Positions 1 to 64,000 of a stretch of DNA of 64,000 nucleotides are shown here, piece after piece. Numbering within the stretch: the stretch's first letter is position 1; every line of letters starts with the position of its first letter. This stretch comes from Armatimonadota bacterium (GTDB taxonomy: Bacteria > Armatimonadota > Hebobacteria > CAIYQO01), in contig JAKPKV010000114.1 in NCBI GenBank assembly GCA_029553475.1, positions 1-64,000 on the forward strand. Reading direction: 5' to 3'. The position numbers and the translations under genes were made by a program. The notes under the pieces were generated by a model. The model was not told where the DNA came from and made no database searches. It saw only the letters and a program-made list of their open reading frames with translations.

Positions 1-63
1 CAAGAGTTCGATGAGGGTGAAGCCCGCGCGGCGGCGGGTCCCTCTGCTTCGCAGGGAAGACAT
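1..63 (-). CDS. Prepilin-type N-terminal cleavage/methylation domain protein (5' end only, runs off left edge)
   Basis: Reverse strand reads [21 protein letters not shown]...; AGGAG-type RBS (GAAAGGAGTGTAGAGGT) before the ATG; GFTLIEL class III signal. Not in the ORF track because it is truncated. Confidence 0.8.
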   Translation of the reverse strand, partial: MSSLRSRGTRRRAGFTLIELL

Positions 64-140
64 ACCTCTACACTCCTTTCAAAAAAGAACGTAGTATTGC
101 CAATACAACAGGTTCCGAAAATACGGTGTTCTTGGAAGTC

Positions 141-170
141 AGTATACACGGCAGGGACCTTTTTTGTCAA
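141..170 (-). promoter_or_regulatory. Sigma70-type promoter for the left-edge prepilin gene
   Basis: Reverse strand TTGACA (170-165), 18-nt spacer, TATACT (146-141), about 80 nt upstream of the start codon. Confidence 0.65.
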
Positions 171-358
171 GTATCGTGAGCCGTTGCCCCCCAATGCCCC
201 CAGGACCGCCCCAGAACAACAGCCCTCAGGGGCATAGGGTGCCCCATCCAGGCTCGGAGAAGCGCCCGGCAGCACGGTTGTCGCCCGCTGGTTTCCGGAA
301 ACACCGTATTCCCGGAAGCTATCGCGCGGGCATGACCGCCGGGGGAGTTCGGCTGCAC

Positions 359-425
359 ACTGGGGACTGTCCCCCTGAACGCCGTACCCCGTTGATCCAC
401 AGGGGCTGCACCGGGACTGTCCCCA
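359..425 (+). repeat. GGGGACTGTCCCC-bounded repeat (family C), copy 1
   Basis: ctggggactgtccccctgaacgccgtaccccgttgatccacaggggctgcaccgggactgtcccc; inverted partner at 721-788. Confidence 0.85.
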
Positions 426-720
426 TGGTGCGGGGTATGCAACCGTGAGCACCCCGCGCGGCACTCCGCCCCCAATGCTTCAGCACTTCCCCCCGGCGCC
501 GACGCAAACAGTCATCGTCTCCCAAAGGGCGAAAGCAGCCTGGGGGGACCTGATATTATGGGGGGCACTGGGCAGGCGGTCGCCCCCCCTCTCCCGCTGG
601 GAGAGGGGGCTGGGGGGTGAGGGCCGCATGTGCACCCCGCCCCCACCAAACCCCGTTCGTCGTGCGGCACGCAGCGGGGCGGCTTGTCCCCCGTAGCATC
701 CCCCATAGCTTGCACGCCCA

Positions 721-788
721 CTGGGGACAGTCCCGGTGCAGCCCCTGTGGATCAACGGGGTACGGCGTTCAGGGGGACAGTCCCCAGT
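721..788 (-). repeat. Family C repeat, copy 2 (inverted relative to copy 1)
   Basis: Reverse complement of 359-425, nearly identical. Confidence 0.85.
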
Positions 789-870
789 GGGGTATGTCAA
801 ACAGTCATCGTCTCCCAAAGGGCGAAAGCACAGCCTGGGGGGATAAGCCTGACATCACGGGGGAGGCACT

Positions 871-907
871 GGGCGGGCGATCCCGATGGCATCGGGATCG
901 CCCGCCC
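871..907. repeat. Perfect 18-bp-arm palindrome with 1-nt loop
   Basis: GGGCGGGCGATCCCGATG-g-CATCGGGATCGCCCGCCC. Confidence 0.75.
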
Positions 908-1017
908 GGAGCATCGTCGCGGCGGTGTCGCGGGCAGGCCCGGTAGAGGCGGAGTACAACTCCGCGGCCCCGGTGTGGGCGGAGGGCAAGGGCCTCGCGT
1001 CCCCTGGTCGGCGATCG

Positions 1018-4000
1018 CTACCGGACCTCGACGCTGGCGGCCGTCTCCCCCTGCAGCAGCACCGCCTCTCCCCGCTTCACGCTGCCGGGGGCGAGCAGCG
1101 TCACCGTCGTCTTCCCCGCCTCGCGGGTGACCACGAACGCGGTACCCTGCAGCGTGAGGCCGTCCAGCGTCACCGCGCCGGGGGCGTTCAGCAGCACCAC
1201 GGTGTCGGTGCGGTCGGGGAAGGTCAGCTGGATGCCGTTCCCGTCCAGCACGGTGGCGAAGGCCGGCCGCGGCTCATCCGCTGTGCGCGGAACCAGCGCC
1301 ACGAAGTAGCCGCCCTTCCCCGGCGCCTGCGGGATCTGGAAGAGGATCTGCGACTCGAACGGTTTGGTCTTGCCGAACGTCTTTTGGAAGTGACTCCGGA
1401 AACCGAACTGGTTATCGTGGCTGACGGTGCGCGAGAAGGGCGTGAACGCGTTCGGCTCGGCCACGTAGCAGTCCAGGTCCACGCCGAAGGTGCCGGTGTA
1501 GGCGCCCGTCTGTCCCTTGACCTCCAGCGTATCCGCCAACGCCCACAGGTTCAGCGCCGGGGTGAATTCGGTGTTGCCGCGCAGGTCGTCGCGGAAGACC
1601 AGGTAGTTGTGCCCCAGCGGGTCGGGGCTCTTCACCAGCGCGTAGCGGCGCGTCCAGGTGAAGGGCCGCGCCGCCCACACGTCCTCACTGGCAAAATCCT
1701 CCGTCGCCAGCCGCCCGTGGGTCTCCGGCTGCTGATAGGGCACGCGGTTCAGGTAGCTGATCGTCCGCGCCATCTCCGCGTAGTCCGCCGCCGGCGTGGT
1801 GGCGAAGCGCGTCACCGTGCCGAAGGCGTCGTCCAGATTCGCCGCCGAGGGGTCCCAGCCGGGCTGCAGGTTGGTGAACGGCTCCTTCGTGTGCTCTGTC
1901 CACACCTTGCCGGTATAGTAGCACCCCGGTGTGTCGCGGCCCGGACAGTCCCGCAGCTCCTCGACGTGATTGAAGCTCAATCCGCCGGGGTGGTGCCACG
2001 CCTGGCGGATGCTCGGCGTATACATCGCCGCGAAGTCGGCCACCAACGGCGCGCCCTTGGCGTAGAGGATGAACGCCCCGCGGTCGCTATGCCCGTGGCC
2101 GATGGAAAAGCTGCCGGCGGTGACGTACAGATACGTCTCGTCGCGGCGCGGGAAGCCGTTTCGCATCACGAAGCCGTCGCCGGGATAATTTTCCGAGGCG
2201 AACGCCGGCGTGGCCGGCTCCAGCCCCGGATCAATGAGCGCCCCGATGAGGGTGGGGTGCCCGCCCATGCTGCCGCCGCTCTCGCGGATGCCCCACACCA
2301 GCTCTTTGGCCAGTTGCGGGTCCGCTTTTTCCAGCAGCGCCGCCATCATGATGAAGGTGCCGTCGCTCTCGTAGTAGCCGTCGCCCACCGGCGGCACCGA
2401 GCGCATGTTGCCGCGCAGATCCCACGGCAGCAATGTCCCCAGCCGGTGCCGCGCCGCCGCCCGGTAGCGGGCAATGGCCGCCGCGGCGTCAATCTCGCCG
2501 TCGCGGTTCAGCGCCAGCAGCGGCACCACCCCCAGCTCCACCGCCATGCCGCCGTAGTGCGGGCATTCCAGCGTCGCGCCGGCGGGATTCACCTGCGACT
2601 CGGTGTAGGCCGTCACCCAGGCCGCCAGATACCGCCGCCAGGCCGCGCCGTTCGGGTGATTGGGCAGCAGCGCCGCCATCAGCGCCCCGCGGGCGCGCAA
2701 TTGCGCCTGCATATTCGCCGAGCCCCAGCCGAAGCCCGCGCGGCGCGGCGGCACGTAGTTGTCGGAGAGGCTATTGTACAGGTTCAGCGCGGAGAGGCGC
2801 AACAATTGCGCCCGCTGCTCCGGGGTGATCTCCGGCACCGCCAACGCGGTATCCACCTGGTGGGCGATGGTGCCGGTATTGATGGCATACATCATGTGCC
2901 CGTAGTCGGTGAGGGCGAAGGTCTGGCAGAACTGCGTCAGGAACGCCAGGCTCTCATTGATGAGCTGCTGCCCGGTCTCCGGCTTCCCGTCGTTCAGCCA
3001 GCGCACCCAGCGCAGGTGCTGCTGGTCGGCCAGATTCTGCTTCGCGCGATTGCGCATGCGCGCCAGGTCGCCGGCGTCCACGAAGAGCCGCGGGTAGGGT
3101 GACGCCTCCGGGTAGTCCACCACCCAGTCCTTCATCGTATTCAGCTCCAGCCGGCCCAGGCGGATATGGCGCAGCATGATCTCCGTGCCCGTCTGCGTCT
3201 TCACCTTCGGCGCGTTGTCCTTGTCCAGCGACGGGACCACGCCGGTCGGCGCGTCGCCGAAGGAGACCGGCAGGTTGGTGTCGGCGGTGGTGGTCACCGG
3301 CGCGCGCCGCAGCACGCCGATGCCGTAGACGCGCTTGCCCAGCATGGTCGGCGCGCGCAGGATCAGGTCGGGCTTCGTCGCGCGGTCAATCCACAGGTTG
3401 TTCGTCTGCACGTACTGCTTCAGCGTCTTGTTCGGGTGGGGGTCAAGGTCCGGGTGCAGCCACGCGCCCGGCCGCAGTGCCACAATCGCCAGCTCGTCCG
3501 CGCCGCCTTTCGCGTTATACGCGCCGAAGTAGAAAGACTCATCGCCCACCCACTGGCTCCAGGCGTTCAGACTGATGACGCGGCCATCCGCGCCGTAACT
3601 CAGCCCGCCGTCGCCCGGCTTCATGTATTCGTGGGGGGTGCGGCCGTGAATCTCCGCGCTGTCCGGCTGCAGGCCCCCGTAAAAGGCGAAGCGATAACAG
3701 TTCGGCGAGGGCACCAGGCCCTGGCTGGGGCACCACCAGTCCCACATCATCTCGTCCGCCGCCGAGGCGAAGCGGGGCGGCACCAGCGCGAAGGTATCCC
3801 CCGGTTTCGCGCCCCCCTGCTCCGGCATCGGGTAGCGCTTGCCCTGCGCGAGGTTATACTCCTCGGTGATGATCGCCAGGTCCTGCCCGGCGTTCAGCTC
3901 CACCGTCGCGTGGTAAAAAGTCTCCTCCGCGAAGGTGTAGCGCAGCGCCACGCGAGCGAACACCGGCCCGGCGTCGGTGAGCGTCGCGCTGTAGCCCAGG

Positions 4001-4542
4001 CACGGGCGCTCGGTCTCCCACCAGCCGCTGCCGATCCACCGGCCGTCGCGCAGCCGGATGCCCTGGATGGGCGCCGGCACGCCGGCCGCCGCCATCGGCT
4101 TCGCGTACGTCATCGCGCCGACCGGCAGCCGGATGCCCGTCTTCGCGGTCGTCAACACGAGGGCGGCGCGCGCGGCTTCCGCTTTCAGGTCCGTCTTCGG
4201 CTGCGTCACCGCCTTCGTGCCGGCGGTCAGCGTCCACGCGCCCGTCTCCCGCGGCCGCAGCGTCGCCATGAAGGAGACGGTGGCCGTCTTCACCCGCGTC
4301 CGCTTCGCGTCCCAATAGGTGACATCCGACAGCTGCGCCGCCACTGGCCGCCCGGCGGCATCCGTCAGCGCCACGCCCTTCGGCGACACCTGCCCCGGCG
4401 GGAACTCGACCGCATAGCTCACCCGGTCCGGCCCCCATGCCAGCCCGAACGGCTCGGTAATGGAAAAACGCTGCGTCACCGCCGCCCCCGCCGGCAAGAG
4501 CGCGCACGCCGCGAGCGCCAACAATACGTACCGCATCGGCAA
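1018..4542 (-). CDS. Secreted heparinase II/III-like protein (putative polysaccharide lyase)
   Basis: Signal peptide MPMRYVLLALAACALLPAGA; PYPRLFVDAGDLARMRNRA; GHGHSDRGAFILYAKGAPLVADF motif typical of heparinase II/III-like proteins. Confidence 0.7.
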   Translation of the reverse strand: MPMRYVLLALAACALLPAGAAVTQRFSITEPFGLAWGPDRVSYAVEFPPGQVSPKGVALTDAAGRPVAAQLSDVTYWDAKRTRVKTATVSFMATLRPRETGAWTLTAGTKAVTQPKTDLKAEAARAALVLTTAKTGIRLPVGAMTYAKPMAAAGVPAPIQGIRLRDGRWIGSGWWETERPCLGYSATLTDAGPVFARVALRYTFAEETFYHATVELNAGQDLAIITEEYNLAQGKRYPMPEQGGAKPGDTFALVPPRFASAADEMMWDWWCPSQGLVPSPNCYRFAFYGGLQPDSAEIHGRTPHEYMKPGDGGLSYGADGRVISLNAWSQWVGDESFYFGAYNAKGGADELAIVALRPGAWLHPDLDPHPNKTLKQYVQTNNLWIDRATKPDLILRAPTMLGKRVYGIGVLRRAPVTTTADTNLPVSFGDAPTGVVPSLDKDNAPKVKTQTGTEIMLRHIRLGRLELNTMKDWVVDYPEASPYPRLFVDAGDLARMRNRAKQNLADQQHLRWVRWLNDGKPETGQQLINESLAFLTQFCQTFALTDYGHMMYAINTGTIAHQVDTALAVPEITPEQRAQLLRLSALNLYNSLSDNYVPPRRAGFGWGSANMQAQLRARGALMAALLPNHPNGAAWRRYLAAWVTAYTESQVNPAGATLECPHYGGMAVELGVVPLLALNRDGEIDAAAAIARYRAAARHRLGTLLPWDLRGNMRSVPPVGDGYYESDGTFIMMAALLEKADPQLAKELVWGIRESGGSMGGHPTLIGALIDPGLEPATPAFASENYPGDGFVMRNGFPRRDETYLYVTAGSFSIGHGHSDRGAFILYAKGAPLVADFAAMYTPSIRQAWHHPGGLSFNHVEELRDCPGRDTPGCYYTGKVWTEHTKEPFTNLQPGWDPSAANLDDAFGTVTRFATTPAADYAEMARTISYLNRVPYQQPETHGRLATEDFASEDVWAARPFTWTRRYALVKSPDPLGHNYLVFRDDLRGNTEFTPALNLWALADTLEVKGQTGAYTGTFGVDLDCYVAEPNAFTPFSRTVSHDNQFGFRSHFQKTFGKTKPFESQILFQIPQAPGKGGYFVALVPRTADEPRPAFATVLDGNGIQLTFPDRTDTVVLLNAPGAVTLDGLTLQGTAFVVTREAGKTTVTLLAPGSVKRGEAVLLQGETAASVEVR

Positions 4543-4706
4543 CCTCCCTAGGTGAGTGTCATCCGCTTTGACCCGCGAAAAGCGGGAAAGTTACCGGTCA
4601 GCCACCGCCTGGTATCGTCATTCATCACTCTCACATATCGTCACCGCAATCACGCGCCACCTCTCCCCCGGCCCCCATAGGCGTCATCAGAGCGCGTCAG
4701 TGCTCT

Positions 4707-4909
4707 TTTCGTCATCGTACTCGTCCTCGTCCTCGAATACGGGCCTCGATTCTTCACCTCGTGTCTGATCGCCAGGTGTAGTGGGCAACGTGATGGCCCA
4801 CTACATCCCGGCACCGGACGGCCCGACGCCCGGTAACACCGCGCGCGGCTGCAGCACAACCGTTGTACGATTTTTTCGATGACGATGACGAGTACGATCC
4901 CTATCCCGG
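4707..4909. repeat. Inverted pair of GTCATCGTACTCGT-type repeats (family B)
   Basis: Left arm TTTTCGTCATCGTACTCGTCCTCGTCC; right arm reverse-complements to GATCGTACTCGTCATCGTCATCGAAAAAATCG; the right arm abuts the stop codon of the next CDS. Confidence 0.55.
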
Positions 4910-6754
4910 CATCTCCAGCGTCAGCGTTTCCTCCCCGCACCGCAGCGCGACGCGCGTCTCGCCGAACGCCACCTGCGCATAGGGGGTGTCCATGCGCGGA
5001 TAGTCGCGGATGGCGATCTCCGCGCCGTTCACGCGCAACGGGGCGTCCCAGCCGAACTGCACCGCGCCGACGCTGGGGGAGACGTACCCGAGCAGGCGGT
5101 CGTCGCCATTGAGGGGAGCGGCGGCGATCGTCGCGACGAAATCGGCGAAGCTGCCGTGCAGGCGGGGGTTGCCCAGCTCGCATACCCAGGCGTTGCACGG
5201 GCCGTCGGCGATGAGCTCGGCGCGCGGGCCGTCGTCGTTCCAGCGCGGGGTGAGCAGCGAGCGCAGCGCGGCGTACCCCGCGTCCTTGCGCCCGAAAACC
5301 CAGCCGCCCTCCTCCACCACCTCGTCAAAGGCGTCCACCGGGAACCAGGCGTGGGTGTAGAGCAGATGCGGCAGCGGCTGCATGCCCAACTGCGGGCGCG
5401 GGAGGAGGCGGTACAGGCAGATCAGCACGTTGCGGTGGGCGACGGCGCGCGGCAGGATGCCGTTGCCCGCCCAGCGGTCCGGCCGGTCGCCGGGGCCGGG
5501 GTTGGTGGTGAAGACCACCGCCTGGCCGCCGAGGGTCGCCTGCCAGATGTGCTGCTGATAGCCGGGCTGGCCGGGGCGATAGGATTGCGCGCAGCTCAGC
5601 ATGAACTCCGGCGTGCGGAAGGTGTAGAGATCGGCCTGCGCCAGCGTGTGCTCGCTCTGGTTCACGTCATACGGCACGCCCTGTGCTTCGCAGCGGTGGT
5701 AGTAGTCGTGGGCGTGGCGCACGCCCCAGGCGATGTTGCCGTGCTTGGTCGGCACGTAGCGGACGGCGGCGTCAACCACCCGCCGGTGGCGCCCCTGCCC
5801 GGAGGCGAAGAAGAGGAAATCCTCCAGCCGGTCGGGGTGGAGGCCCCACGCCTCGGCGTCCTCGGCGTTCACCCCGTGGCGCTCGCGCGCTTCCAGCTCC
5901 GCCGGATCGTCGAGGGCGATGCGCCGGATGATCGGCGGCACGGCGTACTCGCTCGCCGCCAGCGCCACCGCGGAGATGCTGAAGAGGGTGCCGTTGCCCC
6001 GGCCCCACGCCAGGTGCGCTACCGGGCTCACCGACTCGTTCGCCGGGTCCAGCAGGTAGCGGCGGTAGGTGCGGCCGTGGGTGCTGCCCATGATGCCACG
6101 GTGGCTGTGCACCGCCATCTGCAGCAGGATGAGGGTGACCAGCGCGTCGGCGTCGCGGCGGATATCCTCCGCTTCGGCAAAATCGCGCAGGTTCAGCAGC
6201 GCCGCCAGGTCTTCGTCGTAATAGCAGTGGGAGAGCCACTCGTTGAAGTCAAACCGCCCCCGCCAGCGCAGCCAGCGGCGGATGCCCGTCTCCGCGTGCT
6301 CGCGGTGCCAGTGGCCCGTCTCGCCGTTGTTGCGGAAGATGGCGTCGGGGTGGCGCTGGGCGGCCAGCAGCTCGGCGCTGTGGTAGAGGATCTGGTGGTT
6401 CTCCGAGGCGAAGCAGCAGTATTCCTCGCCTGGCTCGTCCAGCCACCAGATGAAGCCCAGCGCGGCGTCGTCAATGGCCGCGCGCAGGTCCGCCGGCAGC
6501 AGCGGGGCGTCGGGATAGCGGTAGACCATGCGCCACAGCCCCGCCCAGGCGAAGTCGCCGCAATCCTTGCGCGCGTTGATGTGGGCGAGGCTCTGCTCGA
6601 TATTCGGCCGGTGCAGCGCCGGCGGCGCCTCCCCCCGCCGCGCCAGCTCCAGCTTCGCCAGCTCCAGAAACGGGCTGGCCCCGACCCACGATCCCCGGTC
6701 GGCGATGGCGGCGATATGGCGCAGGTAAAAAAGGGCGCGGTCGGTGTCAGGCAT
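4901..6754 (-). CDS. Hypothetical protein, possibly (alpha/alpha)6-barrel enzyme
   Basis: Long ORF; start set at MPDTDRALFYLRHIAAIADRG; TRP- and HIS-rich catalytic-like segments; divergent from the TolB-like gene. Confidence 0.6.
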   Translation of the reverse strand: MPDTDRALFYLRHIAAIADRGSWVGASPFLELAKLELARRGEAPPALHRPNIEQSLAHINARKDCGDFAWAGLWRMVYRYPDAPLLPADLRAAIDDAALGFIWWLDEPGEEYCCFASENHQILYHSAELLAAQRHPDAIFRNNGETGHWHREHAETGIRRWLRWRGRFDFNEWLSHCYYDEDLAALLNLRDFAEAEDIRRDADALVTLILLQMAVHSHRGIMGSTHGRTYRRYLLDPANESVSPVAHLAWGRGNGTLFSISAVALAASEYAVPPIIRRIALDDPAELEARERHGVNAEDAEAWGLHPDRLEDFLFFASGQGRHRRVVDAAVRYVPTKHGNIAWGVRHAHDYYHRCEAQGVPYDVNQSEHTLAQADLYTFRTPEFMLSCAQSYRPGQPGYQQHIWQATLGGQAVVFTTNPGPGDRPDRWAGNGILPRAVAHRNVLICLYRLLPRPQLGMQPLPHLLYTHAWFPVDAFDEVVEEGGWVFGRKDAGYAALRSLLTPRWNDDGPRAELIADGPCNAWVCELGNPRLHGSFADFVATIAAAPLNGDDRLLGYVSPSVGAVQFGWDAPLRVNGAEIAIRDYPRMDTPYAQVAFGETRVALRCGEETLTLEMPG

Positions 6755-6957
6755 GGCAGGCTCCAGGTTCAGGATATCTCTGTCACTTCGCGCCGCCGGC
6801 GCGGTTTCCTCTTGCCCCCGCCCCGCCATGCGCCATCCTCGCCGAGATATCCCACCTCTCCCCTTGTCTCCGGCACAATCCATGTTATAATGCGTAGTGA
6901 GGAGTATCGCGACCGTCCCCCCGGCGAACTCACTCCGCGACCATGAAGGAGAGTCAC

Positions 6958-9846
6958 ATGAAGACCCTGGCCTCGCGCGCGGCCGCCCCCTGGCGGGCGT
7001 GGTGGGTAGTGCTGGCGCTGGCGTGTGCGGCGCTGCCGGCGTTCGGGCAGTTTGTCGAGGATGATCCGGACGCCGGGGACACACTGCCGCCCATTCTGGT
7101 CATGAAGATGGACGACACCAGGTATTTTCAGCCGTATACCATCCACCCCAATGGCTCGGCACTGACACGGCTGTTTATCGTTCCGAATGAACTCAGTTCC
7201 ATCTCACCTGATATCAGCAAAGACGGTCGCACCTTGCTGTTTGAAGCCGTGAAAATCGGCGATATCAGCATCTACACCACGGATATGGCGGGAAAGAACG
7301 TAAAGGCGCTCACCAATGGGCAGGGGAACAGCAAATGGCACGATAATGACCCGCGCTACACCCCTGACATGAAGCAGATCATCTTCTGCTCCTCGCGGGA
7401 TAACCAGGAATTACGCACGCAACTGTACCGGATGAACGCGGATGGCAGCGGCCAAACGCGGCTGGTGGAGACCAATCGCGTGGAGCGTCGGCCGACGATC
7501 AGCCCCGATGGCACGACCATCGTCTTCGAATCCTGGCCGGCGGAAACCGGCGAGATCAGCATCATGAAGGTGAACAAAGATGGGACGGGCCTGGTGCGCC
7601 TCGCCGCCGGGCAGCATCCCGAATTCAGCCCGGACGGGTCGCTGATCGTGTTCACGAGTTGGCAAGGCAACAGCTATGAAATCTGCACGATGAAGCCGGA
7701 TGGGACCGACCTGAAACGGTTGACCGAAAACGCGCGCAGCGATATTGATCCGACATGGAGCCCCGATGGTAAAAAAATTGCCTTTATCACCCATGAGAAC
7801 AACCAGAATGACCGGTGTAAACTCTGCATTATGAACGCGGATGGTTCTGGCTATGAAGAAATTACCGCGGGAGAGGACCGCCTGCGCGACCCGGTCTGGC
7901 GCGCCATCGTGCCGCCGGAGCCGGCCCAGGCTGCCCAACCCGACCTCATCATCAATTTCCTCGGGCAGACCAAGGGCGACAACATCTATAACGCCACCGC
8001 GGCCGATCAACTGATCGCCGGCGCCGGCGTGGTGACAAAACCGCTCACCGCCACCATTAAGCTGCAGAACGACGGCAAAGAGAAAGGCGCCTTCAAAGTG
8101 GGCGCGACGAAACCGGCGGACGGCGCCGGCTGGACGGTGAAATTCTTCGAGCCGCCGGCGGGCGACGGCCAGCAGCCGAAGGACGTGACGGAGGCCGTGC
8201 TGGCGGGGACGTACACCGCCGGCGAGATCGGCCCCGGCGCGGCGAAGGAGCTGAAAGCGGAGATCACCATCGCGGACCCGGCGAAGCCGAAGGTGATTGA
8301 GCTGACGGTGAAAGCGACCGCCGCCGACGGCGCGGAGGTGCTCGACGCGGTGGCGCTGCGCTACGCGATGGAAGCCCCCGCCTTCCAGCCGGACTTCTGG
8401 CTGCGCAAGGCCGGCACGGAAGAGTATAAAGGTCTGGACATCTACGCCAACGACCAGGGCCAGCAGGCGATGAAGGCGGAGACGCGGATCGGCACGACCG
8501 TCACCTACCTCTTCAAGGTGCAGAACGACGGCCCGAGCCCGGCGAAATTCATGCTCATCGGCGCCGGCAGCAGCAAAGGCTGGACGGTGAGCTACTTCAC
8601 CGACTACGAGGGCGGCGACAACATCACCGCCAACGTGGTGGGCGGCGGCTACCCGGTGCCGGAGCTGCAGGCGGGCGAGTATGCCCTCTTCCGCTGTGAC
8701 ATCACCCCCGGCGCGGACGTGGCGGCGGGCACCGTCTACACGGTGGGCATGCTGGCGAAATCCACCGTCGGCGCGCTGCGCACCGACACCGCCTCCTTCG
8801 TCATCACCGCGGCGGCCAAACCGGTCGAGCCCGTCTCCCGGCCGGACGCGGCGATTCACGCCCTCGGCCAGGACGCGCTGAAAGGCGAGCATGTCTACAA
8901 TGACGACCAGGAGCAGACGGTGACCACGCCCACCTCGCGCAACGCCCCCGCCGTCTACGAGATCGTCGTGCGCAACAACGGCAACGTCACCGAACCCTTC
9001 CGCCTCGCCGCCCCCGCCGGCGAGGACGGCTGGACGGTGACATATTTCGATAACCTGCGCGGCGGCGACGACATCACCGCGGCCATCACCGGCCCCGCCG
9101 GCTGGACCACCCGCGCGCTGGAGCCGCTGGGCATCGTGCTGCTGCGCGTGGAAGTCACCCCCGCCACCGACGTGCCGTGGAACACGACCTTCCCGGCGCG
9201 GGTGAGCGCCGTCTCCACGCACGACGAGGCGAAAGCCGACAGCGTCATCGCCAGCACCATCTGCGCCGACCTGCCGTTGGCGGCGGTGCGCCTCGTCGCC
9301 GACCCGGCGATGAGCGGCATGGTGAAAAAACCGGTCACCCTCATCGCCTCGCCGGTGGGCGGGCGCAACGTGGAATACTGTTTCTACGTGAACGACGGCC
9401 GCGGCTGGCGCCTGGCGCGACCATACGCCGGCGCGCGCACTTGCGCCTGGACCCCCGACGCGCCGGGCGTCTACGCCCTCCTCGTCTGGGCGCGCGAAGT
9501 GGGCAGCCGGCGCATGTATGACGTGAACGCCACCATCTGGAACTACGTGGTGAAACCCACCGTCAGCGCCGTCGCCCTCGCCGCCGCCCCGGAGAAGACC
9601 GCGAAAGTGGGCGCCGCCGTGCTGCTCACCGCCACCCCCACCGGCGGCGACGCGCTGGAATACGCCTTTTTCGTGAAGAGCGCCGCGGGCTGGGGCACCC
9701 TGCAGCCCTACGGCGACGCCAACACCTGCACTTGGATGCCGGAGGCGCCGGGCGTCTACACCCTGCTGGTGTGGGTGCGCGAAAAAGGCAGTACCGCCGA
9801 CTGGCAAGCCAACGGCAGCGTCGCCCGCTTTGACGTGACGCGGTAA
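6958..9846 (+). CDS. Secreted TolB-like PD40 beta-propeller protein with repeated C-terminal Ig-like/CARDB-like domains
   Basis: MKTLASRAAAPWRAWWVVLALACAALPAFG signal; repeated 'SPDG..I.F.S' PD40 blades; repeated 'GWTVTYFD..RGGDDITA' and 'EYCFYVNDGRGWR' modules. Confidence 0.75.
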   Translation: MKTLASRAAAPWRAWWVVLALACAALPAFGQFVEDDPDAGDTLPPILVMKMDDTRYFQPYTIHPNGSALTRLFIVPNELSSISPDISKDGRTLLFEAVKIGDISIYTTDMAGKNVKALTNGQGNSKWHDNDPRYTPDMKQIIFCSSRDNQELRTQLYRMNADGSGQTRLVETNRVERRPTISPDGTTIVFESWPAETGEISIMKVNKDGTGLVRLAAGQHPEFSPDGSLIVFTSWQGNSYEICTMKPDGTDLKRLTENARSDIDPTWSPDGKKIAFITHENNQNDRCKLCIMNADGSGYEEITAGEDRLRDPVWRAIVPPEPAQAAQPDLIINFLGQTKGDNIYNATAADQLIAGAGVVTKPLTATIKLQNDGKEKGAFKVGATKPADGAGWTVKFFEPPAGDGQQPKDVTEAVLAGTYTAGEIGPGAAKELKAEITIADPAKPKVIELTVKATAADGAEVLDAVALRYAMEAPAFQPDFWLRKAGTEEYKGLDIYANDQGQQAMKAETRIGTTVTYLFKVQNDGPSPAKFMLIGAGSSKGWTVSYFTDYEGGDNITANVVGGGYPVPELQAGEYALFRCDITPGADVAAGTVYTVGMLAKSTVGALRTDTASFVITAAAKPVEPVSRPDAAIHALGQDALKGEHVYNDDQEQTVTTPTSRNAPAVYEIVVRNNGNVTEPFRLAAPAGEDGWTVTYFDNLRGGDDITAAITGPAGWTTRALEPLGIVLLRVEVTPATDVPWNTTFPARVSAVSTHDEAKADSVIASTICADLPLAAVRLVADPAMSGMVKKPVTLIASPVGGRNVEYCFYVNDGRGWRLARPYAGARTCAWTPDAPGVYALLVWAREVGSRRMYDVNATIWNYVVKPTVSAVALAAAPEKTAKVGAAVLLTATPTGGDALEYAFFVKSAAGWGTLQPYGDANTCTWMPEAPGVYTLLVWVREKGSTADWQANGSVARFDVTR

Positions 9847-9953
9847 ACACGCCGTCGCCGTCACGCGCCCCCCGGCAGGCGCGGGGCGGACATTGTGATA
9901 GGCGCGCGGCATCGCGCGCGCCGCGGGGTTCTGGGCGCTTCAGCGTCCTTGCC

Positions 9954-9985
9954 GCCTGTGGCCCTCCCGCGGGAGGGCCACAGGC
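9954..9985. repeat. Perfect 32-bp palindrome
   Basis: GCCTGTGGCCCTCCCGCGGGAGGGCCACAGGC, between convergent genes. Confidence 0.7.
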
Positions 9986-10002
9986 GAGCTGCGGGCGTCC
10001 CG

Positions 10003-10239
10003 CTATGTCCTGCGCGGCAACAGCGCCGCCACCGCCAGCAGTCCCAGCCCGGCCAGCAGGTTGTTGGCGCCCCAGGTGCGGGTGAGCAGATCGCCCATGT
10101 GCAGGACGCGGCGCACCCGCCGCGGCAGTTTGCTCCCCACCGCGCGGTCCGCCCAGCGCGTCGCCCGCCGCCCACCGACGAGCGCCACCAGCCCGTCCAG
10201 CGCATACAACCCGCCCAGCACCCATCCCACCATCCGCAT
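10003..10239 (-). CDS. Small membrane protein
   Basis: MRMVGWVLGGLYALDGLVALVGGRRATRWADRAVG...LLAGLGLLAVAALL; two hydrophobic segments. Confidence 0.5.
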   Translation of the reverse strand: MRMVGWVLGGLYALDGLVALVGGRRATRWADRAVGSKLPRRVRRVLHMGDLLTRTWGANNLLAGLGLLAVAALLPRRT

Positions 10240-10557
10240 GACGCCCTCCTTTCCTGCAGACACACGCGGAATATGCCCGCGCCGGTGCGATGAGACGCGC
10301 GAGAAATGGGACAATGACGAAGCTGGCCGCGGGGTGGTGAACGGCTCGACAGCATTTTTTCGAGCACGATGACGACTGCCCCCGCTGACTCCCTCCAAAT
10401 TGGTGCCTTTTTGCCGGCAACAGTCTGGGTATGACCACCGGCGCGATCGTATTTCAGCGGGTGGGCGGTCTGCGGTTGTCATGGTACGGGCGGCACTAGG
10501 GCACATTTGTGTTTTCTCCCTCCCCTACATGGGGGGAAAGTTCGTGCGGAGTGCATG

Positions 10558-10612
10558 CGCTGTGACACATGACTTCCGCGTTGTCCGGTACCCGGTCCGT
10601 CGGCCCGACCGC
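10558..10612 (+). repeat. Family F repeat
   Basis: gcgctgtgacacatgacttccgcgttgtccggtacccggtccgtcggcccgacc. Confidence 0.7.
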
Positions 10613-10740
10613 TGGTCGGGCCGCAGGGCACGATACAGCGTGACAACCCGCGACAGATAGGGGACAGGAGATCGGAGTAAGAGGTAGAGGATATGATGTC
10701 ATCCCGAAGGAATCAACCCCGCCGGCCACGGGCGGCGCAT

Positions 10741-11190
10741 CAGCGGACCCCGCGGGCAGCACCGGTCGCCCCCCACCCCCATGTCCCGCAGGGACCGAAG
10801 CCGTTCGCCACGGGTGGAGCGCCAGCGGAACCCGTGGACCCCGGCCCCGCAAACATCCACAGCCCCGCAGGGGCGACAGCGTCCCGTCCCATCGCTACCG
10901 CGGAGCATACGGAATCCTCCTCCTGCAACGTCACCGTCCGCTGCGGCTCGCGCTACCGCTTCATCGCGTCCCATCCGCTCACGCTGCTCGAGGAGGCGCG
11001 GGGCCATCTCCGGTCGGGGCGGCGAATGAATAGGCCATGCTCTCCTCCTGCTGTCGCCCCTGCGGGGCTGTGATGTTTTGCGGGCCGGGGTCCACGGGTT
11101 CCGCTATCGCTCCACCCGTGGCGAACGGCTTCGGTCCCTGCGGGACATGGGGGTGGGGGGCGACCGGGTGCTGCCCACGGGGTCCGCTGG
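10741..11190. repeat. Long inverted repeat, about 140-bp arms (family E)
   Basis: Arms 10741-10879 and 11051-11190 are near-identical in inverted orientation (ccgttcgccacgggtggagcg...ccccgcaggggcgacag). Confidence 0.8.
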
Positions 11191-11357
11191 CGCGTCGCCC
11201 GCGTCGGCGCCGTCCGATTCCCGTGGGGCGCCCCGGTCAAGATGGCGAAGCGAGGCGCAACGTGACGAGCCACTACAAGTAGGGATTAGGGGTGAGGGGT
11301 AGCGGGCCATCCTGGCCGCACATCGCTGATGTCAGCGCCCACCGGAGCGCGGCCATC

Positions 11358-11413
11358 ATGCGCTGTGCCACATGACTCCCGCGTTGCGCGGTATCCGGTC
11401 AGTCGGCCCGCGC
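11358..11413 (+). repeat. Family F repeat
   Basis: tgcgctgtgccacatgactcccgcgttgcgcggtatccggtcagtcggcccgcgc. Confidence 0.75.
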
Positions 11414-11692
11414 CGGCCAGTCCGCGGGGGCGGATTTTGTTGCTCCCGCCCCGGATTGCTGCTCTTTGATACATGCATATCGCGATCTCCAGCCTCCGGT
11501 TGGTCTGTTCGATCCGCCGCGTCCCTGGAGAGGGACGCCTGGCCGCCTGGCCCCGCAGGGGGTACTTCAGTGCCCGCGTCCCCCACCATAACGACAGGCG
11601 ACGATCAACGAGCAGCAATCCGGGGGACCGCTTCGCTGGCGGGATCGGTGCCGGCGGTTGACGCACGCGCGGTATATTTGGACAGCTGTGGC

Positions 11693-11721
11693 TTGACATT
11701 AGAACAAAAGTATGCCACACT
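11693..11721 (+). promoter_or_regulatory. Candidate prmA promoter, shared with the 19.1 kb promoter repeat
   Basis: TTGACA-N17-CACACT; spacer TTAGAACAAAAGTATGC matches the promoter at 19116-19144. Confidence 0.5.
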
Positions 11722-11866
11722 GCCGCCCATGCAGACCGCCTCCCGTACCGGGACCGCGGGGTTGCACGCCGCATACACGCCGCATACCCACTGGATAGCC
11801 CGCGACGGGCCGTCCAGCGGGCCTCATCTTCGTCAGGAGGCGAAACGGCGGGCTGAAAGGAACACG

Positions 11867-12730
11867 ATGGCCTGGTGGGTGGTGGAGCTACCGGTGGATG
11901 ATCCGCTGAGCGAGGCGGTGGCCGACGCGCTGCACCGCGCCGGCGCCGATGGCGCCGCCGAGGAGTGGCGCGGCGGGCGGACCTACGTGCGCGCCTTCTG
12001 GAAGGATGCGCCGGAGGCGGAGGTGCGCGGGCAGGTGGAGCGCGCGCTGGCGGAGCTGGCGCGGGTGGGCCTGCTGGCGGACACCCCCGCCTACACGCTG
12101 ACCACCCTGGAGGATCAGGACTGGCTGGAGGGGTGGAAGCAGTATTTCTCGCCCATCGAGATCGCGCCCACGCTGGCCATCGTGCCGAGCTGGATCCCTT
12201 TTGACGCCCAACCGGGGCAGCAGGTGGTGACGCTGGACCCCGGCATGGCCTTCGGCACCGGCACCCACGGCACCACGTATACCTGCCTGCGCGCGCTGGC
12301 CGCGTGGCTGCGGCCGGGGATGGCCGTCTGCGACGTGGGCACCGGCAGCGGCATCCTCGCCATCGCCGCGGCGAAACTGGGCGCCGGGCGGATAGTGGCC
12401 ACCGATCACGACGACCTGGCGGTGCGCGTGGCGCGCGAGAACGCCGCGCTGAACGGCGTCGCCGGCCGCATTGACTTTCGCGTCAGCGATCTGCTCGCCG
12501 GGGCGGACGGCCCCTTTGCGCTGGTGCTCGCCAACATCCTCGCCCCGGTGGTGCTCGCCCTCATCCCCGCCCTGCCGGCGGTGCTGCCCCCCGGCGGCCT
12601 CTTCATCTCCTCCGGCTACATCCTCACCCAGGAGGCGGACATCCGCGCCGCGCTGGAGGGCGCCGGCCACGCCCTCCGCGCCCGCTACGAACGCGAGGGC
12701 TGGGTGACGCTGGTCTCGGAGCGGCGCTAG
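11867..12730 (+). CDS. prmA: Ribosomal protein L11 methyltransferase
   Basis: LDPGMAFGTGTHGTT and DVGTGSGILAIAAAKLGA SAM-binding motifs; overall PrmA architecture. Confidence 0.92.
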   Translation: MAWWVVELPVDDPLSEAVADALHRAGADGAAEEWRGGRTYVRAFWKDAPEAEVRGQVERALAELARVGLLADTPAYTLTTLEDQDWLEGWKQYFSPIEIAPTLAIVPSWIPFDAQPGQQVVTLDPGMAFGTGTHGTTYTCLRALAAWLRPGMAVCDVGTGSGILAIAAAKLGAGRIVATDHDDLAVRVARENAALNGVAGRIDFRVSDLLAGADGPFALVLANILAPVVLALIPALPAVLPPGGLFISSGYILTQEADIRAALEGAGHALRARYEREGWVTLVSERR

Positions 12731-13024
12731 CCGCTCGCGTGTGCGCGTCACGCCCTCCAGACGCGGGCCCATGATTGAAACCGCCCGGTTCATGGAAAAA
12801 GAGGAGAAACGGGACAGGAGACATCCCTTGCCGGGGGCAAGAGCGCTGTGCGGGGCGTCTCGCGAACAGCGTACCACGCGGCCGGGTTGGCCCCCCGCAG
12901 CCTCGGCGAAGGGGACCGCGGCGTTGCACGCCGCGGCGACCGGGCCTTCCTGGAGGGCGAGACTCCGTCGAGCCGCGCGCAGGCACTCGGCTGGAGCCGT
13001 GACCATACCCGGGACCGCGGAGTA

Positions 13025-13084
13025 CATGCTCTTTGCCACATGAATACCGCATTGCTCGGAACCCGGTTCGTCGGCCCGGTCAGC
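13025..13084 (+). repeat. Family F repeat
   Basis: atgctctttgccacatgaataccgcattgctcggaacccggttcgtcggcccggtcagcg. Confidence 0.7.
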
Positions 13085-13110
13085 GTATCGAGCACGAGTG
13101 AGGGGAGCCC

Positions 13111-14541
13111 ATGGCCGTTGATCTCGCACGCGATCCCGAGGCGCTGGCGGCGGCGACCGCCGCCTTCCTTGACGCCGCGCCGCCGGCCGGGCCGGGCGGC
13201 GAGGCGGAGGCGATGCTGCGCCGCGCGGTGACGCCGCTGCTCGCCGACCTGTTCGCCCTCGACGCGAAGCTGCGCGAAAACGCCGACCTCTCCATCGCCG
13301 CCTTCTTCGGCGCCGCGCTGGTCGAGAAGATGGCGGGCATGCTGTTTCTCGCGCGCTTTTGCCTGCGCTTCATCGCCGTCAGCAGCGGTCAGAGCCTGGA
13401 CCTGACCGAGATGCGCCGGCTGCTCACCCTTGCCATCCAGGCGCTGTACCAAGTGCAGGCGGTGGAGGGGCTGATGTTCCTCTACGATGACGCCGCCGGC
13501 GGGCGCGCGGGGCGCCACGCGGAGTTCTGGGACGGCGCCTGCCTGCACCTGCTGTCTATGCTGGCGCTGCTGGCGGAGGGCCGCCTGCGGGTGCTCACCT
13601 TCCTGCACGAGCGCCCGCACGCCCGCCGGCACGTGGAGCAGATGATGGCCCTGCCCGACGCGCAGCGCGCGCCGGCGGCGCGGGAGCTGGGCCAGGACTA
13701 CCTGGACGCCCGCCGCGGCCAGCGCCCGATGGAGCCGCTGACCACGCCGCCCTACCTGACGATGCTCATGCAGTTCGACCCGGCGCCGCCCGACGACGCG
13801 GCCGCCGCCTTCGTGGCGCTGCTGGCCGCGCGCGAGCGCATCCGCGTCGCGGCCGAGAGCGGCGACGCCGCCATGCTGGCGCGCTGGATCGCCGAAGGCT
13901 CGGCGCCCGCCGCGCAGGCGGCGCTGCGCGCAGGGAAAGCGCACCTGGCGCCCGGACACTACGTGGATGCGCTGGCGCGGGTGATCCGCCATCCGCACGC
14001 GCCCCCGCTGCGCCTGGCCTGCGCCGTGCAGGAGCTGGGCCGGCTGAACCACGCCGCCAACCCCAACGGCGGCGACCCGAACCTCATCCCGCTGCTGCGC
14101 GAGATGGCGATGACCGACGTGCCCGATCGCGCGGGCGCCGCCCGCCTCGCCGCGCGCGCCGTCGCCGCCGTGGACGCCTTCAACGAGTCGCTCTACCTCA
14201 TCGAGAACGCGGTGATGGTGGAGGTGGGCGAGGAAGCCATCCTCCACCTGCGCGACACCCGCCGCCTGGCGCTGGCCGAGCACGCGGTGAAAGCCCGCCC
14301 CTTCCTGCAGATGGCGTACGAGGACGCCTTTGCCCACGTCCAGCGCGCGAAAAGCCTGATGGAATCCGTCTGGTCCGCCCAGTCCGAAGAGCTGGCGATG
14401 CTGTATCTCGCCCGCCTGAAAGAGCTGAAAGCCTACCCCGAGCTGCAGCAGCTCTGCCAGAAACGCACGAAGATCAGCGATCTTGCGCAGAAGACACTGG
14501 CGGAGCTGAAGCTGAGCATGTCGGCGTACCGGGAAGAATAA
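13111..14541 (+). CDS. Conserved-looking hypothetical protein
   Basis: 476-aa ORF with ATG and gagggg RBS; helical sequence; no family recognised. Confidence 0.65.
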   Translation: MAVDLARDPEALAAATAAFLDAAPPAGPGGEAEAMLRRAVTPLLADLFALDAKLRENADLSIAAFFGAALVEKMAGMLFLARFCLRFIAVSSGQSLDLTEMRRLLTLAIQALYQVQAVEGLMFLYDDAAGGRAGRHAEFWDGACLHLLSMLALLAEGRLRVLTFLHERPHARRHVEQMMALPDAQRAPAARELGQDYLDARRGQRPMEPLTTPPYLTMLMQFDPAPPDDAAAAFVALLAARERIRVAAESGDAAMLARWIAEGSAPAAQAALRAGKAHLAPGHYVDALARVIRHPHAPPLRLACAVQELGRLNHAANPNGGDPNLIPLLREMAMTDVPDRAGAARLAARAVAAVDAFNESLYLIENAVMVEVGEEAILHLRDTRRLALAEHAVKARPFLQMAYEDAFAHVQRAKSLMESVWSAQSEELAMLYLARLKELKAYPELQQLCQKRTKISDLAQKTLAELKLSMSAYREE

Positions 14542-14543
14542 GC

Positions 14544-14571
14544 CACGCCCCGCGGCACACCGCGGGGCGTG
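14544..14571. terminator. Hairpin between convergent genes
   Basis: CACGCCCCGCGGcacaCCGCGGGGCGTG. Confidence 0.5.
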
Positions 14572-14582
14572 CGGCGCTGCGC

Positions 14583-15722
14583 CTACAGACCGGCCTGAAA
14601 TACCACGTCTACGTTAGCGAACCACCACGGACTGCTGCGGTCGCCATACGCATCGGTGCCATATGCGGTGTTCGTCTGAACCGTGCGCAGCACCGTCAGG
14701 TTTTTCCCATTCGCGAACGGCAGGCCGACGCCGTCGGTCCAGTAGCATTTGGTATCCGATGCCGCGGTATCGCAGGTGACGATGTAGACATTGGTGTCGC
14801 CGCTCTGCAGCGAGATGGGCGTGGGCAGCGCCGTCACGACCCAGGCATCGCTCGCAGTCTCGCCGGTGGAGGTGACCTTGGAATTGGGGACGAAGGTCGC
14901 GGTGATATCGGTGGTCTGCGCCGCGGTGCCAACCTTGGCCAGCGAGCCGCCGTCCACCTTGAACAGGCGGAAGGTGTGCGCGACCGCCCCCTCCGCGCCG
15001 CGATGATAATAGCGATACTTCGTCAACTTGCCGTTGGTGCTCACCTTGAAAAAGAGACCGATCCGGTAGGTGCCATATCCGCCGAATGTCTTATTCGTAT
15101 AGGCGGTCGCAATCATGGATTCTTCCGGACCGGGGGTGCCTGGACCGATGGCCGACGGGTCAAAGGTGTTCGCCGTCACCTTGTGCTGCGGCAGCCAGCC
15201 GACATGGCCATCCAGATAGGCGAAGACGGCGCCCGTGTTATGCCGGAAAGCGACGCTGTTCGCGGCATCGAGCGTGTCCTGTCCCCCCTGCGAAATGACG
15301 TAGGGCTTTGTCCTCTCTTCGCCGTTGTAGTCAACCAGCACCGGCGCGTCCGACGGGAAGGTGACATCGCCCAGCGCCACGCCGGAGAGCAGACACCCGG
15401 CGACGTAGAAGTAGTCCGGCGCCGTTGACGTGCCTTTGCTGGACGAGGTGGGGCAATCCCAGACTTTGCCCGTCATGCCATAACTGCCGGCCAGCACGCC
15501 GTTCCACTCCTGCGCGGTGGGGAGCATTTCGTCGTGATCCTGCACGTACATCAGCATCGCCGTCACGAGCTGCCGCTCGTTGCTCAAGCAGGTGTTCTGC
15601 CGCGCCTTCTCGCGCGCTTTCGCGAAGACCGGGAAGAGAATCGCCGCGAGGATCGCGATAATGGCAATCACGACCAGCAGTTCGATGAGCGTAAATCCCT
15701 TGCTGAACCTGTGTGTGAGCAT
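14583..15722 (-). CDS. Prepilin N-terminal / H-x9-DG-H protein with C-terminal DUF4082-like domain
   Basis: [71 protein letters not shown]-terminus [35 protein letters not shown] resembles DUF4082. Confidence 0.8.
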
Positions 15723-15834
15723 GAGAAACCTCCGTCTGAATGATTGGTTCACCCGGCATGTGCCTTCGGAGATGAACCTGTGTTTCATTCTAGAGGCGGT
15801 GGTCTTGCCGTCAACAGCAAATCGGGGTATTCTC

Positions 15835-15852
15835 TGCGTAACGCGTTACGCA
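15835..15852. promoter_or_regulatory. Candidate LacI-family operator
   Basis: Perfect 18-bp palindrome TGCGTAACGCGTTACGCA with central CG, 12 bp before the lacI-family ATG, in the divergent intergenic region. Confidence 0.7.
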
Positions 15853-15864
15853 AGGGGGACGCGC

Positions 15865-16884
15865 ATGATCTCAATACGGAAACTGGCGGAGATCGCCGGC
15901 GTCTCGACGACAACAGTCTTTCGCGCCCTGCACAATACCGGGCGCATCAAGCCGGAGACGCGACAGCGTCTCCTGGAGTTGGCGGCGCTCTACGCGTATC
16001 AACCGCCAGCGCTTGCGCCCAGCCGCTCGCGCTTTGTCGGCTGCCTGATGTCACGACTCGATGTGCCGTTCAACGCTCAGCTGCTCAGAGGGATTTCCGA
16101 GGCGCTGTTCGCGGAATCGTATTACCTGACCGTGCAGGAATCGCATTGCAACCTCTTGCATACACGCACGGCATTCCAGACATTCGCCGACCTGGACGTC
16201 TGCGGCGTCATTGCGTTAAGCGGTCATTACGAACCGATCCCCACGCAAAGCATTTTTCTCCTGCGCGGCAAGGGAATCCCGTTCGTCGCGGTTGATGCGT
16301 CAACCCCTACCACTGTGCCGGTTGACCGCGTGATGAGTAACGAGGATGCCATCGCGGAGATCGCGCTCGAATACCTGCTAGCGCTGGGACATCGCCGCAT
16401 CGGGTATCTGGGTCCGCCCGTCAGTGGAGAACATGGACGGTCAACGGCCGTGCTGCGCGCGATGAAGAAGCGCGGAGTGCCACCAGATCACTTCCTGGAT
16501 ATCGTGCCGGTGCCGTGGCTGTCCTATCGCCAGGATCCGCACTGCGCGGAGCGTCTGCGCGACTGTCTTTCCGGACCACGCCGTCCTACCGCCATCTTTA
16601 CCTTCAGCGATGATATGGGGATGTTCGTGCTGAAGATGGCGCTCAGGCTTGGCCTGCGCGTCCCCCGCGATGTAAGTGTGCTCGGGTGCTCGAATTTCAC
16701 GCTGTGCGACGATTTCGTGATTCCACTCACCTCTATCGAGCAATTTCCCGATGAGATCGGACGCTGCGCTGTACGGCTGCTGCTCGCGCGCATGACGGAG
16801 CAGACGGCGGATCATCATGCGACAACACATTGCATCGCGCCCCGCCTCGTCATGCGGGAATCCTGTGCCCGCGTTCCGCGCTAG
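15865..16884 (+). CDS. LacI family transcriptional regulator
   Basis: MISIRKLAEIAGVSTTTVFRALHNTGRIKPETRQRLLELAALYAYQP HTH; periplasmic-binding-like C-terminus. Confidence 0.92.
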   Translation: MISIRKLAEIAGVSTTTVFRALHNTGRIKPETRQRLLELAALYAYQPPALAPSRSRFVGCLMSRLDVPFNAQLLRGISEALFAESYYLTVQESHCNLLHTRTAFQTFADLDVCGVIALSGHYEPIPTQSIFLLRGKGIPFVAVDASTPTTVPVDRVMSNEDAIAEIALEYLLALGHRRIGYLGPPVSGEHGRSTAVLRAMKKRGVPPDHFLDIVPVPWLSYRQDPHCAERLRDCLSGPRRPTAIFTFSDDMGMFVLKMALRLGLRVPRDVSVLGCSNFTLCDDFVIPLTSIEQFPDEIGRCAVRLLLARMTEQTADHHATTHCIAPRLVMRESCARVPR

Positions 16885-16898
16885 GCGGTGGCTCCCGC

Positions 16899-17249
16899 TC
16901 ACTCTCCACAGAAATACTCGTCCCCATGCTCCGCCGCCGGGATGACGACGATGAGGGCGGTGATGGCGCCGTAGGCGCGGTGGGCGGTGCCGGGCTCGAT
17001 GATGATGGCGGTGCCGGGCTCCAGGGGGACGGTGTCGTCGTTGAGCTCCATCATGCCCGTGCCGGCGAGGATGTAGTAGTATTCCGTGGCCTTCTGGTGG
17101 TAGTGCCTGCGCGAGTCGGTGATCTCCGTCACGTGCAGGTTCGCCACCGGGGTGTCGTCGCGGGTGAAGATACGGTGGCTCGCGCCGCAGGGGCAGGGCA
17201 CCACCGTCGCCTCGTGCAGGTGGCGCACCTGATAGCCTTTCGTCGTCAT
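16899..17249 (-). CDS. Cupin domain protein
   Basis: HYHQKATEYYYILAGTGMMELNDDTVPLEPGTAIIIEPGTAHRA. Confidence 0.85.
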   Translation of the reverse strand: MTTKGYQVRHLHEATVVPCPCGASHRIFTRDDTPVANLHVTEITDSRRHYHQKATEYYYILAGTGMMELNDDTVPLEPGTAIIIEPGTAHRAYGAITALIVVIPAAEHGDEYFCGE

Positions 17250-17419
17250 GGCTGCGTCCTCCACCGCTATTGTACCGGAAACGGCGATGCAGCGCGCTTC
17301 ACCCCCTCGTGATACCCGTTGCATCGGATCCACACGCCCCGGATTTGACCGGCCCCGCGGCCGGAAACCGCGTGGGGCAGTGGGTGTCTATTCGGGATTG
17401 GGCATGCTAATGGGCGAAT

Positions 17420-18415
17420 TTACCCCGCCGCTTCCGGCGCGGGCAGGCCGGCCAGGGGCATCTCCGGCTCCGGCGCGGGTTCCGGCGCGATCACCCCTTC
17501 GTCGGTGAGCACGGCGCGCATGGAGGCGAGGGCGACGTCGATCTGGTCGTCCTCCGGCTCGGCGGTGGTGAGGCGCTGCAGCAGCATGCCGGGAAAGACG
17601 AGGATCTTCAGCAGCAGGTTCTCGCGAAAACGCCCGGCGAGGCGGATGAGCTCGTAGGCGACGCCGGCGATGAGCGGGATCATCAGCAGGCGCGAGGCGA
17701 AGCGGATGAAGACGTTTTCCGGCCAGCCGAAGACGGCGTGCATGAGGATGCCCACCACGAAGAAGAGGAAGATGAAGCTGGTGCCGCAGCGCGGGTGGAT
17801 GCGGCTGTACGGCTTCACCGCTTCCACGGTGAGCGCGGCGCCGGCTTCGTAGCCGTTGACCACTTTATGCTCGGCGCCGTGGTAGGCGAAGACGCGCTGC
17901 ACTTCCTTCGAGCGGCCCACCACCAGGATGTAGCCGATGAGCATGAGCACGCGCCCGACGCCCTCCGCCACGTTGTAGAGGAAGGTGGGGCCGGTGGGGA
18001 TGAACTGTTCCCAGAGCGTCTTGCCGGCGGCCTGCTTGTCCGGGTGGAAGGGCAAATACCCGGAGAGCCACGACGGGAGCAGGATGAAGAGCCCGATGGC
18101 GAGGCCGATGGAGGCGGCGATGGTGAGCGCGTAGGCGAGCGGCGTGGGTTTTTTCTGCTCCGGCTCCCCCTCCATGGCGACATCGGCGGACCACATCAGC
18201 GTTTTATACCCCAGGCGCAGCGAGTCCACGAGCGCCGGAGTGCCGCGCAGGAAGGCCAGCCGCCAGAGGGGATGGCGCGTGAAGCCGTCCACCTCGCCGC
18301 GGTGGATGACGATCTCGCCGCCTTTCGCGCGGCAGGCGGTGGCCACGCGCGATTTCCCCCGGATCATCACGCCCTCAATCACCGCCTGCCCGCCATATGC
18401 CGATCGTGACGCCAT
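17420..18415 (-). CDS. DUF1385 family membrane protein
   Basis: ASRSAYGGQAVIEGVMIRGK hallmark; HGAEHKVVNGYEAG; downstream of rpmE, a familiar neighbourhood. Confidence 0.88.
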   Translation of the reverse strand: MASRSAYGGQAVIEGVMIRGKSRVATACRAKGGEIVIHRGEVDGFTRHPLWRLAFLRGTPALVDSLRLGYKTLMWSADVAMEGEPEQKKPTPLAYALTIAASIGLAIGLFILLPSWLSGYLPFHPDKQAAGKTLWEQFIPTGPTFLYNVAEGVGRVLMLIGYILVVGRSKEVQRVFAYHGAEHKVVNGYEAGAALTVEAVKPYSRIHPRCGTSFIFLFFVVGILMHAVFGWPENVFIRFASRLLMIPLIAGVAYELIRLAGRFRENLLLKILVFPGMLLQRLTTAEPEDDQIDVALASMRAVLTDEGVIAPEPAPEPEMPLAGLPAPEAAG

Positions 18416-18556
18416 CACGCCCCTTCTCGCGCACCGGCCCGGTGAGCGCCCGGATGCGCCGTCCGACTCAAGGTCTCTCTTCAGGAGGGTACCCAAAACA
18501 GCGGGCCTTTTGCGCGTGTGAAATCGGCAAAAGGCCCCGCGAACGCCGGAGTCGGT

Positions 18557-18787
18557 TTATTTTTTCGCCGCGTGCTCGCGCTGCTCGCGGAAGGCCGCGT
18601 ACTTGCGGTTAAAGCGCTCCACGCGTCCCGCGATGTCCATGATCTTCTGCTGCCCGGTGTAGAATGGGTGGCAGGCCGCGCAGATTTCCACGCGAATCTC
18701 GCGCTGGGTCGAGCGCGTGGCAAAAGTGTTGCCGCAGGCGCAGGTGACCTTCGCGTTCACGTATCCCGGATGGATCCCCGATTTCAT
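18557..18787 (-). CDS. rpmE: 50S ribosomal protein L31
   Basis: [27 protein letters not shown]...[29 protein letters not shown]. Confidence 0.95.
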
Positions 18788-18882
18788 GCCTCACTCCTCA
18801 ATCACGGCCGCGTCAGACGCGCGACCGATATGATGCACCTGGCCCGGACGCGCGCAACCGCGTCTCCCATGGCCGGCGAGAC

Positions 18883-18911
18883 AGTATAGCACGGCGCGGG
18901 GGGATACGCAA
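18883..18911 (-). promoter_or_regulatory. Candidate rpmE promoter
   Basis: Reverse strand TTGCGT-N17-TATACT. Confidence 0.6.
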
Positions 18912-19115
18912 GATGGTGATGAGGGGTGTTCTGACTACGGCCGGGGCGGCGCCACTCCACGCTGTTGCGTGGCGCACTACCAACGCGCGGCGCTGTTTGG
19001 TGGGGCCGTGTATCACCCCGCGCTACGTGCTCTTTTGCGAAATGCGGGGTGATACCGCTATTGCCCCGAAGCGGGGAGCTGCCGGGCGATCTTCTCTTGT
19101 CATGGTTCAGGCGGC

Positions 19116-19144
19116 AGTATAGCACACTTTTGTTCTTTTGTCAA
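19116..19144 (-). promoter_or_regulatory. Strong sigma70-type promoter inside a dispersed repeat
   Basis: Reverse strand TTGACA-N17-TATACT; spacer AAAGAACAAAAGTGTGC shared with 11693-11721. Confidence 0.65.
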
Positions 19145-19229
19145 GCAGGTGTTTGCTTTGGGCTTGATACGACGGCGGCGACGAAATAGGGGAGCATCAT
19201 CCACTGCCTCCCTGCCGTCCTGGCGGAGA

Positions 19230-19520
19230 CGCCCACCGGCGGGGCCGGCGCGGAAGGGACAGACTCCGCAGGGCATGGCTGGACGGTGTCCGACACGGGG
19301 CAGCAGCGATGCGCCTGAGAAACTGTCTTGTAAGTGCTCGGTGTCGTCTCGCGGAGGATGGGGCGTGGCTGGCAAGGCGGAGTTCCGAGAGTGTATCGGG
19401 GGGATACATGCCAGGAACTCCAACGCCGCCAGCCACGTCACAGACCCGCGAGACGGCGGCGAGCACTTGCAAGACAGTTTCTGAGTGCGCGTTCGGCCAT
19501 GCGCAGTCAGTCCCGGCGGG
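19230..19520 (-). repeat. Family H repeat interrupted by MITE copy a
   Basis: ccggcgcggaagggacagactccgca...gcagcgatgcgcctga[MITE]tgagtgcgcgttcggccatgcgcagtcagtccc; compare intact copy 39234-39347. Confidence 0.85.
19319..19481. mobile_element. Palindromic MITE-like element, copy a (163 bp, TSD TGA)
   Basis: Ends GAAACTGTCTTG.../...CAAGACAGTTTC; flanked by TGA at 19316-19318 and 19482-19484; self-complementary over most of its length; interrupts a family H repeat. Confidence 0.88.
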
Positions 19521-19531
19521 GCCGAAGGAGG

Positions 19532-20212
19532 TTACATCAGCACTCGCACGTCCGCCGCGTCGAAGAGGGCGCCGTTCAGGTCGGCGCGGGACATGTCGGC
19601 GCCGGTGCAGTCGGCGTGGGTGAGGTTGGCGTGGGCGAAGGAGGCGTTTTCCACGCGCGCCTCGCGCAGGTCCGCGCCGTGCAGGGTCGCCTCGCGGAAG
19701 ACGGCGTTGCGCAGCAGGCTGTAGCGCAGGTCGGCGCTGGCCAGATGCGCGCCGTCCAGGTGCGCGTCGGTGAGGTCGGCGTACAGCAGCAGTGCGCCGG
19801 TGAGGTCGGCGCGGATGAGGTCGGCGCGCGCCAGCCGCGCCTTGCGCAGGTCGGTCTTCCAGCACATGGCGCCGATGAGCATGGCGCCGCCGAAATTGCC
19901 CTGCAGCGCCAGCGCGCCGGTGAGCACGGCGTTGACGAGCAGCGCGCCGACGAAATTCGCCTCCGTGAGGTTGGCGCCGTCCAGGTGCGCGTCGCAGAGG
20001 ATGGCGCCGTGGAAGGTGGCCGCGCTCAGCGCCGCCCCGCGCAGATCCGCGCCCGCCAGGTTCACGCCGGTGAAATTCGCCTCCGCCAGCGCCATGCCGC
20101 GCAGCGACGCCCCGCTGAGATCGGGCCGGCGCGGCGCGCGGTGCGCGCGGCGCCAGGCATTCCACGCCGGGACCCCCTCGTGCAGCAGGCCAAGCAGCTC
20201 CGGGTTCGCCAT
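19532..20212 (-). CDS. Pentapeptide repeat protein
   Basis: Tandem A(D/N)LxxA repeats (ANFTGVNLAGADLRGAALSAATFHGAILCDAHLDGANLTEANF...). Confidence 0.92.
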   Translation of the reverse strand: MANPELLGLLHEGVPAWNAWRRAHRAPRRPDLSGASLRGMALAEANFTGVNLAGADLRGAALSAATFHGAILCDAHLDGANLTEANFVGALLVNAVLTGALALQGNFGGAMLIGAMCWKTDLRKARLARADLIRADLTGALLLYADLTDAHLDGAHLASADLRYSLLRNAVFREATLHGADLREARVENASFAHANLTHADCTGADMSRADLNGALFDAADVRVLM

Positions 20213-20458
20213 GGACCACCTCCATACCCCCCGCCCGGCCGGGCGGGGAAGAGACGTATGACCATTCTCTTCGTCACGAACGGGCGCTTTCCCTGCCAGA
20301 TGCGTGGTTTTTCTCACTTAAGCGATGCTTAGCCACCGGTTGAAGCGGGCTTTATCGGGCTTGAGCCGGCGTTAAAGTCCACCCGGTATGCTGTACGTGA
20401 CTTCGGGCGGCGACAGCCAAATTTCACCCCGAAGACGCTTTGCAAGGAGAGTGTCACA

Positions 20459-21871
20459 ATGTCTATGCGCATCCGGCGCGAGCGTGGCTTCACGCTCATC
20501 GAACTGCTCGTCGTCATCGCGGTGATCGCGATTCTGGCGGCGATCATCTTCCCGGTGTTTGCCAAAGCCCAGGCCAAGGCCAAGCAGACCCATTGTCTGA
20601 GCAACATCCGCCAGCTCAGCACCGCCACCCTCATGTTCGTGCAGGACAACCGCGGCCAACTGATGGACGCCGACACCTGGGCGAGCGATCTGGATGAGTA
20701 TGTCGGCAACCGCAAGGTCTTCACCTGCCCGCTGGACACCAATGGCGATGGCTACGTCAGCTACGGCCTCAGCGGCCTGCTGGTGGGCGCCAATGGCGCA
20801 GGCGTGAAGCAGTCGAACATATTGAACCCCTCCGAAGTGGGCCTGTATGCCGACGCCACCTCCATGCGGTTCCCCGATGCGCCGGTGTTGAATTACGGCG
20901 GCCAGAGCGGGACCGACTTCGTGAAGCGCCACAGCCTCTGCATCTCCTTCATGGACGGCCATGCCGAACCCCTCGGCGGCAGGAAGCAGTTTGACCTGAA
21001 CGATCCCGACAGCCCCGTCGCCCGCGCCTTCTACCAGGCCGCCGGGTTCGGCTGGGTCGTCAATCCGGGCGGCGGCGTGATGCGTCCCGCGACGGCGCCG
21101 GTGAGCGGCACCTTCAAGGTCGGCGGCTCCACCACCGTGAAACCGATCTGGGAAGCGGCCATCGCCGGCTGGACCGCGGCGCGCGGTGCAAATCCGAACG
21201 CGCTGTTTGAAGGCTCCGACTACTGGCAGACCCGCAAAGACGGCAGCACCAACGACGTGGGCGGCGCCTCCAGCAAAAAGACCGGCATCGAAGACACCGA
21301 CATCATCGCCACGGACGCGGTCGGGATCATCGTCTCCTCCGCCAGCAAGCTGGGCTTGACCGCGATGTCCGCTGCCCAGGCACTGCCGTACTACACCACG
21401 AAGCCGGCGGATGTCAACGGCAACGCGGTGCATGTCTACACCCGCGACGAGCACTCCGGCACCTATGAGTTCTTCGTGAAGACCGTGCTGAAGTCCGCCA
21501 ATGGCGGGACCGTGCCGACCCTCGGCGCCCACGTGATTGTCGTCTCTTCCGCGCAGGAGCTGGTGTCGAAGGTCAGCGCGGACCCGTATGCGATCGGGTA
21601 CGCCGGCCTCGGCGAAGCTGATCCGACGAAAGTGACGGTCCTCGACTTCATCACGGCCGGCGACGCTGTCCAGCAGTATAGCCGCCAGGCGGTGGAAGAT
21701 GGTAACTGGGGGCTGATCCGCCCGCTGTACGGCAAGCGAACGGGCTCCACCAGCGCCGCCGGCGACGCGTTCATGGCCTATGTGAAGAGCGCGGATTTCC
21801 AGCAGAGCACGCTGTTCAAGAGCCTGTTCTTCAAACCGATGGCGGCCGAGGCGTATCCGACGGCCTTCTAA
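20459..21871 (+). CDS. Prepilin N-terminal / H-x9-DG-H protein fused to PstS-like phosphate-binding domain
   Basis: [63 protein letters not shown]; then TFKVGGSTTVKPIWEAAIAGW...DVGGASSKK...HSGTYEFFVKTVL...IGYAGLGEA, matching PstS motifs; payload from about 21100. Confidence 0.85.
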   Translation: MSMRIRRERGFTLIELLVVIAVIAILAAIIFPVFAKAQAKAKQTHCLSNIRQLSTATLMFVQDNRGQLMDADTWASDLDEYVGNRKVFTCPLDTNGDGYVSYGLSGLLVGANGAGVKQSNILNPSEVGLYADATSMRFPDAPVLNYGGQSGTDFVKRHSLCISFMDGHAEPLGGRKQFDLNDPDSPVARAFYQAAGFGWVVNPGGGVMRPATAPVSGTFKVGGSTTVKPIWEAAIAGWTAARGANPNALFEGSDYWQTRKDGSTNDVGGASSKKTGIEDTDIIATDAVGIIVSSASKLGLTAMSAAQALPYYTTKPADVNGNAVHVYTRDEHSGTYEFFVKTVLKSANGGTVPTLGAHVIVVSSAQELVSKVSADPYAIGYAGLGEADPTKVTVLDFITAGDAVQQYSRQAVEDGNWGLIRPLYGKRTGSTSAAGDAFMAYVKSADFQQSTLFKSLFFKPMAAEAYPTAF

Positions 21872-22102
21872 CGGAGCAACAACGCGCGCGAAGGATCGAA
21901 ACGCGCGAGGCGGGCCGGCGTGCGAACGCCGGCCCGCCTCGATCGTTGGTGCGGCGATCCGACGCGCGAAGATGCGCCCATGCCCCATAACCGTTCGCGT
22001 TTTTGCGTATGTGTCCTGATCGAAGCAACCTAACCCCCCGCCCCCCTTCCCTGAGAGGGAAGGGGGAGTGATGGTGTGCAGATCCGGTGCTCCCCTTCCC
22101 TC

Positions 22103-22272
22103 GATGTTCTTTGACACATGACTCCCGCGTTGCTCGGTATCCGGTGAGTCGGCCCGGTCCGGTGAGTCCACGACGGTGGACTTCGTGGCTCCAGCCCCGG
22201 ATTTCAATCCGGGAGACGCACACCTGCCGATGCCCAGCCCACTAGAGCGGTATTCATTTGTCAAAGAGCATG
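22103..22272. repeat. Inverted pair of family F repeats
   Basis: 22103-22161 atgttctttgacacatgactcccgcgttgctcggtatccggtgagtcggcccgg; 22236-22272 carries the inverted gcggtattcatttgtcaaagagcatg end. Confidence 0.65.
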
Positions 22273-22391
22273 TAGGGAAGGGGTTGGGGGTGAGGTGTGC
22301 GCGCGGATGGCAATGCACTCAGAGAAACGTGAACAGATACCATGCCCCCGCCCTCTTGCCAGTCCTCAAACAGGTGTGCTACAGTGAGGCT

Positions 22392-24917
22392 ATGGCCGAC
22401 ACGGCGCAGTCAGGCGAGGCGCGCTTCTGGCAGCAGCTCCGCAAGCCGCTGGAGCTGGAGCTGGAGCACGATTGTCCGGATGACGCCATCATCCAACTGA
22501 GCATCGGCGAGTTCGCCCGCCGGTGGGCGGAGCGTTGCGCCGCGCCCGCCGAGGAGGACCGCCGGCTGGCGCTCGCCATCGCCCGCGGCCTGCGCGACTA
22601 CGCGACGATGACGGTGGCCGAGCGCCGCCGCCGGGCGATGGCGGCCATTGACCTGTTGCGCCGCCGTGAAGCCAGCGCCGTCGTGGCGCTGCCGCTGCCG
22701 AAGAAAAAGAAGGCTCCGCCCAAGCGCGCCGCCCCCTCCCGTCCGGCGAAACCCGCCGCCGCGCCCGCGCCGCTGCCGACCGGGCAGGAGCTGCTGGAGC
22801 TGCCCATCAGCGGGCTGGCGCCCCGCGCGCGCTGGCCGATGCTGCTGGCGAAGCTGAACCTGTACACCGTGCGCGACCTGCTCTACCACGTGCCGCGCGA
22901 GTGGCTGGCGCTGTCGCGCATCGCCGACCTCCCCGACGGCGCCCGCGCCGCCATCGTCGGGGAAGTGGCCGACCGCCAGGCAGACCGCCTGCCGTCGCGG
23001 GCCGCGCCGCGGCCGCTGTACAAGTACACCCTCACCGTGCGCGACGACTCCGGCGAGGCGTGGGTGACCGCCATCACCATGGAGGCGGAGCGCCCCCGGG
23101 GCGGCGCGCGGCCGTCCTGGACGCCCAACAGGCTGACGTTCCCCGTCGGCCAGCGCGTCTTCGTGATGGGCAAGGTGGAGCGCACCGGCACGCTGGTGGA
23201 GCTGCGCATGGAGGACATCTTCCCGGTATCGGCGGCGGAAGAGGACGCGCTGCGCCCGGGCGCGCCGGTGCCGCTGTACCCGCTGACGCACGGCGTCTAT
23301 CAAAACCAGGTGCACCGCGCCGTGCTGCGCGTCTTCGCCGCGTTGGGGGACGACCCGGAGGCGCTGCCCGACCCGCTGCCGGCGGCGCTGCGCGAGCACT
23401 ACGGCCTGCCGCCCATCCTCGCCGCGCTGCGCGAGCTGCACCAGCCCACCGATCCTCCGCGGCACGAGCAGGCGCGCAAGCGGCTGGCCTTCGAGGAATT
23501 TCTCGTCATTCAGCTCGTGCTCGGCCAGCGCCGCCTGCGCGCGCACCGGCAGCACGGCGCGGCGCTGCACGGTCCGGAGGCGCTCGCCGACCTGGTGGCG
23601 CGCATGGCGCCCTTCGAGCCGACGCTGGCGCAGTGGCGCGTGCTGGGCGAGATCGAGGACGACCTGCGCGGCGCCCGCCCGATGAATCGCCTGCTGCAGG
23701 GCGACGTCGGCTCCGGCAAGACGCTCATCGCCGCCGCGGCGCTGGCCTTCGCCCATCGCGCCGGCTTTCAGGCCGCCATCATGGCGCCCACGGAAATCCT
23801 CGCCGAGCAGCTCTACCTGGTGTTGACGCGCCTCCTGGCGCCGCTGGGCATCGCCCCCACGCTGCTGGTGGGCGGCATGCCCGCCGGCGACCGCCGCGCC
23901 GCGCTGGAGGCGCTGGCCAGCGGCGACGCCCCCATCGCCGTCGGCACGCACGCGCTCATTCAGGAGGGGGTGACATTCACGCGGCTGGGGCTGGTGGTGG
24001 TGGACGAGCAGCACCGCTTCGGCGTGCTGCAGCGCGCCACGCTGCGCGGCAAGGGCCGCGTGCCGAATACGCTGGTGATGACCGCCACCCCCATCCCGCG
24101 CACCCTCGCCCTCACGCTGTACGGCGACCTGGACATCTCCGTGCTCGACGAGCTGCCGCCGGGCCGCCGCGAGGTAGAGACGCGCTGGCTGTCCGCCACC
24201 GAGATCCGCGAGGCGTACGACGAGATCCGCGCGCAGGTGGCGCGGGGACGGCAGGCCTACGTGCTCTGCCCGCTGGTGGAGCAGTCCGAGCTGCTGCAGG
24301 CCGACGCCGCGGTGGAGATGGCCGAGGAGCTGCGGGCGCGCGTCTTCCCCGACCTGCGGGTGGGCCTGCTGCACGGCCGCATGAAGCCGGAGGAGAAGGC
24401 GGCGGCGATGGAAGATTTTCGCGCCGGCGTCACCCACGTCCTCGCGTGCACCACCGTCATCGAGGTGGGCGTGGACGTGCCCAACGCCACCCTGATCCTC
24501 ATCCATAACGCCGAGCGCTTCGGCCTCGCGCAGCTTCACCAGCTGCGCGGGCGGGTGGGACGGTCGCACGAACCCTCCACCTGCATCCTGGTCACCCACC
24601 CGCGCTTCGACCCCGCCCAGCCGGATGACGACCTGCCCGCCCGCCGGCGGCTAAAGGCGATCATCGCCAGCCAGGACGGCTTTCAGATTGCCGACGCCGA
24701 CATGCGCCTTCGCGGCCCCGGCGAGTTTCTCGGCACCCGCCAGAGCGGCCTGCTCGACTTCCACATCGGCAACCTGCTGCGCGACGGCACATACATGGAG
24801 CAGGCCCGCCAGGCGGCGGGGGCGCTGCTGCAGCACGACCCCGACCTGGCGCGGCACCCGGACCTGGCCCGCCGCGTGGGCCGGTTGAAAGTGAAGCTGG
24901 ACCAGTTCCGCGAGTGA
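22392..24917 (+). CDS. recG: ATP-dependent DNA helicase RecG
   Basis: NRLLQGDVGSGKTLIAAAALAFAHRAGFQAAIMAPTEILAEQ; VVDEQHRFGVLQR; MTATPIPRTLALTLYGDLD; QLHQLRGRVGR. Confidence 0.95.
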   Translation: MADTAQSGEARFWQQLRKPLELELEHDCPDDAIIQLSIGEFARRWAERCAAPAEEDRRLALAIARGLRDYATMTVAERRRRAMAAIDLLRRREASAVVALPLPKKKKAPPKRAAPSRPAKPAAAPAPLPTGQELLELPISGLAPRARWPMLLAKLNLYTVRDLLYHVPREWLALSRIADLPDGARAAIVGEVADRQADRLPSRAAPRPLYKYTLTVRDDSGEAWVTAITMEAERPRGGARPSWTPNRLTFPVGQRVFVMGKVERTGTLVELRMEDIFPVSAAEEDALRPGAPVPLYPLTHGVYQNQVHRAVLRVFAALGDDPEALPDPLPAALREHYGLPPILAALRELHQPTDPPRHEQARKRLAFEEFLVIQLVLGQRRLRAHRQHGAALHGPEALADLVARMAPFEPTLAQWRVLGEIEDDLRGARPMNRLLQGDVGSGKTLIAAAALAFAHRAGFQAAIMAPTEILAEQLYLVLTRLLAPLGIAPTLLVGGMPAGDRRAALEALASGDAPIAVGTHALIQEGVTFTRLGLVVVDEQHRFGVLQRATLRGKGRVPNTLVMTATPIPRTLALTLYGDLDISVLDELPPGRREVETRWLSATEIREAYDEIRAQVARGRQAYVLCPLVEQSELLQADAAVEMAEELRARVFPDLRVGLLHGRMKPEEKAAAMEDFRAGVTHVLACTTVIEVGVDVPNATLILIHNAERFGLAQLHQLRGRVGRSHEPSTCILVTHPRFDPAQPDDDLPARRRLKAIIASQDGFQIADADMRLRGPGEFLGTRQSGLLDFHIGNLLRDGTYMEQARQAAGALLQHDPDLARHPDLARRVGRLKVKLDQFRE

Positions 24918-24937
24918 GTACCGTACGGAGGCCCACC

Positions 24938-25657
24938 ATGACGATGCGTGAAGATCGTGCTGACACGCTGCTCGATATCAGCGACGAAAACGGTCCGCCA
25001 AGCGCGCTGGAGCAGGCCTTCCCGTGGCTCTCCACCGTCTCGCTGGTCGTCGCCAATCTCATCCCGCTGGCGGGCGTGCTCTGCTGGGGGTGGAGCATCT
25101 TCGCCATCATGTTCCTGTTCTGGGCGGAGAATATCGTCGTCGGCGTCGTCAACATTCTCCGCATGCTCGTGTGCAAGCCCGATCAACCGATGGGCTGGTT
25201 GGTCAAGCTCTTCTTCATCCCCTTTTTCACCTTCCACTACGGCATGTTCTGCGCCGGGCACGGCCTCTTCGTGCTGTTGCTCTTCGGCGGCATGGGGCAG
25301 GCGGTCGGGGTGATGGAGCATTTCGGACCACGCACGATTCTCGACCTGCTTCAGCTCGGCCTGCGGGGGCAGCCGGGCATCACGTATGCCGTCATCGGCC
25401 TCGCGATCAGCCATCTCATCTCCTTTGGCGTGAATTTCATCGGACGCGGCGAATACCGCCGCGCGGACGCGAGCACGCTGATGCACCGTCCCTACGGCCG
25501 CATCGTCGTGCTGCATCTCACCCTCCTCTTCGGCGCTTTCCTGCTGACGCTCACCGGGCTCAAAGGCGCCGCCGCCGCGCTGCTGGTGGCGCTGAAACTC
25601 GGCATGGATCTGAAAGCGCACCTGAAGGAGCGGCAAAAACTCGCCGGCACGGGGTGA
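24938..25657 (+). CDS. DUF6498-like integral membrane protein
   Basis: Multiple TM segments; FLFWAENIVVGVVNILRML and FFIPFFTFHYGMFCAGHGLFV motifs. Confidence 0.7.
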   Translation: MTMREDRADTLLDISDENGPPSALEQAFPWLSTVSLVVANLIPLAGVLCWGWSIFAIMFLFWAENIVVGVVNILRMLVCKPDQPMGWLVKLFFIPFFTFHYGMFCAGHGLFVLLLFGGMGQAVGVMEHFGPRTILDLLQLGLRGQPGITYAVIGLAISHLISFGVNFIGRGEYRRADASTLMHRPYGRIVVLHLTLLFGAFLLTLTGLKGAAAALLVALKLGMDLKAHLKERQKLAGTG

Positions 25658-25812
25658 ACCGCGCCGTTCAGCGCGCGGGGTGAAGAAGCGGCGATATGCT
25701 CGCGGCGGGGAATATGCTATACTACAGGTGCGCCGCGCCGTTCGGCAGGCATGCATCCCTGCGGCATGGAATCGTTCAGGTATCACACCGTGGTCATCAT
25801 GAGGGAGCGCGC

Positions 25813-26310
25813 GTGAACAAGAAGCAAGCTACCGTTCTGTGGGTTGTCCTCGTCCTCGTCGCCCTGATGGGCCTCGTGCCCCCGTGGCAGCAGCGGGTGA
25901 AAACCACGCTGATGGGCTTTGACAACGTCGAGTCGTCTTCCTACTCACCGATCTTCATGCAGCCCAAACCGAATTACGCCTGGTACCCCGAGCAGTACCG
26001 CACGCGCCCGGAATGGAGCATGGTGCTGCGGAAAAGCACCCGGGTCGTGGTGGACCTCCCGCGTCTGGGCGTGCAGTGGGCCACGGTCGTCCTCGTCGGC
26101 ATCGCCCTCTTCGTCCTCCTTGGCGACCGCAAGCGCCGCGAGCTGGCGCCCAAAGAGCGCATGTCCTACCTGGAGCGCATGAAGCGCGCCGGGGCGGCCG
26201 GCGGGGCGGTCCCATCCGCGGAAATGGCGCTGGACGAAGAGGACCTGACCGAAGACGATGCCCCCACCGCCAGCGACCCGAAACACGTCTTCTCCGATGA
26301 TGAGCTGTGA
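25813..26310 (+). CDS. Hypothetical membrane protein (GTG start)
   Basis: N-terminal TM, internal [16 protein letters not shown]; acidic C-terminus. Confidence 0.6.
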
Positions 26311-26338
26311 ACCCGCCGGCGCGCGCCGGCCTCTAGCG

Positions 26339-27019
26339 ATGCACGCCGTCGCCCTCATCTCCGGCGGCCTGGACAGCGCGACCGCGGCGGCGATGGCCGC
26401 GGCGGACGGCTACACCCTCTACGGCCTGACCATCTGCTACGGGCAGCGCCACCTGCGCGAGGTAGACGCGGCGCGCGCGGTGGCGGCGGGGCTGGGCGTG
26501 CGCGAGCACAAGGTGGTGGATATCGCCCTGCGCGAGATCGGCGGCAGCGCGCTCACCGCGGATATCCCCGTGCCGGAAGGCCGCTCCGCGCCGGAGATGG
26601 CGGCGGAGATCCCCATCACTTACGTGCCGGCGCGCAACACCATCTTCCTGGCGGTGGCGCTGGGCTACGCCGAGGTGGTGGGGGCGGAGACGCTGGTGCT
26701 GGGGGTGAACCAGGTGGATTACAGCGGCTATCCCGACTGCCGAGAGGAGTTTTTACGGGCCTTCGAGACGCTGGCCAACCTCGCCACGAAGGCGGGGGTG
26801 GACGGCGCCGCGCATTTCCGCATCTACGCGCCGCTGCTGCATCGCACGAAAGCGGAGATCATCCGCGCGGGCCGGCGGCTGGGGGTGGATTACGGCCGTA
26901 CCTGGAGCTGCTACGCCGGCGGCGACGTCGCCTGCGGGCGCTGCGATAGCTGCCTGCTGCGGCGGGCGGGCTTTCGCGAGGCCGGCGTCCGCGACCCGCT
27001 GCCCTACGCCGAAAGTTGA
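26339..27019 (+). CDS. queC: 7-cyano-7-deazaguanine synthase
   Basis: [16 protein letters not shown]-loop; [19 protein letters not shown]-x8-CGRCDSC zinc motif. Confidence 0.95.
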
Positions 27020-27077
27020 CGGAAACCGACTACTATCCTCCCTGATTGAGGGGTATCATGACGGCGGGAGGCCGGCG

Positions 27078-27341
27078 ATGACGGACAATATTCGTGAGGA
27101 AATCCGGGTGACGGGCGAACAACTGCTGCAGCAGGTGCGGACGCTGCTGCACGAAGGCAACGTGCGCTCCATCACCATCAAGGATAACAAGGGCGTCACC
27201 GTGCTGATGCTGCCGCTGACGGTGGGGGTCATCGGCGTGGCCCTCGCCCCCATGCTGGCGGCGGTGGGCGCCGCCGCGGCGCTGCTCACCGAGTGTACCA
27301 TCTCGGTGGAACGACGGCCGGAGACGCCGCCGGCGCCGTAG
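27078..27341 (+). CDS. DUF4342-like small protein
   Basis: LLQQVRTLLHEGNVRSITIKDNKGVTVLMLPLTVGVIGVALAPMLAAVGAAAALLTECTISVER. Confidence 0.8.
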   Translation: MTDNIREEIRVTGEQLLQQVRTLLHEGNVRSITIKDNKGVTVLMLPLTVGVIGVALAPMLAAVGAAAALLTECTISVERRPETPPAP

Positions 27342-27380
27342 GCCAATACGGCGCCACGGCAACAGGATGCGCTCGGTACC

Positions 27381-27481
27381 ACCGGGACTGACCCCGCATG
27401 GCCGGTTCGGCAAGCGGCGGCGCCGATGCACGCTCGCGTCACGCACAGTGCCACTTACGCCATGCGGAGTCTGTCCCTTCT
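27381..27481 (+). repeat. Family H repeat (diverged copy)
   Basis: accgggactgaccccgcatggccggttcgg...ccacttacgccatgcggagtctgtcccttc. Confidence 0.65.
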
Positions 27482-27514
27482 CCGCTCATTTTGCATGACC
27501 AAAGGAGAACGCTC

Positions 27515-28345
27515 ATGCCATCCTTCGCCGGTTCCCTTCCCCCGCTCACCCCGCGCACCATGGGCACGGGGGGCATCACCGACCCCTCCAATCCCGAGCA
27601 CGTGGCGATCGCGCGGCTGGCGATGGACGCCGGGGTGTGGCTCCACGTGGCGGACTACGGCGGCGGCGTGTACGCGGTGCTGAAGCGGGCGTTCGCGGAC
27701 GACCCCGCCCACGTGCCGCCGTGCATCGTGAAGATTGACGGCACCAGCGCGCGGGGCCTGCGTGACTCGGTGGAGGACTGCCTGCGCCGCACCGGGCTGG
27801 AGCGCATCGCCGTCGGGCAGGTGTGCGGATACCCGCTGTGCGCGGAGCCGGAGGCGCTGGCGGAGGCGCTGGGCGACCTGCGCGCGCGCGGCGTCATCGG
27901 CAGCTACATCATGGATGTCATCCCCTCCTACGCCGCCGCCGTGCTGCACGCCGCCGCCGCCCGCCGCTTCGACGGCTACATCTTCTATCTCAACGTGATG
28001 GAGCGCGCGCTCAGCGACGCCGCCTACGCGCGGCTGGTCGCCGACGGCACGCCCATCCTCGCCATGCGCACCTTCGGCGGCCGCGACGGCGCCAACTACC
28101 TGAACAACGCCGACCATCCCCGCCGCGCCGCGCTGGAGCCGCTCTACCAGCGCGCCGGCTGCGCCGACCGGCTGGAATTCTGCGTCCGCTTCCCGCTCAG
28201 TCTGCCCACCGTGCGCACCACCATCGGCAGCACCGGCAGCCCGGCGCATCTGCGCGCCTTGCTGACGGCGAACACCGCCCCGCTGGACGCCGACGTCGCC
28301 GCCGGCATCGAGGCGCTGCACCGCCAGTGGAACGCGGACCGCTGA
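27515..28345 (+). CDS. Aldo/keto reductase-like protein
   Basis: TIM-barrel-like; RTMGTGGITDP, GVIGSYIMDVIPSY; distant similarity to the AKR fold. Confidence 0.5.
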   Translation: MPSFAGSLPPLTPRTMGTGGITDPSNPEHVAIARLAMDAGVWLHVADYGGGVYAVLKRAFADDPAHVPPCIVKIDGTSARGLRDSVEDCLRRTGLERIAVGQVCGYPLCAEPEALAEALGDLRARGVIGSYIMDVIPSYAAAVLHAAAARRFDGYIFYLNVMERALSDAAYARLVADGTPILAMRTFGGRDGANYLNNADHPRRAALEPLYQRAGCADRLEFCVRFPLSLPTVRTTIGSTGSPAHLRALLTANTAPLDADVAAGIEALHRQWNADR

Positions 28346-28532
28346 CCCCCCGCGCGAATCATGACACGTTCTTGACCGCGCGCGCGGCACAACCCGTGCG
28401 CGGGCGCGCCGATTCTGCTATAATATCGTACGGTCGTTTTGGATTCGCTGTCTCTGCCATCTGCTTCAGTCTCAAGCGGTCATGGGCGCGACGACCACGC
28501 CCGCACCCGGAGACTCCACGAAGGAGTGCAGG

Positions 28533-28910
28533 ATGTCATCGGTCACCGAGATTGCCCGCGACGCGCGGGAGGCCGCGCTGAAAAGCGTCACCCCGGAAAC
28601 CTGGAGCCTGCAAAAAGAAAATGCGTTGTTGAATGGCGTGGTCGCCATCTACCGGACGCTGGCGCCACTGCCGGACGATACGCCCGAAGACCTGGCGCTG
28701 CGCGCGCTGCAGCTGTCGCTGCAGCAGCAGCCGGCGCGCAAGCGCATGCTGGCCGTGCTGCTCGACCGCATCCGCCAGCGCCAGGGCCTGCCGCAGGACG
28801 CGCAGGCGCTCCGCATCATCCTCGGGCACATCCTCACCCGCGTGGAAGACGCGCGCACCCCGCCGCGCGGGCTGGCGGACCGGGTGCGGCGCTTCATCGC
28901 GAAGATCTGA
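28533..28910 (+). CDS. Hypothetical small protein
   Basis: ATG with aaggag RBS; TATAAT-like -10 upstream near 28420. Confidence 0.55.
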   Translation: MSSVTEIARDAREAALKSVTPETWSLQKENALLNGVVAIYRTLAPLPDDTPEDLALRALQLSLQQQPARKRMLAVLLDRIRQRQGLPQDAQALRIILGHILTRVEDARTPPRGLADRVRRFIAKI

Positions 28911-28919
28911 TACGACGGG

Positions 28920-29037
28920 TATTCACCGCAGAGGACGCAGAGCGCGCAGAGGGGTTGGTATTGCAAATTGACAATTCCAAATTGTCTCTTTGAAAAGCCT
29001 CATGACTTCCTCTGCGCGCTCTGCGATCTCTGCGGTG
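28920..29037. repeat. Inverted CACCGCAGAGgacGCAGAGCGCGCAGAGG repeat pair
   Basis: attcaccgcagaggacgcagagcgcgcagagg ... cctctgcgcgctctgcgatctctgcggtg. Confidence 0.8.
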
Positions 29038-29497
29038 CCGTAACAGCCTCCCTCGCGGATGCCATAACCTTGAGCGACTCTCCGGCCGTCCAGTACGCGC
29101 GGCTGCCGGCCAGCAGCGCCACCCCCACGGTCACGTAGAGGACGCCGACGGTGCCGATGAAGTGCCAGTGCGCGCCCGCCCAGCGGCAGGCCAGGCCCAG
29201 CGCCATCATGCCGAGGATCATCAGGTAGGTGGCGGGGCTGTAGAGGCGCCAGATGGGCGTGTGCGCGGGCAGCCGGGCAATACGCGCGCTGATGCGCCGC
29301 GCCGCCCGCGCCAGCAGCGTGCTCCCTTTCACCACCCCGAGCAGCGCGGCCAGCGGCAGCAGCACGCCCAGCCACGGATGATAGCGGGGATCGCCCAGCA
29401 GCCACAGCAGGCCCCGCGCGCAGAGCACCATCCCCACCACCATCCACACCAGCGCCGCGTGCCGGACATGCTGGCGCTGGGTTACCGTCACCATCAT
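29000..29497 (-). CDS. Hypothetical membrane protein whose C-terminus is encoded by a dispersed repeat
   Basis: Hydrophobic segments; C-terminus AVTAPQRSQSAQRKS comes from the caccgcagagatcgcagagcgcgcagagg repeat. Confidence 0.55.
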   Translation of the reverse strand: MMVTVTQRQHVRHAALVWMVVGMVLCARGLLWLLGDPRYHPWLGVLLPLAALLGVVKGSTLLARAARRISARIARLPAHTPIWRLYSPATYLMILGMMALGLACRWAGAHWHFIGTVGVLYVTVGVALLAGSRAYWTAGESLKVMASAREAVTAPQRSQSAQRKS

Positions 29498-29684
29498 GAT
29501 GTCATAATACGACAAATCCGAGTAAAATACACCTCTCCACCACGCCGGACGGGCGAGCGTCCCCGCGCCCACTGCCGTTCACCGCATCACGCCCCTCTCC
29601 CGCTGGGAGAGGGGGCCGGGGGTGAGGGCCGCATGTGCACCCCGCCACCCAACCCCGTTCGTAGTGCGCAGCGGGGCGGAGCAC

Positions 29685-29752
29685 ACTGGGGACTGTCCCC
29701 CTGCACGCCGTGACCAGATGATCCACAGGCCGTTCACCGGGACTGTCCCCAT
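29685..29752 (+). repeat. Family C repeat, copy 3
   Basis: cactggggactgtccccctgcacgccgtgaccagatgatccacaggccgttcaccgggactgtcccc. Confidence 0.8.
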
Positions 29753-29816
29753 ATGCCTAGCTTTAGCGGAGGGGGGAGTGCCGTGCGGAGTTGCTGACGG
29801 TTGCAGACATGCACAA

Positions 29817-29882
29817 TGGGGACAGTCCCGGTGGAGCCCCTGTGGATCATCTGGTTACGGCGTTCAGGGGGACAGTCCCCAT
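29817..29882 (-). repeat. Family C repeat, copy 4 (inverted)
   Basis: tggggacagtcccggtggagcccctgtggatcatctggttacggcgttcagggggacagtcccca. Confidence 0.8.
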
Positions 29883-30006
29883 TTGACGGCACTCCGTCCT
29901 TCGCCCCATTGGCAAACAAACGTTTTTCTGCTCTCCTCCCGCCCGTGCCGGCAGGGGGAGAGGGCACGCGGGGGGCGCGTCAGCTACGCGCCGCCAGCGC
30001 CGTGTC

Positions 30007-31515
30007 TTACAACCGCGCCACTTCCAGCCCGCACAGGCTCGCCGCCCCCGTGCCCGTGTAGGTGAAGGCGATGCGGCCGGCGAGGGTGTAGGCGCCGGAG
30101 GGCTGGCTTTCGAAGGCGATGAGCGCCCAGGCGCCGTCGCGGGCGACGATCTGCTCCGCGCCGGCGGTGGAGACCACCGGCACGCGCGGGGAATACATCG
30201 CCGGGCCCTGGTGGGCGTCGAGGGTGAAGGTGAGAGTGACGTGCTCCAATTCGTCCGCCTTCACCCAGGCGGCGAGGCGGTGGCGGCTGAACGGCGGGAT
30301 CGGGTTGGCCGCGTACGAGGGGCCGAAGTAATTGAAGAGCCAGGTGGATTCGCCCCCCTCGGCGCCGTGATGGATCTCCAGCGCGCCGGTTGTCAGCTCC
30401 TTGCCGCCGGCGCGGTTCCACGCCCCCTGCCCGGCCAGGCGCCAGCAGTAGGCGTCGGGGTGGTCCATCGCCGACGCGGTGAAGCGGCAGACCGGCTCCT
30501 CGTAGATGGGCAGGTCGCACAGCGGGCGCTCGTCCGCCGCGATCTCCGCCGCCGGGGCCTGGGCATACGCCGCCGGGATTTCGCTCGCCTCCACGTCCTC
30601 CAGCGTATAGCTCAGCGCGACGCGCTGCCCGTTTTTGAAGAGGAGGTCGGCGCCGGCTTTGGGGAGCATGGCGTAGAAATGCATGTCATAGCCCCACTCG
30701 CAAATGTGGTGGCCGCAGGGGAAGCCGAATTGCGGCGTCATCTTCAGCGCGGTGCCGTCGGTCTTCTGATAGAAGTACGGCGTGCCCGGTTTCGTGACCA
30801 GGATATGGCGGTTGAACAACTGCTGCACGCCGTTCACCACGCGGTTGAAGACCAGCCGGCGCAGGCCGCGCTCCCTGGTGTCCAGCGCCACCGCCAGGAA
30901 GCGTTTCTCCCAGCGCGTGGTGAAATTGTGCTCGCCGAGGACCGGCTCCGGCAGGCCGGTCCAGTCCTGCGTCATCGGCACCTGCGGGCCGACGCCGCCG
31001 GAGAGCAGCGGGTCGTCGAACTCGATCACCGCGGCATCGTCGTCGCCCCACTGCGGCATGGCGGTAATGGAGAGCCCCTCGCCGCCGCGGATATCCTGCT
31101 TGAACTGCAAGTGGGCGGTGATGGTGTAGCGGAAGCGGTTGGACGCCGGCAGGTATTCGATGCGCACGGCCCGCTGCTCCTCCACGAGCGCGCCCAGGTC
31201 GCCCTCCACCTTCTCCGGGGTGATGGTCAGCTCGATGAACGCCTCGCCGCTATTCGTCTGCTGCACCGCCGCGCGCAGCAGTTTTGGGCCGAAGAAGCAG
31301 GACGGCATGAAGCAGACGATCTCCATCGCCCCGCCGGGCCGCAGCCGCGCCTCGCCCATGACGAACTGACGGAGCATCAGGTGCTCCTGCACGAACGAGA
31401 GGATCTTCTCACCCGCAAAGCGCACCTCGGCATACCCCGGCCGGCTGATCAACGCAAACGGCGAAGTGATGCCGTCATCCGGCCCCGCGTTCTCCGCGAA
31501 GAGATCATATTCCAT
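30007..31515 (-). CDS. Hypothetical protein of a carbohydrate-associated cluster
   Basis: Start MEYDLFAENAGPDDGITSPFALISRPGYAEVRF; beta-rich; adjacent to GH and AKR genes. Confidence 0.6.
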   Translation of the reverse strand: MEYDLFAENAGPDDGITSPFALISRPGYAEVRFAGEKILSFVQEHLMLRQFVMGEARLRPGGAMEIVCFMPSCFFGPKLLRAAVQQTNSGEAFIELTITPEKVEGDLGALVEEQRAVRIEYLPASNRFRYTITAHLQFKQDIRGGEGLSITAMPQWGDDDAAVIEFDDPLLSGGVGPQVPMTQDWTGLPEPVLGEHNFTTRWEKRFLAVALDTRERGLRRLVFNRVVNGVQQLFNRHILVTKPGTPYFYQKTDGTALKMTPQFGFPCGHHICEWGYDMHFYAMLPKAGADLLFKNGQRVALSYTLEDVEASEIPAAYAQAPAAEIAADERPLCDLPIYEEPVCRFTASAMDHPDAYCWRLAGQGAWNRAGGKELTTGALEIHHGAEGGESTWLFNYFGPSYAANPIPPFSRHRLAAWVKADELEHVTLTFTLDAHQGPAMYSPRVPVVSTAGAEQIVARDGAWALIAFESQPSGAYTLAGRIAFTYTGTGAASLCGLEVARL

Positions 31516-31596
31516 CGGTGATACCTGCCCTCGACAACGGTGTAGAGATACCATTCGCGACCGGGGGGCGAAATCCTGCCGGGGCGCGGGGGCGCG

Positions 31597-32391
31597 TTAC
31601 CGCCGGCGGCGCATGCGGGGGGTGCTGTCCAGCGCGCCGGCGATGTAGAAGAGGATGAGGGTCACGGTGAAGAGGAGCAGCGCGATGGTCATCGCCGCGC
31701 TGTGCTTCACGATCATCCCCACCAGCATGCCGATGAAGGAGAGCAGCGCGAGCAGGCCATTGATGAGGCGGATCAGCGGCCAGGGCAGCGCACCGGGCTC
31801 GGCGATGGGGAGCGCCATCGGCAGGGCGGCGGCGGGCGGCACATCTTCGGCGCCGTTCGGTCCCACGGCCGGCGCAGGAAGGCCGGCCGGCGCGGGCCGC
31901 TCGACCGGCGCCGCGGCCGGCGCTTCCGCCGCCGGCGCGGGGGCGGCGGGCTCCGCCGGCCGCGGCGGCGCGGGAAGGGTGACGGCGGGCGGCGGCGTGG
32001 TGGCCACCGGCGGCTCCGCCGCGCCGGCCTGCGTCGCCGCGTAGCTGGTGGCGGGCGGCGGGGTGAACAGCGGGCGGCCCAGCAGGCGCTCCAGCGCCTT
32101 GCGCGCCTTCTCGTTGTTCGGGCGCAGCTCCAGCACCTTCTGATAGCGCGTGAGGGCCCCATCGCGATTGCCGAGGAGCTCCTCCAGCACCCCGCCGTTG
32201 TACCAGAGCATCGCCGATTGCGGATACCGCTCGATCCCTTCCTCCAGCAGGTCAAACGCAATCGCGTATTGCTTCTGCTCGGTCAGGTGCGCGATCCCCT
32301 CGGCGTACCACCGCGGGCTTTCTTCGATGGTTCCGCCGCAGGAGGCGCAAACGTCCCCGCTGCCGTCTTTCCCGCATTCCTGGCACTTCAT
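31597..32391 (-). CDS. Zinc-ribbon, TPR and C-terminal TM protein
   Basis: MKCQECGKDGSGDVCASCGG; TPR helices; Pro/Ala linker; two TM helices. Confidence 0.75.
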   Translation of the reverse strand: MKCQECGKDGSGDVCASCGGTIEESPRWYAEGIAHLTEQKQYAIAFDLLEEGIERYPQSAMLWYNGGVLEELLGNRDGALTRYQKVLELRPNNEKARKALERLLGRPLFTPPPATSYAATQAGAAEPPVATTPPPAVTLPAPPRPAEPAAPAPAAEAPAAAPVERPAPAGLPAPAVGPNGAEDVPPAAALPMALPIAEPGALPWPLIRLINGLLALLSFIGMLVGMIVKHSAAMTIALLLFTVTLILFYIAGALDSTPRMRRRR

Positions 32392-32527
32392 CGGTGAGGA
32401 GCCTCCCATCCCATCGCCTGCGCGAGGGGGGCGCAACGCGTGTGGCGCCATCAGGCTGTGACTATCCGGCAGTATACCAGAGGTCACGGGCCGGCGCAAG
32501 TCAGCGCGGCAGGCAATCCGGGGTCCA

Positions 32528-33565
32528 TTACGGCGGCGTGATGACCCCGTCCAGGTCCCACAGGTCTTCCCAGCGCTGGCCGTCTTTCCAGAGGAACACC
32601 TGGCCTTTGATGAGGCGGCAGTTGCGGCCAATGCCGGCGATGGCGGCCATTTCGGCGTCGGTGAGCGGGTCTTCCGTCACCGCGCGCAGATTCGCCAGGA
32701 CGTTGCGGCGGGTGACGGACATGGGGATGGGCGCCGCGCCGCGCCCCACCGCCCACTTGATGCAGACCACCGCCGGATGCACGCCGTGCGCGCGGGCGAT
32801 CTCCACGATCACCGGGTCCTCGATATCCACCGTATCCTCCGGCGTGCGGTCGCGCGCGGGGCGGGCCGGCGAGCCGACGGGGCTGTAGCCGATGGGCACG
32901 ATGCCGGCGGCGACGACATAGTCGAAGAGCGCCGGCTGCTGAAAATGCGGGTGCAGCTCCATCTCGTTGCACGCCGGCGGGATCTCCGCGTCGCGCAGGA
33001 GGAGCTCCAGCTTCGGGATGGTCATGTTCGAGGTGCCGATGTGCCGCACCAGCCCCAGCTCCACCAGCCGCTCCATCTGCCGCCAGGTGCGCATGAAGTG
33101 CTCGTGGATGTAGGGCCGCGCGTCGGCGCTGCGCGCGGTGACGTCGCACTGCGGCGGGTGGAAATTCGGGAAGGGCCAGTGCACCAGGTAGAGGTCGAGG
33201 TACTCCAGGCCCAGGTCGGCCAGCGACTGCCGGCAGGCGTCGGTGACCCGGTCGTGGCTGTCATTCCATACCTTGGAGGTGACCCACAGCTCCTCGCGGC
33301 GGATGAGGCCGCTCTCCAGCATGGCGCGGAAAGACTCCCCGATGAGCCGCTCGTTGCCGTACACCGCGGCGCAGTCGAAGTGCCGGTAGCCCACCGCCGC
33401 CGCCGCCAGCACCGCCGCCGCCACCGTCTCGTGCGCCACGTGGTCGGAGCCGAACGTCCCCAACCCGATACCCGGCATGCGGGCGCCGCCGGCCAGCGCG
33501 CGCGCGGGCACGCGGCGGGGGTCAACGCCGTCGGGGGCAAGGGTGAACGCCGGGCGGGTGGTCAT
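32528..33565 (-). CDS. Aldo/keto reductase
   Basis: MPGIGLGTFGSDH; GYRHFDCAAVYGNE; LDLYLVHWPFP; GTSNMTIPKLELLL. Confidence 0.9.
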   Translation of the reverse strand: MTTRPAFTLAPDGVDPRRVPARALAGGARMPGIGLGTFGSDHVAHETVAAAVLAAAAVGYRHFDCAAVYGNERLIGESFRAMLESGLIRREELWVTSKVWNDSHDRVTDACRQSLADLGLEYLDLYLVHWPFPNFHPPQCDVTARSADARPYIHEHFMRTWRQMERLVELGLVRHIGTSNMTIPKLELLLRDAEIPPACNEMELHPHFQQPALFDYVVAAGIVPIGYSPVGSPARPARDRTPEDTVDIEDPVIVEIARAHGVHPAVVCIKWAVGRGAAPIPMSVTRRNVLANLRAVTEDPLTDAEMAAIAGIGRNCRLIKGQVFLWKDGQRWEDLWDLDGVITPP

Positions 33566-33674
33566 GGGTGCAGGCTCCTTCACAACACGTTTGCCACACA
33601 GATTCGCCGCGCGCGGCGGCGTCCCTGCCGGCCCGCCGGGCGATGCGCCGCGCTCCCAAGGGGCGGCCGCGCCG

Positions 33675-34823
33675 TCACGCGCTGACCAGCTCCCGCGCTT
33701 TCGCGCCCTCCAGGCGGTCGAGCAGCGCGGCCAGCTTCAGGCGGGCGCTCATCACGTAGGTGTCGCCGCCGCCGTAGAGGATGTAGAGATCATCCCGGTA
33801 GACGTAGGTGCCGCAGGTGAAAAGCACGTTGGCCACGCTATCGGGGAAGGGGCCGTTCACCTCGGTCTCCGTCTCCGGCACCATGATGCGGTCCAGGCGG
33901 GCGTCCAGCAGGCGCTCGGGATGGGACGGGTCGAAGCGGGCGAAGTTGAGGATGGCGGCGTCCAGGTCATATTCGCGGCGGCCGTCGCGGTGAAAATGGC
34001 CGGTATGGAAGATGACCAGGTAGCGGCGCGCGCCCAGCGGGATGGGCACCGAGCCCGCACCCACCCAACTGGTGCGCAGCGCGGGGTTCGGGTGCGCGCG
34101 CAGCACCTCGCCGCAATCACGCCAGACGCCGTCGGGCGCGTCGCTCGTTGCGAGGTGGATGGCCCACTCGCGCATCGGGCCGCGCATCGGGCGGTGCAGG
34201 AAGAGGTACTGCCCGTCAATGGCCTTCGGGAAGTAGACGCCGTCCTTATTATTCGTGCAGTTGATGTCGCCGCGCAGCGCGCCGAGCTTCTCCCAGTGCA
34301 GCAGGTCGGCCGAGCGCGCGGCGCAGAGGTTGGCCTTCCAGCCGTGGGCCTCCGGCACGTCCTGCACGCCGCAGTAGACGGCGTAATAGGCGTCGCCGAT
34401 TTGCGTGACGCGCGGGTCTTCCACGCCCAGGCCGTCGTCATCGGTGGCACGGACGCTCGGGCTGATGAGCGGCGCCGCGCGGCGCGCCAGCAGGTGGCGG
34501 GTGTCCGGCGTGAAGCAGGCCAGCCCGGTGAAGGAGCGGGTGAAGCGGAATCCCGGATCGTGCAGCGGGCGGGCGCGGTAGTGCGCGGCGACGATGCCGT
34601 CGCGCAGCTTGGGGTCGTCCAGCTCGTCCGTCTCCAGCAGGCGGGCGATGAGCGGGTCGTGCGCCGCCGAGCGCGGCAGGTAGACCGTCGCCGTGTTGAA
34701 GGTCACGCCGCTTTCCCACCAGTGCGCGGTGGGGGCGATGATCGGCTCGCCGCCGTGGAGCCGTTCGACGGGCAGACCGGGACAGACCGGCAGATTGCCG
34801 TTGGGGCCGGGCAGGATCAGCAT
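33675..34823 (-). CDS. Glycoside hydrolase family 130-like (glycosidase/phosphorylase)
   Basis: ESGVTFNTATV; GVEDPRVTQIGDAYYAVYCG; LYGGGDTYVMSARL. Confidence 0.7.
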   Translation of the reverse strand: MLILPGPNGNLPVCPGLPVERLHGGEPIIAPTAHWWESGVTFNTATVYLPRSAAHDPLIARLLETDELDDPKLRDGIVAAHYRARPLHDPGFRFTRSFTGLACFTPDTRHLLARRAAPLISPSVRATDDDGLGVEDPRVTQIGDAYYAVYCGVQDVPEAHGWKANLCAARSADLLHWEKLGALRGDINCTNNKDGVYFPKAIDGQYLFLHRPMRGPMREWAIHLATSDAPDGVWRDCGEVLRAHPNPALRTSWVGAGSVPIPLGARRYLVIFHTGHFHRDGRREYDLDAAILNFARFDPSHPERLLDARLDRIMVPETETEVNGPFPDSVANVLFTCGTYVYRDDLYILYGGGDTYVMSARLKLAALLDRLEGAKARELVSA

Positions 34824-35072
34824 GGTGAAAAGGCCTCGATTTCCAGATGTGATGGTAGAGCGCGCCGCGGGCCGTGGGGATAAGCCCGTCTCTCGCGGAG
34901 GGGGAGTCCGCTTCACCGCATTCAGCGATGGTTGCAGTATTCCTGGTGGAGAAAGGCCTTACACGTGGATCACCGGGTTTTTTCAGCTTTTCTTCGCCCC
35001 GGCGCGCAACGAAAATACCCCGAACGCAGCATCCGTGCGTTGGGAGTGCGGCACGCAGCGGAACGGCGTCAC

Positions 35073-35140
35073 ACTGGGGACTGTCCCCCTGAACGCCGTG
35101 ACCCGTTGATCCACAGGGGCTGCACCGGGACTGTCCCCAT
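35073..35140 (+). repeat. Family C repeat, copy 5
   Basis: actggggactgtccccctgaacgccgtgacccgttgatccacaggggctgcaccgggactgtcccc. Confidence 0.85.
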
Positions 35141-35214
35141 ATGCCCTAGCTTTAGCGGAGGGGGAAGTGTAGCGGATCGTCACGATGTACCTTGTGCCTT
35201 CAAACACACCACCG

Positions 35215-35331
35215 GTAGTCCGCGCCCTCCGTGGCGCGTGTTGACGCATTGCTACCCCGTGCTCGATGCCGGTGGTGTCGGACACGGGTGCGCATGTCGG
35301 TCACACGCGCCGCGGAGGGCGCGGACTACAG
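35215..35331. repeat. Nested inverted repeat inside the family C pair
   Basis: GTAGTCCGCGCCCTCCGTGGCGCGTGT ... ACACGCGCCGCGGAGGGCGCGGACTAC. Confidence 0.75.
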
Positions 35332-35423
35332 AGCAAGGTGCGATGTGACATACCGCTACATTAGCGGAGGGGGGAGCTTTAGCGAAGGGGGGAGTGCCGT
35401 GCGGAGTTGCTGACGATCGCACA

Positions 35424-35491
35424 CTGGGGACAGTCCCGGTGCAGCCCCTGTGGATCACCTGACCACGGCGTTCAGGGGGACAGTCCCCAGT
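35424..35491 (-). repeat. Family C repeat, copy 6 (inverted)
   Basis: ctggggacagtcccggtgcagcccctgtggatcacctgaccacggcgttcagggggacagtccccag. Confidence 0.85.
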
Positions 35492-35644
35492 GTGACGGCA
35501 CTCCGCTCCGCTGCGTGCCTCACTACGAACGGGATGGTTTGGTCACCGGGTCTGTATTCGCACGCCTCCCAATGTCCGGGGCTTGCCCTGCCCGCGCGCA
35601 GCGTGTATCATCGGGCAGTTTTGCCGCTGGAGAGGTATCCGCCG

Positions 35645-38011
35645 ATGACGACCCGTATTGACGATCCCGTCGCGACCCAGCTCGCGCTGACCGCCGTGGC
35701 GACGGTGACGCTGCCGGACGGCGACGAGACGACGCTGACCCCCGCCCGCTGGGTGCCGGAGTTGGCGAGCGTGGCGCCGGTGCGATTGGACGGCGAGTGG
35801 GAGGTGGCCTACTGGCCCTTCGCGCGGCCCGAGGCGGAGTTGGCCGGCGGCGCGGCGGAGACGCCGTGGCAGACGGTGCGGCAGCCGGGCAAGGTCTTGT
35901 ACTATGACCCCGAGCAGTCGCCGGACACCATCCCCGGCTGGAACCGGGTGACGATGGAGCACCTGGACGCCGACGACGGGGCCATCATCCGCCGCCGGGT
36001 GACGGTGCCCGCCGACTGGGCCGGCAAGCGCGTGCTGCTGCGCTTCGAGGGCATCTACCCGGCCGGGCGCATCTACTGGGACGGGCAGCCGGTGGCCGAG
36101 CAGTGGAGCGGCCTCACCCCCATCGAGGTGGACGTGACCGACCGCGCGACCCCCGGCGGCGCGCACACGGTGGCCGTGCGTTTCTACCGCCGCCACCCCT
36201 CCGTGCAGCTCGACATGCCCCGCCACGCGCTGGAGTTCGTCGGCCTCTGCCGCGCCGCCTTCCTGCACGCGGTGGAGCCAGTGCATCTCAGCGACACCTT
36301 CCTGCGGCCGGCGCTGCTTGACGACAACACAACCGGCGTGCTGCGCGGCGAGGTGACGCTGCGCAACTGCGGCGCGCCGCTGGCCGCCGATGACGTTGTC
36401 TCCGTGGCCGTGCAGATCGCCGACGCCGACGGCGTCGCCGGGTTGATGACCTACCTCGTGACCCTGGAGGAAGCGGAGAAGACGATCAGCCTGGAGGTGC
36501 CCGCCGGGGCGGTGAAGCGCTGGAACGCCGAACAGCCGCACCTGTATACGCTGACACTCCGCGTCACCCTGAAGGGCCAGCCGGAGCAGGTACTCAGCCA
36601 GCAGATCGGCTTCCGCCGCTTCGAGGTGCGCGACGGCCGCGCCACGCTGAACGGCACACCCGTGAAATTCCGCGGGGTGAACCACCTCACGTTCCATCCC
36701 GAGGGCGGCATGTATACGCCGGAGGATTGGCTGCGCCAGAACCTGCTGATGATGAAGCGGTGCAATGTCAACGCCATTCGCACCCACTTCTACGGCCCGC
36801 GCGAGCTGGCCGACCTCTGCGACGAGCTGGGCCTCTACCTGCTGCAGGAGCTGCCCATTGATTGGGGGCATACCTACCTGCACGATCCCGTCCACCTGGG
36901 GCCGGTGCTGCACCGGCTGCAGGCGGGGGTGCGCCGCGACCGCGGGCACGCCTGCGTGATGGTGTGGAGCGTGGGCAACGAGAACCTGCCGCGCAACGAG
37001 GCGGAATACCCCGCCTTCATGCGCCATCTGCGCTGGTTCGAGCAGATGGTGAAGGCGATGGATCCCACCCGCCCGACGATGTTCCCGCCGCCGGGCCCGG
37101 CCAACGCCATCCGCGGCATTTTCGAGGCGCGCATCGGGGAGATCGCCGACATCCACTACAGCTTCACGCTCATCGGCCAGTTCCGCGAGACGGGCGAGCT
37201 GAAAAACCCGCGCACCTGGGGCATGGTGCCGGAGCAGAAGGCCTGGGAGACCACCTTCGAGACGCACACCCGCGCGCAGCTCATGGCGGCGGGGTGGAGC
37301 GGCGTCTGGTTCTCCTCGGAATACGGCATCAACAATCTGCTCGCCGACCTGCTGCACGCGCCCTATACCTCGATCATCGCCGACGTGATGGAAGACCCGC
37401 TCTCCGGCAAGAACAGCCAGCAGGTGTTCATTGATCGCCTGACCCGCGAGTGGGGGCTGATGCGCGATGATCCGAGCTGTTTGGGCGGGGCCTACTTCGC
37501 CTGGATCGCCGCCGGCGCGGGCGACCCGTGGGGATGGACGCGCTGGGGCGAGGACGCCGACTGGGGCATCCTCACCGGCGATTTGCAGCCGAAATCGGTC
37601 TACTGGGCGATGCGCGCCATCTTCTCGCCGGTGCAGTTCCCCGCGCGCGTCACCTGGCATCCGGGCGATACGACGATACACATCCCCGTCACCAGCACCT
37701 TCAACGGCCTGGACCTGGCGGACTGCACGCTGCGCACGCAGATGGCCGGCGGCCCGCCGTGGATGGGCGTGATGCGCGAGTGGCGCGACGTGCCCATGCG
37801 GGGCGCGCCGGGCGAAGCGGCCACGCTGGAGGTGCCGATCTGGGGCCGGGGCTCGCTGCACACCCTCACCGGCGGCAATCCCATCGTCTGCCGCTGCACG
37901 GTGCTGGACCCCGCCGGCTACCGGGTCATCACCGCCGACGTGCTGGTGGTGCCGGCGGAGGCGAAAACGCGCGACGAAGGGCCGATGCTCATCGGGCCGG
38001 ATGCCGAGTGA
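35645..38011 (+). CDS. Glycoside hydrolase family 2 protein
   Basis: Jelly-roll, Ig-like and TIM-barrel layout; FRGVNHLTFHPEGGMYTPEDW..NLLMMKRCNVNAIRTHFYGPR; MVWSVGNEN; WFSSEYGIN. Confidence 0.85.
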   Translation: MTTRIDDPVATQLALTAVATVTLPDGDETTLTPARWVPELASVAPVRLDGEWEVAYWPFARPEAELAGGAAETPWQTVRQPGKVLYYDPEQSPDTIPGWNRVTMEHLDADDGAIIRRRVTVPADWAGKRVLLRFEGIYPAGRIYWDGQPVAEQWSGLTPIEVDVTDRATPGGAHTVAVRFYRRHPSVQLDMPRHALEFVGLCRAAFLHAVEPVHLSDTFLRPALLDDNTTGVLRGEVTLRNCGAPLAADDVVSVAVQIADADGVAGLMTYLVTLEEAEKTISLEVPAGAVKRWNAEQPHLYTLTLRVTLKGQPEQVLSQQIGFRRFEVRDGRATLNGTPVKFRGVNHLTFHPEGGMYTPEDWLRQNLLMMKRCNVNAIRTHFYGPRELADLCDELGLYLLQELPIDWGHTYLHDPVHLGPVLHRLQAGVRRDRGHACVMVWSVGNENLPRNEAEYPAFMRHLRWFEQMVKAMDPTRPTMFPPPGPANAIRGIFEARIGEIADIHYSFTLIGQFRETGELKNPRTWGMVPEQKAWETTFETHTRAQLMAAGWSGVWFSSEYGINNLLADLLHAPYTSIIADVMEDPLSGKNSQQVFIDRLTREWGLMRDDPSCLGGAYFAWIAAGAGDPWGWTRWGEDADWGILTGDLQPKSVYWAMRAIFSPVQFPARVTWHPGDTTIHIPVTSTFNGLDLADCTLRTQMAGGPPWMGVMREWRDVPMRGAPGEAATLEVPIWGRGSLHTLTGGNPIVCRCTVLDPAGYRVITADVLVVPAEAKTRDEGPMLIGPDAE

Positions 38012-38085
38012 GCGGACAACAGCGGGGGCGCCGGAGGCTGCCCCCGCGTTCTCTCCAGGCATGCAACCTTTTATTATACAGGCAC

Positions 38086-38114
38086 TTGCGTAATCCTGAG
38101 TGTAGTGCTACTAT
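38086..38114 (+). promoter_or_regulatory. Candidate promoter of porin 1
   Basis: TTGCGT-N17-TACTAT, about 45 bp before the ATG. Confidence 0.6.
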
Positions 38115-38158
38115 TACACATCCTCACAGGTAATTACATTTCAGTAAGGAGAGCCCCC

Positions 38159-39163
38159 ATGACCCGTGTATCGCTCGCTGTCTGGCTGCTGGCCTCGTTG
38201 TGCCTGTCGCTCGCGTCGCCCGCCGCGCCCACGAAATGGATGGTGACCGGCTACGTGCAGGGCCGCGTCACGGACACGCTGGATGAAACGCCGCAGACCG
38301 CGTCAACCTTCCAGATTCGCCGCGCCTACATGTACGTCCGCGGCGCGGTGGACGAGCACATCACCGGCACGCTGCTGCTCGCCATGCAGCCCACCGTGCG
38401 CGCCGAGCACGCGTATGCCGAATACGCGGCGAAGCCGTACATGGTGCGTCTCGGCCTGGTGCCGCTGCCCCTCGGCTACGAGATCCCGCTCACCTCCAGC
38501 CGCCTCGTCACGCTGGAGCGCTCGCAGATCGTCACCGACCTGGTGGTGAAAAACGGCGGGCAGGATATCTACTTCTTCGACCGCGGCATCTTCCTCTACT
38601 ATCTGCCCGCCAAGGGGCTGAACGTCTCCGCCGCGCTCATCAACGGCCAGCCGGTGGAAAACAGCAGCGGCGCCGAGGGCCTCTTCACCAATGACCGCAA
38701 CGACGGCAAGCCGATCGTCGCCCGCGTGGGCTACAGCATTCCCGGCGGCGAAGTCGGCGTGTCCTACTACGGCGGCAATCGCCGGGTGCGCACCGCCGCG
38801 TCGGACGGCAGCCAGCGGCTGACGCTCTACGCCTTCGACCTGGCGACCAACCGCGGCCCCTTCACCATCATCGCCGAGGCGATGGCCGGCACCGACGGCG
38901 GCATCGAGAAAGAGGGCGGCTACCTCACCGTGGCCTACCGCAAGGAGGGCTCCGCGTCGCAGCCGTACCTGCGCTTCGACATCGAGGACCAGGACACCGC
39001 CGCGCCCAATACCAATTACAAGCGCCTGACCGCCGGCTACGCGTACTACCTGAACCCCGCCGCCAAGGTGTCGCTGGAATACGAGTCCATTGACGCCGGC
39101 GCGGCCTTCGCCCCCGCGCAGCCGAACAGCCGCCTGACCGGGCAGTATCAGATCATCTTCTAA
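38159..39163 (+). CDS. Phosphate-selective porin O/P-like outer membrane protein
   Basis: Signal peptide; GYVQGRVTD...FQIRRAYMYVRGAVDEHITGTLLLAMQP; LGLVPLPLGYEIPLTSSRLVTLERSQI. Confidence 0.75.
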   Translation: MTRVSLAVWLLASLCLSLASPAAPTKWMVTGYVQGRVTDTLDETPQTASTFQIRRAYMYVRGAVDEHITGTLLLAMQPTVRAEHAYAEYAAKPYMVRLGLVPLPLGYEIPLTSSRLVTLERSQIVTDLVVKNGGQDIYFFDRGIFLYYLPAKGLNVSAALINGQPVENSSGAEGLFTNDRNDGKPIVARVGYSIPGGEVGVSYYGGNRRVRTAASDGSQRLTLYAFDLATNRGPFTIIAEAMAGTDGGIEKEGGYLTVAYRKEGSASQPYLRFDIEDQDTAAPNTNYKRLTAGYAYYLNPAAKVSLEYESIDAGAAFAPAQPNSRLTGQYQIIF

Positions 39164-39199
39164 TCCCCTCGGGATACGGCTGAACATCACGTCCACAAC

Positions 39200-39224
39200 G
39201 GAGCCTCGCGTCATGCGAGGCTCC
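39200..39224 (+). terminator. Hairpin terminator after porin 1
   Basis: GGAGCCTCGCgtcatGCGAGGCTCC. Confidence 0.5.
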
Positions 39225-39233
39225 GTTCGCTTC

Positions 39234-39347
39234 CACCGGGACTGACTGCGCATGGCCGAAATCGCACTCAGTGGCATCGCTGCAACCCCGTGTCGGGCAC
39301 CGGCCCGCCATGCCATGCGGAGTCTGTCCCTTCCGCGCCGGTACCAC
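39234..39347 (+). repeat. Family H repeat, uninterrupted
   Basis: accgggactgactgcgcatggccgaaatcgcactcagtggcatcgctgcaaccccgtgtcgggcaccg...catgcggagtctgtcccttccgcgccgg. Confidence 0.8.
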
Positions 39348-39485
39348 TCTTCCGAAAATCCAGCAAACGGCGTTGCGATTTAAGGGCGCCTTGAGCATCC
39401 GTTAGCCTGCGCTTGAGAATTCAGGCGCGGTCTTTCGATATGATTAAGGCGCGACCAAATTTCCGTAGAGAGGACCCGTAGCACC

Positions 39486-40490
39486 ATGAGAGTCAGCCTG
39501 TTTGCGGCACTCGCCGCGCTGGGCGCGGCCGCCGCGCTCCCCGCGCCGGCGGCGCCGTCCGTCACGGTGGGCGGCTACGTCCAGGTGCGCTTCACCGACG
39601 CGCTGGGCGCGAAGGACGACGGCGCTATTGACGGCGTCGCCAAAGGCGTGAGCGGTTTCAGCGAATCGTCCAGCTTCGGCCTGCGCCGCGCGCGGCTGTC
39701 AGTGAAGGCGCCGCTCGACGAACAGGGCCTGACCGCGCTGGAGATTGACGCGTCCAAATCCGGCGTGGAGACGAAGAAAGCGTTCCTCGCCTACCAATGG
39801 CGGGAGCTGTACGTCGTCGCCGGCCGCGACACCATCCCCTTCGGCTACGAGCTGCAGCGCTCCTCGTCGGCGCTCACCACGCTGGAGCGCTCGATGATCT
39901 CCCTGACGCTGCCGGAATACGCCACCGGCCTGAAGGTGACCCCGCGCGCGGTGCCTCTCCCGCTCACAACGACGGTGGGCGTCTTCAACGGCAACGACCC
40001 CGCAAAATCCATCGCCGTCTCCGGCGCCAGCGGCGCGGTGAACAGCTTTGACGACACGAACAACAATAAAATCCTGGGCGTCACCGCCGAGCTGCCGGTG
40101 GGCGGCCACAACATCGGCGCCTCGTACCTGACGGACCTGGGCGGCCACACCGCGGCGGGGGGGTACGCCAACGCCACCTTCGGGAAGCTCGGCCTGACCG
40201 CCGAATACATCGCCAGCGAATACGACAAGTACTTGGCGAACCTGGGTGCGCTGCAGAACCGTGGCTACTACCTGCTGGCCACCTACGCGGTGAAGCCGAG
40301 CACCACCGTCTACGCCCGCTATGACACGCTGAACAACGCCGCCATCGAGGAGAAGGCGCGCGCGACGGTGGGCGCCGCCGTGCGGTTGACCGAGCACACC
40401 GAGCTGACGGTGGAATACCAGTTGATAGACGACCCGGCGCAACCGGCGCTGAACGGCGCTGTCGGCGTGCAGCTCCAGGGGAAATTCTAG
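39486..40490 (+). CDS. Phosphate-selective porin O/P-like outer membrane protein, second paralog
   Basis: Signal peptide; GGYVQVRFTD...FGLRRARLSVKAPLDEQGLTALEIDASKS; AGRDTIPFGYELQRSSSALTTLERSM. Confidence 0.8.
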   Translation: MRVSLFAALAALGAAAALPAPAAPSVTVGGYVQVRFTDALGAKDDGAIDGVAKGVSGFSESSSFGLRRARLSVKAPLDEQGLTALEIDASKSGVETKKAFLAYQWRELYVVAGRDTIPFGYELQRSSSALTTLERSMISLTLPEYATGLKVTPRAVPLPLTTTVGVFNGNDPAKSIAVSGASGAVNSFDDTNNNKILGVTAELPVGGHNIGASYLTDLGGHTAAGGYANATFGKLGLTAEYIASEYDKYLANLGALQNRGYYLLATYAVKPSTTVYARYDTLNNAAIEEKARATVGAAVRLTEHTELTVEYQLIDDPAQPALNGAVGVQLQGKF

Positions 40491-40591
40491 CCGGCCGGGC
40501 GCTCCGAACAGCCAGCGCGGGAGGCCGGCTATCGCCCGGTCCCCGCGAGTGAGATAGCCGTGTTGTGTGGCGAGAGATGGAAAGGAGCACG

Positions 40592-41455
40592 ATGATGCAG
40601 ACCAAGTTGTTCGCGATCGGCCTGCTGGCGCTGGGCGCGCTGGGGCTGATGCTGGCGGGGGGCGGCAGCGCCTCCGCCGTGACGAAGCCGATCCAGGTGA
40701 AGGGGTCGGATACCATGGTGAACCTGTGCCAGGCCTGGGCGGAAGCGTTCATGGCGAAGACGAAAATCCCGGTGTCCGTCACCGGCGGCGGCTCCGGCAC
40801 CGGCATCGCCGCGCTGATCAACGGGAAAACCGACATCTGCACGGCGTCCCGCCCGATGAAAGCGGAGGAGATTCGCGCCGCGCGCCAGAACGGCATCACC
40901 CCGAAAGAGACCATCGTGGCGTGGGACGGCATCTCCGTGGTGATCAACCCCAACAACAAGGCGTCGAAGCTGACGATGGAGCAGCTCGCCAAGATCTACA
41001 TCGGCGAGATCACCAACTGGAAAGAGGTCGGCGGCGCGGATGGCAAGATCCTGCTGTTGGGCCGCGAGGTGAACTCCGGCACCCACGTCTTCTTCAAGGA
41101 GCACGTGATTCAGGGGTATAAAAAGACGGCTGACTACGCGAAAAGCATGCTGATGCTGCCCTCGAACCAGGCGATCCACGATGAGGTGGCGAAGAACGTC
41201 AACGCGGTCGGGTATATCGGCCTCGGCTACGTCACCCCGAAAGTCGCGGCGCTGGCGGTGGCCGCCGAGGCGGGCAAGCCGTACGTGCTGCCGTCCGTGA
41301 AGTCGGTCAAAGACAAAACCTATCCCGTCGCGCGTCCGCTGTACTGGTACACCCATGGCGCGCCCAAAGGGAATCTCAAAAAGCTCGTGGACTTCGCGCT
41401 GAGCGCGGCAGGCCAGAAGATCGTCGCCGAGCTGGACTTCGTGCCGGTGAAGTGA
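40592..41455 (+). CDS. pstS: PstS-like phosphate ABC transporter substrate-binding protein
   Basis: VKGSDTMVNLCQAWAEAF; VTGGGSGTGIAALINGKTDICTASR; LGREVNSGTHVFFKEHVI; cleavable signal peptide. Confidence 0.9.
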   Translation: MMQTKLFAIGLLALGALGLMLAGGGSASAVTKPIQVKGSDTMVNLCQAWAEAFMAKTKIPVSVTGGGSGTGIAALINGKTDICTASRPMKAEEIRAARQNGITPKETIVAWDGISVVINPNNKASKLTMEQLAKIYIGEITNWKEVGGADGKILLLGREVNSGTHVFFKEHVIQGYKKTADYAKSMLMLPSNQAIHDEVAKNVNAVGYIGLGYVTPKVAALAVAAEAGKPYVLPSVKSVKDKTYPVARPLYWYTHGAPKGNLKKLVDFALSAAGQKIVAELDFVPVK

Positions 41456-41517
41456 CGACGACCCGTGAAGGCGGTTCTCGCGCGGCCTGCCGTTCGCGGC
41501 GGGTCGCGCTGCGCTAA

Positions 41518-41681
41518 GAGCCTGTTGGTGAGTAGTTGTGTGTCAGATCGCGCCGAGATCGGCGTGTCAGGCGCGACACGATTTGTCGGTCGTATCCCGA
41601 CCCGATACCGCGAACAATCGTGACACAGCCTGGCGCGGCGAGATCGAGCGAGATGGCGAACAACTACTCACCAACAGGCTC
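41518..41681. mobile_element. Palindromic MITE-like element, copy b (164 bp)
   Basis: Ends GAGCCTGTTGGTGAGTAGTTGT / ACAACTACTCACCAACAGGCTC; 5' flank TAA, 3' flank TGC (TSD not intact). Confidence 0.8.
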
Positions 41682-41815
41682 TGCGGAAGATTCACGCGAG
41701 ATTCGAGATATGAACGTTCCTTAATCTGCGGCGGGGCGAAACGCGGGACGGAGGGCGCGGAAGCTGGTATGATATAGCTGATTTGCCTGCGGAGTGCCAT
41801 GTGGTGGGGGTGCGG

Positions 41816-42712
41816 ATGCAACACACGAGACGACTGGCGACGGCTGTCCTGGCGGTGGCGGTGCTGCTGTGGAGCGCGGGGTGCGCGCCCACCCGACCAC
41901 CCTCCGGGACGGGACGGACGCGCGTGACCCCGACGACGGTTGCGATCAAAGGCTCCGACACCATGGTGAACCTGAACCAGGCGTGGGCGGAGAGCTACAT
42001 GGGGGAGAACCGCGACGCGCGGGTGGTGGTGAACGGCGGGGGGTCCGGCACGGGCATCGCCGCGCTGCTCGAGGGGAAGACCGATATCGCGGCGTCCTCG
42101 CGCGAGATGACGGCGGAGGAAATCGCCGCCGCCACCAAAGCCGGGCACGCGCCGAAGGCGCAGATCGTCGGTCTGGACGGCATCGCGGTCATCGTGAACG
42201 CCGCCAACCCGGTACAGTCGCTCACCGTCGCGCAGCTGGCGGCGATCTATACCGGCAAGACCACGGACTGGAAGCAGGTCGGCGGGAACGCCGGGAAGAT
42301 CGTGCTGCTGGGCCGCGAGGTGAACTCCGGCACCCACGTTTTCTTCAAAGAGCACGTGATTCAGGGCGGGAACAGCACATCGCCGGCCGAGTACGCGAAG
42401 GCGACCCTCTTCGTCTCGTCTTCCCAGGCCATCGTCTCCGAAGTCGCGCATAACGCCCGCGCCATCGGCTACGTCGGGCTGGGCTACGTCAGCGATGCCG
42501 TGCGCGCGCTGCCCATCGCCCCCGCGACGGGCAAGCCGGCGGTGGCGCCGTCGCCGGAGAGCGTCGTCGCCGGGACGTATCCGATCTCCCGGCCGCTGTA
42601 TTTCTACACCCGCGGCGAGCCCAGCGGCGCGGTGAAGGCGTTCCTGGATTACGTGTTGAGCGCCGACGGGCAGGCGGTGGTGCGCGAGCTGGAATTCGTC
42701 CCGGTGACATAA
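41816..42712 (+). CDS. pstS: PstS-like phosphate-binding lipoprotein, second paralog
   Basis: LLWSAGC lipobox; IKGSDTMVNLNQAWAESY; GGGSGTGIAALLEGKTDIAASSREM; LGREVNSGTHVFFKEHVIQ. Confidence 0.9.
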   Translation: MQHTRRLATAVLAVAVLLWSAGCAPTRPPSGTGRTRVTPTTVAIKGSDTMVNLNQAWAESYMGENRDARVVVNGGGSGTGIAALLEGKTDIAASSREMTAEEIAAATKAGHAPKAQIVGLDGIAVIVNAANPVQSLTVAQLAAIYTGKTTDWKQVGGNAGKIVLLGREVNSGTHVFFKEHVIQGGNSTSPAEYAKATLFVSSSQAIVSEVAHNARAIGYVGLGYVSDAVRALPIAPATGKPAVAPSPESVVAGTYPISRPLYFYTRGEPSGAVKAFLDYVLSADGQAVVRELEFVPVT

Positions 42713-42722
42713 GGAGTGCCGC

Positions 42723-43778
42723 GTGTCGTCTGATCCCGTTTCCCACGAGCCGACAACTGCCCGGATTCCCTGCGCGGCGACGTCCACCGCGTCGCGGTTT
42801 GCCGCGCGCCGCTCGTGCGCCGAGCGGCAGGCGCGGCGCCGCCGGTTCTGGGAGTGGATCATCGAGCACGCCCTCCTGCTCATCGGCCTGGTGGCGGTGG
42901 CCGCGGTGGTGCTGGTGCTGCTGTTCATGCTGCGCGACGCGCTGCCGCTCTTTTTCGCGGATCACCTGTCGCCCCTTGGCTTCATCTTCGGCACGGAGTG
43001 GCGGCCGATCTCGTTTCCGGCGCAATACGGCATCTGGGCGCTCATCATGGGCACCACCATCGTGACGGCCGGCGCGTCGCTGATCGCCATCCCCCTCGGC
43101 TTCGCCTGCGCCGTCTACCTGGCAGAGCTGGCGCCGCGCGCCGTGCGCGAGGTGATGAAACCCACCGTGGAGCTGCTGGCGGCCATTCCCTCGGTGGTCA
43201 TCGGCTTCATCGGCTACGCGCTGCTGAACAACTGGGTGCGTGACGCCTTTCGACTCCCCACCGGTCTCTGCGCGCTGACCGCCGTGCTGCTGCTGGCGCT
43301 GATGATGCTGCCCACCATCATCTCCATCGCCGAAGACGCCATCACTGCCGTGCCGCGCAGCTATCGGGAGGGTTCGCTGGCGCTGGGCGCCAGCCTGCTC
43401 TCCACCATCCGCCACGCCATCCTGCCGGCGGCCGGTTCCGGGCTGGTGGCGGCGGCGATGCTCGGCATCGGGCGCGCGCTGGGCGAGACGATGGTGGTGC
43501 TGATGGTCGCCGGCAACTCCATCGAGGTGCCGTTGGGGTTCCTGGGGAATCCGGACCTGACGCTGTGGCACAAGCTCGCCACCCTCGTGCAAAGCGGCTT
43601 CGGCCTCTTCGGCCCCGCGCGCACCATGACCGCCACGGTCGCCTCGGAGATGGGCGAGGTGGCCGTCGGCTCCGTCCACTACCACGCCCTTTTCGCCGTG
43701 GGCGCGCTCCTCGTGCTCATGAGCCTCACCATCACCCTGGTCAGCGATGTCGCGCTGCGGCGGGTGAAGCGGTCGTAA
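42723..43778 (+). CDS. pstC: Phosphate ABC transporter permease PstC
   Basis: GTG start; PLGFACAVYLAELAPRAVREVMKPTVELLAAIPSVVIGFIG; LGASLLSTIRHAILPAAGSGLVAAAMLGIGRALGETMVVLMVAGN. Confidence 0.9.
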   Translation: MSSDPVSHEPTTARIPCAATSTASRFAARRSCAERQARRRRFWEWIIEHALLLIGLVAVAAVVLVLLFMLRDALPLFFADHLSPLGFIFGTEWRPISFPAQYGIWALIMGTTIVTAGASLIAIPLGFACAVYLAELAPRAVREVMKPTVELLAAIPSVVIGFIGYALLNNWVRDAFRLPTGLCALTAVLLLALMMLPTIISIAEDAITAVPRSYREGSLALGASLLSTIRHAILPAAGSGLVAAAMLGIGRALGETMVVLMVAGNSIEVPLGFLGNPDLTLWHKLATLVQSGFGLFGPARTMTATVASEMGEVAVGSVHYHALFAVGALLVLMSLTITLVSDVALRRVKRS

Positions 43779-43800
43779 CCGCTGACGCGCGCAGGCTGCC

Positions 43801-43830
43801 GCCCTCATCCCCCGCGAATGAGGGCTTTTT
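43801..43830 (+). terminator. Rho-independent terminator after pstC
   Basis: GCCCTCATccccc..ATGAGGGC followed by TTTTT. Confidence 0.7.
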
Positions 43831-43884
43831 CGTACGTACTCCCCCCGTCGTCCGTCCACTGCCCCCCTGATGCGCTGTGCAGAC

Positions 43885-43982
43885 ACCGGGGCCGCGGAGT
43901 TGCACTCCGCACGAGTGCCCTCACTCTGTCGTTGAACACAGAGCGTGCCAACGCGTGCGGAGTGCAACTCCGCGGCCCCGGT
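43885..43982. repeat. Inverted repeat (family D)
   Basis: ACCGGGGCCGCGGAGTTGCACTCCGCACG ... CGTGCGGAGTGCAACTCCGCGGCCCCGGT; related single unit at about 950-975. Confidence 0.85.
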
Positions 43983-44003
43983 GGTGGGCGGAGCATCCCC
44001 CGG

Positions 44004-44050
44004 AGCGGGCCGACGGATCGGATACCGAGCAACGGTGTTCACCGTCTGCG
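44004..44050 (-). repeat. Family F repeat (reverse)
   Basis: Reverse complement: cgcagacggtgaacaccgttgctcggtatccgatccgtcggcccgct. Confidence 0.65.
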
Positions 44051-44113
44051 CCGCCGATGTTTGAGAATATATGTTTATATGGTAATATATTAAAAACCCA
44101 TGAGGAGGTATCT

Positions 44114-44452
44114 ATGAGCGAATTGGTGCGGGCGGTGACGACGGCGACGTTCGCGCGTGAGGCGCTGCGGGCGGAGACGCCGGTCGTGGTGGATTTCTGG
44201 GCGGCGTGGTGCGGGCCATGCCGCAGGGTGGCGCCGGAGTTGGCGCACGCGGCGGAGCAGCTTGGCGGGCGGGCGAAGATCCTCACGGTGAACGTGGACG
44301 AGCAGCCCGCGCTGGCGGCGCAATACCGGGTGATGAGCATCCCGACGCTGGTGATCCTGCATCGCGGGCAGGAGATCGGGCGGCACGTGGGCGTTGTACC
44401 GGCCACCGCGCTGGTGGACGCGCTGGCGCAGTATCTGGGGGCGGCGGCATGA
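44114..44452 (+). CDS. Thioredoxin
   Basis: VVVDFWAAWCGPCRRVAPELAHAAEQLGGRAKILTVNVDEQPALAAQYRVMSIPTL; AGGAGG RBS. Confidence 0.93.
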   Translation: MSELVRAVTTATFAREALRAETPVVVDFWAAWCGPCRRVAPELAHAAEQLGGRAKILTVNVDEQPALAAQYRVMSIPTLVILHRGQEIGRHVGVVPATALVDALAQYLGAAA

Positions 44453-44512
44453 TGCCGGATGACGATGGCGACCGCCGGGGGCGCGCCACGGATGGGTGAC
44501 GCGCCCCCGGCG

Positions 44513-44695
44513 TCAATGTTCCCGCGGGCGCCGGGCGAGGGCAGCGCGGCAGCGGCGCAGCTCGCGCAGTTTCTCCAGCGTGGCCGGCGACGCGCCTTCC
44601 CGGCGATACAGCGCCAGCAGGTCCAGCACGAGCCGCGCTTCGCGCCGCCGGGGCGTCGTCCGCCGATCTTCATCGTCAAGCAGCTTCCGCGACAT
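44513..44695 (-). CDS. Small basic hypothetical protein
   Basis: MSRKLLDDEDRRTTPRRREARLVLDLLALYRREGASPATLEKLRELRRCRAAL; ggggga RBS-like sequence. Confidence 0.4.
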   Translation of the reverse strand: MSRKLLDDEDRRTTPRRREARLVLDLLALYRREGASPATLEKLRELRRCRAALARRPREH

Positions 44696-44856
44696 GGATT
44701 CCCCCCTCCCCCTGTTGGCTAATGGCTTTCTTCCCATCCGGGAAAGCCGGCACGAGCGCTTCCTGTCACGATTTTCGACCATTGGCGAAAATCGTGGCCT
44801 GATTGGTCGGTCACCCTGATGCGATGACCGGGCGGGCGCTCCGAATGCCATCGGGA

Positions 44857-44943
44857 CGACTCCGGGAGGAAATCGACATCCGTCGTGTGCACGAGATAGC
44901 CTCGCTATCGCACACGACATATTATCACTTCCTCCCGGAGTCG
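44857..44943. repeat. Large two-tier hairpin
   Basis: CGACTCCGGGAGGAA/TTCCTCCCGGAGTCG enclosing GTCGTGTGcacGAGATAG/CTATCgcACACGAC; weaker pairing extends outward. Confidence 0.75.
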
Positions 44944-45134
44944 GCTCGCGGGGACGCTCGCCCGCCCCACGTCTGTCGGGCGGCCCTGTCACGAGGGATA
45001 AGTAGGGAACAATAACACAAAGGGGGCGCCCGGCGCGCCGCGCGTCGCTTGACGCTGGCGCGCGCGATCCGCTACAATGATGAGAAGCATCGTCTCATCG
45101 CGATGTCCCTCATTCTGCCGCGCGAGGGTGCCGC

Positions 45135-46850
45135 ATGACGGATGGCGTGGGGTCCGTGCCACAAACGCTGCCTGAGATTCAAGCCGAGATCACCGCGCTT
45201 CGCCGCCGCATCGCGGAGCTTGAATGCGCCAAGCAGCGCCTGGAGCCGCCGACGCCGCCCACCACCGAGGGCCGCCCGCGCACCGTCCTCTCCTTGGTGA
45301 ACAGCGACGAGCTGACCGCCACCCTCAGCGCCTTCGTCCGCCGCGTGACCGGCGTACTGCGCGCGGAAAAATGCGTGATTCTCCTCTACGACGACGCCGG
45401 GCGCGCGCTGGTGGCGCAACAGCCGGCGCTCGGTTTCACGGCGGAGGAATTGGCCGACTACCGCGTGTCCATTGACCAGGGCATCGCCGGCGACGTTTTT
45501 CGCGAGAGCCGCGCCATCATCTGCCACGCCTGCGAGGAGGACCCGCGCTGCCAAGAGGAAGCCCTGGGGCGCTTCGCGGTGAAGGACTCCCTCAGCGTGC
45601 CGATGGTGATGGAGCACCGCAACGCGCAGCAGCAGGTGGTGGAGCGCGCCACCATCGGCGTGGTGCACGTCTTCAACAAGCGCTACGGGGCGAAATTCAC
45701 CGAGGAAGACGTGCAGCTGCTCTCCGTCTTCGCGCGCAACGCCACCGCCATCCTCTCCAGCGCGCGCCCCCTGCTGCAGCTGGCCGACGAAAAGCGCCGG
45801 CTCGAATTCACGCTGGAAAGCATGACCTCCGGCCTGCTGGTGATCGCCACCGACGGGCACATCCAGCTCATCAACGCCGCCGCGCAGGCCTCCCTGCGGC
45901 TGGCCTCGCGCGCGGTCATCGGTCAGCCGTTCACCGCGGTGGTGGACGACGCCGCGCTGCGCGATTTCCTGGCGCAGGCGCTGGCGCAGGGCGGCGACCT
46001 GGCGCACGAAATCACCATGGGCGAGCGCATCTGCCAGCTGCAGACCGCCGCCGTGCGCGACCACCGGGGGCAGGTGACCGGCCTGATGTGCGTGATGCAC
46101 GACGTGACCGACCTGCGCAACCTGGAGCGCCTGAAGAGCGACTTCGTCTCCACCGTCTCCCACGAGCTGCGCACGCCGCTCACCGCCATCAAAGGCTTCA
46201 TCCGCACGCTGCTCGACGACCCCGCCGGCGCGTATTTCGACCAGGACACGCGCATGGAGTTCTACGGCATCATTGACGCCGAGTGCGACCGCCTGACGCG
46301 CCTCATCAGCGACCTCTTGAACGTCTCGCGCATCGAGCGCGGCCAGCCGCTGCACCTGCAATACGGCGAGGTGGACGTGCCGGCGTGCGTGGCGCGCGCG
46401 GTGCACCTCCAGCGCAGCTACGCCGACCGGCACACGCTGGAGGTGGAGCTGCCGGACGCGCTGCCGCCGGTCATCGCCGACCGCGACAAGCTCGACCAAA
46501 TCCTCACCAACCTGCTGGGCAACGCGGTGAAATACAGCCCGGAGGGCGGGGTCATCACCACCCGCGTGCGCCGGGAGGGCGAGGCGCTGCTGTTTGCCGT
46601 CAGCGACCAGGGCATCGGCATCCCGCACGACCAACTGGAGAAGATTTTTGACCGCTTCCACCGCGTGTACAGCGGCGACTCACAGCGCGTGGGCGGCACC
46701 GGCATCGGCCTCTTCCTGGTGAAGAGCCTGGTGGAAGCCCACCACGGCGCCATCTGGGTGGAGAGCACGCTGGGCAAAGGCTCCACCTTCTACTTCACCC
46801 TTCCGCTCTCGCCGCCGGGCGCGGAGGCGGCCCCGCGGGCCTCCTCGTGA
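45135..46850 (+). CDS. Sensor histidine kinase (GAF, PAS, HisKA, HATPase_c)
   Basis: STVSHELRTPLTAIKGFIRTLL H-box; NLLGNAVKYSPEGG N-box; VSDQGIGIP; GTGIGLFLVKSLVEAHHG. No adjacent response regulator. Confidence 0.9.
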   Translation: MTDGVGSVPQTLPEIQAEITALRRRIAELECAKQRLEPPTPPTTEGRPRTVLSLVNSDELTATLSAFVRRVTGVLRAEKCVILLYDDAGRALVAQQPALGFTAEELADYRVSIDQGIAGDVFRESRAIICHACEEDPRCQEEALGRFAVKDSLSVPMVMEHRNAQQQVVERATIGVVHVFNKRYGAKFTEEDVQLLSVFARNATAILSSARPLLQLADEKRRLEFTLESMTSGLLVIATDGHIQLINAAAQASLRLASRAVIGQPFTAVVDDAALRDFLAQALAQGGDLAHEITMGERICQLQTAAVRDHRGQVTGLMCVMHDVTDLRNLERLKSDFVSTVSHELRTPLTAIKGFIRTLLDDPAGAYFDQDTRMEFYGIIDAECDRLTRLISDLLNVSRIERGQPLHLQYGEVDVPACVARAVHLQRSYADRHTLEVELPDALPPVIADRDKLDQILTNLLGNAVKYSPEGGVITTRVRREGEALLFAVSDQGIGIPHDQLEKIFDRFHRVYSGDSQRVGGTGIGLFLVKSLVEAHHGAIWVESTLGKGSTFYFTLPLSPPGAEAAPRASS

Positions 46851-46886
46851 CCGCCCAGCCCGCGGAAAAATTTTTTCACCCCCCTC

Positions 46887-46915
46887 TTGACACCGTCCGC
46901 GATCGGTGTTATTCT
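46887..46915 (+). promoter_or_regulatory. Strong sigma70-type promoter of the sulfur locus leader
   Basis: TTGACA-N17-TATTCT. Confidence 0.7.
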
Positions 46916-46921
46916 TACCGC

Positions 46922-47166
46922 ACTGATAGGTTTACTCCGCTATACGGGGTGACCTGGTGGACAAGGCAGGATGGTGACGTGAAGCAGCATGTACCGGGGA
47001 TCACTGTTACGCCGACACGGCACGGGGCCGTGATGACGCGAGCCTGTTGTGATGGCTGTCGCGGCATGGCGGCGCGTGAGCGGTGACCCGGATACGATAA
47101 CCGTGGCTGACTGGACATCCAGAGGCCGAGAGGTATCCCCGGTCGGGGGAACGCTCTCGGCCTTTT
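46922..47166 (+). ncRNA. Candidate structured 5' leader (riboswitch-like) ending in a terminator-like hairpin
   Basis: About 200 nt between the promoter and GGCCGAGAG-GTATCCCCGGTCGGGGGAACG-CTCTCGGCC-TTTT at about 47121-47166; yezD ORF follows. No known Rfam motif recognised by eye. Confidence 0.45.
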
Positions 47167-47240
47167 GTCATGGGGGAGGCCTGTTTTGCTCATCACGCTG
47201 GGCGCGGCAAGCCCCCCGACCCGGCACACTGGTGAGTGAG

Positions 47241-47438
47241 ATGGCACGAACAAACAGGCACCAGGGCGATATACGCGAGCAGGTTGCGATGCGGCACATC
47301 CTGAATGCGATCCGGCGGATGCGTTTCGGCGTCATCACGTTGATCATCCAGGACGGCATCGTGATACAGATTGACCAGACCGAAAAAACGCGGCTGGATT
47401 ATTCCCAGTCGCTGGAGCAGGAAGGCAGCGGCATCTGA
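47241..47438 (+). CDS. YezD-like (DUF2292) small protein
   Basis: ILNAIRRMRFGVITLIIQDGIVIQIDQTEKTRLDY matches the DUF2292/YezD pattern; GTGAGTGAG before ATG. Confidence 0.8.
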   Translation: MARTNRHQGDIREQVAMRHILNAIRRMRFGVITLIIQDGIVIQIDQTEKTRLDYSQSLEQEGSGI

Positions 47439-47490
47439 CGGCCGCGCGGCCTTCCGCGCTCCCACCACGGGCTGACCAGACACCTGGAGG

Positions 47491-47530
47491 CTCAGCAACT
47501 CCCGACGATGCGGGGGTGCTGAGCCTCTTT
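47491..47530 (+). terminator. Hairpin terminator after yezD
   Basis: GAGGCTCAGCA-actcccgacgatgcggggg-TGCTGAGCCTC-TTTGTG. Confidence 0.6.
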
Positions 47531-47537
47531 GTGCTAA

Positions 47538-47699
47538 GAGACTGTTTTCAAAGGGATCGGCGTTGGCTCGCGATGAATGGGGCGTGGCTGGCAAGGCGGA
47601 TGGCCGAGAGTGTACTGGGGAGTACATGCCAGGCCAGCCAACGCGGCCAGGCGCGGCCCAGACCCGTGAGACGGCGGCGAGCACTTTGAAAACAGGCTC
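47538..47699. mobile_element. Palindromic MITE-like element, copy c (162 bp, TSD TAA)
   Basis: Ends GAGACTGTTTTCAAAG / CTTTGAAAACAGGCTC; TAA at 47535-47537 and 47700-47702. Confidence 0.87.
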
Positions 47700-47941
47700 T
47701 AAGACGGCGCGAAAGGAGAAAGGAGATGACGCACATGGCGCAGATCACGACCGGGTTGCCGGGTCTTGGTCTTCGTCACTTCTGTGGCGAACCGGCATAA
47801 CCCTTCCAGACCCCGGTCCGGATTCGCACCAGGAAACCGGACGTTGCCACCGTTGCGCTGTCCCCGTTCCGCATTCTGCGGCACGGGACGAGTCCGCGAA
47901 GAGCCGCGCACTCTTCGGATATCGAATACAGGAGAAAGACG

Positions 47942-49354
<1,413 letters not shown>

Positions 49355-49463
49355 CCTCGGACCACGCCTGACCCGCTCTCCGTCTGCCGCGGAGAGCCGT
49401 CCATGGCCGCTTCCACGGGATTCCCCCCTCCCGTGGAGGCGGTCATGCAAAGGAGGGACGCAC

Positions 49464-50357
49464 ATGGCAAGGCAATTCTTCCGTCTCCGGCAAGCCGGCG
49501 GATGGCTGCTGGCGCTGCTCGTCGTCGCGGCGATACTCCTCTGGTTCCGGCATCCGGGCCAGAGCGCGACCGGCTCCGCGCTCCGCGTCGGTATCCGCCA
49601 TTCCGGCTTGCTGGCCCCCGTCTATCAACTCGCGGACCGCGCGCCCTCGCCGATCACCTTGCGGCCGTTTCTCGCCGATGGCGACATCGGCCTGGCGCTG
49701 CAGAGCGGGGAGATTGACGCGGCGTTCATCGCCGTCGCGCCCGCGCGCCAGCTCCTCACGCGGGGGAATTTTCGGGTGGCGGGCGGCATCGAGTATCCGT
49801 TCTCGGCCACGCTCATCCTCCGCAAGCAGGTCAAGCTCCGCCTCACCGAGCTGGCGGGGCGCACCATCGGCGCGGGGGAGCCGGACTGCGCCTTGCTCAC
49901 GCAGTTTCGCGCCGACGCCAAGAAGCTCGGCGTTGATCTGAGTGCCGTCCGGTTCACCTATCTCCCGGACGACGCGCTGGTGCCGGCGCTGGAAGCCGGG
50001 CGGATTGACGGCGCCATCGTCTCCAGCGCCACGGCGCTGCACGCGGAGGCGCTCGGGCATAAAGTGCTCTACCGCTCGGTGAAAATATCCGGCCATGATC
50101 ACTGCTGCCCGCGCTTCAGCAGGCAGATGGAGCTGCTGCTGGTGGTCCGCCCCGGGCATGCCCCGGCGGTCGCCGCCGTGCGCAAGCAGTTGGTCGCGCT
50201 CTCCCGGGCGGCCACCGCCGATGACGCGCAGCGGGCGATTCTCCGGCATACCGGCTATCCGGCCAGCCTGGTGACGCGCGCGCAGGCGCCGACGTTCAGC
50301 CCGCTCGACGCGGAATGGCGCACGGCGCTCGGGTCGGCCGTCTGGAAGGGGGAGTGA
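49464..50357 (+). CDS. Membrane-anchored NMT1/SsuA-like substrate-binding protein
   Basis: N-terminal TM GGWLLALLVVAAILLWF; LRVGIRHSGLLAPVYQLADR...LQSGEIDAAFIAVAPARQLLTRG. Confidence 0.8.
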   Translation: MARQFFRLRQAGGWLLALLVVAAILLWFRHPGQSATGSALRVGIRHSGLLAPVYQLADRAPSPITLRPFLADGDIGLALQSGEIDAAFIAVAPARQLLTRGNFRVAGGIEYPFSATLILRKQVKLRLTELAGRTIGAGEPDCALLTQFRADAKKLGVDLSAVRFTYLPDDALVPALEAGRIDGAIVSSATALHAEALGHKVLYRSVKISGHDHCCPRFSRQMELLLVVRPGHAPAVAAVRKQLVALSRAATADDAQRAILRHTGYPASLVTRAQAPTFSPLDAEWRTALGSAVWKGE

Positions 50358-50358
50358 G

Positions 50359-51240
50359 ATGCGCGCCGTCAACACCTCCCCGCCGGCCGGACATCAGGTC
50401 AGCCGCGCGTCATCCCCGCACGAGTATCACGCGCGGGGCTGGAATCTCGTCTGGCGCGAGGTTGCCGCCTTCACGACCGGCGCCTTCGGCAGCCTGGTGA
50501 CGCGGGAATTTCTCACCATCGCCGTGCCCCTGCTGCTGCTGTGGGAGCTGCTGCCGCGCCTGGGGGTGGTGCCCAAGACGCTGGTGCCGCCGTTGACAAC
50601 GGTCGCCGCCAGCGCCTGGGACCTGGTGCAGCACGGGCATCTCGCGCAGCATATCGTGGCCAGCCTCAAACGCCTGGCCATCGGGTTGTCCCTCGCCCTG
50701 CTGCTGGCCTTTCCGCTGGGCGTGCTGATGGGGTGGAACCCCTATCTTCGGAAGCATCTGCTGCCGCTGTTCCAATTGCTGGCGCCCATCCCGCCGCCGG
50801 CCTGGGTGCCGATCACCATCATCGTGCTGGGAGTCGGCTGGCGCATGCAGACGTTTCTGATCTTTCTGGGGGCGTTCTATCCGATCCTCTTCAACACCTA
50901 TCAGGGGGTCAAGGATACCGACCCGCGCTACCTGGCCTCGGCGCGCGTCTTCGGCGCCAGCGAGTGGACGCTGATTCGCGCCGTCTACATCCCCCACGCG
51001 CTGGGCTCAGTGGTGATGGGGATCAAGATCGGCATCGCGATGGCGCTGGTGATGCTGGTGATCGCCGAGATGTACGGCACGCAGATCGGGGTCGGGCGTC
51101 TGCTGTCGGAATCCAAAGAATATTTCCGCATCGAGCGCATGGTCGTCTGCATGGCGATCCTCGGCGCATTGGGATGGTTTCTCATTGAAATCATGAAGTA
51201 TCTGGAAGCCAAGCTGGCGCTCTGGCGCGTGGGACGATGA
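50359..51240 (+). CDS. ABC transporter permease (sulfonate/nitrate/taurine type)
   Basis: SLKRLAIGLSLALLLAFPLGVLMGW; PPPAWVPITIIVLGVGWRMQTFLIFLGAFYPILFNTYQGVKDTD; EYFRIERMVVCMAILGALGW. Confidence 0.88.
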   Translation: MRAVNTSPPAGHQVSRASSPHEYHARGWNLVWREVAAFTTGAFGSLVTREFLTIAVPLLLLWELLPRLGVVPKTLVPPLTTVAASAWDLVQHGHLAQHIVASLKRLAIGLSLALLLAFPLGVLMGWNPYLRKHLLPLFQLLAPIPPPAWVPITIIVLGVGWRMQTFLIFLGAFYPILFNTYQGVKDTDPRYLASARVFGASEWTLIRAVYIPHALGSVVMGIKIGIAMALVMLVIAEMYGTQIGVGRLLSESKEYFRIERMVVCMAILGALGWFLIEIMKYLEAKLALWRVGR

Positions 51241-51244
51241 GACG

Positions 51245-52117
51245 ATGATTGAAGCGAGACGGATCACCAAATTTTTCTCGGTCGTGAATGCACACCAGAT
51301 TGCGGCCGGGGTGACGGCCGTGCTGTCGGCCTCCCTGACCATCGAGGATGGGCAGTTCATCTCGCTCGTCGGGGCGTCCGGCTGCGGGAAATCCACCTTC
51401 CTCGAAATCCTCGCGGGATTGCAGGCGCCGACGGACGGCGAGGTCTATATTGACGGCAAGCTCGTGCTGGAGCCGTTGCCGAGCACCCGGCGCGAGATGG
51501 ACGCGTATCGTGAGAAGTATCGCTTCCTCTCGCCGATTGCCAACGGGCTGATTCGCGATAATCCCAAGCATGATATCGCGATGATCTTCCAGGACTACGC
51601 GGTCTTCCCCTGGATGACCGTGCAGCAGAACGTGCTGTTCACGCTGGAGCTGCGCGGGGTGCCGCGCGCGGAACGGGCGCCGCTGGCGCAACGCTACCTG
51701 CAGCAGGTCGGCTTGCTGGGCAGCGAAGACAAGTATCCCTCACAACTGTCCGGGGGGATGCGGCAGCGCCTGGCGCTGGCCCGCGCGCTGTCCGTGGAAC
51801 CGAAAATCATCCTCATGGACGAGCCGTTCGCCGCCGTGGACGCCATCACGCGGGAAAAGCTGCAGGACGATCTGCTGCGGCTCTGGCAGGATACCGGCCG
51901 CACCATCGTGATGGTGACCCACGATCTGGATGAGGCGCTGTATCTCTCGGATGCAATCGTGGTGTTCTCCCCCCTGCCGGGGACGATCCGCAATCGCCTC
52001 CCGGTCGAGGTGCCGCGCCCGCGACGACGAGACAGCGCCGAATTGGCCGAGCTCCGCGCGCGCATTCAGGCCATCTATCATTACGACATGCATGGCGAAA
52101 GCGAGTATGTCGGATAA
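51245..52117 (+). CDS. ABC transporter ATP-binding protein (sulfonate/nitrate/taurine type)
   Basis: LVGASGCGKSTFLEILAGLQAPTDGEV; QLSGGMRQRLALARAL; ILMDEPFAAVDAITR. Confidence 0.93.
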   Translation: MIEARRITKFFSVVNAHQIAAGVTAVLSASLTIEDGQFISLVGASGCGKSTFLEILAGLQAPTDGEVYIDGKLVLEPLPSTRREMDAYREKYRFLSPIANGLIRDNPKHDIAMIFQDYAVFPWMTVQQNVLFTLELRGVPRAERAPLAQRYLQQVGLLGSEDKYPSQLSGGMRQRLALARALSVEPKIILMDEPFAAVDAITREKLQDDLLRLWQDTGRTIVMVTHDLDEALYLSDAIVVFSPLPGTIRNRLPVEVPRPRRRDSAELAELRARIQAIYHYDMHGESEYVG

Positions 52118-52129
52118 GCGAAAGCGAGC

Positions 52130-53122
52130 ATGACGATGACGACACATGACGAACAGGGTACGCGCACGTCGCTGCCGACGTTCCGGCAGACGATCTATCC
52201 CGATATCACGGCGGCCATCGGGCGCAGTCCATTGGTGCGGCTGCAGCGGCTGGCCGCGGATACCGGCGTGCGCCTGGCCGCCAAGCTGGAGGCCTTCAAT
52301 CCGGCGAGCAGCGTGAAATGCCGCATCGGCGCGGCCATGCTGGCCGCCGCGGAGCGCGACGGCAAACTGCGCCCCGGCATGACGGTCATCGAGCCGACGA
52401 GCGGCAACACCGGCATCGGCCTGGCGTTCGCCTGCGCGGCGAAAGGCTACCGGCTCATCCTGACGATGCCGGAAACGATGACCATCGAACGGCGCAAGCT
52501 GGTGGCCATGCTGGGGGCGGAGCTGGTGCTGACGCCGGGCACGCAGGGGATGGCGGGCGCGGTGGCCAAGGCGCGTGAGCTGCAGCGCCAGTTGCCGAGC
52601 AGCTTCCTGCCGATGCAGTTCGATAACCCGGCCAATCCGCAGGTCCACCGGGACACGACCGCGGAAGAGATCTGGGCGGATACGCAGGGCGCGGTGGATC
52701 TCTTCGTCGCCGGCGTGGGCACCGGCGGCACGATCACCGGGGTTGCCGAAGTCATCAAGCGCCGCAAGCCCGCCTTTCAGGCCATCGCCGTGGAGCCGGA
52801 TGCCTCTCCGGTGCTCTCCGGCGGGCAGCCCGGACCGCACCGCATCCAGGGGATTGGCGCCGGTTTCATCCCCAAGGTGCTGAATCGCGGCGTCATTGAC
52901 CGCGTCATCCGCGTGACGAACGACGACGCCTTCGCCGCCGCCCGCCGGGCCGCCCGCGAGGAAGGCATCCTCTGCGGCATCTCCAGCGGCGCGGCGCTGT
53001 GGGCCGCCCTGCAGCTCGCGCGGGAGCCGGCGCAGCGCGGGAAACTCATCGTCGTCATGTTCCCCGACTCCGGCGAGCGCTACCTGACGACGCAGTTGTC
53101 GGAGATGGCCACCTCATCGTAA
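52130..53122 (+). CDS. cysK: Cysteine synthase
   Basis: [91 protein letters not shown]. Stop TAA lies in the TSD of MITE copy d. Confidence 0.92.
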
Positions 53123-53284
53123 GAAACGGTCTTGAACGTGCTCGCCACCATCTCGCTGGTCTGGCTCGCGTCTGGCAGCGTTGGAGTTCCTACCATGTAT
53201 CACCCGACACACTCCCGGAACTCCGCCTAGCCAGCCACGACCCATCCGCAGCGATCTGGCACCGATCACGTTCAAGACCGTTTC
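53123..53284. mobile_element. Palindromic MITE-like element, copy d (162 bp, TSD TAA, opposite orientation)
   Basis: Ends GAAACGGTCTTGAACGTG / CACGTTCAAGACCGTTTC; TAA at 53120-53122 and 53285-53287. Confidence 0.87.
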
Positions 53285-53305
53285 TAACACGGGTGACGCG
53301 GTTCG

Positions 53306-56300
53306 TCACTCCCCGAAGCCGATGGTCACCCCCTCCGTGACCGGCAGGCCGTAATCGTCCGCGAGGCGAACGTAGAAGCTCCAGCCTTCCCAGGCGCACT
53401 GGGTGCGGAGGAGGAGGGTGTTCTCGCCCTTCTTCAGGGTCACCGTCATGCGGTCCTGGTCGGGGGCGGCGGCGCGGAAGACGTGCGTGCTGAACACCTT
53501 TTCGCCGTTGAGCCAGAGCACCAGGCCCTGGTCGCCGCCGGTATAGAGGGTGACGGCGCGCTTGCGGTCGGAGGTGATCTTCGTATACGCGTAGGCCACC
53601 GCGCCCTTGTTCGGCTGCAGCAGGCGCTCCATGCGCACCGGGCCGTCGCCGAGGGCGGGCTGGCCCGGCTGCAGGATGCGCGTCCAGCGCGCCGGCTTCT
53701 CCACCTCTTTGCCGTCCACGCGGTCAAAACCGGCGTAGACGGCGTTCGGATCAAACCCCTTCTCCGGGCCGAAGTCGGTGAGGGTCGCCGTCCAAGGCTC
53801 GTCGCGGCGCGGGAAGGCGCCGGCCACGTACCAGTCGTGCACGTATTGCGGGCGGGATTCCGGCCGGTGCAGCGCCGCCAGCGTGGCCTGCGCGCGCAGC
53901 GCGCGCTCCGCCAGCGCCTTGCCCGCCGCCGGCTTCGCGACCAGCGGGATGAGGTAGGCGGTCTCGCCGTCCACCGTCACGGCGGCGGGGTTCGTCAGCG
54001 GGGCGCCATTGAGCTCGACGGTCGGGGCCTCCCGCAGGCCGAAGACGAGGAGCGCGGTGGCCATGTCCGGCGTGTTCTGCCCGTCCTTCACCCCGTAGTT
54101 CACCCACACTTTCCCCTCCGCCGGGCGCACGATGCAGCGCAGCAGGCCCACGCGGCCATCCGCCCGCACGCGGGCGCCGCCGGGGGCGTCCAGCGCCCAC
54201 AGCGCGGCGTCGGGCAGCGGGTTGAAGCCGGCGTAGGTGCCGGTGATGGGCTCGGTCTGCAGGTAGGCCATGCGGCCCGGCGTGCAGGTGAGCGTCGCGC
54301 CGTTCTTCTCCAGCCGCCCGGTGGTGCCCTGCTGGGTGAGATTGCTGTCGCGGTCCATCCCCTCCGGCAGGTAGGGCCATTGCGCGTTCACCGACCGATG
54401 GGTGAAGCATTCGGTGGTGGGCACCGCCTGCCAGGCGTAGGTCTGGTAGGCGGGCTTGAAGCCGATGGAGAGGGCGTCCGCGCCGATGGTGCAGTCCACC
54501 ATCACCGCCTTCGCCGCCGCGTCCCAGCGGTGCGCCAGCGTCATGCCGTCGAAGGAAGCCTTGAACGCCTCGAAGGTGGGATATTCCGTCACGTCCGCCA
54601 CTGTGACGATGAAGCCGCCGTAGGCCTGGTCAATCTTGTCGGCATCCACGCCCGCCTGCGCCAGCGTCTTCGCCGAGCGGTAGTTATACTGGTTGATGAG
54701 CAGCGCCGGCTTCGTGCGCCCGCCGCCCTGGAGGTTTTCCAACGGCGCGTCCGCCGAGATCACCACCTCGGCGTCCCGGCCCAGGTCAGTGGAGGGCAGC
54801 GGGATGAGCGCCAGGTAGCTGACGCCGTCCTTGAGCCAGATTTTGTCGCCGGCCTTGCACGTCACCGGGAAGCGCGTCACGCGCTGGTCGTTCACGTACA
54901 GCTCCCAGGTGGGCTGCGGCTGGAAGCAGAACAGGCCCAGCGTGGTCTGCAGGCTGGTGTCCTTGTCCGGCGCGATGGTGTGGTACGGCTCATTCGCGAT
55001 GCGCGGATCCAGCGGGCTGCTCAGCAGCAGCATGGTGTTTTTGTGCTGCAGGGTGACCAGGTTGCCGCCGCCGGAGACCACCGTGCCGCCGTCCTCGGTG
55101 AGGAGCACGGGGGTGTTGCGCGTGTAGCGCGCCAGCAGCGTGCCGGTGTCCTGCACCGTCCGCACCGGGCCGGGCACGCGCTTCCACTGCACCATGGCCG
55201 GCACGCTTTCGCCGCGCGGCACGTCAATGCTGCTCATGCCGTAGTGGCGGCCCAGATACGAGCGCTTCCACAGCGGCGTCTCGGCAAAATGGCCCCACTC
55301 CTTGGCGGAGGTGGTCATCTCGTAGGGCAGCGGCTTTTCGTCCACCATGTTGGCGGCCCATTCCGGCGCCCAGGGGCCGGTGCGCGTCTGCAGCGCGATG
55401 CGCCCGGCGGGGGCGTTGTAGTCGTAGCGGGTCATGCCGTGGATATCCGGGTTGCCGACGTCGTGCAGCGTGCCGGCCCGCGAGAGGGTGTGGATGATAT
55501 GCTCCAGCCCGCCCTGGGTGACCCAGAGGAAGCTTAAGCCCGTGCGGCCCGAGGGGGTGATGAAGCGCTTGAGGCCAGGATGCCAGCAGGAGGTGAGCTC
55601 TTCCACCGATTTGGCGAGGATGCTCTGCCCCATCAGCCGGTCGAACTCGGTGGGGCCGAAATCGGCGAACATCTTCTGCCCGCTCAGGGTGATGGAGAAG
55701 TAATAGTGGTCAATGGACTCCTGCGTGGTGCCGTCGTACCACGCCCACAGGCGCAGCGGCAGGTATTCCAGCCCGTGGCGGCCGTCGGCGATGGCGCGCG
55801 CGCTGCCGATGATGTCGCCGCCGAGCAGCGCGCCCATGGCGGCGGTGTGATTGAAATTCATCGTCGAGATGACGTAGTTGTACCCGCCGCGGAAGAAGGA
55901 CTTGTTGCCGCGCCAGTCCCCCGTCTGCTCGTAATAGTCGGTGTTCTGCTTGCTCTGCGCGTGGAGGAATTGCTCCGTCGGGCGGTCGGGCATGAGCCAG
56001 GAATCCCAGTAGGCGCGGATATTCTCCTTGGTGGGCTCGGCGAACATGTCCTTATACAGATACCAGAGCAACAGGTCGTCCTGAATGCCCCAGCCTTTCC
56101 AGTAGCGCGGCACCGTCATGGCGATATCGCGGGTGAACTTGTCATACTTCTTCAGGTCGCCGGATTCCAACGGCTCCACGAACTCCACGCCGCCGCCGAT
56201 CCGCTGCAGCTCGCGCACGCGCGCCCACTGCCAGTCCGGCATCCACGCCGGCTGCCGCGCGGCATGGCGGGCAACCAGCGCCTGCAACTCCGCATCGGTG

Positions 56301-57148
56301 GGCATCACCGCGGTGGGTGTGCCGCCGCCCCCGTCGGCCATCAGTTTTTGCGCCAGCGCCTTCACGTCCGTCGCCGCGGGCAGCGCGCCCAGCCTCGCCC
56401 GCCCCGGCTTCAGCGTGACGAGGAGTTTCGGCGCCGTGAAGGTGAGGCCGTGGCCGGCGGTGGGGGTGGCCCACTCGTAGGCGCTCCACCACTCGTCGTA
56501 GCGGTGGTCGTAGGTCTCCCACTTGCGCAGCAGCAGGCCCTGTTCGTCGAGAATGCGCAGGCGGCTCTCCAGCGTTTTGCCGTAGGCGGGGTCGGTGAGC
56601 ACGGCGGTGACGTCCAGGCGGGCTTCCGGCTGTGTGGCGGAGAGCTCGGCGGGGCCAAAACGCGCGGGGAAGCGGTCCTTCGTCTCATCGCTCGCGCCGA
56701 AACGCGCCCAGTAGCCCGCGCCGTTGATGGAGGCGTTGAAGGTGGGGCCGTAGTCCGTGTGCGCTTCCCACGGCTTGCGCAACGCCCAGCCGATGACGTG
56801 CCATTGCGGCGGGGTCTTCTTCATCAACTCCACCATCATGCCGGTGCGCAGGTGGTAGCCGTCGGGCTGCAGCTCGAAACCGGCGTAGGTGAGCGCCACC
56901 TCCGCTTTCTCGATGACGTAGCCCTCCTTCAGCTTCGCGGCGATCGCCGCCGCCGCGCCGGGGAAGCGCAGCAGCACGGCGCGCTGGGTGGCGTCGAAGG
57001 TGGTGGCGCCGGGAGAGGTTTTGTCCCAGGCGCGCCCGTCAATGCCGGCGCTCTGCGCGGTGGTGACGGTGAGCGCCACCGGAGCGGCGGCCAGGGCCAG
57101 CGCGGCGAGCAGCACGAAAGCGACGCCGGTGAGGATACGCAGCATCAT
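53306..57148 (-). CDS. Very large secreted hypothetical protein
   Basis: Signal peptide MMLRILTGVAFVLLAALALAAA; about 1280 aa; alpha/alpha-barrel-like middle region; C-terminal 'RAVTLYTGGDQGLVLWLNGEKVF' jelly-roll-like module. Confidence 0.7.
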   Translation of the reverse strand: MMLRILTGVAFVLLAALALAAAPVALTVTTAQSAGIDGRAWDKTSPGATTFDATQRAVLLRFPGAAAAIAAKLKEGYVIEKAEVALTYAGFELQPDGYHLRTGMMVELMKKTPPQWHVIGWALRKPWEAHTDYGPTFNASINGAGYWARFGASDETKDRFPARFGPAELSATQPEARLDVTAVLTDPAYGKTLESRLRILDEQGLLLRKWETYDHRYDEWWSAYEWATPTAGHGLTFTAPKLLVTLKPGRARLGALPAATDVKALAQKLMADGGGGTPTAVMPTDAELQALVARHAARQPAWMPDWQWARVRELQRIGGGVEFVEPLESGDLKKYDKFTRDIAMTVPRYWKGWGIQDDLLLWYLYKDMFAEPTKENIRAYWDSWLMPDRPTEQFLHAQSKQNTDYYEQTGDWRGNKSFFRGGYNYVISTMNFNHTAAMGALLGGDIIGSARAIADGRHGLEYLPLRLWAWYDGTTQESIDHYYFSITLSGQKMFADFGPTEFDRLMGQSILAKSVEELTSCWHPGLKRFITPSGRTGLSFLWVTQGGLEHIIHTLSRAGTLHDVGNPDIHGMTRYDYNAPAGRIALQTRTGPWAPEWAANMVDEKPLPYEMTTSAKEWGHFAETPLWKRSYLGRHYGMSSIDVPRGESVPAMVQWKRVPGPVRTVQDTGTLLARYTRNTPVLLTEDGGTVVSGGGNLVTLQHKNTMLLLSSPLDPRIANEPYHTIAPDKDTSLQTTLGLFCFQPQPTWELYVNDQRVTRFPVTCKAGDKIWLKDGVSYLALIPLPSTDLGRDAEVVISADAPLENLQGGGRTKPALLINQYNYRSAKTLAQAGVDADKIDQAYGGFIVTVADVTEYPTFEAFKASFDGMTLAHRWDAAAKAVMVDCTIGADALSIGFKPAYQTYAWQAVPTTECFTHRSVNAQWPYLPEGMDRDSNLTQQGTTGRLEKNGATLTCTPGRMAYLQTEPITGTYAGFNPLPDAALWALDAPGGARVRADGRVGLLRCIVRPAEGKVWVNYGVKDGQNTPDMATALLVFGLREAPTVELNGAPLTNPAAVTVDGETAYLIPLVAKPAAGKALAERALRAQATLAALHRPESRPQYVHDWYVAGAFPRRDEPWTATLTDFGPEKGFDPNAVYAGFDRVDGKEVEKPARWTRILQPGQPALGDGPVRMERLLQPNKGAVAYAYTKITSDRKRAVTLYTGGDQGLVLWLNGEKVFSTHVFRAAAPDQDRMTVTLKKGENTLLLRTQCAWEGWSFYVRLADDYGLPVTEGVTIGFGE

Positions 57149-57250
57149 GACGACTCCTTGAAACGCGGATGGTAGTTGGTCTGACACCGACGGCGGCGAT
57201 AGGTGGCGCGTGGTGGCGGGCGCGGCGGCGGCGTGCCCGGCCCCGGCGCG

Positions 57251-57667
57251 TCAGAAGCTGTACCCGAACGAAATCTTGCCCTCGGTGGAGATATCCACGT
57301 TCCAGCCGGAGAATTCGTTGCGGGCGTTGCTCCAGGTGCCGCCGACGGCGACGACCAGCTTCGTCGGCTGGCGATTGCCTTCTTCCTCGGTGGCGACGCC
57401 CACGGTGATGCGCGAGCGGGTGCGCGCGGTGCTGGCGGGTTTCAGATACATGCGCCCGCCGAGGAACCAGTTGCCGTCGCCGTTGAGGCCAAAACCGCCG
57501 CTCACGGCGAACTGCTCATCGAGGCGATACTCGATGTTGGTGCCCAGCTCGCCATACATCTGCCCGGCTCCCAGCCCCAGGCTGAAGCGGGTCAGGTCCA
57601 CGTCCGGCGCCGCCAGCGCCGCCCCCGCCAGCCCGCAGGCCAGCGCCGCGATGATGAAGATTCGCAT
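57251..57667 (-). CDS. Small secreted beta-barrel-like protein
   Basis: Signal peptide MRIFIIAALACGLAGAALA; alternating aromatic strands ending GKISFGYSF (outer membrane C-terminal Phe). Confidence 0.65.
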   Translation of the reverse strand: MRIFIIAALACGLAGAALAAPDVDLTRFSLGLGAGQMYGELGTNIEYRLDEQFAVSGGFGLNGDGNWFLGGRMYLKPASTARTRSRITVGVATEEEGNRQPTKLVVAVGGTWSNARNEFSGWNVDISTEGKISFGYSF

Positions 57668-57831
57668 GGGTGTCTCCTTACTTGTATCGTTCAAAACCTG
57701 GCTCACCTCTCCCCCCAGCCCCCTCCCCTAACTGGGGAGGGGGAGTGAGTGGACTGGCATACCGGTATGTTCTCCACAACCGCCTGCTCCCCTCTCCGCT
57801 TAGGGGAGGGGGCTGGGGGCATACGCGTCAT

Positions 57832-57962
57832 CAGCGCGTCAGCGCTCATTTCGTACTCGTCATCGTCATCGTACTCGTACTCGTGTCCATCGGAGCGCGG
57901 ACATCCTGTCCGCCCGTAGCGGAGTACGACTACGAGTACGAAACGAGCGCTGACGCGCTCTG
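57832..57962. repeat. Family B inverted repeat
   Basis: GCGCGTCAGCGCTCATTTCGTACTCGT / ACGAGTACGAAACGAGCGCTGACGCGC; related to the 4.7-4.9 kb pair. Confidence 0.8.
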
Positions 57963-58010
57963 ATGCCGCCTATGGGGGATGGGGGGAGAGGGGAGGTCCG
58001 TCCAATCCGG

Positions 58011-59093
58011 CTACCTCGCCGCCATCTCCAGCCCGTCCACGCGGGGCACGTCCACCGCGCGGCCGGTTTTCGCCGATGCTTCGGCGGCGAAGACCACCAT
58101 CACCGCGCGGGCGCCGTCCTTCAGCGAGGGATAGGGTTCCCCGCCGTTGCGCACGGCGTGATAGAAGCTCTTAACGTTGCCGCAGATATCGTGGCTGTGG
58201 CCGGCGGCGTCGTGCTCCTGCGCGCCGGGCGCGAGCGCGAAGGGGATCAGCGGCTCCGCCTCGCAGTTCTTCCGCTCCTGGATGTAGCAGGTGGCCGGGT
58301 CGCCGTAGGAGGGCGCGCGGGCATCCATGAAGAGGCTTTTCTTCGTGCCATAGAGGTGCAGGGTATGCCGGTACGGGGTGACGTGATAGGCGCTCAACGT
58401 GCCGATGAGGCCGCTCTCGAACTCCAGGATGCAGTGCGCCACGTCGGCGGTGAGGGTGGTATGCACGTCGTAGCGCATCATGCTGGTCACGCGCGTGACG
58501 GGGCCGAACAGGAACATCAGCTCGTGCAGCGCGTGCACGCCGCACTGGAAGAGCATGCCGCCGGGGTTTTTCTCCGGGTCGCCGCGCCAATCGCCGGGTT
58601 TGATCTCCAGCCCGCCGCTGTGCGCCGTCACGAACTCGAAGGTGGCGAGGTTGCCCATCTCACCGTCGGCGATGAACTGCTTCAGGTCGCGCAAGCGGGG
58701 GTCGCTGGCGTGGTCGTTGTGCCCCATGCCGACCACCAGGCCGGTCTCGCGCTGTTTCGCCAGCAGCGCCAGCGCCTCGTCGGTGGTGGAGCAGAGCGGC
58801 TTCTCCACGAAGACGTGCAGGCCGCGGTCCATCGCCCGCAGCGCCTGCTCGGCGTGGAACTTGCCGCCGGTGGAGATGATCATCGCCTCGATGCCCGGCG
58901 TGTCCAGCAGCGCCTCGTAGCTGGCGGCCGGCTTCGCGCCGTCCGTCCGCTCCGCGTCCGCCAGCGCCCGCGGATTGATGTCATAAGCCGCGACGAGCTC
59001 AAAAAGCCCCGTCTCGCGCATCCGCTCGCGCCGATACCCGCCGAAGCCCCCCACGCCGACCATGGCGACGCGGAGTTTGGGGTGTGATGTCAT
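58011..59093 (-). CDS. Gfo/Idh/MocA family oxidoreductase
   Basis: KLRVAMVGVGGFGGYRRERM; ISTGGKFHAEQALRAMDRGLHVFVEKPLCSTTDEA. Confidence 0.93.
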   Translation of the reverse strand: MTSHPKLRVAMVGVGGFGGYRRERMRETGLFELVAAYDINPRALADAERTDGAKPAASYEALLDTPGIEAMIISTGGKFHAEQALRAMDRGLHVFVEKPLCSTTDEALALLAKQRETGLVVGMGHNDHASDPRLRDLKQFIADGEMGNLATFEFVTAHSGGLEIKPGDWRGDPEKNPGGMLFQCGVHALHELMFLFGPVTRVTSMMRYDVHTTLTADVAHCILEFESGLIGTLSAYHVTPYRHTLHLYGTKKSLFMDARAPSYGDPATCYIQERKNCEAEPLIPFALAPGAQEHDAAGHSHDICGNVKSFYHAVRNGGEPYPSLKDGARAVMVVFAAEASAKTGRAVDVPRVDGLEMAAR

Positions 59094-59138
59094 GTGCGTG
59101 TCCCCTTTATGGAATTGACAATTGACAATTTGAAATTG

Positions 59139-62100
59139 TCAATTCGGCTGCCCCACCCGCGCCTTCCCGAACTCCGCCAGCCGCGCGTGCTCCGCCCCGC
59201 TCAACGCCGTCAGGACGGCCTTCGTCTCGGCGGGGGTGAAGCGGAGGAGGAAGTTGAGGGCGCGGTCGGCTTCGGCGTTGAAGCGGGCGGCGCAAAACCC
59301 CTTCGCCACGATGTCCGGCCGCGTCGTCAGCAGGTGCTCCATCGCCGGCTCGGCGACGCGGTCGAGCCAGTCCAGATCGCGCTGGAAGGCTTGCAGCGGC
59401 TTCACTTTCGCCTGTTTCTGCGGCCCGGTCAGCACCCGGTCCGACCAGATGCCGCTGATGGTGAGATCGGCGTAGTCCTGGTACTGGCTGATCATCAGCC
59501 ACTCGCGGGCGAACTGGGCGCCATACGTCGCGGGGTCCTGCCGCGAGAGATAGGCGAGCCAGCCGACGCGCAGGTAGAAGGTCTCGGTGTTGATACACGG
59601 CTGCTCCGGCGCCGCCAGCGAGAAGTCGGTGCCGCCGGTGAGGCCGACGTAGTATTGCTTGCGGCCGGCCTCTTCTTTATTGATCGCGTCCACCTTCGCC
59701 TTGCCGAGGGCGACCAAGTCGGGCGTGGTACAGAAGGCGATGCCGCAGGCCAGCGCGCGGTCGCGGGCGAACGCGTTCGTCACGTCCGCGCTCGGCGGCT
59801 TCTTCACCACGTTCAGGAAGGCCGGCCCGCCGGCGATGCCCAGCACCTGCATCGCCACCTCGCGCGCCGCCGGGTTGGCGTCGGCGAGCGCCGCTTCGGC
59901 GGCCGCCGCCAGCCCCGCCGCCGGGCGATGCCGCCGGACGAAGTCCAGCATATTCTGGCGCAGGCCCTCCGGCAGGTTGCCGATCTTGATCGCCTGCTCC
60001 GCCAGCGCCAGCCCCACCTCCGGGCCATCGCCGCGCAGCAGGTGCTCCAGCAGCGGGATGCGCTTCTTCAGCGATTTCTCGTCGAGGATCATGCCGGCGC
60101 CGTCCAGGCCCAGGTCCAGCTCGGCGTCCGGGCCATCGCCGCGCGTCGCGCGGATGCTCACGTCGGTGGCGGTGTCGGCGGCCAGCGTCTTCAGCAGCGC
60201 CGGGATGTCCGGCCGCGCCGCCGGCGGGTCCGTCGTGCCGGCGTCGGGCGCGGCCCAGCGCATGGCGGCGCGCGCCAGCGCCGGCCAATCCGCCCAGTCG
60301 AAGAACATGGTCACGCCGTCGCCGCTCATGCCGCGGTGGTCCACGAGCAGGCAGGCCACCCGCCCCTTGCCGAGCTGCCAGCCGACGAGGATGGGGCGGT
60401 TGCCGCTCTTCAGGAAGACCTTCACCCGCGGGTCCGGCTTCAGCGCCACGCGGTTGTAGCACCAGAACGCCGGTTTCGCCGCGAAATTGACCTTCACGCC
60501 TAACTCGGCAAAATCTTTGCCCGGCTCCAGCGGGAAGGGGGTCTCCTCGGCGTATTTCACATCCACCGTCTCGGTACACTGCACGGGCAGCAGCTCGCGC
60601 TCCAGCACGGTGAAGTCGTAGCCGCCCTTGCCGAAGGCGTACTCGCCGCCGGTGAAGAGCACGCCGCCGCCCGCCTTCACGTACTCCACCAATGCGTAGC
60701 TGTTCTCCGCGCCGATGGCGCAGTGCGGGATGGAGGTGTAGAGCAGCAGATCGTAGGCCGGGAAGTTGCGCCAGCCGATGCCATCCGACAGGCCCATCCC
60801 CGGACTCTGGCGCAGGATGCCGGATAACTTGCCGTCATGCACCCGCGCGCGGGGGAAACCGGCGAAGATGTCCCACATCCGCAGGCGGTAGTCCATCGCG
60901 CCGCGGCCGTAGTAAATATCCAGGCGGCCGTCTCGGCGTGGGGTGAGATCGGGGAAAACCGGCGGCTTGTCCTTCAACTTCAGATCGGCGGGCAGGCTGC
61001 CGCCCTTCCACCAGCCCTTGAGCAGGTCATCCGGGGTGCGCTTCGCCGCCATCGCCAGCAGCGCGGCGTTGCGGGCGTCCCACCCCAGCGCGTCCAGGTC
61101 CTGCTCCGGCGTCGCCGGGGTCGCGCGCTTCGGCGCCAGGAAGGACATGTCCTTATTCACGTCCACCGCCTCCTTGCTGATGTCCAGCGGCTTCGGGTCG
61201 AGGCGTTCCACGCCCAGGTCCTGCCGCTTCACGCCGAACGTGCGCGGCGGGCCGAACTGCGCGGCCAGCGTCGGCGCGCCGTCCGCCACCTGCAGGTCCA
61301 CCACCAGCACCAGCCAGGCATCCACAGTGGGCACCGCCACCGCGTTCCCTTTCACCTCCGCCGGGGTGACGTCCAGCGTGAAGGGGTCAATGAAGTGCGC
61401 GCCCGTCGCCGTGTAGCCCGCGGGCAGCGTCAGCCCCATGCGGAACGGCTCGGTGCCCGTATTCATGTCCCACTTGGGGCGCGGGTCCTGCTCGGCTTTC
61501 GGCGTGGCCTTGCGCGGGATGTTGAGCAGGTTCACCACCAGTTGCGCGGCCTGGCCCTCGCGCGGCGTCTCGTAGACGAAGGGCTGCCACCAGACGGTCG
61601 TCTCCCCCGCCGGCTTCAGCACGCCCTCCGGCTTCGCCAGCCGGCGCAGGCGCTCGTCGAACACGTATTTCGAGTAGCGGGTGCCGTAGCGGTTGATGAG
61701 CCGGTTGCTGGACACCTGCCCCATCGGGCGCATGCCGCCAGCGAAGTAGAGGATGGCCTCGACGAACTCGTCGCGCTTCGATTCTCCGTCGCAGGAGATG
61801 CCGAGCAGCAGCCCGCCGCGCTCGCGGCTGAGGTCGCCTTCCACCTGGATGTTGTGGGCGATCCACTCGAAGGGGCGGCCGGCGCTGTTGCGGATGGATT
61901 CGTTCATCACCAGCCCGCCGCCGCGGCACAGCTCGTCCAGCTCGAAGTCTTCGATGCCCCAGCTCGGGTCCGGTTTGTTCTGCACGAAGTAGTAGTTATA
62001 GCCGTGCTGGAAATTCGGGTACTTCGCGTTGACGATATCCTTGAAGTAGCGCACCAGCGCCTGGGTGCGCAGCGCGGCGTAGTAATCGTAGGTGCCCTCG

Positions 62101-63620
62101 CCGCCGCACTGCCCGCCGCCGCGCGGGTGGCCGTCCCAGCGCACGGCGTCCCAGCCGAACATCTCCACCGAGCGGATGACCTCCTCGGCGGCGATGCGCG
62201 TCATGCGCGGGGTGGCGTCGGGGTTGATGGGCAAAAAGTCCTGCCAGCCCAGCGGCTTGTCAAACACCCCGCCGCGCACCTGCGGCCCGAAGCCGATGGG
62301 GAAGAACTCCTTGTTCTTGAAGCGGTCCAGGCTCTTGACGTTGACGCCTTCCCACATGCCCACCGGGTAGCGGTACTGCCCGCGGTGGTCCAGCGGATAG
62401 TCGTAGGCCGTCTTCCAGCCCAGGTACCCGGACATGATGAACTTGCCGTAGGTGACGCAGGCGTAGCCCTGCTTCTGCGCCTCTTCGATGAGGCTCCGCA
62501 AGCCTTGCTTCTGCAGGTGGTAGCAGGTCTGCCCGGAGAACCACCAGTCCGTGTCCGAGCTCATCTCCACCATGTCCTCTTCCGCCCAGGCGAACATCTC
62601 GCCGCAGTTCTGGTACAGCCTGCGCGAGGCGGTGACGAGCTCGCGCTGCCGCTCCCGGCTCAACAGCGAGTTGCCGAAGCGGATCACGATGCCGCTGTGG
62701 ATGGCCGTGCGGTAGAAATTGGTGACGATGTTGAAATATTCCGTCGCCTCGCTGCGGTCTTTCCCATCGGCGGAGGTGTAGACCGCCACCAGCGCGTGGC
62801 CCAGCTCGCGCCGCGGCAGCGGAATCTCGAAGGTCAGCGTTTGCGGTTTCTCGGTGAGGGTGACGGGGATCTCCTTCACCTTCTCGCGGACGTTGACGCC
62901 GTGCTCCAAATACAGGGTCAGCGTGCCGTTCGCGCCGCCCGTGCCCACCGTGCGCAGCGTCGCCGTGCCGTTCAGCGTGTCGCCGGGCAGGTAGCGGATT
63001 TTATCGGTGGTCACGCCGGCGACGTAGCCGCTGTGCGACAGCGGGATGAGCTCGGCGTCGTCCAGCGCGAAATACTGGTGCTCGCGCGGGCTCAGGCCGA
63101 AGGCGATCTCGCCCATGCCCAGATCGGGGTCGGCGTCCGGGCCGTCGTGCGCGGCGACTTTCGTCTCCAGCGCCTGGTGCTTGAACGCCTCCGCGTCGGC
63201 CCAGGCGGCCAGCGACAGCCGCAGCGGGCCGTCGGGGATGACCACCTGCACGCTCTTCCACTCCGGCTGGTTGGCGCGCGCGAAGAAGAGCGAGGATAGA
63301 TTGCCCGCCTCCTCCTCGTTCACCCGCACCGTCAGCCCGGAGTTCCACGCCACCTCGTCGGCGACGTGCGAGGCGCGCAGCTTCAGCCGCAGCCGATAGA
63401 CTCCGCCGGGCATGGCGTCGCGGGAATATGTCACTGTTGACCGCTGATTGATCGGGTAGCCCAGCGTCGTCTTATGCCTGCCCGGCACCCCTTCGATCTC
63501 GCTGGCCTCCCCGCGCCACTGCGCCGCCGGCAGCGCCACCGTCCCCTGGGCCAACAGGGCGACCGGCAGCAGGCAGGCCAGACACAGACCGAGCACCAGC
63601 ATCGCAACGTGACGCACCAT
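59139..63620 (-). CDS. Very large secreted protein, possible GH66-like catalytic region plus GATase-like and HEAT-like segments
   Basis: Signal peptide VRHVAMLVLGLCLACLLPVALLAQG; EEAQKQGYACVTYGKFI...EVIRSVEMFGWDAVRWDGHPRGG; later YVKAGGGVLFTGGEYAFGKGGYDF. Confidence 0.65.
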   Translation of the reverse strand: MVRHVAMLVLGLCLACLLPVALLAQGTVALPAAQWRGEASEIEGVPGRHKTTLGYPINQRSTVTYSRDAMPGGVYRLRLKLRASHVADEVAWNSGLTVRVNEEEAGNLSSLFFARANQPEWKSVQVVIPDGPLRLSLAAWADAEAFKHQALETKVAAHDGPDADPDLGMGEIAFGLSPREHQYFALDDAELIPLSHSGYVAGVTTDKIRYLPGDTLNGTATLRTVGTGGANGTLTLYLEHGVNVREKVKEIPVTLTEKPQTLTFEIPLPRRELGHALVAVYTSADGKDRSEATEYFNIVTNFYRTAIHSGIVIRFGNSLLSRERQRELVTASRRLYQNCGEMFAWAEEDMVEMSSDTDWWFSGQTCYHLQKQGLRSLIEEAQKQGYACVTYGKFIMSGYLGWKTAYDYPLDHRGQYRYPVGMWEGVNVKSLDRFKNKEFFPIGFGPQVRGGVFDKPLGWQDFLPINPDATPRMTRIAAEEVIRSVEMFGWDAVRWDGHPRGGGQCGGEGTYDYYAALRTQALVRYFKDIVNAKYPNFQHGYNYYFVQNKPDPSWGIEDFELDELCRGGGLVMNESIRNSAGRPFEWIAHNIQVEGDLSRERGGLLLGISCDGESKRDEFVEAILYFAGGMRPMGQVSSNRLINRYGTRYSKYVFDERLRRLAKPEGVLKPAGETTVWWQPFVYETPREGQAAQLVVNLLNIPRKATPKAEQDPRPKWDMNTGTEPFRMGLTLPAGYTATGAHFIDPFTLDVTPAEVKGNAVAVPTVDAWLVLVVDLQVADGAPTLAAQFGPPRTFGVKRQDLGVERLDPKPLDISKEAVDVNKDMSFLAPKRATPATPEQDLDALGWDARNAALLAMAAKRTPDDLLKGWWKGGSLPADLKLKDKPPVFPDLTPRRDGRLDIYYGRGAMDYRLRMWDIFAGFPRARVHDGKLSGILRQSPGMGLSDGIGWRNFPAYDLLLYTSIPHCAIGAENSYALVEYVKAGGGVLFTGGEYAFGKGGYDFTVLERELLPVQCTETVDVKYAEETPFPLEPGKDFAELGVKVNFAAKPAFWCYNRVALKPDPRVKVFLKSGNRPILVGWQLGKGRVACLLVDHRGMSGDGVTMFFDWADWPALARAAMRWAAPDAGTTDPPAARPDIPALLKTLAADTATDVSIRATRGDGPDAELDLGLDGAGMILDEKSLKKRIPLLEHLLRGDGPEVGLALAEQAIKIGNLPEGLRQNMLDFVRRHRPAAGLAAAAEAALADANPAAREVAMQVLGIAGGPAFLNVVKKPPSADVTNAFARDRALACGIAFCTTPDLVALGKAKVDAINKEEAGRKQYYVGLTGGTDFSLAAPEQPCINTETFYLRVGWLAYLSRQDPATYGAQFAREWLMISQYQDYADLTISGIWSDRVLTGPQKQAKVKPLQAFQRDLDWLDRVAEPAMEHLLTTRPDIVAKGFCAARFNAEADRALNFLLRFTPAETKAVLTALSGAEHARLAEFGKARVGQPN

Positions 63621-63762
63621 GCATCTCCCCCCGTGTGCCGTATACGCGCACTGATTCAGTTGGACAATTCGCCGGCGGGAAGGTTCCGACCTTCCGCGCG
63701 GCGGGCATTCTCGTGGAGTCCGAGCGATGACGGGGACGGCGGCAACATCGCGCACACCGCCG

Positions 63763-64000
63763 CTACCGGCCGTACAGGCGCACCGCGTAGACCCGCGCCG
63801 CCGGGCAGCCCGCCGTGGCGTGAATGACCAGCCGCAGCGCCGCGGTGGTGACGGCTTCGAAAATCACCTCGCGCTTCCGGAAGCGGTTGCCCGTCTCCCG
63901 ATAGACCGTCCGCCACCGCTCGCCGTCCCGCGCCCGCAGCTCCCAGTCCGTCGCCAGCGTGGCGGGGAGCCGGTCCGGGCCGTCGAGGGGGGCGTGCAGG
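63763..64000 (-). CDS. C-terminal fragment of a protein continuing past the right edge
   Basis: Open frame to the edge: ...DWELRARDGERWRTVYRETGNRFRKREVIFEAVTTAALRLVIHATAGCPAARVYAVRLYGR*. Confidence 0.6.
   Translation of the reverse strand, partial: LHAPLDGPDRLPATLATDWELRARDGERWRTVYRETGNRFRKREVIFEAVTTAALRLVIHATAGCPAARVYAVRLYGR

Follow-up and report, generated by a model that had tools for sequence, protein, structure and literature searches.

The question raised by this locus is whether the long palindrome near 19.3 kb of the window, that is, the whole 64-kb stretch of Armatimonadota DNA that was analysed, was formed in place or arrived by transposition. The first-pass annotation had described it as a transposed element rather than a local hairpin, inserted exactly at a TGA that it duplicates, with an uninterrupted repeat of family H at 39 kb as its natural empty site. 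The features concerned are the following.

19319-19481, + strand: MITE copy, a near-perfect palindrome of 163 bp with the ends GAAACTGTCTTG...CAAGACAGTTTC
19316-19318, no strand: left target-site duplication TGA, from direct sequence reading and flank comparison
19482-19484, no strand: right target-site duplication TGA, from direct sequence reading and flank comparison
19247-19318, + strand: left part of the interrupted family-H repeat, from the match to the H query
19485-19519, + strand: right part of the interrupted family-H repeat, from the match to the H query and the aligned H copies
39233-39339, - strand: uninterrupted family-H copy, the natural empty site, from H matches and alignment

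When positions 19000-19800 were inspected, the filled site read ...GCAGCGATGCGCC TGA (19319-19481) TGA GTGCGCGTTCGGCC..., and the gap in the repeat coincided with the boundaries of the palindrome, as had been claimed. The strings quoted for the two H copies were also recovered, from 19000-19800 and from the complement of 39000-39600; the empty copy exists, with the extent 39233-39339 in place of the annotated 39234-39347. Positions 1-73 and 69-107 of the H query matched on either side of the palindrome, their overlap being the duplicated bases. Removal of 19319-19484 except for one TGA restored GATGCGCCTGAGTGCG, a stretch that is identical in the H copies L072 and L073, and in total 24 uninterrupted H copies were aligned to the site, which bears out the natural empty site. 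The direct repeat at this copy can formally be read as 4 bp (CTGA), the last base of the element being C; the duplication is taken as 3 bp because other MITE copies have a base other than C at -1. Family H itself is a dispersed repeat of ~107 bp with about 46 matches in the genome (in the window at 19247-19519 and 39233-39339), inverted ends (GGGACAGACTCCGCATGG / CCATGCGCAGTCAGTCCC) and a variable interior.

A covariance model of the palindrome, built from 34 copies, located about 70 distinct places in its own genome (G000), where a DNA search with the palindrome gave 55 matches. The single congeneric genome (G001) gave 24 matches and the second genome of the same family (G002) gave 38, some copies in these match counts being counted on both strands. 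In 38 additional genomes from the class and the phylum the covariance model found no copy, and Rfam gave zero matches in the window. A GTDB-wide scan with an internal motif matched 79 stretches. Only one of them obtained a good score from the family model, namely L129 from Armatimonadota, whose coordinates are those of G002:C77; the remaining stretches were rejected as members, with scores near background. Most copies are 162-165 bp long across two genera; some reach 182-190 bp, through an insertion or an extended apical loop, and others are shorter. Features of a MITE that were observed are short length, lack of coding capacity, terminal inverted repeats (GAAACTGT...ACAGTTTC) and many dispersed copies. 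Two more copies are present in the window:

47538-47699, + strand: second MITE copy, target-site duplication TAA at 47535-47537 and 47700-47702
53123-53284, - strand: third MITE copy, target-site duplication TAA at 53120-53122 and 53285-53287

Copy numbers in the fragmented genomes may be underestimates. In the congeneric genome, contig C389 (L221) has its first bases in the right arm of a MITE copy, which looks as though assembly had stopped at the palindrome. The window also holds, at 41518-41681, a palindrome of 164 bp whose ends are GAGCCTGTTGGTGAGTAG; it resembles the MITE in size and design, has no matching flanking TNA and is perhaps a sister family. A separate family of palindromes, in which GGGGACTGTCCCC boxes form inverted pairs nested in one another, was observed at 363-784, 29689-29879 and 35077-35487.

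Identical trinucleotides flank 43 of 61 MITE copies, against 15.4 expected and a maximum of 29 in 10,000 shuffles; nearly all are TNA, and the length is constantly 3 bp. The 18 copies that lack an identical duplication are put down to decay or to model-set boundaries where copies have diverged. C at -1 occurred together with G at +1 in 15 of 34 own-genome copies, compared with 3.3% of TNA sites, and the preferred target is therefore CTNAG. The further pairs of empty and filled sites that the annotation had proposed to look for were found both within and between genomes. On contig C102 one MITE copy lies inside another, and removal of the insert and one TGA left a host copy of exactly 162 bp, 92% identical to copy L011. 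In the congeneric genome, the orthologue of the fliG site has a single TTA and no element, and that of the Pyr_redox site is without a 61-bp derivative, one base of the expected TTA also being missing. At the fabF site the element is present in both genomes, the congeneric contig starting within the palindrome.

In the IS1031 group a TNA target is preferred and a 3-bp repeat is produced, and ISLrh, a member of this group, has the ends GAACCTGTCTAGTATCT (PMC12016507). Duplication of TNA and ends of the GAAACTGT type are hallmarks of IS1031-like members of the IS5 family. The MITE has a TNA target with a 3-bp duplication, and its ends are of the GA(A/G)NCTGT type when compared with ISLrh and with full-length plasmid IS5 elements. 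A DUF4096 (PF13340) remnant was found in its own genome (G000:C157:58710-58892). The frame starts just inside the end GAAACTGTTTTCAAAGTG, which follows TCA, and breaks off after 44 codons; only this one end is recognisable, and its terminal repeat matches that of the MITE. The remnant matches NCBIfam NF033580 (IS5 family transposase) below the full-length cut-off of the model, as is expected for a fragment. Its closest plasmid relatives are IS5-family transposases, and ends were sought in six full-length plasmid IS5 elements with related transposases. Identical TNA duplications were found in four of the six (TAA, TGA, TCA and TGA), one has TGA/TAA and one is unclear:

Thermus: ends GAGGCTGTCGTAAAAG, TAA/TAA
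Sphingobium: ends GAGGCTGTTTGGAAAA, TGA/TGA
Martelella: ends GAGCCGGATTTAAAAG, TCA/TCA
Methylorubrum: ends GAATCCGTTGGG, TGA/TGA
Rhizobium: TGA/TAA
Chroococcidiopsis: no clear TNA

From these data we infer that the transposase is supplied by the IS1031-like group, an assignment to IS1031 rather than IS427 that is suggested by ends and target, the relic having only 44 residues. The enzyme would cut at the GAAAC...GTTTC ends and make staggered 3-bp cuts at CTNAG. No intact transposase was found with PF13340 and PF13359 in the three genomes or with PF01609 in G000; repeated genes may be absent from fragmented assemblies. The PF01609 and PF13359 searches gave no useful partner. Two DUF4096 matches in G002 were discarded as partner IS, being regulator fusions and not IS elements. 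These two loci of one genome, L202 and L204 (G002:C179 and C99), encode LacI-type regulators fused to the N-terminal domain of an IS5 transposase (DUF4096), and are apparently domesticated.

The element at 19319-19481 is thus very probably an IS1031-like MITE of the IS5 family, with a TNA target and GA(A/G)ACTGT ends, palindromic throughout and non-autonomous, which a DDE transposase of the DUF4096 type moves in trans. This reading is preferred because of the dispersed copies, the 3-bp TNA duplications in CTNAG context, the empty and filled sites, the nested copy, the matching end of the IS5-family relic and the co-varying arms described below, and the claim of a transposed element, for which the orthologous empty sites also speak, was upheld. 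A terminator or REP-like palindrome formed in place, with the TGA repeated by chance, would account for the intergenic location and for the very stable fold (-130 kcal/mol against a mean of -61.8 in dinucleotide shuffles; z = -16.8). Such an origin is practically negligible in view of the some 70 dispersed copies and of a rate of TNA repeats that was unmatched in any shuffle, and it is refuted by the uninterrupted H copies and the orthologous empty sites. An HUH/RAYT (REP) element, moving as single-stranded hairpin DNA, would likewise be palindromic, dispersed and near gene ends. HUH transposition is not known to duplicate target bases, whereas the copies have true 3-bp duplications of their TNA target and inverted IS5-type ends, which set them outside the REP/RAYT elements. 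ORFs next to REP copies can also receive a TAG stop codon from them (PMC3733652), and even so this origin is very improbable.

Each of the four TNA trinucleotides reads as a stop codon on one of the two strands. Of 34 own-genome copies, 16 have a duplicated TNA that terminates an open frame of 100 codons or more, a strong enrichment compared with 12.7% of all TNA sites (p = 1e-6). Against non-coding TNA sites in the window (22%) the enrichment was modest (odds ratio 3.2, p = 0.002), this comparison being based on rough gene calls, some of them probably on the wrong strand. Some of the 16 long frames (L003, L043 and L024) scored poorly as coding sequence and are perhaps not real genes. Genes supported by Pfam that end at MITE duplications encode FliG, a PLP enzyme, a beta-ketoacyl synthase, Pyr_redox_2, Pterin_4a, an M16 peptidase, an epimerase and NAGPA. 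The PLP enzyme precedes the third copy of the window, the left TAA of which is its stop codon:

52130-53122, + strand: PLP-dependent enzyme gene (PF00291), its stop codon being the target-site duplication of the copy at 53123

With TNA duplicated, the frame regains its stop codon before the MITE begins. There was no preference of orientation relative to the upstream gene, and the stop-codon copies face both ways. Such copies would be tolerated in that TNA is always a stop on one strand and is restored by duplication. This siting needs no more than the survival of insertions that do no harm; a true targeting preference for stop codons is possible, and it is not claimed because the enrichment over non-coding TNA sites is only modest. 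That insertion of a TNA-duplicating element into a stop codon can leave the encoded protein as it was is a general, testable point, with a possible effect on where IS1031-type elements survive that can be checked across many genomes.

In addition to being a MITE, the hairpin could be a selected structured RNA or single-stranded DNA that either serves the element in moving or is retained by the host at the ends of genes. Changes on both sides were found in 30 of the 46 consensus pairs (compensated), and the covariation score of the arms was 0.380, compared with 0.159 when shuffled and at most 0.106 when partners were slid. The internal mismatches are conserved and stay unpaired, the stem columns contain 44 G:T against 16 A:C mismatches, and the length of 162-165 bp is held in most copies of both genera. 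Co-varying arms could result from selection on the fold or from local arm-to-arm correction, which in replication yields covariation without selection; stop-codon copies in both orientations also speak against a selected hairpin, and the counts come from related, non-independent copies. The retained mismatches and the excess of G:T lean towards selection at the RNA level, in a weak test on related copies, and on balance this addition to the MITE reading is considered tentative. The apical module TCCCGATAGCATCGGGA occurs at five places. Four of these could be located within the alignment of copies, where they lie on arms belonging to different subfamilies, and parts seem to have been exchanged between MITE copies. 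A still more doubtful proposal is that the hairpin as a whole, including the conserved internal loops and the exchanged apical modules, is a selected structure and that the family has specialised on stop codons as safe sites; if true, the safe-site strategy would be inherent in the target rule, the TNA duplication making insertion into a stop codon harmless.

Traces of loss were also detected. Remnants of 11 bp, TGA-GAAACTGTTTC-TGA, were found at four sites of the own genome (G000 C2:89397, C2:121737, C26:39033 and C159:134857) and none with a control pattern; these are probably products of near-precise excision. One site carries TCA-GAAACTGTCTTGACAGTTTC-TCA, and derivatives of 30, 45, 61 and 82 bp are present, so that remnants range from 11 to 82 bp. 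Near-precise excision of palindromic transposons proceeds by deletion between short direct repeats at their ends. The 11-bp and 20-bp products are exactly those expected if a deletion joined the direct repeats (GTTTC or GACAGT) present in both ends, and the remnants of 11-82 bp may have arisen when the hairpin brought short repeats together and slippage between them deleted the intervening sequence.

These copies constitute a MITE family that is new and belongs to an already known kind, IS5/IS1031; the conserved hairpin and the siting on stop codons are its less ordinary features. A search of the literature, comprising open-licence papers only, found no report of a MITE in Armatimonadota, for which the present data give a clean record of insertion and decay, within and between genomes. 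Other bacterial MITEs (Nezha, NEMIS, RUP and QMITE2 of Coxiella) are likewise short, gene-less, with inverted repeats, many copies and a strong hairpin, and often adjoin genes. Their sequences are different, and they have other targets and other partner IS families; in the present family, in addition, the entire 162-165 bp are palindromic, the arms co-vary and many copies lie on the stop codon itself. ISLrh of the IS1031 group shares the 3-bp TNA duplication (TGA in ISLrh) and has similar ends, GAACCTGTCTAG compared with GAAACTGTCTTG here (PMC12016507), but is about 860 bp long and carries a transposase, whereas the MITE is gene-less and its arms span its whole length. GTAG-tagged REPs are also dispersed palindromes near gene ends, whose termini may supply a stop codon, but they are of 20-40 bp and linked to RAYT transposases (PMC3733652), whereas in MITE copies sited on a stop codon that codon is itself the target site and is duplicated.

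Follow-up and report, generated by a model that had tools for sequence, protein, structure and literature searches.

Ordinary MITEs conserve mainly their ends, and the hairpins of bacterial MITEs are usually described as by-products of their inverted repeats. As a more remote analogy, structured nucleic acids tied to mobile elements include the guide RNAs of IS605-type elements and the bridge RNA of IS110. ERIC, Correia/NEMIS, RUP and related elements are palindromic mobile elements of 100-200 bp whose transcripts form long stem-loops, and stem-loop transcripts have been described for most bacterial MITEs (PMC2229807, PMC10969869). In REPINs, which are hairpin-forming REP doublets linked to RAYT, compensatory changes are reported to be common, and selection on the hairpin has been proposed (PMC3116915). 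The elements described here are likewise small palindromic mobile units forming a hairpin, but with a length of 162-165 bp they exceed REPINs, and in place of REP heads and a RAYT transposase they have IS5-type ends and a target duplication. They differ from ERIC, Correia/NEMIS and RUP in sequence, target and host, and also by strand-specific mispair statistics that are independent of gene direction. Unlike the IS605 and IS110 systems, they have no linked nuclease or recombinase gene, and no guide region was identified in them. With IS5-family MITEs of the IS1031/IS427 type, they share GARNCTGT ends, a 3-bp TNA duplication and a DUF4096 remnant with a matching end; unlike those MITEs, they keep a single-strand fold that spans the full length, its internal loops fixed in position, across sequence-unrelated families.

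The 64,000-nucleotide stretch of Armatimonadota DNA analysed here (hereafter the window) harbours four such elements (Table 1). Their coordinates and lengths, as well as their TNA flanks, agree with a preliminary description of this DNA, and the ends given by the covariance model are identical. That description regarded the four copies as one uniform sequence family, a view that was not supported, as DNA searches set copy b (family F2) apart from copies a, c and d (family F1). Copy d is inverted with respect to copies a and c.

Table 1. Coordinates of the elements in the window, with their flanks and loops, and F1 copies with exchangeable apical cassettes
Feature	Positions or loci	Strand	Description	Score
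Copy a	19319-19481	+	Family F1, 163 bp	Covariance model 172.9 bits, E=8e-47
TSD of copy a, 5'	19316-19318	.	TGA, same as 19482-19484	
TSD of copy a, 3'	19482-19484	.	TGA	
Copy b	41518-41681	+	Family F2, 164 bp; F1-like architecture, other sequence	79.3 bits on +, 22.7 on -
5' flank of copy b	41515-41517	.	TAA; 3' flank TGC, without duplication	
Copy c	47538-47699	+	Family F1, 162 bp; ends GAGACTGTTTTCAAAG, near the end of the IS5 remnant	
TSD of copy c, 5'	47535-47537	.	TAA	
TSD of copy c, 3'	47700-47702	.	TAA	
Copy d	53123-53284	-	Family F1, 162 bp	Covariance model 170.7 bits, E=3e-46
TSD of copy d	53120-53122	.	TAA; doubles as stop codon of upstream ORF 52130-53122	
Second TSD of copy d	53285-53287	.	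TAA	
First tandem G.A internal loop of copy d, 5' side (element positions 29-30)	53255-53256	-	Partner 53151-53152; consensus pairing, position inferred from alignment	
Second tandem G.A internal loop of copy d, 5' side (element positions 39-40)	53245-53246	-	Partner 53160-53161; consensus pairing, position inferred from alignment	
F1 copies with exchangeable apical cassettes	L003, L014, L019, L020, L038, L043, L147, L148; L004, L005, L039, L041, L044			

Other features of the window include further long palindromes with arms of 31-96 nt (10762-11167, 29687-29881, 43884-43983 and 57712-57819), which the superfamily model does not recognise; the genome seems to be rich in palindromic repeats. 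The block that carries copies c and d (~46830-53310) is absent from contig 144 of genome G001, in which the matching flanks are approximately 160 bp apart. Positions 47942-48241 correspond to a prepilin-type N-terminal sequence, with many similar stretches in related genomes; a prepilin-type protein of the window is similar to proteins associated with Armatimonadota.

A DNA search with copy a yielded ~40 more places in the 5.27-Mb genome, in which F1 comprises ~45 copies. The same search with copy b retrieved nine F2 relatives and effectively no a-type copies; F2 has ~9 copies in the genome, four of which are cut by contig ends. The covariance-model search that the preliminary description had proposed, performed with a model built from 38 F1 copies, linked copy b to F1 by a full-length match (E=2e-20) and added two families, F3, with ~21 copies in the same genome, and F4, a 165-nt family found among the 29, 38 and 31 matches in three other genomes of the taxonomic family. 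The superfamily is present in four of the four genomes of this taxonomic family, with >100 copies in total, and the F1 model matched none of the 288 other genomes of the phylum at strict filter settings. Among public species genomes, the exact core pattern was found only in one lake-metagenome bin, evidently identical to G003, and it had no match in the contigs of the virus collection. Rfam gave no family match within the window, and the best of five representative loci was far under the gathering threshold. The copies are non-coding, mostly 161-166 bp long and number ~75 in the genome, in keeping with the size (<500 bp) and copy number of MITEs. Longer variants, in which one 3'-arm internal loop holds additional small hairpins, are found in G003 (L158-L166, 207 nt) and G001 (L177, L178 and L180, ~217 nt); these hairpins fall in loops, and the stems stay intact.

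Traces of mobility are abundant. In the four genomes, 122 copies have both flanks present, and TNA occurs at 103 of the 5' and 100 of the 3' flanks (2.8% by chance), with identical TNA pairs around 70 copies (TAA 30, TTA 19, TGA 12, TCA 9). One F1 copy (L016) is nested within another (L017) and bounded by a duplicated TGA; once the insert is removed, L017 measures 162 nt. The terminal inverted repeats form an outer helix of 16 pairs, in which 93.6% of cells are paired. As to the IS5-family transposase with matching TIRs whose search had been suggested, the same genome harbours the degraded start of a DUF4096 (IS5-type) transposase gene, with stops, the left end of which (TCA followed by GAAACTGTTTTCAAAGTG) matches that of copy c; this remnant supplies only ~44 residues of the transposase and one end, and none of the four genomes yielded an intact IS5 partner. 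Four of the six intact plasmid IS5 relatives examined have TIRs and a TAA or TGA duplication, and their TIRs (GAGACCGTTTTGAAAA, GAGGCTGTTTGGAAAA, GAATCCGTTGGGAAAG) are similar to the MITE ends. The ends, the TNA duplications, the transposase remnant and the plasmid relatives together identify the elements as IS5-mobilised MITEs, as had been surmised from their ends and TNA duplications.

Other putative partners were discarded. The DDE_Tnp_1 match in contig 124 of G000 belongs to an unrelated insertion sequence, an IS1182-like element (L045, 1-1870) with the ends ATGATTCCCCGGCAA, and the DDE_Tnp_1 matches in G001 and G003 showed no ends matching those of the MITEs. Of separate interest, a LacI-type regulator with a DUF4096 stretch (transposase N-domain) fused at its C-terminus is present in two copies in a single genome, G002 (L216:376-1770(+) and L218, on contigs 179 and 99).

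The variation of the plasmid IS5 TIRs indicates that the variation of the outer arms partly mirrors that among IS5 elements. The elements might even be ordinary IS5 MITEs, whose outer 16-18 bp track different transposases and whose remainder is a selectively neutral leftover from an inverted duplication in their ancestor. The end variants do resemble IS5 TIR variants, such as GTCCGGAAAG, shared by F3 and a Rhizobium IS5 relative, but the strong covariation in the interior (columns 28-135, 42-122, 66-97 and 75-88), the persistence of loop positions across families with unrelated stems and a bias in interior mispairs described below make this the reading to which we give least credence.

The preliminary description had noted that complementarity within a copy exceeds identity between copies. 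In the F1 arms, the two values are 0.872 and 0.738, respectively, a difference far beyond chance, and cross-copy complementarity is 0.728. Pairing is found in 93.4% of the cells of the F1 alignment, vs 81.0% after shuffling and 37-46% after sliding. Double changes amount to 240 cells vs 78.5 in shuffles and affect 31 of 52 pairs, an excess of compensatory pairs as opposed to the random arm mismatches of ordinary repeats. Among the 40 column pairs with the strongest covariation, 14 are in register, vs ~0.25 by chance. With a home-made tree-based null modelled on R-scape, 9 of 78 F1 pairs, both interior and near the ends, but only one pair in F3 and two in F4 are significant; recombination between copies weakens these and all other tree-based counts. 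Arm covariation is thus real, and covariation beyond phylogeny is clear in F1 and weak in F3 and F4, which have diverged less.

Two explanations had been offered for the maintenance of the hairpin, selection and palindrome-templated correction. In the latter, template switching at replication would copy one arm onto the other without any selection on the fold. In the four alignments, copies that are <5% diverged show 180 one-sided vs 12 two-sided pair differences, while at 25-30% divergence the two-sided changes equal or outnumber the one-sided ones and mostly lead from one Watson-Crick pair to another. As two-sided changes rise with divergence, compensation comes after mutation, and such gradual compensation is more readily explained by selection than by an instant correction from a template, with which the near absence of two-sided changes in close copies is at odds. 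Templated correction would also erase the conserved internal loops, above all the tandem G.A, and as repair is strand-symmetric it does not account for mispairs biased 2:1 between strands. Selection is favoured because compensation is gradual and because tolerance of mispairs is strand-specific, which is impossible for strand-symmetric repair.

Templated or recombinational exchange of blocks is still visible locally, in the middle stem of F4 and in apical cassettes. The middle stem of F4 copies L191-L207 (positions 47-70 and 99-124) occurs in several block types with matching arms, so that entire blocks vary jointly in the two arms (e.g. CTGGTCTTGGGG vs GGTCCCTGCCGGG), and L207 is a chimaera combining arms of two block types, pointing to recombination between copies. 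F1 has three apical cassettes, exchangeable on different arm backgrounds: GTGTAT..ATACAT, CCCGATAGCATCGGGAT and a third, longer by 27 nt, with CCATCAGGATGATGG. Such blocks, chimaera and cassettes speak for templated correction, which we nevertheless judge improbable as the explanation of the hairpins; of the two mechanisms first envisaged, selection is the one we favour for a hairpin kept across divergent copies, templated correction being disfavoured. Some F4 copies have a tip loop (CAAGACC, CAGGCCC) with apparent complementarity to their own stem.

The mispairs that interrupt the hairpins point to one strand. In the four alignments, new G.T mispairs outnumber A.C ones (113 vs 56 independent origins, p=1.4e-5), as do new G.A mispairs relative to C.T (81 vs 38, p=1e-4); the F1 model, from which F2-F4 took their orientation, includes G-U pairs, and this orientation may share the bias of the model, whereas that of F1 was not so assigned. 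In F4 alone, the G.T excess is weak (19:15 vs A.C). The C>T/G>A rate ratio is 2.04 at paired and 0.66 at unpaired sites, with an unpaired C>T count of only 6, and this control rules out a mutational strand bias as the cause of the G.T excess. The excess is also present in the interior (74:44), which speaks against ordinary IS5 MITEs. On the + strand, purine faces purine in the conserved internal loops, with G.A vs C.T ratios of 325:43 in F1, 253:12 in F3 and 152:11 in F4. Loop positions are common to families with unrelated stems, and a tandem G.A module, GGAU/AGAC, read by eye from the sequences, recurs in F1, F2 and F4. The fold of the + strand is the more stable one for all but one of the 98 copies in the four alignments, with average differences of 12-22 kcal/mol; the reservation on the orientation of F2-F4 applies here too. 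Recurrence of mismatches at each helical turn was considered as well; it fits F1 and fails in F3 and F4. Because the mispairs are strand-biased and the bias is absent at unpaired sites, the conserved object is the RNA or ssDNA fold of one strand; RNA and a strand-specific ssDNA of one strand would leave the same signatures.

That fold could in principle serve the host, each resident copy being kept as a 3'-end hairpin or regulator of flanking transcripts in the manner of ERIC or Correia elements, with selection acting on its read-through RNA. The copies are indeed intergenic, and the TNA target is the stop codon (TAA/TGA) of a neighbouring gene in ~24 of 122 loci by rough gene calls, including that of copy d, with the stop retained. 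The G.T excess is found on terminal branches too (G.T:A.C 86:48, vs 34:16 on internal branches), and the two ratios do not differ. However, the orientation of the elements relative to flanking genes, also from rough gene calls, is near random (++ 28, -- 22), and the same bias is observed where read-through would give the opposite strand, with G.T:A.C of 31:14 where the neighbouring genes are antisense to the copy and 35:21 where they are in sense. Moreover, none of the insertion sites examined is shared between genomes, one alignment being too diverged to reveal an empty site, and the one-sided differences of young copies are those expected of decay after insertion. We therefore regard a host-level function as unlikely. 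Since the strand bias is independent of the direction of neighbouring genes, the selected object is likely a single-stranded form used by the element itself; the antisense/sense comparison and the decay of young copies make a need of the element itself more plausible than a use of read-through RNA by the host.

On balance, it is somewhat probable that these elements are IS5-mobilised MITEs whose hairpin is kept as the fold of one strand, likely serving their own spread. Mobilisation in trans of these non-autonomous elements of ~162-165 bp, by an IS5-family (DUF4096-type) transposase recognising GARNCTGT... ends and generating TNA duplications, is supported by their ends and duplications, the nested insertion and the transposase remnant. 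Within these ends, a hairpin of nearly full length carries internal loops at fixed positions, including the tandem G.A GGAU/AGAC. As the statistics show, mutations first affect a single arm, and surviving lineages gain the compensating change later, so that the arms seem to change together. The selected form would most likely be a putative + strand transcript of the element; a strand-specific ssDNA intermediate appears less likely. Such a single-stranded form may be needed for, or helpful to, the spread of the element. More tentatively, these families may represent a superfamily of bacterial DDE-type MITEs whose spread requires a defined fold of one strand, RNA or ssDNA, a structured nucleic acid that would act with the IS5 transposase and has been kept although nearly all of the sequence was replaced, in four families or more.

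These analyses give good support to a new superfamily of IS5-type MITEs in which the fold of one strand is under selection. As far as a limited literature search shows, its new aspects are the strand-specific statistics and an architecture common to sequence-unrelated families. The >100 copies permit a quantitative test, whose result points to selection on the fold of one strand independent of host transcription. If this is true, a role of the structure of a non-autonomous element in DDE transposition could be tested directly, and the natural compensatory variants would provide ready controls.
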